Shown here: one piece after another, positions 1-35,502 of the stretch | How the letters are laid out: each line of letters begins with the position of its first letter | How positions within the stretch are numbered: the first letter of the stretch is position 1 | NCBI GenBank assembly: GCA_028821995.1 | Contig: JAPKEQ010000007.1 | Coordinates: forward strand, 1-35,502 | Reading direction: 5' to 3' | DNA length: 35,502 nucleotides | From: Alphaproteobacteria bacterium | GTDB taxonomy: Bacteria; Pseudomonadota; Alphaproteobacteria; UBA2136; JAPKEQ01 | The notes under the pieces: model-generated | Database searches by the model: none | Told to the model about the DNA's origin: nothing | What the model saw: only the letters and a program-made list of their open reading frames with translations | Program-made: the position numbers and the translations under genes

Positions 1-3000
1 CCAGCGACCCAACTTGCTCCACCAGATGAAAGGGCATAATCCCCAAGTGTAAAGGTCGTCACATTCACGTTACGTGTATTAAAGTCAACATTTGCGCCAA
101 AGTTCCCAATATGATGCGTCAAGGTACCTGCGTTATCAATGGCACCTGCTGTCATGCCGCTAAAGGATGCTTGTGATGCAGCGCCAGCTCCTTGATCCAT
201 TGCATTAAGCTGAGCAGGGTTTGTCATTTCACCAGCGACGTAATACACAGCCTCGGCTCTGGCAAGGTCATCTGCACTCACAAGGCCATCATTTTCAAGA
301 GATCCAGCCCAGATCCCCCAGTGCACATAATCACAATCTGTACATTTATAATCTGATACAAAGTCGCTCACAAGTACACCTTGGTTCTCATGAGAAATCA
401 CCATATCAGCCACATCAAGGTCTGTTCCAAGCGACGTACTTGGCGAGCCTCCTCCAATAAAGAGGTTACTTGCGGTATAAGTTTGCATGTCCTCAGCCAA
501 AGTAAACACCTTGAAAGCTCCGCCATTACCAGCAGCATTGTATGTACTATTACCAAGCACAACACGATCACCGTTAAAGGCTACTTCCTCACCAAGGCCA
601 TTACTGCCACCACCATCAATCATAAGAATTTCTTCACCAATCGCATCTGCGCCCGCATCTGCAAGGTCAAAGATAAACGCGCGATCATCTACAGGCGCAC
701 CAATAAGAATTTTTCCATCTTTAATATCAATAGATGTCCCAAGGCCATCAGACGATGCGTCACCGCTAATTGTTTTGTATGACGCATACGTAACGCCGTT
801 AAATCTATAAACTGCAACTTCGCCACTGCCGCCTGCCGAAGAATCTCCAACAGCAAAATACTCTCCGTTCTCACTTATAGCGATGGAATCATGTGCACCA
901 TAATTGATCGAGATCCCTTGAGGTGCAAATGATCCACCATTCGCTTGATAAACAGCAACACCGCCACTTGAACTAGAGTGCACCATAAAGTCTCCATTTA
1001 CTTCAATGTTTCGTCCCAATAAGCCACTTGTTATCGCGCCATTAATCGTCTGTCCTGTAGCCTCCCAGCCAGTAGCTGTCAAACGATACACATAAATCCT
1101 GCCCTCATCCACAGAAGCGACATCTTCGTGTTTAGCACCTACAAAGGCCCATTCGCCATCAATTGCCACATCAGCACCAAAGTTACCATTCATTTCCGCG
1201 CCTGGTGAGCTAATCATTGAGCCCTCTGCTGCCCAGTTACCTTGCTGGTCGCGTTTATAAAATTGAACAAAGCCATCGTCTGTAGCCCCGACATCACCTT
1301 CAGGAGCACCAACAATCATCCAATCCCCACTTACAGCAGTAGAATAACCAAAGTTATCACCAACAGCACCGCCCAATGTCTGCTCTCCGCCAGATGTACT
1401 ATTACCAAGTATCGTAGCAGTATTATTCATAGCGTCACCAGCCACAACAACGCCAGCATCTACGCCAGAGCTTTGCTGCTCAGCCGCGTAAGCCGTTAGG
1501 TTAGCAGCTGTACCCAGATCAAACTCTGCCATAACAAGTTCCTGAGTGGTACCAACTGTGTTTGCGGCCTCGTTTCCATCTTCAAGGAAACCTTCAATTT
1601 TAGCACTTACGTTGTTAGCAGCACCTGTCGCAGTATTCACATTAATTTCAATACCGCGATCAACAAAACCATTAGAGTCTACAGAGTTCGTCAAGCGTCT
1701 ATATTCACGGTTACCGTCATTATCCGCATCAACGCTCATAAATCCGCCAATAAAACCTTTGTATGTTTTGGTTTGGTTACGGTCAGCAATAGTTTTAGCT
1801 GTAAATTCTGCATCATCAGGACGTCTTGCAAAGCTATCTAGGCTTGTTTCATGCCCTGCAGCTGTTGTATCCATCACAATACCAGTAGGCGCTTGCCCTG
1901 TTCCAAAGTACTGGGCACTGCTTGTTGTACCGAGGTGTATCTCTGAGCCCGCTGCTCCTTGATTTTCATATCCTGCAAATGTACCGATCTGGCTGTTTGA
2001 ATCAATCTCTCCAAACACAGCACCAAAACCATCAATAACAATATTACCATTTGTATCTAGGTGCGTACTCAAGTTACCACCAATAAAGTTACGGCTGAGG
2101 TAATCATTATAAAGCGCACCATCAAATTGGTTTTGCGCAGACACATTATTTTCATTCGTAAAGTTTGGCACAAATCCGTATGTGGCAATGCCGCTTGTTG
2201 GAAGGTTTCCAGAATAAGGCTCACCTGCAAATACAGCAATATTATCGCCGCTATTTAAGCTTTCTAGGTTAAGCACAAAGAATTCATCGTTTGGATTTTT
2301 AAAGAAACGAACATTAAATCTCTCTCCGTCAATCTCAACATTTGATCTTGTTCCAAATCCATCACCATCAATTGGAAAGAGTACATTAAACACATTTCCT
2401 TGATCTTCAATGCGTGCTGCAAATTTACCATCCGCAAGGAACTGGCCCGAGATTTCCCCTTCAATGATTGTACCTGCAGTTGTATCTTTACGTGCAAATT
2501 TACCAAAGTGTGTTGGGCCATTTGCACTGCTCCCCCCACCAGTCGCCTCTTTATCAGTATTGTCCTGATTTACTGCAGTCAAATCTACAGAAGGCGTATC
2601 AATTGGTGCAACAATTGGATCAGAATTAAGGTTTGGTTGGGTTCCTACCACGGGGTCAAGCTGAGCACCATCATCGGCAGCCAAACCGCCATCAAACGCT
2701 GCACCCTGAGGGGCAGCTTGCTGTTGAGGCTCTGGCTGCCTGCCCGCAACACCTGGCTTTGACTGACCTTGTTGTGCAATTTGTTTTTGAGGAGGCTTCT
2801 TATCTCTCTCACCTGCAATTTTTGGCTCTTTTTTCTCTTGTTTTTGAGTTCCATCAGCTGCACCTGCTTGCTGATTATTTGGGTTAACAGGGTTTTGGCT
2901 TCCATCATCTTCGCCAAAGCTTGCACCAAAACTGTCTTGGATAATACGTGAGAATGCTGCATCTACAGGTTTGGGCTGTGGTGCTGGCTGATCAGGATCT

Positions 3001-3557
3001 TCAATTTCAATAAAGGTTCCCATTTGATCAAGTGGTACAGGTGTTTGGTTTGCAGGCGTACTCACCTCTAGGCAACACTGAGTTAGACCAACACGTGTTC
3101 CAAGTGCTGGGTCTACTGCAATAATACCACCAGAACCACGCACACCAATTGTTGCAAACGGTGTATTTACCTTCACTTCATCACGGTTATTTTTGGCAAT
3201 TTTACCTGTTACAAACTTAAATACACCCTTCGTCGCATTCATAATCGACGTACCTTGCTCGGTTTTTGGGTCATAAACATATTCATCAATAAGGAGTTCT
3301 GTGTTGGCGCTAATTGTAAAAATACTGTTATCTACAAAGATGATTTGGACCTTACCATCTTTACCTGTTACGACTGTTTGGTTTTGAAAAATTGGCGATT
3401 TTAATGCTAAATCAACACGTGAGCCATCATCATTTACGGCATATGCGGCGCCAGTAACGGCACTCACGTTACCAATAGCGTCTTCTGCATAAGAAGCAGA
3501 TGCCATTAATACAAACACTGCAATTGCGTAAATATGCCTTAAGATTTGATTTATCAT
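1..3557 (-). CDS. FecR-domain, FG-GAP-repeat exported protein (3' end outside window)
   Basis: Reading from ATG at 3557 on the minus strand gives an open frame to the window edge (about 1185 codons, C-terminus missing). It is not in the ORF track because no stop falls inside the window; I checked the frame near 1319 and 119 and it is the same. The preceding AAGGGGAC is a good ribosome binding site. Residues 1-24 form a signal peptide (…LMASASYA, then EDAIG). Residues about 30-150 match the FecR-type domain (VVTGKDGKVQIIFVDNSIFTIS, then TPFATIGVRG). A Q/P/K-rich linker follows, then a Gly/Asn-rich region of barrel character. About 730-1020 carries FG-GAP-like propeller repeats (FGYSTAVSGDWMIVGAPEG; FGADVAIDGEWAFVGAK). 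The last part (WGIWAG…YYVAGEM…HHIGNFGANVDF) resembles TbpB-like C-terminal barrels of other FecR proteins. Probably secreted or surface bound; ligand unknown. Domain names come from motif recognition, not a search. Confidence 0.85.
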   Translation of the reverse strand, partial: MINQILRHIYAIAVFVLMASASYAEDAIGNVSAVTGAAYAVNDDGSRVDLALKSPIFQNQTVVTGKDGKVQIIFVDNSIFTISANTELLIDEYVYDPKTEQGTSIMNATKGVFKFVTGKIAKNNRDEVKVNTPFATIGVRGSGGIIAVDPALGTRVGLTQCCLEVSTPANQTPVPLDQMGTFIEIEDPDQPAPQPKPVDAAFSRIIQDSFGASFGEDDGSQNPVNPNNQQAGAADGTQKQEKKEPKIAGERDKKPPQKQIAQQGQSKPGVAGRQPEPQQQAAPQGAAFDGGLAADDGAQLDPVVGTQPNLNSDPIVAPIDTPSVDLTAVNQDNTDKEATGGGSSANGPTHFGKFARKDTTAGTIIEGEISGQFLADGKFAARIEDQGNVFNVLFPIDGDGFGTRSNVEIDGERFNVRFFKNPNDEFFVLNLESLNSGDNIAVFAGEPYSGNLPTSGIATYGFVPNFTNENNVSAQNQFDGALYNDYLSRNFIGGNLSTHLDTNGNIVIDGFGAVFGEIDSNSQIGTFAGYENQGAAGSEIHLGTTSSAQYFGTGQAPTGIVMDTTAAGHETSLDSFARRPDDAEFTAKTIADRNQTKTYKGFIGGFMSVDADNDGNREYRRLTNSVDSNGFVDRGIEINVNTATGAANNVSAKIEGFLEDGNEAANTVGTTQELVMAEFDLGTAANLTAYAAEQQSSGVDAGVVVAGDAMNNTATILGNSTSGGEQTLGGAVGDNFGYSTAVSGDWMIVGAPEGDVGATDDGFVQFYKRDQQGNWAAEGSMISSPGAEMNGNFGADVAIDGEWAFVGAKHEDVASVDEGRIYVYRLTATGWEATGQTINGAITSGLLGRNIEVNGDFMVHSSSSGGVAVYQANGGSFAPQGISINYGAHDSIAISENGEYFAVGDSSAGGSGEVAVYRFNGVTYASYKTISGDASSDGLGTSIDIKDGKILIGAPVDDRAFIFDLADAGADAIGEEILMIDGGGSNGLGEEVAFNGDRVVLGNSTYNAAGNGGAFKVFTLAEDMQTYTASNLFIGGGSPSTSLGTDLDVADMVISHENQGVLVSDFVSDYKCTDCDYVHWGIWAGSLENDGLVSADDLARAEAVYYVAGEMTNPAQLNAMDQGAGAASQASFSGMTAGAIDNAGTLTHHIGNFGANVDFNTRNVNVTTFTLGDYALSSGGASWVA

Positions 3558-3589
3558 TTTTATAGTCCCCTTATCCATAACAGTCATCC

Positions 3590-3606
3590 AGCTCTATTTC
3601 AGAGCT
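3590..3606 (-). promoter_or_regulatory. small hairpin in 5' leader of the FecR-domain gene
   Basis: A perfect 6-bp inverted repeat AGCTCT…AGAGCT with a 5-nt loop lies about 35 nt before the start codon of the FecR-domain gene. It would fold in the mRNA leader. No T-run follows, so it is not a terminator. A role in translation or mRNA stability is only a guess. Confidence 0.3.
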
Positions 3607-3706
3607 ATAGATTTATGATGCCAAACATTAAAGCACTTAGACACTTTTCTGACGTAAACCAAACACTTCTTATATCTTAAGAAAAAGCCACCGTTGCAAT
3701 TACAGA

Positions 3707-3737
3707 ACAAAAAAAGAGGCGCTCATGCGCCCCTCTT
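3707..3737 (-). terminator. rho-independent terminator of the fad operon
   Basis: On the minus strand, AAGAGG(GG)CGC-ATGA-GCGCCTCTT is followed by seven Ts. The stem has a two-base bulge. It sits about 15 nt after the fadE stop codon and before the FecR-domain gene leader, so it closes the five-gene fatty-acid operon. Confidence 0.8.
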
Positions 3738-3752
3738 CCTAAGTATTGTGCT

Positions 3753-6176
3753 TTAGCGCGCTTTATAGGCTTCATAATCATAAGATGCTACCTGCACCAC
3801 ATGATCCATAGCCTTATCCGCATCTTTAATAAGTTTTGCTTCCGCAGCTGTAAGTGCTCCAGCCTTTTTAGCAGCTTCAGCCATTACCCCAAGAGGTGCC
3901 TTTTCAATACCATGTGTACGCTTAGCTTTGTTCAGCTTTTTACGCGCAACAGCGGCTTTTTTCACCTTAACCAAAGCATCTTCAAGCTCGCCAAGGCCTG
4001 GGTCATTTTTCTTAGGTGTGTAAACCCCTTCAGAAAGCCCCATGCGCACCTTATCTTTAGCATCAGTAAGAGACTTCATTACCGCGTGCATATCCTTATC
4101 AGTCGCACGTTTTTCGCGCCAGCCAAGCGGTGCAATGGCAATACCCATCTTAAAACGAAGGAAGCGAGAAGGCAGGTTACGATGTGCCTCTTTAAGAGCT
4201 TGCTCAATTTCATAGATATGCGTTTTAAGCGCAAGCTCAACAACAGGTGCGTAAGCTGCTTTATCTTTTTCTCCGTGGTAACGGTGAAGCGCTGCCATTG
4301 CAAGGCTCAAATGCCCTAAAGCATCAGAAAAGCGCCCTGAAAGACTTTCCTTAAACTTGAACTTTCCACCAAGTGTTAAGAGTGCATAATCTGACAAAGA
4401 TGCAAAAGAAAGACTAAGTCTTGTCAGCTTTCTGTAGTAACGTTTTTCTAGAGCATCACCAGATACAGGCGCGCCATACCCGCCAGTAAGGCCAAGAATA
4501 AACGCACGTATTGTATTACTCATAAAGTGATTCAAATGGCCAAATATTGCCTTATCAAACGCTTTAAGATCTCCGTTTTGAATAGATTCAGTTTCTGCCT
4601 GCAAATAAGGGTGGCAACGAATTGCCCCTTGCCCAAACACAATCATTGAACGTGTAAGGATATTTGCACCTTCTACAGTAATTCCGATTGGAATTGATTG
4701 GTATGCACGACCAAAGATGTTGGCCTTACCTTGGCAAATGGCACTGCCGGCCATAATGTCCATACCGTCATTCACGCAAGTACGCATACCTTCAGTCAGA
4801 TAGTTTTTAGAAATGGCCGACATCACAGAAGGCTTTTCACCTGCATCAATACCGCCGCACGTAAGAACCCGCATCGCATCCATTGAATACGTCATCGCTG
4901 CGCAGCGCACAAGGCGCTCCTGCACCCCTTCAAAAGCGGCAATTGGCACGCCAAACTGCTCACGTACTTGCGCATAAGCCGTTGCAGCACGTACAGAAAG
5001 CTCAGCTCCACCGACACTAAGAGATGGAAGCGAAATACTACGACCAACCGCAAGGCATTCCATCAGCATACGCCAGCCTTGCCCTGCATATTCTTCTCCG
5101 CCAATAATACGGTCAAGTTCAATAAACACATCCTTACCCTGTACTGTACCATTCGGGAATGGTACGCCCATTGGGTCATGACGATTGCCAACGTTAAGGC
5201 CTTTAGTCTCACGCGGCAGAAGCGCGCAAGTAATACCAATATCTTCTTTATCACCAAGAATACCTTTAGGATCATAAAGGCGGAAGGCCAGTCCAATAAC
5301 AGTCGCAATTGGCGCCAACGTAATGTAACGCTTATCGAAGGTCAGGTTAATACCAACAACCTCTTTGCCTTTAATTTTTTTCTTAACCACAGTACCAAAG
5401 CTACGACCATTTGCGGCGTCACTACCTGCATGGGGTTCAGTAAGAGCAAAACATGGAATTTCTTCACCCACTGCGAGGCGAGGCAAGTAATAATCTTTCT
5501 GCTTTTTGGTTCCATAATGCATGAGCAGCTCCGCAGGGCCGAGAGAATTTGGTACCATCACCATAACGGCTGTTGGCAGAGAGCGGCTTGAAATTTTAGT
5601 CACAACCTCACTGTGCCCAATTCCGCCAAAACCAAGGCCACCATATTTTTTAGGGATAATCATCCCAAGGAATTTTTCCTTCTTAATATAGCTCCAAACT
5701 TTGTCAGAAAGTTCACGATTGCAATGAATTTCATCATTATCAATCATCGCACACAGCTTCTCCACCTGGTTGCCCAGAAAATCTTTTTCAGATTTTGTCA
5801 GCTTCTTCGGCTTAAAGTTTTTAACTTTTTTCCAGTCAGGCTTCCCTGAAAAGAACTCCCCCTCAAACCAAGTTGTGCCAGCTTTAAGTGCTGTGTCTTC
5901 TGTTTCAGAAATTTTAGGAAGAATTTTAGCTGCAATATTCATAATAAAGCTACTAATGAGATACCGTCTAAGTGGCACCAAACCAAAAATAAGAACCGCA
6001 CTCACATAAACAGAAAGAAGCGCCGTAAACCAGCCACCTTCTGGAGCATAAAGCACATGCATACCATAAAGCACAATTGCGCCAGCACTCACCCATGCAG
6101 CATAACCTTTACGCAAATAAACTAAGGCATACAGCGCCAGAATTGCTAGTCCAATATAACAGATCATTGTTGTCAT
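3753..6176 (-). CDS. fadE: Acyl-CoA dehydrogenase, FadE type
   Basis: The 807-aa product matches proteobacterial FadE (about 815 aa), the flavoenzyme that makes trans-2-enoyl-CoA in the first step of beta-oxidation. The N-terminus has two or three hydrophobic segments (CYIGLAILALYALVYL; FTALLSVYVSAVLIFGLVP), so the enzyme is probably membrane anchored. The dehydrogenase core follows: CFALTEPHAGSDAANG, the family flavin/substrate segment, and the FadE hallmark VEGANILTRSMIVFGQGAIRCHPY. The last 250 residues are the FadE-specific basic alpha-helical C-terminal domain (Lys/Ala-rich). The start is preceded by GGAGA at good spacing. It is the last gene of the operon, 59 nt after the hydratase/dehydrogenase gene and just before a terminator. 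The electron acceptor (ETF or other) is not encoded here. Confidence 0.93.
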   Translation of the reverse strand: MTTMICYIGLAILALYALVYLRKGYAAWVSAGAIVLYGMHVLYAPEGGWFTALLSVYVSAVLIFGLVPLRRYLISSFIMNIAAKILPKISETEDTALKAGTTWFEGEFFSGKPDWKKVKNFKPKKLTKSEKDFLGNQVEKLCAMIDNDEIHCNRELSDKVWSYIKKEKFLGMIIPKKYGGLGFGGIGHSEVVTKISSRSLPTAVMVMVPNSLGPAELLMHYGTKKQKDYYLPRLAVGEEIPCFALTEPHAGSDAANGRSFGTVVKKKIKGKEVVGINLTFDKRYITLAPIATVIGLAFRLYDPKGILGDKEDIGITCALLPRETKGLNVGNRHDPMGVPFPNGTVQGKDVFIELDRIIGGEEYAGQGWRMLMECLAVGRSISLPSLSVGGAELSVRAATAYAQVREQFGVPIAAFEGVQERLVRCAAMTYSMDAMRVLTCGGIDAGEKPSVMSAISKNYLTEGMRTCVNDGMDIMAGSAICQGKANIFGRAYQSIPIGITVEGANILTRSMIVFGQGAIRCHPYLQAETESIQNGDLKAFDKAIFGHLNHFMSNTIRAFILGLTGGYGAPVSGDALEKRYYRKLTRLSLSFASLSDYALLTLGGKFKFKESLSGRFSDALGHLSLAMAALHRYHGEKDKAAYAPVVELALKTHIYEIEQALKEAHRNLPSRFLRFKMGIAIAPLGWREKRATDKDMHAVMKSLTDAKDKVRMGLSEGVYTPKKNDPGLGELEDALVKVKKAAVARKKLNKAKRTHGIEKAPLGVMAEAAKKAGALTAAEAKLIKDADKAMDHVVQVASYDYEAYKAR

Positions 6177-6235
6177 TTTTTGTCTCCGTTTTTATATCTG
6201 TGCATGTGCTTATTTATGAAGCTTGCACTCTTGTT

Positions 6236-8569
6236 TTAATTACGTAGTGGCTTACCTTTTTTAAGCATATGCAAAATACGGTCACGTGTGCCTTTGGTTT
6301 TACACAAAGTTACAATAGCGTCGCGTTCTAACTTAAGGACGTCCTGCTCAGAAACCTCATCTAAAACATCCTTTTCACCGCCAGTAAGCACTTTTGCAAG
6401 CTCGCCTGCAATCACAACATCATGCGGCGTTGCCATACCTTTTTTAGCAAAATCATTTACGCCCATTTGCATAGCCACCTGTCCGCTTTCGCCGGCAAGT
6501 TTAAACACAGGTGATACGGGAGGCTCGTAGCCTTCTGCCATTGCTAGAACTCTTGCTTTTCCTTCTGCAAGAAGACGGTCCTTGTTCATAATTACTTTGT
6601 CTTCCGCACGCAGAAATTCCATTTTTTGACATTCAAAAGCAGAAGTTCCAACTTGCGCAGTTGCAATGGCCATAAAGGATTCCATTGCCGCAGGCATCGG
6701 CCCTTTCATTGCTTTTTTCTTACTGCTGTGACGCTCAAGCATTTCTTTACAACCGCCCCACCCAGGCACAATACCCACACCAGCCTCAACAAGACCCATG
6801 TAAGTTTCTGCATGCGCTGTAAGTGCATTACAATGCAATAGCGTTTCACAGCCACCGCCAAGAGCCATACCGCTCGGCGCGCCGACTACAGGGAAATTTG
6901 CATACTTCATCCGGTTAAATGTATTTTGACCATGAGAGAGAATCCAGCGCACAAGCGGGAACAAACGAAGCTTGCTTGTAACCAGTAGCATGAGAATATT
7001 AGCGCCCACGCTAAAGTTAGAGGCCTCATTATGAAAAACCATACCTTTCAGCTTATTCTTCTCAATATAATCAACTGACTTATTAATAAGAGAGAGGCTT
7101 AACGGGTTAAGCGAATTCATTTTGGAATGGTATTCAAGGCAAACAACGCCATCGCCAATATCCCAAAGAGAGGCACTCTTATTAGAAAGAATTGGACGCT
7201 TTTGGCGTTTAATATCCTGAAGAAGAAGAACACCATCAGCGCGCTTCACTACATCATATTTGCCGCGTGGGTTTAGAGCGTGCATGCGCTCACTTTTCAC
7301 TGCGTAAAACTTCTGCTCTCTTGCATGCTGAATCAGCTTAGGCACTTTTCTGCCTTCCATAACAAGCATATCATGAATCCAGTCCGTACCAATCTTATCC
7401 ATGAGTTCAAACGGACCGTATTTCCAGTTAAACCCAAGACGCATAGCCTCATCTACGGCGTGAATATCATCCGCAATTTCAGGCACAAGGCTTGCCGCAT
7501 AAGCAAGTGTATGGCTCATCACATCCCACGCGTAGCGCGCTTCAAGGCTATCATGGCTCATCAGGCCTTTTAGGCCGCCCTTTTTGTACATTTTTAAGCA
7601 AGCAGGCTTAGGGCGGACTGCTGCTGCATAACCTTTTGTTTCAAGGTTAAGCACTTCTTTTTGCTTTTTACCGCCTTCAGTATTAAGGCGATAAAACCCA
7701 CCCTTTCCTTTACGGCCCGTGTATCCATCAGCAATCATCTCTGACAGAAACTCAGGGGCATCACCAAGCGCATTAAAAGGATCATTCTTTTTAAGAGAGC
7801 CTTGCATGCTGCTTAAAATATGCGGCATAAGATCAAGGCCGACAAGATCAAGAAGGCCAAATACACCTGTTCTTGGGAAACCAAAACTGCGCCCAAGTAC
7901 AGCGTCTGCACTTTCCACATCAATACCGTGTTCAATGGCTTTTACAACAGCCGCATGAAGCCAGTAAATACCAATACGATTACCAATAAAACCGGGGGTA
8001 TCTTTAGCATTCACATTGGTTTTACCCATATGCACATCTGTAAAATCTGTAATGGTTTTTAGTAGATTTTTATCTGTATCATCTGAAGACACAATCTCAA
8101 GCAGACGCATATAACGCGGCGGGTTAAAGAAGTGCGTAATCGCAAACTTCTTTTTCTGCGCGGCGGTAAGCTCTGCCGTTAAGTCTGCTAAAGGAATAGT
8201 AGATGTATTGGAACTTACGAGCGCTGTACGCTTTACATGCTTGAAAACAGTTTTATATAAATTGCGCTTAATATCTAGGTTTTCGATAATAGCCTCGACC
8301 ACCCAGTCACAGCCTTTAAGTAGCTCCAGATCATCTTCCAAGTTACAAGGCGTAATGCGCTTTGCAAATGACTTATGCATCAATGGTGCAGGCTTGGTTT
8401 TAAGCAGTTTTGCAATTGCAGATTTGGCAACAGCACTGCGATCTTTCTTTTCACCTTTTGGTACAATGTCAAAAAGCAAAACCTCAACGCCAGCATTAGC
8501 TGCCTGAGCGGCAATCCCTGCCCCCATAACACCAGCACCAATGACAGCAACCTTTTTAATTTCAGCCAT
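6236..8569 (-). CDS. fadN: 3-hydroxyacyl-CoA dehydrogenase/enoyl-CoA hydratase, FadN-like
   Basis: This is a two-domain beta-oxidation enzyme of 777 aa: enoyl-CoA hydration, then NAD-dependent oxidation of 3-hydroxyacyl-CoA. The dehydrogenase half comes first (VAVIGAGVMGAGIAAQ near the N-terminus binds NAD; THFFNPPRYMRLLE near 146 carries the catalytic His). The crotonase half is C-terminal (ALGGGCETL near 570 and GLVEAGVGIVPGWGG hold the two expected Glu). This order is opposite to FadB/FadJ and the same as Bacillus FadN. The track ORF starts 17 codons earlier, inside the thiolase gene; MAEIKKVAVIG is the better start because GGAGG lies just upstream and it leaves only 2 nt after the thiolase stop. 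The gene symbol follows domain order, not proven orthology. Confidence 0.9.
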   Translation of the reverse strand: MAEIKKVAVIGAGVMGAGIAAQAANAGVEVLLFDIVPKGEKKDRSAVAKSAIAKLLKTKPAPLMHKSFAKRITPCNLEDDLELLKGCDWVVEAIIENLDIKRNLYKTVFKHVKRTALVSSNTSTIPLADLTAELTAAQKKKFAITHFFNPPRYMRLLEIVSSDDTDKNLLKTITDFTDVHMGKTNVNAKDTPGFIGNRIGIYWLHAAVVKAIEHGIDVESADAVLGRSFGFPRTGVFGLLDLVGLDLMPHILSSMQGSLKKNDPFNALGDAPEFLSEMIADGYTGRKGKGGFYRLNTEGGKKQKEVLNLETKGYAAAVRPKPACLKMYKKGGLKGLMSHDSLEARYAWDVMSHTLAYAASLVPEIADDIHAVDEAMRLGFNWKYGPFELMDKIGTDWIHDMLVMEGRKVPKLIQHAREQKFYAVKSERMHALNPRGKYDVVKRADGVLLLQDIKRQKRPILSNKSASLWDIGDGVVCLEYHSKMNSLNPLSLSLINKSVDYIEKNKLKGMVFHNEASNFSVGANILMLLVTSKLRLFPLVRWILSHGQNTFNRMKYANFPVVGAPSGMALGGGCETLLHCNALTAHAETYMGLVEAGVGIVPGWGGCKEMLERHSSKKKAMKGPMPAAMESFMAIATAQVGTSAFECQKMEFLRAEDKVIMNKDRLLAEGKARVLAMAEGYEPPVSPVFKLAGESGQVAMQMGVNDFAKKGMATPHDVVIAGELAKVLTGGEKDVLDEVSEQDVLKLERDAIVTLCKTKGTRDRILHMLKKGKPLRN

Positions 8570-8571
8570 GC

Positions 8572-9714
8572 TTATAGCGCCTCCAGTACCGTTGCAATAC
8601 CTTGTCCGCCACCAATACACTGGGTTGCTAGGCCGTACTTTTTACCTTCACGCTGCAACAGGCTTGCAAGCTTACCAGTAATGCGGGCTCCAGTTGAACC
8701 AAGCGGATGCCCCAAAGCAATCGCTCCGCCATCAAGGTTAATTTTATCCATTGAATCTTTTAACTTTAGATCGTGAATAACTGCAAGAGACTGAGAAGCA
8801 AAGGCTTCGTTGAGTTCAATAATATCGATATCGCTCATCTTTAAACCTGCGCGTTTAAGTGCCTTTTTACTAGATTCCACAGGGCCAATACCCATAATTT
8901 TAGGGTCGCACCCACTAATAGCAAATGACTTAATTTCTGCAATTGGCTTCAGCTTATTCTTCTTTGCAAATTCTGCACTACAAACAAGAACCGCACTTGC
9001 GCCGTCTGTAAGCGGAGAAGCTGTTCCTGCTGTTACACTACCATTTTCATCAAAGGCTGGTTTAAGGCCTGCGAGTGACGCTGCATCTGTCCCCGGACGC
9101 GGACAGCCATCTTCCTTAACAATACCATAACGTGTTTGTATCGGAATAATTTCATCCTTAAATGCTTTTTTCTTAACCGCAGCGGCAGCCTTATCTTGGC
9201 TTAATACTGCAAATTCATCTTGTTTCTCACGGCTAATTTTATATTTTTTTGCAAGATTTTCAGCTGTTTTACCCATGCCCATGTAAGCACCAGGATTCTT
9301 TTTATACAGCTCTGGGTTAGGCATTGGGTTAAAGCCTGTCATCGGCACGCGGCTCATAGATTCTACGCCAGCGCAAATAAAGGCATCTCCAGCACCCATG
9401 CGTATATTACCTGCCGCCATATGAATCGCCTGCATAGAAGAGCCACAAAAACGGTTTACTGTTGTACCGCCAATGCTTTCAGGAAGTCCTGCATGAAGCA
9501 CGACAAGTCTCGCCAGGTTAAAGCCCTGCTCTCCTTCTGGGAAGGCACACCCAAGAATAAGGTCTTCAATCTTTTTAGGATCTACGCCGCTTTTTTTAAT
9601 AAGCCCCAGCACAGTTTGCGCAGCAAGTTCATCAGCACGCACAGATTTAAGTGCCCCCTTATAAGCAAGGGTATATGGTGAACGTACGTATTCAGCAATT
9701 ACAACAGATGTCAT
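8572..9714 (-). CDS. fadA: Acetyl-CoA acyltransferase (3-ketoacyl-CoA thiolase)
   Basis: A 380-aa thiolase that cleaves 3-ketoacyl-CoA with CoA to acetyl-CoA and a shortened acyl-CoA. The nucleophilic Cys is in VNRFCGSSMQAIHMA (about residue 90). The C-terminal catalytic pair is in GHPLGSTGAR and CIGGGQGIATVLE. The substrate-side loop NPELYKKNPGAYMGMGKTAEN is typical of degradative thiolases. Its ATG overlaps the fadD stop as ATGA, and its stop lies 2 nt from the next start, so translation of fadD, fadA and the FadN-like gene is probably coupled. In this operon the beta-oxidation role is much more likely than PHB biosynthesis. Confidence 0.93.
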   Translation of the reverse strand: MTSVVIAEYVRSPYTLAYKGALKSVRADELAAQTVLGLIKKSGVDPKKIEDLILGCAFPEGEQGFNLARLVVLHAGLPESIGGTTVNRFCGSSMQAIHMAAGNIRMGAGDAFICAGVESMSRVPMTGFNPMPNPELYKKNPGAYMGMGKTAENLAKKYKISREKQDEFAVLSQDKAAAAVKKKAFKDEIIPIQTRYGIVKEDGCPRPGTDAASLAGLKPAFDENGSVTAGTASPLTDGASAVLVCSAEFAKKNKLKPIAEIKSFAISGCDPKIMGIGPVESSKKALKRAGLKMSDIDIIELNEAFASQSLAVIHDLKLKDSMDKINLDGGAIALGHPLGSTGARITGKLASLLQREGKKYGLATQCIGGGQGIATVLEAL

Positions 9715-11429
9715 GAACGGGATATCCTTTTCTTTTTCATATTCTTTTGGCGTTTTTGATTTTGTTTCTCGTCTTGTACAAGTTCTTTTTTAAGAAGCTT
9801 TCCAATAAGTGTTTTGGGAAGCTCTGCACGAAACTCAATTTCAGCAATTTTCTCATAAGGGTTTAGGTGAGCAGCGGCATACCTTTTCAGTTCTTCCGCT
9901 GTAACACTTTCCCCAGCTTTAAGTGCAACAAAGGCTTTAGGTACTTCCCCCTTTTTAGGGTGCGAAATACCAATAACAGCTGCTTCCATAACAGCGCCAT
10001 GACTATATAAAACTTCCTCAATATGGCGCGGATATACTTTAAAGCCTGAAACATTAATCATCTCTTTAAGACGGTCTGTTATAAAGACGTAGCCATCTTC
10101 ATCCATATGACCGACATCACCAGTAAGGAACCAGCTTTTGTAAAACGTATCTTCTGTCTCTTTAGGTCGGCCTGCATAACCTTTCATGACTTGAGGACCA
10201 CGAATTGCAATTTCGCCATCTTCTCCAATACTGCAAGTATCTTTTTTATCTTCTAGGGAGCGGATAGAGATTTCAGTTCCTGGAAGCGGCAAACCTATAG
10301 AGCCTGCTTTATTAAGCCCTCTTGCAGGATTGCAGCACGCCACTGGAGACGTCTCGCTTAAACCGTACCCCTCTACCATATTAGCGCCTGTTTTCTTCGT
10401 AAATTCATCTCGCACTTCAGCTGGAAGCGCAGCGCCGCCAGAAATACAAAACTCAATACTTTTAAGGTTATACCGACCAATATGCTTATAATTTAGCAGC
10501 GCATTATAAAGCGCAGGAACACCTGCAAACATTGTTGGTTTATGCTTTTGAATACCCTTTAAAGTTTGCTTCACATCAAACTTAGGATGCATAAATAAAG
10601 TGCCGCCCCGACGCATACAAAGGTTCATGAGGGCTGTCATGGCAAAGACATGGAAAAATGGAATCACCGCAAAAAATCTATCATGCTCCGAAACGCGCTC
10701 TGCACCTTTACGCCAAATATTAGCTTGCTCCACATTACTCATTAGATTTGTATGTGTTAGCATTGCAGCCTTCGGGAGGCCAGTGGTTCCACCCGTATAT
10801 TGGTAAAGCGCAATATCAGTATCCGGCTGCACGTCCACAGGGTCAGGGTCTGCACCTAAAGAGGAAACCTTTGCCCAGGTCAATACGGTATTCCCCTCAG
10901 GAAGGTTTGCAAGCTTTTCAGGCTTCACAATATTAAAAAGAGCCTTTTTAACCAAAGGTAAATTCGTTGAAAATGGCGCAACAACAATACTACACATATC
11001 AGAGTTATTTAAAGCCGCATAAACTTTATTATACACATGCTTAATGTCTGAAGTAATCGTCAAACGCACGCCACTATCCCTTACAAGTGTGCAAAGCTCT
11101 GCCTCTGTATAAAGTGGGTTAAAATTAACGACCGTTCCACCTGCTACAAGAACACCATAATACCCAATAACGTAATGAAAAGAATTCGGCAAACAAATGC
11201 CTATTTTATCTCCCTGCTTAATCCCTCTTCTTTGCAGGCCACTTGCAAAATTTGAAACCTCTTTCCAGAGCGTTTCATAGGTCATTTTTTTTCCTAAAAA
11301 ATCAAGAGCAACACGTTTAGGATGCTTGCGTGCAGCTTGCTTTAATAAATCATACACAGGCAAATGAGGAGGCTTGAAGTTCCACTCCATACCTTCAGGA
11401 TAAGAAGACTCCCAGATATGTTTATCCAC
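9711..11429 (-). CDS. fadD: Long-chain fatty acid-CoA ligase
   Basis: A 572-aa adenylate-forming enzyme that activates fatty acids to acyl-CoA at the membrane and so feeds the rest of the operon. Visible motifs are the ATP loop YTGGTTGLPKAAM, the adenine-binding YGLSETSPVA, the hinge WFLTGDVGHMDEDGYVFITDRLKE and the C-terminal lysine region LPKTLIGKLLKKEL. The track starts at ATG 11450, but I prefer GTG 11429. AAGGGGGG lies about 9 nt before it, and the resulting start (VDKHIWESSYPEG) aligns with the usual FadD start (E. coli …KVWLNRYP). The GTG overlaps the previous gene's stop by 8 nt. The C-terminal tail (KNQKRQKNMKKKRISRS) is very basic. Confidence 0.92.
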   Translation of the reverse strand: MDKHIWESSYPEGMEWNFKPPHLPVYDLLKQAARKHPKRVALDFLGKKMTYETLWKEVSNFASGLQRRGIKQGDKIGICLPNSFHYVIGYYGVLVAGGTVVNFNPLYTEAELCTLVRDSGVRLTITSDIKHVYNKVYAALNNSDMCSIVVAPFSTNLPLVKKALFNIVKPEKLANLPEGNTVLTWAKVSSLGADPDPVDVQPDTDIALYQYTGGTTGLPKAAMLTHTNLMSNVEQANIWRKGAERVSEHDRFFAVIPFFHVFAMTALMNLCMRRGGTLFMHPKFDVKQTLKGIQKHKPTMFAGVPALYNALLNYKHIGRYNLKSIEFCISGGAALPAEVRDEFTKKTGANMVEGYGLSETSPVACCNPARGLNKAGSIGLPLPGTEISIRSLEDKKDTCSIGEDGEIAIRGPQVMKGYAGRPKETEDTFYKSWFLTGDVGHMDEDGYVFITDRLKEMINVSGFKVYPRHIEEVLYSHGAVMEAAVIGISHPKKGEVPKAFVALKAGESVTAEELKRYAAAHLNPYEKIAEIEFRAELPKTLIGKLLKKELVQDEKQNQKRQKNMKKKRISRS

Positions 11430-13761
11430 TTTTCTTACCCCCCTTCTCATCTAAAAGCCCCGCAATAACACTGGCAATTCTATCCCAAATCTTATCATTA
11501 TTATGCGTTAATACTGTATGCCTATCCGCCACAACGGGGTGAAACTCTTTCGTTTCTGATGGAGACATTTTCAGAATTTTCTCCGCACTCTCTGCTTTGC
11601 TCACAGGGTCGTCATTTGCCTGAAACACATGCAGAGGCGCAGTTACTTTTTGAATAAACTCTGGCGCATCATGCATAAGGTCTCTAAATTCATTAATGGC
11701 CTTTACTGGCATGCTTCTATAGTTAATATCTTTATTTTCTGGTTTGGCTGGGTAAAACGGAACAACGCCGTCCCCACCTGTAAACCAGCTCGAAAAAGCG
11801 TTCACGGTATTCACCATAGGCACAACAGCCATGTTTTTATCATGCACAGAAAGAGGCGCACATACAGGAATAACACCAGCAAGCCCTTCTGGCTGCTCTG
11901 CCGCAAGCTCAAGCGCAAGCAAGCCACCCGTTGAGAACCCAACAACAACGACATGCTCAACATGCGCCTTAAGAATACGGTAGTTTCTACGCACAGACTT
12001 AATCCAGTCCTCTCGGCTGCGCGCCATAAGGTCCCATGGGGATGTGCCATGCCCTGGTAGACGCATACCAAGAACCTCAAACCCCTTAGCGTGCAAGTCC
12101 CTACCGAAATCTTTAAGTTCTGCAGGAGAAGATAAAAACCCATGAACCAGTAGCACACCCACTTTGCTTTTACGCTTAGGGTGAACCCAAAGGTATGGTG
12201 CGCCACTTTTTGTTGCTTCTTCGCGTGAGTTTATTTCAAGATAACGAGATTTTTTAAAGTGTCTGCGGTTCCATTGGAAAGCGTGTTCTTCATCATCCAT
12301 AAGATGGCTTGCCCATTGGCGTTCATCATCAACAACAAAGTCACTCATTGCTTTTTCAACAGCTTTTGTCACCTTCACAAGAGGCATGACCTCATTATAA
12401 TAAACCTGAACAGGATGCTCGAGCCTTACACTTGATTTAACAAATTCCTCAGAGAATTTATCTGTAAAAATATAGTCATCTTCATTGTTTTCAATAAGAC
12501 CTGCCTTTACAGCTGTATCAAGGAACACCTTAAGATCCTCTGCCTCTCCGTCTGCTAGCCAGCGGTAACGGTCAGGCCAAACAAGAGAGCGGTGCAAATG
12601 CACACCTACAGCACTTTGCAAAGATTTAGCTGCAAGATAAATAGTTTTTGCAACATCTGAACGTCTAAAGCCCTGTTCTCCAGTATCGTAAAGGTTTTTA
12701 AGAACAACAGATGCGAGATGCGCAACATTCACGGTTATATTTTCATATATGTCTTCCATATACTGGTCGCGGATACGATTTGTTTCTCTCTCTAAGGCAC
12801 CAACCAGCACACGCTCAAACATACGACCACCAGAATCCTTCAATCCAAAAAGATCATCCAAGGAATCAATTTGTTCAAAGTAACGGTTTAATAAGAATGT
12901 TTTCCAGAACCCCCAGCTCAAAGAAGGCTGGAAGGGTGTACCCATACGAATATCCATATCAGTATCCTTGAGAAGAAGGTTCCCCTCAATGACCATTTCC
13001 TCTTTAACGCTATCTGGCATGCTTCGCGCAAGCCAGCTCGCAGCAGTGCTTAAAATATTGTCATCAACACGAATCGGATAAAACGTAATATTACTTGGCA
13101 CGATAAGCGTTGGCTTGCGCGCTTGTTCCATCATCTCTGCAACACTTGCAAGCCCAAGAGATTTTCTCCAATGCTCAATACGACGCTCATCGCCAGCATC
13201 ATAAACATCAATAATACGTCTCTTAAAAATTTCAAGCATAAGCGCAAGTACAGCTGCCCCTCTATGATGCTTTCTATGCACTTGATGGAACCCAGAGAAG
13301 ATACCAAACTCCCCCTCATCATCCATCACACGGCGATCTTTAATCATGCCACCTTCTGGGAAAAGAACAACTTTACGCCCACGCAAAATTTCAGCGGCCA
13401 TAAACGGCAAAAGACCTTCAAGGCGATTAGGAACTGCACCAACCTTTGACATAGCCGTACGCAGACGCTCGCTCGATTGAAACAGAGAAACATCTGCTAC
13501 GCTTCTTGTCAGCGCGCCCGTTTCTTTCATCAAAATATAAGGGGGAATTAAAGTTTCAAAACGTGCAAAGTGATTAAAGAGGAAAATTTGGCCATTTTGC
13601 ATCGTGTCTTCTTGCGTGGTATGAACTTGAATATTAATACCAAGACGCTTTCTGATACGCGAAATACGATCAACTGCTTTTTCGCAGTAATCTACATCGA
13701 ACTCAAAATGACTTGCGTCCTGAAGCCAGGGCAAATCTGCTGTTTTATTTTTTTTTGTCAT
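11422..13761 (-). CDS. PlsC-like acyltransferase fused to alpha/beta hydrolase
   Basis: First gene of the fatty-acid operon, 779 aa. The N-terminal half resembles glycerol-phosphate/lysophospholipid acyltransferases: FNHFARFET near 63 fits the HX4D box but with Glu in place of Asp, and VVLFPEGG near 134 fits the FPEG box. The C-terminal third is a serine hydrolase: oxyanion-side VLLVHGFLSSPAE, nucleophile in GFSTGGLLALE near 609, then candidate Asp in FQANDDPVS and His in DRHTVLTH near 745. A middle region of about 300 residues is unassigned. The fusion could transfer or release acyl chains (lipid remodelling, or freeing fatty acids for FadD), but the substrate is not visible. An RBS-like AAGGCGGA precedes the start. 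It may form the first step of the pathway encoded downstream. Confidence 0.82.
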   Translation of the reverse strand: MTKKNKTADLPWLQDASHFEFDVDYCEKAVDRISRIRKRLGINIQVHTTQEDTMQNGQIFLFNHFARFETLIPPYILMKETGALTRSVADVSLFQSSERLRTAMSKVGAVPNRLEGLLPFMAAEILRGRKVVLFPEGGMIKDRRVMDDEGEFGIFSGFHQVHRKHHRGAAVLALMLEIFKRRIIDVYDAGDERRIEHWRKSLGLASVAEMMEQARKPTLIVPSNITFYPIRVDDNILSTAASWLARSMPDSVKEEMVIEGNLLLKDTDMDIRMGTPFQPSLSWGFWKTFLLNRYFEQIDSLDDLFGLKDSGGRMFERVLVGALERETNRIRDQYMEDIYENITVNVAHLASVVLKNLYDTGEQGFRRSDVAKTIYLAAKSLQSAVGVHLHRSLVWPDRYRWLADGEAEDLKVFLDTAVKAGLIENNEDDYIFTDKFSEEFVKSSVRLEHPVQVYYNEVMPLVKVTKAVEKAMSDFVVDDERQWASHLMDDEEHAFQWNRRHFKKSRYLEINSREEATKSGAPYLWVHPKRKSKVGVLLVHGFLSSPAELKDFGRDLHAKGFEVLGMRLPGHGTSPWDLMARSREDWIKSVRRNYRILKAHVEHVVVVGFSTGGLLALELAAEQPEGLAGVIPVCAPLSVHDKNMAVVPMVNTVNAFSSWFTGGDGVVPFYPAKPENKDINYRSMPVKAINEFRDLMHDAPEFIQKVTAPLHVFQANDDPVSKAESAEKILKMSPSETKEFHPVVADRHTVLTHNNDKIWDRIASVIAGLLDEKGGKKSG

Positions 13762-13950
13762 GCGTATCCGCCTTAAACCGTAACCCCTCTTTATAGGGCA
13801 CTCCTAAAATGTATCATAAAACAATAAAATAGATGTACACTCCCATCACCTTCGCCTGACTAAAATAGGTGCTTCACAACCTGATATGTTGCATTTGCGT
13901 CATGACATCTTGTATGGTGTCAGCAATTCAAATAAAAATTGATAAAAAAA
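13762..13950. promoter_or_regulatory. Divergent promoter region, fad operon / polysaccharide genes
   Basis: This 189-bp gap separates the minus-strand fad operon from the plus-strand glycosyltransferase gene and must hold both promoters. On the minus strand TATGAT is a fair -10 candidate, but no good -35 is visible. An imperfect palindrome TGACATC-ttgtat-GGTGTCA lies at 13903-13922, about 30 nt before the glycosyltransferase start, and could be an operator. No known regulator box was recognised. Confidence 0.35.
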
Positions 13951-15072
13951 ATGGCCACGCAGCCTTACCCAAAAAAACTGATCTTACAAAGAACCGTCGC
14001 CCACTATAGGGTGCCCCTTTTTAACGAGCTCAGCAAACATGGCTGGACTGTCATTTCTGCAAGCAATTTCCCAAACAAAATATCCGCGCTCCATACACAG
14101 ACTACGCCCCACCCTTTCCAAATGTTCATAAAATTTTGGTTTCCTCAAAAGAGCAACCCTTACCTGTGCCATGTTCCCTTCTTTAAAATTTTAAAAAAGA
14201 ACCAACCTGAAATAATCCTCATGGAAGCAGGTTCCACCATGACAAGCACATGGCTTGCTGCACTATGGAGCAGGTTCAAAAAAAATAAAGGCACTAAAAT
14301 CATATTTTGGGGGCATGGCGCCCTTGTCGCAAATAAATCTGGGATAAAATCTAAACTTGCAGCGGCCCTTAAGATATGGCTTATCAATAGCGTGGATGGC
14401 TATCTGTGCTATACAGAATCAGATAAAGCTTGCCTTGAGAGCTACAACCTTAAAACACCCATCTTTATAGCTGGGAACACTGTTGATATTTCAGCACCGC
14501 AAAAATTGCGCAAGGAACCATCTAAAGGCATGGCAAAGAATCTTCTTTTTGTTGGAAGATTAACAGATGACAAAAAAGTGCCTGAACTTATTCAGCTATT
14601 TAAGAACCTCAAACAAAACCACTCAGACCTTATCCTAACAATTATTGGAGATGGCCCACTTCAAGATATGGTCTCAAAAGAAGCTAAAGGTATTCAAGGC
14701 CTCAATATTGCTGGTGCTATATATGAAGAAGAAAAAATCGCACAGTATTACAATAATGCTGACATTTACATCACCCTCGGCGCCGCTGGGCTTGGCGTCA
14801 ATCACGCACTTGCATATGGCCTTCCTGTACTTTGCTATAAGGATTCAGAAACAGGCCCGCATCATCACCCAGAAATTGATCATGTCAAAGAAGGCGTTAC
14901 AGGCTGGCAAGTTTCTCCTTACTCAAAAAAAGCTATGCATGATAAGCTAGAAGCCTTATTGAAGCAGCCTGTTAAAGCAGAAATGTTTTCCAACATTACA
15001 AGCTATGCGGATAGCGCTTTGAGTATTGAACACATGGCACAAAATATTTTAAAGATGGAATCAGAAGTTTAG
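13951..15072 (+). CDS. Glycosyltransferase, GT4-like
   Basis: About 373 aa with the GT-B layout. The N-terminal acceptor half begins LILQRTVAHYRVPLFNELSKHGW, typical of family 4-like transferases. The C-terminal half holds NLLFVGRLTDDKKVPELIQLF and ILTIIGDGPLQD, then the nucleotide-sugar region ADIYITLGAAGLGVNHALAYGLPVLC. In place of the usual E-x7-E motif there is a GLGVNHALAYGLPV stretch, so the exact donor cannot be told. The track start is a TTG at 13939; ATG 13951 is preferred, though neither has a clear Shine-Dalgarno. A Wzx-like flippase gene follows after 5 nt, which suggests work on an exported polysaccharide or glycan. Confidence 0.82.
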   Translation: MATQPYPKKLILQRTVAHYRVPLFNELSKHGWTVISASNFPNKISALHTQTTPHPFQMFIKFWFPQKSNPYLCHVPFFKILKKNQPEIILMEAGSTMTSTWLAALWSRFKKNKGTKIIFWGHGALVANKSGIKSKLAAALKIWLINSVDGYLCYTESDKACLESYNLKTPIFIAGNTVDISAPQKLRKEPSKGMAKNLLFVGRLTDDKKVPELIQLFKNLKQNHSDLILTIIGDGPLQDMVSKEAKGIQGLNIAGAIYEEEKIAQYYNNADIYITLGAAGLGVNHALAYGLPVLCYKDSETGPHHHPEIDHVKEGVTGWQVSPYSKKAMHDKLEALLKQPVKAEMFSNITSYADSALSIEHMAQNILKMESEV

Positions 15073-15077
15073 CCCAT

Positions 15078-16355
15078 ATGAAACGCATCAGACAAACGCT
15101 TCAGCATAAAGTTGTGCATCAGTTTTTAACTTACGGTATTCTCAATAGCCTTGGCGCTGCTATCCCGCTTTTAAGCATTCCTATTATTACACGATTTTTT
15201 ACGCCAGAAGAGTACGGGTACATGGGGCTTACTCTTGCAATCGTTTCGCTGCTCTCTCAGGTATTACAGCTCGGATTAACCCATTTAATTGCAAAAGAAT
15301 TCCATGAACATACAACAAAAGATCGCGCCGTCTCTCATGGCATGATGGCAGGACTTATGGTTGGCGCTGGCCTCTTTTTGTTTATCGCCATGCTGGCTTT
15401 AAAACCCATTCTACCATGGACACAAAACCTAGAAACACAGCATCTCAGCTTGATGATTTTAAGCGGAACTATGCTTGCGCTTTGGTTCATTTACACTACC
15501 GTTCAGCAGTTTCATCAAAAGGCTTTTTCTGTAGGCCTTGCAGGCATTATACAGAACGCCCTTATATACGGCGCAGTACTTGTTATGCTTTATACATATG
15601 CCGCGGCAAGCTGGGATATTTTCCTAATTTGCCAAGCCACCGTACAAACAACACTCACCCTTTTTGCTCTTTTTTGGTTACGCAAACAAGGCGAACTTAC
15701 ATTCGCGATTCATAAGGCACATATAAAAGCACGCCTCAAACATGCTCTTAGCTTTTCTCTCCCAATGGTTCCCTTTATGCTTGGCACAACCCTTATGATT
15801 ACATCAGATCGCATACTTATTGAGTATTTTATCGGCGTTAAAGATGTTGGATTTTACACGCTTGCCTACCAAATTTCTTCTGTGCTTTTGTTGGCTGGTA
15901 TTTCTCTTAATCATGCATGGAGACCCTGGTGCATGAAATACTTAAACGAGCACAAAACAAAGTCCTATCAAAAACCTCTGCGCCTTGTTCTGACCATGGC
16001 TACGTTTATGTGCCTTACAGCACTAGGATACGGATATGCTGCACCATTTATTTTTGCACCATGGATTCCTGAAAACTACAACGTAGCTTTCACTCTTGTG
16101 CCCATCATGTCCATTAGCGCTGCGCTTTATTGCACCATTCACTATATTTCTCCATTTTACCTGCATCTTGGGCAAACCCGCGCCATTGGAAAAACCATCT
16201 TTCTTGCCTCCCTTCTCAATATTATTTTGAACATTGCCCTTATTCCTAAATATGGCGCTTGGGGCGCAGCGCTCAGCACATTCATAAGCACAACCATCAG
16301 CATTGCTGCACTGCTTATTCGTCTCAGGCACTGTCCAAAACCAAAGACTGCTTGA
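15078..16355 (+). CDS. Wzx-like polysaccharide flippase (MOP superfamily)
   Basis: A 425-aa integral membrane protein with about 12 hydrophobic helices across its length. The N-terminus (FLTYGILNSLGAAIPLLSIPIITRFFTPEEYGYMGLTLAI) is the classical start of polysaccharide-biosynthesis/Wzx transporters. The central SLPMVPFMLGTTLMITSDRILIEYFIGVKDVGFYTLAYQIS is the repeated signature of the second half. Such proteins flip lipid-linked oligosaccharide to the periplasmic side of the inner membrane. It lies directly after the glycosyltransferase and probably shares its mRNA. No polymerase or ligase gene is in the window, so the final glycan is unknown. Confidence 0.88.
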   Translation: MKRIRQTLQHKVVHQFLTYGILNSLGAAIPLLSIPIITRFFTPEEYGYMGLTLAIVSLLSQVLQLGLTHLIAKEFHEHTTKDRAVSHGMMAGLMVGAGLFLFIAMLALKPILPWTQNLETQHLSLMILSGTMLALWFIYTTVQQFHQKAFSVGLAGIIQNALIYGAVLVMLYTYAAASWDIFLICQATVQTTLTLFALFWLRKQGELTFAIHKAHIKARLKHALSFSLPMVPFMLGTTLMITSDRILIEYFIGVKDVGFYTLAYQISSVLLLAGISLNHAWRPWCMKYLNEHKTKSYQKPLRLVLTMATFMCLTALGYGYAAPFIFAPWIPENYNVAFTLVPIMSISAALYCTIHYISPFYLHLGQTRAIGKTIFLASLLNIILNIALIPKYGAWGAALSTFISTTISIAALLIRLRHCPKPKTA

Positions 16356-16431
16356 CGAACGGGCTACCCCCCTTTACCGTAAGGACATATCTATCTTGTT
16401 CTTGCCATTTTTTTATAGGGAGTTTCTCCCC

Positions 16432-16836
16432 ATGACAGTTATAGACACTTACACGCGCGCAGTTATTCAAAACCTGATTAACTCCGCAAATTTCCTGCCA
16501 CACTCTCTCGGCATTCACCAGTTTGGCCTCTATGAAGTTGAAAATCTTTTTAAGCTTAACCTTGCCCTTCATCTGGAAGCTGCGCGCACCAACAGATACG
16601 CAAACCAAATGTACAGCCCTGCACCAGCAGTTATTTATACCTGCCCTTATGTATACTTTTGCTATATTGGCATGGGCACGTTAGAGCTCATTCAGCTGCA
16701 TGAGTATGACCCTGTTATATCCATAGATGCCATAGAAAAAATGATTGCTACTGGGGAGTTGACGCATGGCGAAAAAATAAGTGCGCCCCCTCCGTACCAA
16801 GGCGTATCGATGACACAAATCATCATCCCGAATTAA
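16432..16836 (+). CDS. Conserved-looking hypothetical protein, 134 aa
   Basis: The track gives 177 aa from 16303, overlapping the flippase gene. The start MTVIDTYTRAVIQNL at 16432 is better, with AGGGAG upstream. I do not recognise the family. The protein appears soluble with no signal peptide and is rich in Tyr, Ile and Leu, with a hydrophobic middle (AVIYTCPYVYFCYIGMGTLELIQL) that could be a core strand or a weak membrane segment. A terminator hairpin follows immediately, so it is probably the last gene of the glycosyltransferase/flippase unit. Confidence 0.65.
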   Translation: MTVIDTYTRAVIQNLINSANFLPHSLGIHQFGLYEVENLFKLNLALHLEAARTNRYANQMYSPAPAVIYTCPYVYFCYIGMGTLELIQLHEYDPVISIDAIEKMIATGELTHGEKISAPPPYQGVSMTQIIIPN

Positions 16837-16844
16837 GCGAAGTT

Positions 16845-16875
16845 AAAAAGAGTGTCCATATGGGCGCTCTTTTTT
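16845..16875 (+). terminator. Rho-independent terminator before leuD
   Basis: AAAAAGAGTGTCC-ATAT-GGGCGCTCTTTTTT folds into a stem of about 13 pairs with three G-U pairs and ends in a T-run. It closes the unit ending with the 134-aa hypothetical gene and lies only 16 nt before the leuD ATG. Confidence 0.85.
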
Positions 16876-16890
16876 GATACAATACTTCAC

Positions 16891-17487
16891 ATGAAAGCTT
16901 TTACATCAGTCATAAGCCCAGTAGCGGCCCTTACGCTTGATAATATCGATACCGATATCATCATCCCTAAACAATTTCTAAAAACCATTAAGCGCACAGG
17001 CCTTGGCATTCATGCTTTTAATGACATGCGCTACCTTGCCGATGGGTCAGATAACCCTGATTTCATTTTAAACCAGCCCCCTTATGATACGGCTCAAATC
17101 TTACTCTCTGGTAAAAATTTTGGCTGTGGAAGCTCCCGCGAACACGCGCCCTGGGCAATCCTTGACCAAGGCATAGAATGCATCCTCGCTGAAAGCTTTG
17201 CGGATATTTTCTTTAATAACAGCAGTAAAAACGGACTGCTCCTGATTGACCTCCCAGAAGATACTTTGCAAGAAATTCACAACCAAACATCAGACGGAAG
17301 CCCGCTCTGCGTTGACCTTAAAAATCAAAAACTCTCAACAGAAACAAATTCTTGGCTTTTTGAAATTGAACCAGAGCGTAAAGAGCGCCTCCTGCTTGGC
17401 CTTGATGATATTAAACGTACAGAGTCCCATGAAGACTCAATACAATCCTATGAGAAAAAGCAAGCTGCCGAAAAGCCTTGGCTTTAA
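16891..17487 (+). CDS. leuD: 3-isopropylmalate dehydratase small subunit
   Basis: A 198-aa LeuD that forms, with LeuC, the aconitase-like enzyme converting 2- to 3-isopropylmalate. It shows LDNIDTDIIIPKQFLKTIKRTGLG near the N-terminus and the strongly conserved NFGCGSSREHAPWAI, then ILAESFADIFFNNSSKNGLL. The track start at 16852 lies inside the terminator hairpin; MKAFTSVISPVAALT is the proper start. No Shine-Dalgarno is visible, and TACAAT, a possible -10, lies only 7 nt before the ATG, so the mRNA could be leaderless. The LeuC partner is not in the window. leuB follows after 54 nt. Confidence 0.93.
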   Translation: MKAFTSVISPVAALTLDNIDTDIIIPKQFLKTIKRTGLGIHAFNDMRYLADGSDNPDFILNQPPYDTAQILLSGKNFGCGSSREHAPWAILDQGIECILAESFADIFFNNSSKNGLLLIDLPEDTLQEIHNQTSDGSPLCVDLKNQKLSTETNSWLFEIEPERKERLLLGLDDIKRTESHEDSIQSYEKKQAAEKPWL

Positions 17488-17541
17488 AGGATCAAAACGC
17501 TAAAATGAGCCCGTCTGCAAATAACATAAGGTAAGAATGGC

Positions 17542-18669
17542 GTGGAAAAACAAACATACTCTTTACTCTTTTTAGACGGTGATGGCATCGGCCCTGAAGT
17601 AAATGCCGAAGTAAAAAAAGTTATTAGCTGGCTAAACGATAACACCACTTATACATTTTCAATGGATGAAGGCCTTGTTGGCGGTGCAGCAATTGACGCC
17701 GAAGGGACGCCTTATCCAAATTCAACGCAAAAGAAAGCCAAGGTAGCAGACGCCATTTTCCTTGGCGCCGTTGGCGGCCCTAAATGGGCAGATGTTGATT
17801 TTTCAAACCGTCCAGAACAAGGCCTTTTAAACCTCAGACAAGACCTTAACCTTTTCGCCAACTTGCGACCTGCCTTTGTATTTGATTGCCTGCAAGAAGC
17901 ATCTGCCCTTAAAGCGGCCTATGCCAGCGGCGTTGACGTGCTTATTATCCGCGAACTCACAGGTGGTCTCTACTTTGGAGAACCACGTGGCCTTACAGGT
18001 AAAGAGGGTGCGCGCGAAGGCTTTAACACTTTAAGATACAACGAAGAAGAAATACGGCGCATTGCAAAATTTGCGTTTGAAACCTCCCGTAAAGGAAACC
18101 GTCGCATTTGCTCTGTTGATAAAGCAAACGTACTTGAAAGCATGGTGCTCTGGCGTAAGGTTGTAAATGAAGTGGCTGAAGATTATCCAGATGTTGAGCT
18201 GACTCATATGTATGTGGATAATGCCGCCATGCAAATGGTTATGGAACCCACTCAATTTGACATCATCCTGACTGAAAACATGTTTGGCGACATTCTGTCA
18301 GATCTTTCAGCGTCTCTTACAGGCTCTATTGGCATGCTGCCATCTGCCAGTCTTGGCCTAAGGGATAAATCAGGCTTTGCAAAAGGCGTTTTTGAACCTG
18401 TACATGGCAGTGCACCAGATATTGCAAACAAAAATATAGCCAATCCAACAGCCGCTATTTTAAGCCTCAGCATGTTCTTGAAACATAGCCTTGGTGACAT
18501 CACCACAGCACGCCTTGTTGTAAGCGCAGTACAATTTGTACTTGCCAGCGGTGTGCGCACATCTGACATTATGGAAGAAGGCTGTGTAGAAGTCTCTACA
18601 ACGGAGATGGGTAACCAAATTCTACAAGCTCTTGACCAAATTCTTGCCATGCAAAAGAACGCGAGTTAG
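17542..18669 (+). CDS. leuB: 3-isopropylmalate dehydrogenase
   Basis: A 375-aa NAD-dependent decarboxylating dehydrogenase, third step of leucine synthesis. Motifs include LLFLDGDGIGPEV at the N-terminus, RPEQGLLNLRQDLNLFANLRPA (substrate arginines), RELTGGLYFGEPRG, the Lys/Asp metal region FDIILTENMFGDILSDLSASLTGSIGMLPSASLG and the NAD-binding EPVHGSAPDIANKNIANPTAAILS. The start is GTG with AAGGT upstream; the nearby ATG at 17537 is out of frame. It is in one unit with leuD, giving the order leuD-leuB-leuA. Confidence 0.95.
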   Translation: MEKQTYSLLFLDGDGIGPEVNAEVKKVISWLNDNTTYTFSMDEGLVGGAAIDAEGTPYPNSTQKKAKVADAIFLGAVGGPKWADVDFSNRPEQGLLNLRQDLNLFANLRPAFVFDCLQEASALKAAYASGVDVLIIRELTGGLYFGEPRGLTGKEGAREGFNTLRYNEEEIRRIAKFAFETSRKGNRRICSVDKANVLESMVLWRKVVNEVAEDYPDVELTHMYVDNAAMQMVMEPTQFDIILTENMFGDILSDLSASLTGSIGMLPSASLGLRDKSGFAKGVFEPVHGSAPDIANKNIANPTAAILSLSMFLKHSLGDITTARLVVSAVQFVLASGVRTSDIMEEGCVEVSTTEMGNQILQALDQILAMQKNAS

Positions 18670-18812
18670 GCTACTAAGCAGATGGATATGGAGTTAAAAT
18701 TAAACTTACCTCCCCATTTATTTAAAGCATAAAATGTTGCTTTCGGATGATGTTTTTAAACTTAAAAAATCGCCTTAATAAAAAATTTTAGAAATTGAAT
18801 AGGAGACAACAA
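18670..18812 (+). other. leuB-leuA intergenic gap
   Basis: This AT-rich gap of 143 nt holds no clear hairpin terminator, no Leu-rich leader peptide and no T-box-like sequence that I can see. A promoter for leuA may lie here. The leuA ribosome binding site TAGGAGA is at its 3' end. Confidence 0.4.
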
Positions 18813-19958
18813 ATGAGCCAAAGCGTGATTATTTTTGATACAACACTGCGTGATGGTCTTCAGTCTCCTCATATTAAGCCTGTGTCTCATACAGACCGCG
18901 TGGCTTTTGGGCTTCTTTTAAACGATATGGGCATCGATGTTATTGAAGCTGGCTTCGCTATCGCTTCCAAGCTTGACTTTAACACCATAGCAACACTGGC
19001 TCAAAAAGGCCTTGATAGCACAGTTTGCTCTCTAGCAAGATCAAACGAGCAAGACATTGATGCTGCAGGCAAAGCACTTCAGGGCGCAAGACGTAGCCGT
19101 ATTCACACCTTTATTTCAACAAGTCCTCTGCATATGGAACATAAGCTTCGTATGTTACCAGAGGATGTTTTAGATGCTTCTATTAAGGCTGTGAAGCACG
19201 CAGCAAAATATACAGATGATGTTCAGTTTTCATTGGAAGATTTCACCCGTACAGAACATGACTTTGCCAAACGCGTAATTGAAGCTGTTATTGATGCAGG
19301 CGCATCAACCGTTAATCTTCCTGATACTGTGGGCTACAGCACGCCAGATGAAATGTCAGAGCTAATAGACATAGCAATGGCTGTTCCTAATGCTGATAAA
19401 GCCGTTTTTTCTATGCATTGCCACAATGACCTTGGCCTTGCCGTTGCCAACAGTCTCAGTGGCGCACTTGCAGGCGCCCGCCAAATAGAATGCACCATTA
19501 ACGGCCTTGGAGAGCGTGCAGGAAATGCTGCCATGGAAGAGCTTGTTATGGCCATGCGCACACGCAATAATCGCTATCCGTTTACAAACAACATTAAAAC
19601 TGAAAAGTTCATGGAAGCCTCAAACTTCATTGCGGAAAAAACAGGCCTGCATGTACAAAAAAATAAAGCCATTGTTGGTAAAAACGCCTTTGCCCATGAG
19701 AGCGGCATCCACCAAAATGGTATGAGCAAAAACCGTAACACATACGAAATCATGACACCTGAAAGCGTTGGACAAAATGAAGGCCTCACCCTCGGAGTCA
19801 CGTCAGGCCGTGAAGGCCTGCGTAAAAAAGCAGAAAACATGGGTTTTAACCTTGATAAAGATCAGCTTGCCCGCTTATATGACCTGTTCATGGTTGAAGC
19901 CGCTAATGGCCGTGTATCAGACAGAGATATCGGCATAATGATTGAAAATTTAATTTAA
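18813..19958 (+). CDS. leuA: 2-isopropylmalate synthase, short form without regulatory domain
   Basis: A 381-aa enzyme of the LeuA/homocitrate synthase family that condenses acetyl-CoA with 2-oxoisovalerate. Visible motifs are IFDTTLRDGLQSP at the N-terminus, STVNLPDTVGYSTPDEM, the metal-binding HCHNDLGLAVANSLSGALAGARQIECTINGLGERAGNAAMEE and HESGIHQNGMSKNRNTYEIMTPESVG. It ends about 130 residues before typical LeuA (about 520 aa), so the C-terminal leucine-binding allosteric domain is missing. The usual DGEQ is DGLQ here, as in HMG-CoA lyases. ATG 18813 has TAGGAGA upstream; the TTG at 18795 overlaps that site and is rejected. Clustering with leuD and leuB supports the leucine role, but citramalate or homocitrate synthase cannot be fully excluded. 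Confidence 0.88.
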   Translation: MSQSVIIFDTTLRDGLQSPHIKPVSHTDRVAFGLLLNDMGIDVIEAGFAIASKLDFNTIATLAQKGLDSTVCSLARSNEQDIDAAGKALQGARRSRIHTFISTSPLHMEHKLRMLPEDVLDASIKAVKHAAKYTDDVQFSLEDFTRTEHDFAKRVIEAVIDAGASTVNLPDTVGYSTPDEMSELIDIAMAVPNADKAVFSMHCHNDLGLAVANSLSGALAGARQIECTINGLGERAGNAAMEELVMAMRTRNNRYPFTNNIKTEKFMEASNFIAEKTGLHVQKNKAIVGKNAFAHESGIHQNGMSKNRNTYEIMTPESVGQNEGLTLGVTSGREGLRKKAENMGFNLDKDQLARLYDLFMVEAANGRVSDRDIGIMIENLI

Positions 19959-20341
19959 GATTTTTCTTCTATCTTAACCATTTGCCAATAATGCATACGG
20001 CGCTCTAGGTCTAGCTTAGAAAAATCCTCTCCTGCTTCCCTGCAAGCCTTTTCCATTGCTGTGTATCTGCGCACATATTTCTCATTGGCAGATTGCATAA
20101 TATCAGAAGGGCACGCTTCTAAATAGTAACCTAAAATCGCTACACTAAACATAAGGTCGCCTGCTTCTTCTAGGGCATGCTCTCTATCACCAGACAGAAC
20201 AGCCTCTTCCACTTCAGCTAGCTCTTCTTTAATTTTATCAAACACGCCGTCAATGCTCTTCCACCGGAAGCCGTTCTCAATAGCTTCCGTTTGAATCCTG
20301 CCTGTATTTTTAAGCGTATCGAGATCTTTACTCATTTTCAT
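19955..20341 (-). CDS. MazG-like nucleotide pyrophosphohydrolase (single domain)
   Basis: A 128-aa all-alpha MazG-type protein. Proteins of this family hydrolyse (d)NTPs to monophosphate and pyrophosphate. The metal-binding EExxE…ExxD pattern is visible: KEELAEVEEAVLSGDREHALEEAGDLMFSVAILGYYL. The C-terminal EKYVRRYTAMEKACREAGEDFSKLDLERRMHYW matches the C-terminal half of two-domain MazG, so this is a one-domain version of a roughly 260-aa family. The track uses a GTG at 20377; ATG 20341 (MKMSKDLDTL) is chosen as closest to the domain start, but neither has a strong RBS. It converges on leuA, and the two stop codons overlap by 4 nt. Confidence 0.82.
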   Translation of the reverse strand: MKMSKDLDTLKNTGRIQTEAIENGFRWKSIDGVFDKIKEELAEVEEAVLSGDREHALEEAGDLMFSVAILGYYLEACPSDIMQSANEKYVRRYTAMEKACREAGEDFSKLDLERRMHYWQMVKIEEKS

Positions 20342-20520
20342 AAATATAATTTTCTTTTTATCAGCTAAATCCTGCACTCATTGTGCGAAGAATCTTAAAA
20401 AGAAGCAAGCCATTTGCCAGAACATGGAAAATCATATAACGTGACAAGCAACAATTAAATCTGATGACCGTTTGGCGAAAATAGATCGCCGTTCTTTAAA
20501 TAAGAATAGGAGAAGTTCCC

Positions 20521-21597
20521 ATGAATCAAACAGCATTCCCAAACCCTTTTGGTCTTTCTGGTTTTGATTTCGTTGAATTTTCAAGCCCAAATCCTGCCAA
20601 TATGGTCGACATGTTTAAACGCATGGGCTTTAGCAAAGTAGCAAGTCACAAGACTGCAAACGTGGATATGTACCGTCAAGGCGATATCACATTTTTCCTT
20701 AATACAACGCCAAATAGCGCCGCGGTAAACCATGCAAGTAAGTGCGGCCCCTGCGCAACGGCTATGGGTTTTCGCGTAAACAACGCGGCTGACGCCCTTA
20801 ACCTTGCGCTCTCGCGTGGTGCTAAAGAGTTTACTGGCAATAAAAGTCTTAACCTCCCTGCCATTGAAGGCATTGGCGGCACAGCCATTTACTTTGTGGA
20901 AAACTGGGGCGAGGTTGATGGTGAATACTGCCGTGACTTTGACTGGCTCACAGATATACGCAAACCAAAAGGCCTGGGCCTTACTTACCTTGACCACATC
21001 ACAAACAATGTGCTCAAAGGGCGCATGGACCACTGGGCGGATTTCTATGAAAGCATTTTTGGTTTTCGCCAAATTCGCTATTTTGATATTAAAGGTGAAT
21101 ACACAGGCCTCAACAGCCGTGCTATGAGCGCACCTTGCCCGCGCATGGCAATCCCGATCAATGAAGATAAAGATACCGGCGCAAAAGCTGGTCAAATTGA
21201 TCGCTACCTACGTGAGATGAAACAAACAGAAGGCATGCAACACTTTGCCTTTGGTTGTGATGATATCTACACCGTCGTGGATAATCTTCGTTCTGGTGGT
21301 GTTGATTTAATGCCGTCTCCTCCGGGCGCTTACTACGATATGCTGGGCGAGCGCCTTGGCAATCATGGCGAGAATGCTGAAGAACTGCGTAAACGTGGTA
21401 TTTTGCTTGATGGTAGCGACGATGGTCGTCTTTTACTACAGATATTCAGCAAGGAAGAGCAAGGCGCAAATGGCGAAAAGCCATTCGGCCCAGCTTTCTT
21501 TGAATTCATTCAACGCAAAGGCGATGATGGATTTGGCGAAGGTAACTTCCAAGCCCTGTTTGAATCCATTGAACGAGAAGAACAAGATAAAAAATAA
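20521..21597 (+). CDS. hppD: 4-hydroxyphenylpyruvate dioxygenase
   Basis: A 358-aa Fe(II) enzyme converting 4-hydroxyphenylpyruvate to homogentisate, the second step of tyrosine degradation. The three metal ligands are where expected: His in LTYLDHITNNV (about 159), His in GMQHFAFGCDD (about 241) and Glu in GPAFFEFIQRKGDDGFGEGNFQALFESIE (about 327). The segment GVDLMPSPPGAYYDML and the C-terminal signature are diagnostic of bacterial HPPD. AGGAGAAG stands just before the ATG. A strong terminator follows, so the next gene (FAH family) must have its own promoter or depend on readthrough. Confidence 0.96.
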   Translation: MNQTAFPNPFGLSGFDFVEFSSPNPANMVDMFKRMGFSKVASHKTANVDMYRQGDITFFLNTTPNSAAVNHASKCGPCATAMGFRVNNAADALNLALSRGAKEFTGNKSLNLPAIEGIGGTAIYFVENWGEVDGEYCRDFDWLTDIRKPKGLGLTYLDHITNNVLKGRMDHWADFYESIFGFRQIRYFDIKGEYTGLNSRAMSAPCPRMAIPINEDKDTGAKAGQIDRYLREMKQTEGMQHFAFGCDDIYTVVDNLRSGGVDLMPSPPGAYYDMLGERLGNHGENAEELRKRGILLDGSDDGRLLLQIFSKEEQGANGEKPFGPAFFEFIQRKGDDGFGEGNFQALFESIEREEQDKK

Positions 21598-21606
21598 TCG
21601 ATTTAT

Positions 21607-21638
21607 AAAAGAGGATGTCCATGCGGCATCCTCTTTTT
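21607..21638 (+). terminator. Rho-independent terminator after hppD
   Basis: AAAAGAGGATG and CATCCTCTTTT form an 11-bp stem around a short loop that can pair further (CC/GG). A run of eight Ts follows. It lies 10 nt after the hppD stop. Confidence 0.9.
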
Positions 21639-21682
21639 TTTGTGTTAATATTTAAGCTATATTTTAAAGAAAGATGACTCTT

Positions 21683-22645
21683 ATGAAGCTTGCAAGCCTT
21701 AAACATGGCAGGGATGGAAAACTCATTATTGCCAATAAAGAGCTGACACAATACATTGAGGCTTCTCCTGTTTGTGAAACCATGCAGCAAGCTTTAGATG
21801 ATTGGGAAACGCTCTCACCAAAGCTAGAAAAACTTAGCCATAAACTCAACGCGGGCGAAATACCAGGAAAGCCTCTTAATGCTGAACTTTGCGATGCTCC
21901 TCTTCCGCGCTCTTACGGCTGGCTTGATGGCAGTGCTTACGTCAAGCATGTAGAGCTTGTGCGTAAGGCGCGCGGCGCTGAGCTACCTGAAAGCTTCTGG
22001 ACAGACCCGCTCATGTATCAAGGACATAGCTCATTTAACCCTGCTCATACACCAATTTCAGCGCGTCCAGAAGCAGACGGACTGGATTTTGAAGCTGAGG
22101 TCGCTGTTATTCTTGATGATGTTCCTGAGGGGACCTCAAAAGAAGATGCGCTTCACCATGTCAAGCTCATTACTCTTATTAACGATATGACCTTAAGAGG
22201 TCTTACAAAGCCAGAGCTCTCCAAAGGATTTGGCTTTATAAATAGCAAACCCCCTTGCAGCATGAGCCTTGTTGCCATAACACCTGATGAGCTCGGAGAG
22301 CACTGGAGGGACGGCACTATTACCCTCCCTCTCACAACAACGCTCAACGGCAACACTTTTGGAAATCCCATGGTTAGCGAAGATATGACATTTACTTTTG
22401 CAGACCTTATTGCTCATGCTTCTCAAACACGTCCCCTTGAAGCTGGGACAGTTATTGGAAGCGGAACCATTGCAAATGTTGGCAAAAATGTTGGTAGCAG
22501 CTGTATTGCTGAGAAACGCATGCTTGAAGTTATTGAAAATGGATTTGCTCAAACACCTTGGCTTCAAAAAAATGATCTTGTACAAATTAACATGCTATTA
22601 AATGGCCAATCTATTTTAGGAAAAATTTCCCAAAAAATTGTTTAA
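21683..22645 (+). CDS. Fumarylacetoacetate hydrolase family protein
   Basis: About 320 aa. The N-terminus MKLASLKHGRDGKLIIANKEL is typical of a proteobacterial FAH-family group found in tyrosine-degradation clusters. The catalytic metal site is visible as DGLDFEAEVAVILDDV (Glu-x-Glu) and TLINDMTLRGL (Asp), and the C-terminal GTVIGSGTIANVG is the family's closing motif. Next to hppD the likely reaction is cleavage of fumarylacetoacetate to fumarate and acetoacetate, but the family also has other 3-oxo-acid hydrolases. ATG 21674 is possible; 21683 is preferred because AAAGAAAG is then at correct distance. Homogentisate dioxygenase and maleylacetoacetate isomerase are not in the window. Confidence 0.85.
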   Translation: MKLASLKHGRDGKLIIANKELTQYIEASPVCETMQQALDDWETLSPKLEKLSHKLNAGEIPGKPLNAELCDAPLPRSYGWLDGSAYVKHVELVRKARGAELPESFWTDPLMYQGHSSFNPAHTPISARPEADGLDFEAEVAVILDDVPEGTSKEDALHHVKLITLINDMTLRGLTKPELSKGFGFINSKPPCSMSLVAITPDELGEHWRDGTITLPLTTTLNGNTFGNPMVSEDMTFTFADLIAHASQTRPLEAGTVIGSGTIANVGKNVGSSCIAEKRMLEVIENGFAQTPWLQKNDLVQINMLLNGQSILGKISQKIV

Positions 22646-22802
22646 TTCCATCATGCTACACCACATTGTATACAAACAGGTACATAAACCTTTGATTATG
22701 CATACAAAAATTGTATTTTTTATTTGCGTCCCCTCATTTCATCAGGCAGTATATGCCTCATAAACAAATCTGATTATTTCCTTTTTTCACGGAGGTGGGT
22801 AT
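22646..22802 (+). promoter_or_regulatory. Upstream region of the AAA+ gene with TTGTAT/ATACAA inverted repeats
   Basis: The 157-nt gap holds a perfect palindrome TTGTATACAA (22666-22675) and, 26 nt on, ATACAA-aaa-TTGTAT (22702-22716) followed by a T-rich run. The second element could be a weak AT-rich terminator of the FAH gene; both together could be operator sites of one repressor. A very strong Shine-Dalgarno, GGAGGTG, precedes the ATG at 22803. No clear -35/-10 pair was found. Confidence 0.45.
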
Positions 22803-24050
22803 ATGTCCACGCAGCCGAGCCCCCCTAAACGGGGTATGCGCTATTCACCGATTCTCGCAAGTCATGCACAATTTGCTGACATGCTGCGAGCTTATGGTGG
22901 ATACGAAAACATTGATCCTGTACTGATGGCTACTGGCCACATTACGATGATGCAAATTGAAGAGAACGAGAAAAACCCGTTTAAGGGCAATATTCAGGGC
23001 ATGATCCTGGATGGCGACCCTGGTACAGGCAAATCGTTCTTCGCAAAAGCCATTGCCAACGCTTTTGATGGCCGGTTTCTGGTGCACCTTGGTAACCCAG
23101 ACGCTGACCACACCGAACTTGTGCGGGGTATTAACCCTGTAGAAGTTGCAAAAGCCATGGCTGGTCAAACTTTAACCACAACAGATGAATCCGGCAATGC
23201 AGTTCAGGTGACGATTCGAGAGGAGCATATTTATACTCTCGGTAAACTTCTGGAAGCTTTTTTGAGCTCCCATGAAAAATTCACTGTTCTGCTGTTTGAC
23301 GAGGCGGAAAAAAACCGCTTTTCTGTACAAACTGCCCTTCTGACAATTCTGCAAGATGGCGAAATTCCGCTGTCTGGTAAAATTATGGATGAAGATGGTG
23401 AAGCCGTAACCTCAAATGGCCCGTTCAGCCAAATTGTACACGCTCGTCGTGACAATCTGTTGATTCTGGCTGCCAAAAACAAAGAGCGTGACCTTTATGA
23501 TGCGACAATGCGTCGTTTTCGTGTGGTCTATGCGGGCTATCCTAGCCCCCAAAAAGAACTTGAAATTTTGTCAAAACAGCACGGCGCCCCGCAAGAGGTG
23601 ACTGCTGCCGATGAAGCCAGGTTCAAAGCTCTACTTAAAACACCTGAAGCCTTTATGGGCAATGTGCAGGTTCGACATCTGGAAACACGCGTGAAGCAAG
23701 AGCTGAAACGTATCGTGAGAGCCGCCAGCGGCCTTCGTGGTGATCCAGGTATCACAAAAAAGCCTTCATATCCCGAAGTGAGCCGCATGGTTCAAGACTT
23801 CATGTTGGTTGCCAAATATTTGGTGCATGTTGAGCAATCTCGCTCAAGCCCAGATAAAAAGATCTATCGCAGTGAGTTGTTTAGGAAAGTTCTGACACAA
23901 CTCTATGTGAACGGTCTGGTTCAACGCCAAGAAGAACAATCTCGCGCAGCTAAGACGCTGGGTGATGTTCGTGGCGCAGGACCTGGCTTCCTTAAAGCTA
24001 TTCTTCGTGCCATAGAAGGAGAAGATTATACCCTGACTTACGGAGAGTAA
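22803..24050 (+). CDS. MoxR/CobS-like AAA+ ATPase
   Basis: A 415-aa AAA+ protein. Walker A is GDPGTGKS (71-78), Walker B is VLLFDEAEK (about 162-170), and a sensor-like ILAAKNKERD with the downstream arginine-rich DATMRRFRV follow the MoxR/CobS pattern. The last 150 residues are helical and charged. MoxR ATPases usually act with a von Willebrand A (VWA) protein to remodel or insert a metal into a target complex; a VWA gene lies 421 nt downstream, which fits. The start has an excellent GGAGGTG. CTG leucine codons dominate, whereas neighbours favour CTT/CTC, so horizontal origin (possibly phage, where CobS-like genes are known) is possible. The target is unknown. Confidence 0.85.
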   Translation: MSTQPSPPKRGMRYSPILASHAQFADMLRAYGGYENIDPVLMATGHITMMQIEENEKNPFKGNIQGMILDGDPGTGKSFFAKAIANAFDGRFLVHLGNPDADHTELVRGINPVEVAKAMAGQTLTTTDESGNAVQVTIREEHIYTLGKLLEAFLSSHEKFTVLLFDEAEKNRFSVQTALLTILQDGEIPLSGKIMDEDGEAVTSNGPFSQIVHARRDNLLILAAKNKERDLYDATMRRFRVVYAGYPSPQKELEILSKQHGAPQEVTAADEARFKALLKTPEAFMGNVQVRHLETRVKQELKRIVRAASGLRGDPGITKKPSYPEVSRMVQDFMLVAKYLVHVEQSRSSPDKKIYRSELFRKVLTQLYVNGLVQRQEEQSRAAKTLGDVRGAGPGFLKAILRAIEGEDYTLTYGE

Positions 24051-24384
24051 GACTGGGTATCACGAGATTTGGGCGGGAGTTCCTCGTAGCTTGCTACGGC
24101 ATGCCTCCCCCCAAGCATCCGGTGCCGTCCTGTATCGTATGAATAATAATAATTGTGGCTAAGAGCCACACCTGGACCCTGCAGTCGTACCGCCCTCAAC
24201 GAGCGGTGCCTGTGGAGTGCGGTGAAAGCCGCCGTATTAAGGCCCTGTCGCAATATTATCTGGCCCTCTAGGACGAAAGTCTTACGGTTAAGAGTGTTGC
24301 ACCCTACTGTTGGCCTGCAAAGAGACGTTGGACAGTAGGTTTCGATTTAAAGAAGGGTGGTCGCGTGCGACCATCCTTTTTTTT
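24051..24384 (+). ncRNA. Candidate structured RNA / attenuated leader between AAA+ and VWA genes
   Basis: About 330 nt without a credible ORF, GC-richer than the genes around it and full of inverted repeats. A stem 24069-24079 with 24105-24114 (TTGGG/CCCAA plus GGGAG/CTCCC) encloses the hairpin CGTAG-cttg-CTACG. Others are GTGGCT-aag-AGCCAC (24155-24169), ACCGC…GCGGT (24189-24206), GCGG…CCGC (about 24219-24232), AGGAC-GAAA-GTCTT with a GNRA-type loop (24270-24283), and CCTACTGT…ACAGTAGG (24303-24339). It ends in a strong terminator. It could be an independent ncRNA or a leader controlling the VWA gene 88 nt further on. I could not match it to tmRNA, RNase P, SRP, 6S or a cobalamin riboswitch. 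Confidence 0.55.
24353..24384 (+). terminator. Strong rho-independent terminator closing the structured RNA
   Basis: AAGGGTGGTCGC-gt-GCGACCATCCTT forms a stem of up to 12 pairs followed by eight Ts. It lies in the gap, not at the end of a coding gene: 303 nt after the AAA+ stop and 88 nt before the VWA start. That placement fits the 3' end of a small RNA or an attenuator. Confidence 0.9.
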
Positions 24385-24471
24385 ATGCAAATGTCTCAAG
24401 CAAACATTAATATCTCGTGTGCCAATCTTGGCATCTTTCTATGTGTTCTCTTATTCACAAAGGAGTATGCC

Positions 24472-26400
24472 ATGTCTGGCAATAATAATGATCTACCCCC
24501 TGAGGTAGAACAGCGTATTAAAGAGCTTCGCGCTCTTATCAAACACTACATCAATCCCAACGCTAAATCTAAAGCCACCTTTGATAAGGAATATGGCCAG
24601 CTCACGCCTGAGCATATGATGGAGATGATGGCAGAGCTCATGGGGCTTGAAGGGCAACTTCCCGAAGATTGGGAAGGGCTTTTGGAATCTCATGAAGAAA
24701 ACTTGAAAAACATTATGGATCAGGCTGATAGCTTAGAGCTGCAAGCTGCCCTAAACAGGTATGCCCAGCGCATGAGCACAGCAGAGACCATTCGCCAAAG
24801 TCACCCTGAGGCTGCTGAGCTGATTGAAAAAATCAAACAGGAGCGTCAATCCTTTATCTCCAAAATGATCTCCGCCTCAGAAGAGAGCGAAGATGATTCG
24901 GAAGGAGAAGATGAAGAGTCTGAAGATTCGCAAGAAGGCGAAGACTCTGATAGTGATGATGACGGCGATGACAGTGATGAAGATGGCGACGGTGATCCTG
25001 ATGAAAGTGATCAGGATGGAGAAGATGGAAGCGAGAGTGACGATTCTGATAATTCTCAGGATAGTGACGCGCAAAATGACTCTGACTCTCAGAGCAAAGA
25101 CCCATCAGATTCACAAGATCAGAGCAAAGAACCTTCAGACCAACAATCTGATAATACATCGCAAGACAACCAAACTCAGGAAGATCAATCTCAAGATGAT
25201 ACCTCTGATGGAGACCCAGAAGATGGGGAGCTTGATGACGGTGAAGTTGAAGAGACGGATCCTGAATCTTACGCCGATGATATGGCCGATAACGCTGACA
25301 GCCAACCCCAAGAAGAGGGAGAGGAAGAAAGCGATGATGGCGATGGCGACGGCGATGGTGACGATGAAGGCGAAGGTGATGATGAAGGCGGTGACGGCGA
25401 AGGTGAAGGCGAAGGTGACGACGGCAACAGCCCTGGTGAGCCTGGTGAGAGTGATGGAGACGACGATGACGGCTTCTCATATGGTTTTGAACAGCCAGAA
25501 ACACCACCTCCCGGTACGTTCCAAATCTCCAATGAAGAACCTGACCCTATTGCTGTTAGCAAGCTCATGCAATCTTTGCAGGCATTAATTGCCCGTGACC
25601 CTGAAGAGCCGACACAGGCGCCTCGCTGGAACATGGACAAACTGGTCAGGCTTATGCTGGAACCAGGTGCTGATTTGACTCGCGCTAAAGAGCCGACACA
25701 AATCCCGCAAGATGTTGTGTTCATCTTTGATAACTCAGGTAGTATGAATGAGTTTGAGCAAGCTGCACGCCGCCTTGCGCAAGCTGTTGGTAAAGCTGCT
25801 GATTTAGGCTCATCCCACGTCGTGTCTATCGTGACGTCCAACGGCGAATTTAGCCAACATGTTAGCACTGTTGACGCTATGGGGGAAAAAGATCCGTTCC
25901 ATCCTTCAAGCCGCACCAACGATAGCGGCGGATGGTTTATTAACGGTGAATTTAAAGGGCTTTTGCCTTTTGACCCTGGTACATATAACCGTGATGATCA
26001 TTGTGCGCGCTGGGAATGGTTCCTTAAAAAGGAGCTACCTCGCAAATACAATATTACGCCTAAAGTGGTGCTCTACTTCAGCGATGAACACGGTTCCATT
26101 CAGTGGTGCTATATGTCTCAACGCTTAAAGGAGATGGAGCATATTTGGCTTGATCCTAAGATTCGTCAGTTACCTGATGGTAGTACCATGTCTGGTGCAA
26201 CCAAATGGCCGCGGGGTCTTTTTCCTGAAAATATGCAGGGCATGACCAATGACGCTATGTACGATAAGAGTAGTGGCTATGAAGAGCTCTTTTGCAAATT
26301 TAAAGGCATCTACTTTTCGAACGTAGGCGGCGATACGAGTAATGAATATTCCACTGAGGATGACGTTTGTAACGCCTTGAAGCAAGTTGCAGGACTCTAA
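24472..26400 (+). CDS. CobT-like von Willebrand A domain protein with long acidic linker
   Basis: A 642-aa protein from ATG 24472 (AAAGGAG upstream); the track ORF starts 54 codons too early, inside the terminator. Residues 1-135 are helical and charged (LPPEVEQRIKELRALIKHY). Residues about 136-333 are almost only Asp, Glu, Ser, Gly and Gln. The C-terminal 300 residues form a VWA domain with the metal-ion-dependent adhesion (MIDAS) motif DNSGSM at about 420. A helical N-terminus, acidic linker and C-terminal VWA is the layout of cobaltochelatase CobT and phage CobT-like proteins. The VWA part has an unusual Trp-rich tail (GWFINGEFKG; CARWEWFLKKEL). It very probably works with the AAA+ protein upstream. 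No cobalamin genes are near, so a cobalt-chelatase role is not supported. Confidence 0.85.
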   Translation: MSGNNNDLPPEVEQRIKELRALIKHYINPNAKSKATFDKEYGQLTPEHMMEMMAELMGLEGQLPEDWEGLLESHEENLKNIMDQADSLELQAALNRYAQRMSTAETIRQSHPEAAELIEKIKQERQSFISKMISASEESEDDSEGEDEESEDSQEGEDSDSDDDGDDSDEDGDGDPDESDQDGEDGSESDDSDNSQDSDAQNDSDSQSKDPSDSQDQSKEPSDQQSDNTSQDNQTQEDQSQDDTSDGDPEDGELDDGEVEETDPESYADDMADNADSQPQEEGEEESDDGDGDGDGDDEGEGDDEGGDGEGEGEGDDGNSPGEPGESDGDDDDGFSYGFEQPETPPPGTFQISNEEPDPIAVSKLMQSLQALIARDPEEPTQAPRWNMDKLVRLMLEPGADLTRAKEPTQIPQDVVFIFDNSGSMNEFEQAARRLAQAVGKAADLGSSHVVSIVTSNGEFSQHVSTVDAMGEKDPFHPSSRTNDSGGWFINGEFKGLLPFDPGTYNRDDHCARWEWFLKKELPRKYNITPKVVLYFSDEHGSIQWCYMSQRLKEMEHIWLDPKIRQLPDGSTMSGATKWPRGLFPENMQGMTNDAMYDKSSGYEELFCKFKGIYFSNVGGDTSNEYSTEDDVCNALKQVAGL

Positions 26401-26408
26401 AACGATTT

Positions 26409-26438
26409 AAAACACCCCCTTTTGGGGGTGTTTTTTTA
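26409..26438 (+). terminator. Bidirectional terminator between the VWA gene and the acyl-CoA ligase
   Basis: AACACCCCC-TTTT-GGGGGTGTT is a perfect 9-bp stem followed by a T-run on the plus strand and by TTTTAAAT on the minus strand. It lies 10 nt after the VWA stop and abuts the stop codon of the convergent ligase gene, so it can serve both. Confidence 0.9.
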
Positions 26439-28112
26439 TGTAAACTGGGTATCTTTGTGGTCTATAAATAGATATTTAAGTTTATTACGCTGATATTTTC
26501 CTGTTGCAGTGACAGGGGCTTCTTCTCCAAAAACAACAACTTTCGGACATTTTCCGCGTGGCATATTTTCAGAGCAAATACTCAAAATATCTTCAGCACT
26601 GATGCTTGCCCCCTCTTCTTTTACAATAAAAGCACCAACTTCTTCTCCGTAAAAGTTATTTTCAAAACCAACAGCAAGTCCAATACGTACACCTTTAATG
26701 CCAGAAAGAATCTCATCAATTTCAAGTGGGGCATAGTTCACCCCGCCTCTAATGATTAGCTCTTTTAGCCTTCCCGTAATAAAAAAGAACTGGCGCCCTC
26801 TGTCATCTGTAAGATAAAATCCTTCATCACCACTTCTAAACCACCCAAACTCAAAAGCTTCTGCGTTAGCTTCTGGGCGTTTAAAATACCCCTGCATAAT
26901 ATTTTGCCCACGAATAACAATTTCTCCGCGCTCATTTTCAGCAAGCGCATTGCCTTCCTCATCATGAATCGCCATTTCATTACAGCCTATCGCACAACCA
27001 ATAGAAGGAAATCCATGTTCGTACATCATTTCCTGATATTCACTCTCTGATAAATCTTTAGGTAAGTAACAGCTATAAACGACCGTCTCACTTAAGCCAT
27101 AACCATGCTGAATCTTAATTTTGAATTTTTCCATAAAACGTTGAGAAAGCTCAACAGTGAGCGGTCCAGCCCCGCAAATTAAAAAGTAATCCTTTAAAGA
27201 TTCTGGCTTATTAAATGATTCATATGTCTCTCCAAGAAAAGAAAGAATAGTTGGAACAACACTTCCAAAGGTGCACCTTTCCTCCTGCAAAACAGTGAAG
27301 TAATTAGACGCACTAAATTTTCGATTAAGAACCGTGCTTCCTCCCGAATAAAAAACCGTCAAAAGCGTCAAAATAAGGCCATTTACATGATGAATAGGAA
27401 GAATTGTCATAGCTTTATCAGTAGCATCAAACTTGAACCACTCCGCAATAGCATGAGCATCGGCAAGAAGATTACCATGGTCGAGTACAACACCTTTAGG
27501 CTTTCCTGTGGTTCCTGATGTAAATACAACAAGGCTTTCTGTTTCACGATTTACATCTACAAAGGGTTTGTAATCATTTTTATATTTTTTATCAGAAAAC
27601 CTTTCCCATCCAGAACTCTCAACTCCTGATATTTGTATAAAATGCTGAATGCGGGGGAGCATTTCTTTTACATGGGCAAGTTTTTCAGTATATTCTTTTA
27701 ATGCAAAAAGAGCTTTGCATTCAGAATTCTCAATAACAAAGTTAATCCGTTCTTCACTTTCTGTCATATTAAGCGGAACATAAGCGTATCCCATCAACCA
27801 GCAAGCAAAAGCAGTAAAAACAGTTTGGTCATGGTTGTGAGCAGCGACAGCCACACGATCTCCTGATTTTAATCCAAGGTGCTCTTGCATAAAGTATGCG
27901 TACTTTAAAACCTCCGTATAAAAATCGCCGTAAGACCATTCTCTACGTGTGTCTCCATCTCTGTAAATCAGGAAAGGTGCATTTTTTGAAAGCTCACACC
28001 TCTTTTCTATAAGCGATGTAAGCGTTGAATAGTTTGCCAGAAGTGGCTCATACGCATGCTGTGCTGTCTGATGTGACTGGTAACTTTTTTCTGTAAGTAC
28101 ATCTGGACGCAT
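26436..28112 (-). CDS. Acyl-CoA ligase / AMP-binding enzyme
   Basis: A 558-aa member of the adenylate-forming family: carboxylate plus ATP to acyl-AMP, then a thioester. Motifs are the ATP loop FTSGTTGKPKGVVLDH, YGLSETVVYSCYLP, the hinge WFRSGDEGFYLTDDRGRQFFFITGRLKELIIRGGVNYAPLEIDE and the C-terminal Lys in PVTATGKYQRNKLKYL. It differs clearly from the FadD in this window. The substrate cannot be read from sequence; long-chain acids, aromatic acids or a carrier protein are all open. It lies 71 nt downstream of the 668-aa unknown gene on the same strand with no terminator between, so it may be the third gene of the TraG-like unit. AAGAAGAG precedes the start. Confidence 0.88.
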   Translation of the reverse strand: MRPDVLTEKSYQSHQTAQHAYEPLLANYSTLTSLIEKRCELSKNAPFLIYRDGDTRREWSYGDFYTEVLKYAYFMQEHLGLKSGDRVAVAAHNHDQTVFTAFACWLMGYAYVPLNMTESEERINFVIENSECKALFALKEYTEKLAHVKEMLPRIQHFIQISGVESSGWERFSDKKYKNDYKPFVDVNRETESLVVFTSGTTGKPKGVVLDHGNLLADAHAIAEWFKFDATDKAMTILPIHHVNGLILTLLTVFYSGGSTVLNRKFSASNYFTVLQEERCTFGSVVPTILSFLGETYESFNKPESLKDYFLICGAGPLTVELSQRFMEKFKIKIQHGYGLSETVVYSCYLPKDLSESEYQEMMYEHGFPSIGCAIGCNEMAIHDEEGNALAENERGEIVIRGQNIMQGYFKRPEANAEAFEFGWFRSGDEGFYLTDDRGRQFFFITGRLKELIIRGGVNYAPLEIDEILSGIKGVRIGLAVGFENNFYGEEVGAFIVKEEGASISAEDILSICSENMPRGKCPKVVVFGEEAPVTATGKYQRNKLKYLFIDHKDTQFT

Positions 28113-28183
28113 ACGTTTTGCTCTTCTTCTTATTTTATTCTAGCATTTATTTTATGCGATTATAAAACAAGAAGAAAGAGCTT

Positions 28184-30190
28184 TTAAAGCTGACTATCCT
28201 CATCAAGCGCACCACCAAGTTCAGAGCTCTTCAAATCACTGCCATCAAGCAAATGTTGCTCAGCACTGTTTTGTTTACTCACTTGCTCTTGCTGTCGGCC
28301 TTCTTGCTCCATAAGTTTCAACTCTTCAATTAAATCATCAATAGAAATCATACTCCAAAACGCAGCGTAATATAAACCTGGCTGCTCCCTATAAAGCCTA
28401 TGTCTCAATCTCATAAGTTCTAAACCTTGAGAACGCATGCCCATAAGTGCAGTATAAAAGCCTGGAGAAATTCTATCTAACTCGTCAGGTCTATCATTAG
28501 GCCAAAGTTGATGCGCAGAACTTTCAAGTATGTCATCGCTCACATGTTCAAGATGAAGCGTAAACCACTCAGTAACTTTATCCAGATTGACCTCATCTCC
28601 CAAGTAGCGAGTTAAAAATGGATAATCTTCAAGCGGTCGCCCTGTTGCAATTTTTAAATTTTCAACATCAGAAACCCACCACACTTGACCTTCAACCTCT
28701 TTTGCATAGTAACTAGGAACCACATTGGAACGTATAACAGGCAGCAGCCTTTGCGCCAAATTTGTTGGTGGGGTTATATTCTCTAGTCTATTTTTGGGGG
28801 CAAGCTCTGGAAACCACCAATTATCGAGTTCATACTCAAACTCTACAGGAAGTGGGTGATACCCTAAAGTACAAGATTCTTCATTAAGTGGCTTTCTACG
28901 AATAGCTGAATTAATGGCGATATCATTTGCCTGCCGTGCTTGATAGACATTTTCATCAATCAGGTCATAGCCGTTCATAATGCTAATTGGGTAAAATTTT
29001 GTCTTCATGTGTTCAGGTACAGAAATGGTCTCTGAATTATTTTCAGCAGGTGACTTAAAGGCACGCACCACCTCATCCACGCTCTTGTAGTAATAATGAA
29101 GAGGATCCCATAAAGGACCTGAAAGTTGCATAAACTTGCCTGTAACATGATCCCATCCAGAAAGAGCCGGCTCTTCAAAGTGGCTTGGGTGCGTAGGTAG
29201 ATGGCAAGATCCCCACTCAGCTACGCAACGGGTATGAGGCAAACGTAAATCTGGAAAGTAAGGCTCTGGGTCATTTACATGAGACGACTTATAACCGCTT
29301 CCATCACTCACGATGACTTGAGCAGGCTCAATACGACGAGACATAGCAATGCCAGGCCTCTTCACTTCCAAAATGGTTCCTTTAGGCGCATCACTTGGAG
29401 CAGTGCTAATAATTTTATGAAGACCCTCTACTGCTCTGCCAGGCCAAAAATCTTCAAGCTCAAAATCAGCGGTTACTTTGTTATAGCCATTATGCGCTTC
29501 AAAGGTTGGAATAACAGTTACACCTTTTTCAAAAAGGGCCTCATACCAAGATTCACCATCATGTTTTTCATGCCATTGCTCGTAACTTAAATTACCGCGC
29601 GCATCCCATTTGCTAAAGAAATCAGCTGCTGAGCTTTCCACTTCTGTAAGAGTTAGCCCTTCTGACTTCACATAAAGATACTCTGTCTGAGGCAGTTTCC
29701 ACCCATCAATATAAAAAGTATCCAAACGTAGCTTATATGGGTATAAATTCGGGTTCTTATAGCGTAAAAACTTAGGAATATGTTCATTTCCAGATTCCTT
29801 TGCATCAGGAGCAATAGACATATCTAAGCTCCTAAAAGAGGTAAGAATACATTCTGTCTGATCTGGCGCCGCTGGCTGGCTAAAGCGTGGGAACATCTTA
29901 TCAATGCTTTTCCACTCTTCATCAAACTTAACCTCAGGTCCATGCCCAATATGAATGACTCTCCCGCTCAAATCCCTCACACAGGTTGGAGATAAGCTCA
30001 CAAGATGAGAAAGCTTTACGCCTTGGCCATATTCACAAGAAATATTTGCGTTATTACCATGAGAAGGCTGACGCTTATTAACAAGGTTTAAATCTCTCAG
30101 TAAGCCAGAGTAGAAAGGCCAAGATACCTTCATGTGAGGGTTCTGGCCTCTCAAGTTATTCCATACAAATGCTTTATTATTTTTATTCAT
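28184..30190 (-). CDS. Uncharacterised 668-aa protein linked to the TraG-like gene
   Basis: I do not recognise this family. The product has no signal peptide and no membrane helix, so it is probably cytoplasmic. It is rich in Trp, Tyr, His and Pro (WPFYSGLLRDL; FDEEWKSIDKMFPRFSQP; GPLWDPLHYYYKSVDEV; ELDNWWFPELAPKNRLENITPP). The last 100 residues are helical (SPGFYTALMGMRSQGLELMRLRHRLYREQPGLYYAAFWSMISIDDLIEELKLMEQEGRQQEQ) and end in an acidic, flexible tail (DGSDLKSSELGGALDEDSQL), similar in style to a secretion or docking tail. No nucleotide-binding or catalytic motif is visible. It starts 14 nt after the TraG-like stop (TAGGA upstream), so the two are almost surely co-transcribed. A coupling, chaperone or effector role is inference only. 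Confidence 0.8.
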   Translation of the reverse strand: MNKNNKAFVWNNLRGQNPHMKVSWPFYSGLLRDLNLVNKRQPSHGNNANISCEYGQGVKLSHLVSLSPTCVRDLSGRVIHIGHGPEVKFDEEWKSIDKMFPRFSQPAAPDQTECILTSFRSLDMSIAPDAKESGNEHIPKFLRYKNPNLYPYKLRLDTFYIDGWKLPQTEYLYVKSEGLTLTEVESSAADFFSKWDARGNLSYEQWHEKHDGESWYEALFEKGVTVIPTFEAHNGYNKVTADFELEDFWPGRAVEGLHKIISTAPSDAPKGTILEVKRPGIAMSRRIEPAQVIVSDGSGYKSSHVNDPEPYFPDLRLPHTRCVAEWGSCHLPTHPSHFEEPALSGWDHVTGKFMQLSGPLWDPLHYYYKSVDEVVRAFKSPAENNSETISVPEHMKTKFYPISIMNGYDLIDENVYQARQANDIAINSAIRRKPLNEESCTLGYHPLPVEFEYELDNWWFPELAPKNRLENITPPTNLAQRLLPVIRSNVVPSYYAKEVEGQVWWVSDVENLKIATGRPLEDYPFLTRYLGDEVNLDKVTEWFTLHLEHVSDDILESSAHQLWPNDRPDELDRISPGFYTALMGMRSQGLELMRLRHRLYREQPGLYYAAFWSMISIDDLIEELKLMEQEGRQQEQVSKQNSAEQHLLDGSDLKSSELGGALDEDSQL

Positions 30191-30204
30191 TACATATTCC
30201 TAGT

Positions 30205-33200
30205 TTAAGTTACCCAGTCTTCGGTATTCATAGATGATTTTTTAGGGGCTGCATTCAGTCCTTCACGAGACTCTAGCTCATGCATTTTTTTCGTGATCAT
30301 TTTCCCATCAGAACCTTTAACTTGGACATTTTCCCATTTTAATTTCGAAATCATGTCATCCGTCATCCCTTGAGCTTTAAGCGCTTCTTGAGATACATGA
30401 TACTGTGCAGAACCTGTTTTTAGGTTTTGCTGCTTAGAGTAATGCTGGTCTAACGTTCCTGCCTGATGCATATCACTCATATGTTGATTCATACTGTTAA
30501 AGGAACTATTAATATTGGGCTGAGCATTTTTCATGCTTCCTTTTGCTTGAATCCACATTTTAGCAATCTTATCCTGCATCTCATCATGATAGGAAGATAG
30601 CCCTCTCTCTGAATTCGCATCTTTTTCAATAGGTGCCTTTAACTTAGAAGCTGCCGTTCCTGATTTAGTCATCTTAGCATAAGCTCTTTTCGCGCTATCT
30701 TTGCTTTCATTTAGAGCCATATCATCAGGATCAGACTCACCTAATCTTTGAGACAGTCCTCCACCAGCAGAGTTACGTCTAAAGCTTGCACGACCTGTTC
30801 TTGCGTTTGCTGACCCCATGTAGCCATCCCTGACAGAATCTCCAAGTAACATAGAGGCACCAGGTAGGGCAGATACTGTAGCAAGCGCACCAGCAGCGCC
30901 ACCGAATGCACTTGAACTAACTCTTGCAGCTCCGCCAAGTCCAACTTTATCTAATTTTTCTTCGGCAGCATTAGAGAGAGACTGTCCTTTTTCTAGAAGA
31001 GATCCAGTTCCCCTACCAACCGCTTGAGTTCCTTTAGCAAGGGTTCTGGCTGCCACAATTGGCGCTGCCCCATAAGCCATAGCTTCTTGGAAAGAAACCT
31101 GTCCTGCTTTATCCATGCTTGTAAGATGCTTAACAAACGATCCTGAATCCTTCATGCCAAATAGAAGCATACCAGCAAGAGAGAATAAACTTACACTTGC
31201 CGTTAAATGCGCCATAACGAGCATAGCTTTATAAAGTTCAGGATCACCTACATTGGTACCTTCAACCCAAAACATAAGTGATACAAATGCATGGTCAATA
31301 AGGATAAGTGCAATTGAAACTGTTTTAAGGAATGCTACAGCCACAACAGGTGCAACCAATACTGCACTTGCTTGCATTGGCACAGCAATACCCATAAGGA
31401 AAGCAAATGGTGTCATAAAGAGTGCAAGGGCTAACCCGTAAGAAATAATAACAGGCATAAGCTTCATATAAGCTCCATAAACAAAACCTTGTACAGCAGA
31501 TGCAATAGAAAGCCCCACTTTAACAACAACGCTACCCACCGCTGCACTGTAAGAATTGACGCCTCCATAACTCGTCGCTCCATTAGGACTTGCGGTAATG
31601 CTTGAAAAGTTACCCGTTTGAGAATTTCCCCAAGCTGACTTCATATCTCCGGCAAAACTTTGTGCCCATAGGCTCATGCTACAATCTAGGCCACCATTTT
31701 TACAAAAATATTCGGTTGGCCCCCAGGAATTATCAGGAGTATCGACTTCACCCGTACCACATCCGCTCCATGTCGAAGCGCCTGTAGTCGAATCAATCCT
31801 CTGTATGCACCCCTCTCTCATAAGCATCATTCTGGCAGACTCTGCAAGAGATGCATGCACTTTTCGGATATTAGGGTCACTTGATGAATTTAAGAAGCTA
31901 GGGTCTAGCAAATACTGTCCCTGACTAATGGTTAGCGGTTCTCTAAAGTCAATCATATCCCCCGAAGGCGTTGAAGGTATAAGTCCTGCTTCTTCTAGTG
32001 CATAAAATTTACGGCTCCAAATAAGAGCTGCAAAATCAAGGCAGCTTTGCACAGCTGGATTAAAGTTATTCCCTACAGAAGTAGTAATGCCGCCTAAGTC
32101 TGAAATAGCACCATAAGAACGGGGCAAAAGGCCACGGTGAGCAAGAGTACCACTACCAACAAGAGTCACGCTTGGCACCCCTGATTTTCTAGCTGTTACA
32201 TATGGAATATAAAGCTGAACAGGGTAATTTGCCATGGCACTATTAAGAGAATCGTACCTTCCATCAGCTCCAGCAAAAACAGATGAAGCTCTTCTGAACT
32301 CTTCAGCAGAAGGAATAAAACCATAATTTCCTGTTCTATCAGGGAAAATTTGGCCGGCAGCTAGTACGCTGACTGCACCACTTCCACCCCAAAGCACTGC
32401 TCGCGCTATTGGGATAACTGGCTCTCGATCCCGCGGTGTCTCTGTTACAGCAGTACCATCAACAGATAGAGTGTCATCAGCCTCTAAATGATAGTTATAT
32501 GGATCCGGTTCATAAGCAGCTTCTTTTGTTCCCCATAACCAGTGATCTGATATCACATAATCATTATCCTCCAAAAGTAAATCATTGAAAATATGGTTTT
32601 TATTATTCCCAATCGTTCCACGATAAGGGAACCCCACTCTTGTAGTACTTACTGATTTTCGTTCTAATTTATAATCAATTAGAGCCTGTATAGATGAATC
32701 AACATTAATTGATGCAATTACAGCATCCATTGCAGATTTTCTTGCTTCATATGCAGGGTTACCTGTTCCTTCTGGCATAACAATAGACTTAGCATAATCA
32801 TCTGGGTGTAGCCTTGCTGTTGCAGCCCTAACCGGATAAACACGTTTATCTGCAAAACCGCTGTAATAAACTTCATTTGCTCTTATTGCATCGCTATACG
32901 TAAACGTATCTTCTGCTGCAAGTTTCAACTGAGAGGCAGGGATACTAGCAAAATCCGCCATATTTTTAACAACGTCATGGACAGGGCATATTTCAGAATA
33001 AACGGCCTCATAATATTGTATGTTCTGATTGTTTTTAACTGTATCAGAAAGAAGTGAACTGTCATTATAAATGCCTGTAACATCTCCTGGGGTTGTTTGG
33101 TTTTCAGCGCCTCCCCATAATGCTTGCAGTAAAGTTCTCTCAATTGCTGTGAAAAAATGGATGGCTACAAGCTGAGGGGTAAAGGCACCAAACTGGTCCA

Positions 33201-33681
33201 TATTATCCGTAATTCTTGTTGGTAAAGCATCTGAAATATTACCAGCAATACTCGCATCGACGCCAGACTTACAAACAATTTCCATAGACAATGCATCATT
33301 TGGCGGAACAGGGCAATCCCATGCATCCTGATGGCTACCTAGCGGGTAGAAGAATAAAGAGCTATCACTTGGATTAGGCCCTACAATTAAAATAAATACT
33401 AAAAATAAATAACAAAAGATTGTCATGAAATTATGGTTTTTAGGAATAAGTAGAATAAGAAGTCCACCAATCAAGGCAAACGTTAAAGCAAGTGTTTGTA
33501 AGCCGCCATTTTTAAAAAGATCAAAATAAAAATCTTGTTGTGCAAAGCCTACAACTGTCATAAGCCGGTGTTCACCGACTACGCCTAAATCTGGAAACTC
33601 AGCATAAGCCTCAACAGCTCCTAGTATAACAGCAAAAAACACCCCAAGAAAAAGGCACAATCTTCCAGCATAAAATGACAT
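30205..33681 (-). CDS. TraG-N-like conjugation / type IV secretion membrane protein
   Basis: About 1158 aa from ATG 33681 (the track uses GTG 33693). Residues 1-27 are a signal peptide or anchor (LCLFLGVFFAVILGAVEAYA). Two helices follow (GGLQTLALTFALIGGLLILLI; NFMTIFCYLFLVFILIVGP), then about 600 residues probably periplasmic with several Cys, then at about 725-880 a helix cluster (GFVYGAYMKLMPVIISYGLALALFMTPFAFLMGIAVP; VLVAPVVAVAFLKTVSIALILIDHAFVSLMFW). The last 270 residues are hydrophilic, Ser/Ala/Lys/Gln-rich. This layout, and the PQLVAIHFFTAIERTLLQALWGG segment, resemble the TraG N-terminal family of F-type conjugation systems; a DotA/TraY relative is the alternative. It is divergent from a pilin-like gene. 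No secretion ATPase or relaxase is in the window. Confidence 0.72.
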   Translation of the reverse strand: MSFYAGRLCLFLGVFFAVILGAVEAYAEFPDLGVVGEHRLMTVVGFAQQDFYFDLFKNGGLQTLALTFALIGGLLILLIPKNHNFMTIFCYLFLVFILIVGPNPSDSSLFFYPLGSHQDAWDCPVPPNDALSMEIVCKSGVDASIAGNISDALPTRITDNMDQFGAFTPQLVAIHFFTAIERTLLQALWGGAENQTTPGDVTGIYNDSSLLSDTVKNNQNIQYYEAVYSEICPVHDVVKNMADFASIPASQLKLAAEDTFTYSDAIRANEVYYSGFADKRVYPVRAATARLHPDDYAKSIVMPEGTGNPAYEARKSAMDAVIASINVDSSIQALIDYKLERKSVSTTRVGFPYRGTIGNNKNHIFNDLLLEDNDYVISDHWLWGTKEAAYEPDPYNYHLEADDTLSVDGTAVTETPRDREPVIPIARAVLWGGSGAVSVLAAGQIFPDRTGNYGFIPSAEEFRRASSVFAGADGRYDSLNSAMANYPVQLYIPYVTARKSGVPSVTLVGSGTLAHRGLLPRSYGAISDLGGITTSVGNNFNPAVQSCLDFAALIWSRKFYALEEAGLIPSTPSGDMIDFREPLTISQGQYLLDPSFLNSSSDPNIRKVHASLAESARMMLMREGCIQRIDSTTGASTWSGCGTGEVDTPDNSWGPTEYFCKNGGLDCSMSLWAQSFAGDMKSAWGNSQTGNFSSITASPNGATSYGGVNSYSAAVGSVVVKVGLSIASAVQGFVYGAYMKLMPVIISYGLALALFMTPFAFLMGIAVPMQASAVLVAPVVAVAFLKTVSIALILIDHAFVSLMFWVEGTNVGDPELYKAMLVMAHLTASVSLFSLAGMLLFGMKDSGSFVKHLTSMDKAGQVSFQEAMAYGAAPIVAARTLAKGTQAVGRGTGSLLEKGQSLSNAAEEKLDKVGLGGAARVSSSAFGGAAGALATVSALPGASMLLGDSVRDGYMGSANARTGRASFRRNSAGGGLSQRLGESDPDDMALNESKDSAKRAYAKMTKSGTAASKLKAPIEKDANSERGLSSYHDEMQDKIAKMWIQAKGSMKNAQPNINSSFNSMNQHMSDMHQAGTLDQHYSKQQNLKTGSAQYHVSQEALKAQGMTDDMISKLKWENVQVKGSDGKMITKKMHELESREGLNAAPKKSSMNTEDWVT

Positions 33682-33693
33682 ATGTCTACCCAC

Positions 33694-33841
33694 TATTCGT
33701 ATTCCCTAATTTACCACTTGCACACTTATGTTGATGCATACAAGTAACATTTCTTGACACCTATTAGGGTACATTAATTTATCCAGCTTGAAAGATAAAA
33801 AAAACACCCCATACTATTTATATGGATGAAGGAGCCCGATA
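33694..33841. promoter_or_regulatory. Divergent promoter region, TraG-like gene / pilin-like gene
   Basis: On the plus strand TTGAAA (33788-33793), an 18-nt spacer and TACTAT (33812-33817) make a good sigma-70-type promoter for the pilin-like gene. A second -35-like TTGACA is at 33754-33759 with an AT-rich -10 area after it. The 10-mer ATGCATACAA (33734-33743) also occurs before the AAA+ gene at 22698-22707. An AGGAG site precedes the ATG at 33842. Confidence 0.6.
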
Positions 33842-34348
33842 ATGCAAAAAAAAATGAACCTATTTTTTATTTTAACCTTATTTATATTAAGCCTTAGTTG
33901 CTTTCAAGAAGCTTTCGCAGCCCCTGTTGGTGGCGCTTCAGCAAATATGGATGAAGTTTACTGCGACGTAAGAGAACTTGTTACAGGTAACGTAGGGACC
34001 CTAATTGGCTTTGCCTTTGCCTTCGCAGGATTTGTTGTACTTCTTATGAAAGGTAGCAATTACGGTATATTTATGATCATTGTTGGTATATCAGTCACAG
34101 CATTTCCTGGATTAATAAATGCTTTTATAGAAGGCATAAGCACTGCATCAAGTGAAGCGGACGATATGACCATTGGCGCATGCGTCAGCGGTGAACTTTC
34201 ATCAGCAACCGCTATTGCAAGGGATGGAGCAGCAGCAGCAACATTTAATCCCATGGACGCTTTAACAAGAAGTGCGCCACCAAGAGAGACAACGGTTGTA
34301 CCGCCTTCAATTGAAGAGTGTGGTCCAGATGTTTCTGGCCCTTGCTAA
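33842..34348 (+). CDS. Pilin/VirB2-TrbC-like small membrane protein
   Basis: A 168-aa exported protein. A signal peptide (MNLFFILTLFILSLSCFQEAFA, then APVGG) is followed by a short segment with a Cys (DEVYCDVRELVTGN) and two hydrophobic helices joined by a short loop (VGTLIGFAFAFAGFVVLLM, then KGSNYG, then IFMIIVGISVTAFPGLINAFI). This is the plan of VirB2/TrbC/TraA major pilins, though those usually end soon after the second helix. Here about 70 extra residues follow, Ser/Thr/Ala/Pro-rich with two Cys (IEECGPDVSGPC). It has its own promoter and terminator and is divergent from the TraG-like gene. A pilin or surface-filament subunit of the same apparatus is likely but unproven. Confidence 0.72.
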   Translation: MQKKMNLFFILTLFILSLSCFQEAFAAPVGGASANMDEVYCDVRELVTGNVGTLIGFAFAFAGFVVLLMKGSNYGIFMIIVGISVTAFPGLINAFIEGISTASSEADDMTIGACVSGELSSATAIARDGAAAATFNPMDALTRSAPPRETTVVPPSIEECGPDVSGPC

Positions 34349-34356
34349 CTCAACAC

Positions 34357-34386
34357 AAGCCCTCTCATGTCAGAGGGCTTTCTTTT
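34357..34386 (+). terminator. Rho-independent terminator after the pilin-like gene
   Basis: AAGCCCTCT-CATGTC-AGAGGGCTT is a perfect 9-bp stem with a 6-nt loop followed by TCTTTT. It lies 8 nt after the stop codon of the pilin-like gene. Confidence 0.9.
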
Positions 34387-34888
34387 GATTTATACATGTA
34401 TAGACTCAAAGGTTTTCTTCAACCACTTATTCATACGAAGAAGAGCTTGATACCGTCTCCATAAATCTATCTATGTCCTCCTATGCCTTCTCTTGCTTTA
34501 GGGCATCCAAGCAAACAAAACCTAATATTAATGAATAACTTACATTAAATATGCGTTCCTAAGATTTAGGCATTCCAGTTTAATAAAGGCTATCAGTGTC
34601 CCCCTAAATTCATTAGCTGGAACTAATAGCATACATACCCTATCCCCCCTACTCAAGCCACACACAAAAGCTACAGGGCAGAAGGATCAGAGAGTCAGAG
34701 AGTCAGAGACAGTATTATAAGAATCGAAGCATGAAGAGGTACAAAGAATAAACTTATATAAACCTAAGGGCCACACAAGCTCTAAGAGGGCTACATAATC
34801 ACCCAACAAGCTCTTTAATCAAAGCGTATCAAAAGGAATAAGAGCTAAAATTTAGCTAGGCATGGTTGATTTTTATCATATTACACAG
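34387..34888. other. Gene-free stretch between the pilin-like gene and the rRNA operon end
   Basis: About 500 nt, AT-rich, with stops in all frames and no convincing ORF, tRNA or known RNA. The only regular element is three tandem 8-mers (TCAGAGAG, TCAGAGAG, TCAGAGAC) at 34687-34710. Confidence 0.6.
34687..34710. repeat. Three tandem 8-mers TCAGAGAG
   Basis: TCAGAGAG TCAGAGAG TCAGAGAC stand head to tail in the gene-free stretch. This is short and may be simple slippage. Confidence 0.6.
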
Positions 34889-34916
34889 CAAAAAAACGCC
34901 TTGCGGCGGTTTTTTG
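34889..34916 (-). terminator. rRNA operon terminator
   Basis: On the minus strand AAAAAACCGCC-GCAA-GGCGTTTTTTT folds into a short CGCC/GGCG stem with a GCAA loop, extended by A-T pairs around one bulged base, and ends in seven Ts. It lies about 40 nt after the 5S gene in the direction of transcription. Confidence 0.8.
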
Positions 34917-34944
34917 GAAAATTGGATGCAGTCGAACACCTAAT

Positions 34945-35086
34945 TAGAATATTAAAACTTGGCAATGTGCTACTCTCCCGTGCCTTAAGACAAAGTACCA
35001 TCGCCGCTACAAGGCTTCACGTCCGTGTTCGGAATGAGAACGGGTTTTGAACTTGTGCTATGGTCACCAAGAAATTTAATATTCTA
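34945..35086 (-). other. Processing stem enclosing the 5S rRNA
   Basis: TAGAATATTAAA (34945-34956) and TTTAATATTCTA (35075-35086) are perfect complements that extend the terminal helix of 5S rRNA (CTTGG/CCAAG). The roughly 12-bp AT stem probably serves RNase cutting of the precursor. Confidence 0.75.
34957..35072 (-). rRNA. rrf: 5S ribosomal RNA
   Basis: The minus strand reads CTTGGTGACCATAGCA…CATTCCGAACACGGACGTGAAGCC…GGGAGAGTAGCACATTGCCAAG, about 116 nt with the standard terminal helix and the conserved loop CCGAAC. It follows 23S by about 110 nt, as in a normal 16S-23S-5S operon read on the minus strand. Ends are accurate to a few bases. The track ORF 34862-35050 that crosses it is not a gene. 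Confidence 0.95.
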
Positions 35087-35185
35087 ACAAGGTGCTCGAC
35101 CAATAATAGTTATATAATGACCTTAATCATAAACCGTCAATTATCTGAAATCTACATACAGTAATTCGGTTATGTTGAGTGTAAG

Positions 35186-35502
<317 letters not shown>

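Follow-up and report, generated by a model that had tools for sequence, protein, structure and literature searches.

A MoxR-class AAA+/VWA protein pair in Alphaproteobacteria and a structured RNA linked to its ATPase gene

In a 35,502-nt stretch of alphaproteobacterial DNA, referred to here as the window, we find two neighboring genes that very probably encode a MoxR-class AAA+/VWA machine, together with an undescribed structured RNA linked to the pair that, from its sequence, appears to be new. The best-supported reading, which we hold tentatively, is a remodeling machine of the NorQ-NorD/CbbQ-CbbO type with the cognate RNA as a working part. A preliminary description of this DNA had named the locus its best candidate for a system not yet described, and the analysis supports it as a good one. 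The window corresponds to contig C103 of a 1.67-Mb host genome (140 contigs, 85.6% complete). The features under study are as follows.

22803 to 24050, plus strand: MoxR-class AAA+ ATPase, 415 aa, with Walker A, Walker B, and arginine motifs; homologues in genomes G075, G659, and G572.
24051 to 24386, plus strand: predicted structured RNA that ends in an intrinsic-terminator-like hairpin and follows immediately on the ATPase stop codon (fold z score of -4.6; exact ends approximate).
24172 to 24230, plus strand: RNA segment best matching the G572/G659 covariance model (suggestive only); a hairpin with a loop ending in ACGA, plus a small hairpin.
24472 to 26400, plus strand: VWA/MIDAS protein, 642 aa, with N-terminal helices (residues 10 to 137), an acidic region (about 100 to 363), and a VWA domain (about 360 to 642) carrying DNSGSM.
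26409 to 26434, plus strand (reads on the minus strand too): intrinsic-terminator-like hairpin behind the VWA gene.

The ATPase and VWA genes are separated by 421 bp, within which lies the strongly folded, terminator-ended RNA. The VWA reading frame as listed opens with a TTG at 24310 and gives 696 aa; the true start is likely the ATG at 24472, which yields the 642-aa protein, because an AAAGGAG ribosome-binding site precedes it and the homologues begin at the same point. The two proteins are not a chance reading, because homologous pairs exist in other genomes.

The ATPase belongs to the MoxR/AAA_5 group, having an intact Walker A (GDPGTGKS at residue 71), Walker B (LLFDE at 163), and arginine motif (MRRFR), and it matches Pfam AAA_5 at 1e-9. 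The VWA protein begins with predicted helices, continues into about 264 aa of acidic sequence (107 D/E and 8 K/R) that is predicted to be disordered, and ends in a domain whose DNSGSM represents the DxSxS of a MIDAS. An AAA+/VWA pair, with N-terminal helices and roughly 200 acidic residues in the second protein, is what the preliminary description had claimed, and the observation is confirmed. All four VWA proteins share, without variation, the DxSxS motif and a conserved D further on; the T position of the MIDAS is uncertain, and the predicted VWA fold is of low confidence. Comparison of folds, which had been proposed for both proteins, places the pair nearest to NorQ/NorD: the best PDB matches of the ATPase model in a structure search are NorQ (3.6e-7) and, close behind, CbbQ2 (AlphaFold mean pLDDT of 64, moderate), while the VWA model is nearest to NorD, weakly (E value of 7e-3; mean pLDDT of 56, low). 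The pair shares with NorQ/NorD and CbbQ/CbbO the AAA+ fold group of the ATPase and the two-protein layout with a probable MIDAS. It differs from both in having no nor or cbb genes nearby and in having a linked RNA, and its VWA protein, unlike NorD and CbbO, has a long acidic region and gives no sequence match to either.

An AAA+ protein followed by one with helical, acidic, and VWA regions is also the order seen in CobS/CobT, where an acidic stretch likewise precedes the VWA domain, and on layout alone the pair could be the CobS/CobT of an aerobic cobaltochelatase. However, CobN (PF02514) was absent from the genomes of all four carriers, including the 85.6% complete host genome, whereas control genomes with CobN were matched. 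A canonical-looking CobS/CobT pair exists separately in the host genome (contig C53, L032 7884 to 10602) and is the sole match there to the Pfam CobT model, which misses the VWA protein of the window, and an hhalign comparison of that protein with the host's own CobT covers 25 columns only, at the MIDAS. Within what an 86% complete host genome can show, the missing CobN, the separate CobS/CobT, and the confinement of CobT likeness to the MIDAS make cobaltochelatase an exceedingly improbable reading. Of the CobS/CobT-like arrangement described beforehand, the layout stands, as does the lack of corrin genes nearby, but the resemblance to CobT itself does not extend past the MIDAS. The host's canonical-looking CobS/CobT is also an orphan, with no CobN found.

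Both proteins were found together in only three other genomes, all small alphaproteobacterial metagenome-assembled genomes (MAGs), listed here with their accessions and groups.

G075: JAJFIW010000014, OFTM141; carries both proteins.
G659: DJLZ01000005, UBA6503; carries both proteins.
G572: WGLU01000001, RI_95; carries both proteins.

All four carriers have genomes of 1.6 to 2.0 Mb. The window proteins share about 29 to 35% identity with those of the other carriers, which share about 45 to 70% among themselves. A VWA profile matched 4 of 385 genomes of the class, and in the order of G075 it matched three of six genomes, these being the three with at least 90% completeness; by these searches the family appears to be rare. 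No relative of the ATPase was detected in 17 order relatives of the host, one of them from the same genus, and horizontal gain or repeated loss is therefore likely. The ATPase and VWA genes lie 260 kb apart in G659, and the retention of both speaks for a working pair.

The loci of all carriers are chromosomal and lie among housekeeping genes, with phage genes near none of them. An inspection by eye of the ORF translations flanking the pair in the three other carriers, aimed at cobalamin, nor, cbb, gas-vesicle, ravA/viaA, and methanol-dehydrogenase genes, showed none of these; cobaltochelatase, gas-vesicle, RavA/ViaA, and methanol-dehydrogenase genes are the neighbors that the preliminary description had named as pointing to an ordinary role. 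A defense context had also been suggested as something to check, and PADLOC returned nothing beyond a P-loop match, which gives no evidence of defense.

AAA+/VWA pairs of this kind are widely encoded by tailed viruses (PMC8651126; PMC7911831), which raises the possibility of a captured viral "cobST"-type cassette, domesticated in a few bacteria. Profile comparison of the ATPase favors this, with a 98.5% match to gene 10 of halovirus HHTV-2 (E value of 3e-15) versus 63% for the host's own CobS, as does the lack of the window's pair in order relatives. The viral "CobST" of haloviruses (HHTV-2, HCTV-2, and Hardycor1) and cyanophages resembles the window's cassette in its pairing, the role of which is unknown or assumed, and its closest named viral relative, by the AAA+ domain, is HHTV-2 gene 10. 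The likeness is one of the AAA+ domain alone, as is also seen when the G659 ATPase is used as the query against halovirus "CobS" proteins; the viral VWA partners match only at the MIDAS and differ beyond it, and relatives of both proteins were not found together in virus genomes. A tblastn search of 50,697 phage records gave no relative of either window protein, a plasmid collection gave none of the pair, and scans of IMG/VR, which used short exact peptide patterns that could miss distant relatives, gave none either. The window family, by contrast, is found in bacterial chromosomes and, in three of its four carriers, with an RNA, no phage genes surround its carriers, and a tRNA gene that closely follows the VWA gene in the three other carriers marks an old chromosomal site. 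Viral capture is thus quite unlikely, and the "phage-like" label initially given to the cassette is not upheld. Where the shared tRNA gene is complete (L038 7963 to 8038 and L039 8211 to 8285), it is tRNA-Gly(GCC); the third is L031 1 to 43, and the window has no tRNA at this position. An ATPase match in an Acinetobacter "phage" record was rejected, as it sits among bacterial housekeeping genes.

The RNA between the genes, also part of the preliminary description, is borne out by the fold analysis: its 336 nt fold far better than shuffled sequences, they form the strongest fold among 211 tiles of the window, and their 3' end is the terminator-like hairpin. Rfam gave no match above chance, neither at the gathering score nor at an E value of up to 10, ARAGORN gave none, and no copies of the RNA were found in 60 relatives. 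A structured RNA lies immediately downstream of the ATPase stop codon in three of the four genomes (the window, G572, and G659). G572 carries about 420 nt in the same gap, ending in a terminator-like hairpin (z score of -2.8 with flanks), and G659 has about 520 nt directly behind the ATPase (z score of -5.4 with flanks). The G572 and G659 RNAs align with each other (E value of 2e-6 for the pair). In a structure drawn by hand for both, 43 of 43 pairs hold in each and 13 of the 43 are compensated on both sides, compared with 1 to 3 in slid controls; having been drawn from the same two sequences, the structure has an upwardly biased paired percentage, while the compensated pairs are still informative. 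The G572 and G659 RNAs are homologous.

The window RNA resembles this family in lying right after the ATPase stop, in its strong fold, and in its terminator end, and by eye all three RNAs have in common a hairpin with a loop ending in ACGA followed by a small hairpin, a long hairpin capped by GAAA, and a last hairpin before the terminator. An unfiltered search of the window with R1, the covariance model of the G572/G659 RNAs, placed its best match at 24172 to 24230 of the plus strand, inside the RNA (E value of 0.21 for the window as a whole); another weak match fell at 24070 to 24163. The smaller model R2 also ranks 24172 to 24230 first in the window (E value of 0.66), with equal or better scores occurring in unrelated loci. 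That the top match would fall by chance within the one 420-base stretch named beforehand is unlikely, at roughly 0.1 to 1% by our own estimate. We conclude that the window RNA is likely homologous to the G572 and G659 RNAs by place and layout, the sequence likeness being suggestive and not significant. Matches of the RNA models in two further genomes, G627 and G573, lie inside coding genes and were discarded.

In the window and in G572, the RNA lies between the two genes, with its terminator-like hairpin about 85 and 75 bases, respectively, before the VWA start, an arrangement that favors a cis-regulatory element (attenuator or leader) of the downstream VWA gene. This is contradicted in G659, where the VWA gene is far away and the RNA stays with the ATPase and, because it does so, is not a leader of the VWA gene. 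Since the Rfam regulators are also without a match, we regard cis-regulation as improbable.

The fourth carrier, G075, has a simple terminator alone behind its ATPase, and a model search found no RNA elsewhere in its genome; the one short match lies inside a coding gene and was rejected as a homologue. Conservation of the intergenic RNA, which had been proposed as a check, thus extends to G572 and G659 but not to G075, and for the window it is a matter of suggestive sequence likeness. At this locus of G075 (L031 128 to 2261), the VWA protein is also short, at 322 aa, and has neither the helical N terminus nor the acidic region. The joint absence of the RNA and the helical and acidic half of the VWA protein, possibly a joint loss, is a single event and proves little, but it suggests that the two belong together.

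These observations bear on the alternative that comes closest to the preferred reading, namely, a protein-only MoxR/VWA chaperone, similar to NorQD or CbbQO, whose task is the maturation of a single enzyme or complex with genes elsewhere, with the RNA being an independent small RNA or a long 3' untranslated region with its own role. We consider this possible, close behind an RNA-protein remodeling machine. MoxR AAA+/VWA pairs occur widely, mostly with targets yet to be identified; the characterized members of the class found in the literature act on proteins, and NorQ and NorD are the nearest folds. Moreover, the pair persists in G075, where no RNA accompanies it, so that the RNA is dispensable there, which also counts against the RNA as a working part, as does the small sample of four genomes. 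The protein-only alternative is at odds with an RNA that keeps its place behind the ATPase in two orders, even after the VWA gene has moved away, and with the RNA and the N-terminal half of the VWA protein being missing together in G075.

That the pair works as such a machine is inferred from family membership, and its complex formation, RNA binding, target, and action are inferred as well. In a remodeling machine with an RNA part, the ATPase would form a hexameric ring onto which the VWA domain would dock, with the MIDAS metal gripping the target, and ATP hydrolysis would turn or pull the VWA protein, whose N-terminal helical domain would sit on a flexible acidic tether. For NorQD, a VWA finger has been shown in the ring pore, a twisting action on the partner's linker has been proposed, and a parallel to Rea1 has been drawn (PMC13036017). 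The RNA would most likely be the core of a particle that is assembled or remodeled, or a scaffold of the machine, whose target would therefore be a ribonucleoprotein, as it is for Rea1/Mdn1. Rea1/Mdn1 (midasin) is a ribosome-assembly AAA+ protein that acts on an RNA-protein particle; it resembles the window's pair in parts, namely, its AAA+ motor, D/E-rich tether, and MIDAS domain, and differs in being one giant eukaryotic protein; the parallel is an analogy only. By that analogy, the pair could be a miniature bacterial counterpart of Rea1, a two-protein motor that builds or dismantles an RNA-protein particle whose RNA core is a new family encoded at the 3' end of the motor gene, although we consider this proposal doubtful.

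No RNA tied to a MoxR/VWA pair was found in the literature covered, a weak negative, as subscription papers fell outside that coverage. If the pair is tied to its own conserved RNA, it would provide the first RNA-centered target in the class. Such a pair would also be a bacterial counterpart of the ribosome-assembly motors that use a MIDAS, and its RNA would be a new large structured RNA for which a candidate partner can be named.

Several further observations concern the neighborhoods of the pair. A divergent gene for a D-Ala-D-Ala dipeptidase-like protein lies upstream of the ATPase in both genomes of one genus (L048 8605 to 9387, with a Peptidase_M15 match, and L031 2376 to 3140). The gene preceding the VWA gene in G659 encodes a ClpP-like protease with a long additional C-terminal part (L038 4661 to 5767). 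A different AAA+ cassette is present in G258 (L033 1674 to 7309), where a MoxR-like AAA+ gene is followed by one for a 1,181-aa protein with repeats resembling formylglycine-generating-enzyme domains.

The remaining genes of the window look ordinary from their sequences. Upstream of the pair are genes for fatty-acid oxidation, leucine biosynthesis, 4-hydroxyphenylpyruvate dioxygenase, and a fumarylacetoacetase-like hydrolase, and downstream are genes for an acyl-CoA ligase and two large proteins, with an rRNA operon at the end. The two large proteins (668 and 1,162 aa; 28184 to 33693, minus strand) match neither Pfam nor NCBIfam, and the 668-aa protein has a counterpart at 65% identity in a same-genus genome. 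A single TrbC/VirB2-like pilin gene (33842 to 34348), scoring under the Pfam cutoff, adjoins the rRNA operon.

Follow-up and report, generated by a model that had tools for sequence, protein, structure and literature searches.

The window, by which we mean the whole stretch of DNA that was analysed (35,502 nucleotides, contig JAPKEQ010000007.1 of an alphaproteobacterial assembly, GCA_028821995.1), contains a gene for a MoxR/CobS-like AAA+ ATPase followed on the same strand by a gene for a VWA/MIDAS protein, with a structured RNA between them. The features, in window coordinates, are listed below (CM, covariance model).

22803-24050 (+): gene for the MoxR/CobS-like AAA+ ATPase, 415 aa, Pfam AAA_5; the RNA starts directly after its stop codon.
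24051-24384 (+): structured RNA, complete element from ATPase stop codon to terminator end; homologues at L018:6706-7135 and L021:6072-6612.
24068-24115 (+): P1 stem (24068-24079 / 24105-24115) with a conserved asymmetric internal loop; fold, and blind CM match at 24070-24163.
24084-24099 (+): P1a (24084-24089 / 24094-24099), inside P1; fold and helix comparison.
24116-24141 (+): P2 hairpin, loop CGUCCU (the same in RI_95, GAUCCC in UBA6503); fold and helix comparison.
24142-24153 (+): A/U-rich linker, of UAUUU type in the homologues; homologue alignment.
24154-24170 (+): additional hairpin UGUGGCU-AAG-AGCCACA, in the window copy only; fold and CM scan.
24179-24215 (+): P3 two-part hairpin with the 9-nt loop CCUCAACGA at 24194-24202; blind CM match at 24172-24230.
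24216-24238 (+): P4 hairpin; fold and CM scan.
24250-24300 (+): P5 arm with a GAAA tetraloop tip; fold; the tip is found in all three copies, the arm length varies.
24303-24339 (+): P6 hairpin, whose apical loop in the window contains the probable pseudoknot strand; fold.
24326-24343 (+): conserved 3' motif CGUUGGACAGUAGGUUUC; in the homologues CGUAGGGG...GGUUUC.
24349-24385 (+): intrinsic terminator hairpin and U run; sequence and fold.
24472-26400 (+): gene for the VWA/MIDAS protein, 642 aa, with a helical N-terminal domain, a D/E-rich stretch and a C-terminal VWA domain with the MIDAS motif DNSGS.

Elsewhere in the window, 28184-30190 (-) encodes a 668-aa protein with zero Pfam matches, and 34957-35502 (-), at the contig edge, holds 5S rRNA and the 3' end of 23S rRNA.

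That a real structured RNA lies at 24051-24384 is practically certain. On the forward strand 24051-24390 folds at -133.1 kcal/mol, against a mean of -107.2 kcal/mol for dinucleotide shuffles (z -5.28; 0 of 100 shuffles was equally stable); the opposite strand gave z -2.1 in the same test. Partition-function folding yielded at least eight helices with p ≥ 0.85, of which one is GNRA-capped (UAGGAC-GAAA-GUCUUA, 24269-24284), and in addition an intrinsic terminator at 24349-24382 made up of a 15-bp hairpin and a U run. The G+C content of the RNA is 0.53, compared with 0.48 in both the ATPase and the VWA genes and 0.434 in the window, and is reached by 1.2% of equal-sized segments. The first-pass annotation had described an unassigned structured RNA with at least six inverted repeats, one of them GNRA-capped, a long terminator at its end and more GC than the neighbouring genes, and all of these points are borne out. 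It had placed the RNA correctly and ended it too far downstream, at 24471: the RNA proper (about 330 nt) stops at 24384, and the remaining 87 nt between its terminator and the VWA start codon (24385-24471, G+C 0.38) are an ordinary VWA-gene leader.

The two flanking proteins form a MoxR/VWA pair, since the P-loop of the ATPase is intact (GDPGTGKS) and the VWA protein has the DNSGS MIDAS motif. In the pairs CobS/CobT, NorQ/NorD, CoxD/CoxE and RavA/ViaA an AAA_5 ATPase likewise stands beside a VWA/MIDAS protein, and the window ATPase most resembles proteins of the CobS type. Its similarity to CobS-type and MadB ATPases lies far under the equivalog cut-offs, and both assignments were rejected: the MadB ATPase model (NCBIfam NF047784, cut-off 475) scores 27.3 with the window protein and 81.3 with its RI_95 homologue, and for a CobS/CobT cobaltochelatase neither a CobS nor a CobT model was among the matches listed, which included just a weak one to phage porphyrin biosynthesis. 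The VWA protein scores 20.2 with Pfam VWA_CoxE, under the cut-off of 26.4. Ahead of its VWA domain is a stretch with 45% D+E, which we take to be CobT-like; the helical N-terminal domain was modelled at a mean pLDDT of 73, and a fold search with it gave no match.

Homologues of the ATPase and VWA proteins were found, via neighbouring proteins, in three metagenome-assembled alphaproteobacterial genomes, RI_95 (G196), UBA6503 (G290) and OFTM141 (G075); the window ATPase is 35% identical to that of RI_95 and 31% to that of OFTM141. In RI_95 the two genes are separated by 490 nt (L018:6706-7194), and this gap contains a structured RNA of about 430 nt (L018:6706-7135, fold z -3.2) with a terminator at its end. 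In UBA6503 the ATPase gene is followed directly by an RNA of about 540 nt (L021:6072-6612, fold z -4.4), also with a terminator, and about 260 kb of the same contig separate this locus from the VWA gene. (That VWA gene, on contig 2 at about 271 kb, lies apart from its ATPase and directly behind a ClpP-like protease gene.) The RI_95 and UBA6503 RNAs align colinearly, with about 60% identity over the 5' domain, and by this alignment are clearly homologous to each other. The third genome differs. In OFTM141 the ATPase and VWA genes are adjacent on contig 6, the gap between them holds a simple terminator and no structured RNA, and a genome-wide scan with the RNA model gave zero matches in this 99% complete genome. 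Its VWA protein, of 322 aa, starts at a point that in the homologues is close to where the acidic region ends, and so lacks the N-terminal domain and the greater part of that region. Judged by eye from the sequence, a D-Ala-D-Ala dipeptidase-like gene lies upstream of the ATPase gene in both UBA6503 and OFTM141, in divergent orientation.

No known RNA family accounts for these RNAs. The Rfam comparison that the first-pass annotation had suggested (4227 families, gathering score) returned zero matches for the window, RI_95 and UBA6503 copies, and at E ≤ 10 none of the three had a meaningful match, the window copy giving chance matches to microRNA and terminator-like models; ARAGORN detected neither a tRNA nor a tmRNA in the stretch. 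Nor was coding potential found: the longest ORF lying inside the stretch has at most 71 aa, and the stretch is judged non-coding because the lengths of the homologous stretches are about 100 nt or more apart and their stems show compensatory changes.

Do the window RNA and the other two belong to one family? A CM of the 5' domain was built from RI_95 and UBA6503 alone, with the window excluded, and used in an unfiltered scan of both strands of the window. The match of rank 2 was 24172-24230 (model positions 96-159, E 0.48) and that of rank 3 was 24070-24163 (mainly the first ~95 model positions, E 0.56). Both pieces are on the correct strand, in the correct order and within the reported stretch, with the window-only hairpin at 24154-24170 between them. 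Singly they are weak (E about 0.5); their joint ordered placement in a 330-nt target is not.

A second line of evidence comes from a probable long-range pseudoknot, predicted from the sequences, between the P3 loop and the 3' motif. The loop in the homologues is GCRCUACGA (9 nt), and in the window CGUUG at 24326-24330 is complementary to the P3 loop. The pairing is CUACG/CGUAG in RI_95 and UBA6503 and CAACG/CGUUG in the window, so that the U-A to A-U exchange is a compensatory change. In the window this 3' strand is part of the P6 loop; in the other two it comes just downstream of P6. We turned the pairing into a descriptor: a 5-bp stem capped by a 9-nt loop that ends in ACGA; 40-320 nt downstream, a strand exactly complementary to loop positions 4-8; and GGUUUC within the next 26 nt. 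Its single site in the window is at 24194 and 24326, where the loop CCUCAACGA has CGUUG as its partner. It finds only the three RNAs over 1.13 Mb of retrieved loci and has 0 sites in 10.7 Mb of random sequence (150 x 71 kb with the window's dinucleotide content); minus the GGUUUC condition, 0.15 sites are expected per window. These figures should be read knowing that we drew up the descriptor with the window match already in view and relaxed its loop from CUACGA to ACGA to admit the window; the random-sequence control ran the identical relaxed descriptor.

The three RNAs share a common anatomy: a long P1 stem with its asymmetric internal loop and P1a, then P2, the A/U-rich linker, P3, P4, P5 and P6, closed by the 3' motif and the terminator. 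Among the 36 pairs compared, the window has 35 standard ones and RI_95 and UBA6503 have 36 each; both sides have changed in 12 of the 36 between RI_95 and UBA6503 and in 21 of the 36 when the window is involved, in a helix comparison that took each RNA's own fold and is therefore biased towards agreement. The covariation that the first-pass annotation had proposed to look for is thus present, as compensatory changes in the shared stems and the pseudoknot. In all three RNAs the GAAA tip of P5 could also pair with the UUUC of the 3' motif. (The aligner misplaced the 5' strand of the window's P1, and the CM accordingly stays a two-sequence model.) We assign the window RNA to the family because of the blind CM and the descriptor, neither of which used the window fold, and consider it very likely that one RNA family is present in the three genomes, those of RI_95 and UBA6503 being distant relatives. 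It appears to be a previously undescribed family, tied to the ATPase.

What does this RNA do behind the ATPase gene? The distance from the ATPase stop codon to the RNA start is within about 30 nt in all three holders, which leaves no promoter room; the RNA is therefore taken to be the 3' part of the ATPase message, and co-transcription with the ATPase is probable. The UBA6503 RNA has its place after the ATPase gene although the VWA gene is about 260 kb away, so the link of the RNA is very probably with the ATPase and not with the VWA gene. Of the two roles offered in the first-pass annotation, that of an RNA working with the ATPase/VWA pair fits this linkage: the RNA follows the ATPase in three of three holders, each of which has the VWA gene in its genome. 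On the strength of gene linkage we give a probability of about 0.5 to a role in trans, in which the RNA would be made with the ATPase message and then cooperate with the ATPase/VWA machine. The ATPase message would carry the RNA as its 3' part and end at the RNA's own terminator, and on processing the RNA would most likely be released, or retained, as a stable RNA. Alongside the MoxR/CobS-like AAA+ ring and the MIDAS/VWA protein it would then serve as a scaffold, a cofactor or a substrate, and the assembly would be a ribonucleoprotein remodelling machine. We favour such a working partner because of the size of the RNA, its pseudoknot, and its absence from the genome whose VWA protein has lost its N-terminal domain and the greater part of its acidic region. 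This last correlation favours the reading on a single loss, that in OFTM141, and the OFTM141 pair also shows that the RNA is not obligatory for an ATPase/VWA pair. Linkage alone is no proof that the RNA binds the ATPase or the VWA protein.

The RNA might instead act only in cis, as an element in the 3' UTR of the ATPase mRNA that protects the message, times its decay or senses a ligand, and never exists as a separate RNA. Its position directly after the ATPase stop codon in three of three genomes, with a terminator at its end, agrees with this, as does the plain terminator at the equivalent point in OFTM141. However, 340-540 nt with a long-range pseudoknot far exceeds what mRNA stabilisation needs, and the simple terminator of OFTM141 also suggests that the gene manages without the RNA. 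We regard a purely cis-acting element as rather unlikely.

The distribution of the RNA bears on another alternative, namely that it is an independent or selfish RNA (a ribozyme or mobile-element RNA) that lies here by chance. The RNA is very rare: three holders were found, all draft metagenome genomes, from three families. Searches by nucleotide similarity detected no second copy in its own genome and, beyond the shared terminator, no copy in 95 relatives or in phage and plasmid records. The RNA model found no further holder among 385 genomes of the class; two extra matches (E 0.003 and 0.007 per genome), one within an ABC-transporter gene and one in an ORF-dense coding stretch, were set aside as chance. 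An ATPase profile run over 399 genomes of the phylum gave no more close homologues of the pair and one more distant AAA match. Close AAA or VWA homologues were not found in viral contigs, a looser AAA profile collected 80 phage loci with distant AAA genes, none of them with the RNA, and DNA pattern scans of viral contigs gave eight chance sites, all rejected by the RNA model, and then none.

A selfish element could explain why the ATPase-RNA-VWA module is so sporadic, missing as it is from the same-genus genome and from 16 same-order genomes. A genome from another family of the order (G003, contig 6, L150) has FAH-type and AMP-ligase genes syntenic with those of window 21674-26400, but there the interval lacks the entire module and holds a maleylacetoacetate isomerase-like gene and small genes instead. 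Yet in three families the RNA occupies an identical spot, next to the 3' end of a homologous AAA gene; it has no copy elsewhere in the holders' genomes and matches no intron, ribozyme or other Rfam family, all of which makes a chance location improbable.

The other role suggested in the first-pass annotation, a leader or attenuator controlling the downstream VWA gene, is contradicted and now very improbable. In the window and RI_95 the RNA does lie between the two genes, its terminator 60-90 nt before the VWA start, as a leader might; the UBA6503 arrangement largely refutes it, a terminator of its own closes the window RNA 87 nt ahead of the VWA start codon, and a local attenuator would not need deep conservation. 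A diverged housekeeping RNA (RNase P, tmRNA, SRP or 6S) is hardly credible: size and complexity would suit RNase P or tmRNA, but none of the three homologues matches any such RNA in Rfam at E ≤ 10, ARAGORN finds no tmRNA, and the RNA, unlike true housekeeping RNAs, is missing from close relatives.

If the RNA does work in trans with the pair, as we favour, known AAA+/VWA systems offer some guidance. MoxR/VWA pairs remodel target proteins and insert metals, as in NorQD (PMC13036017). Midasin (Mdn1/Rea1) has an AAA_5-type ring, a D/E-rich stretch and a MIDAS domain and acts on an RNA-protein particle (PMC8837202). Together these two papers illustrate the kind of work done by rings of this type. 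Midasin is, however, a single giant eukaryotic protein, whereas here there are two bacterial proteins with an RNA of their own, and the likeness is an analogy only. We suggest tentatively that the locus may encode a three-part machine, in which a pseudoknotted RNA of its own joins the MoxR-like AAA+ ring and the MIDAS protein with its acidic linker. Such a machine would be a minimal counterpart, in bacteria, of the ribonucleoprotein remodelling done by midasin-type proteins. A ternary organization has a precedent in the vWA-MoxR-VMAP conflict systems, in which MoxR and VWA partners are joined by a third component (PMC7159879, PMC10910872); there it is a protein, whereas in the window it is an RNA. 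No third protein or effector was recognised beside the window pair, and PADLOC found no family beyond P-loop similarity, so a defence-system reading was rejected. Large, rare and ornate bacterial RNAs of uncertain function, namely OLE, GOLLD and ROOL, are described in PMC12286853; the window RNA differs from them in size and in gene neighbours and matches none of them in Rfam.

MoxR/VWA pairs on Sinorhizobium, Arthrobacter and Gloeobacter plasmids have intergenic gaps of at most about 80 nt, without such an RNA gap, and a literature search found no paper linking an RNA with a MoxR/VWA pair. We know of no MoxR/VWA pair that carries a structured RNA. These pairs are widespread chaperones and are regarded as purely protein machines. 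Even if the RNA is a cis-acting 3' UTR element, it represents a family absent from Rfam, with covariation sufficient to define it, and a specific descriptor is available for locating more copies. If the three-part machine is real, it would be, to our knowledge, the first case of a MoxR/VWA system that includes an RNA; some MoxR/VWA machines would then be ribonucleoproteins, and this one would be a small system for studying the role of the RNA.
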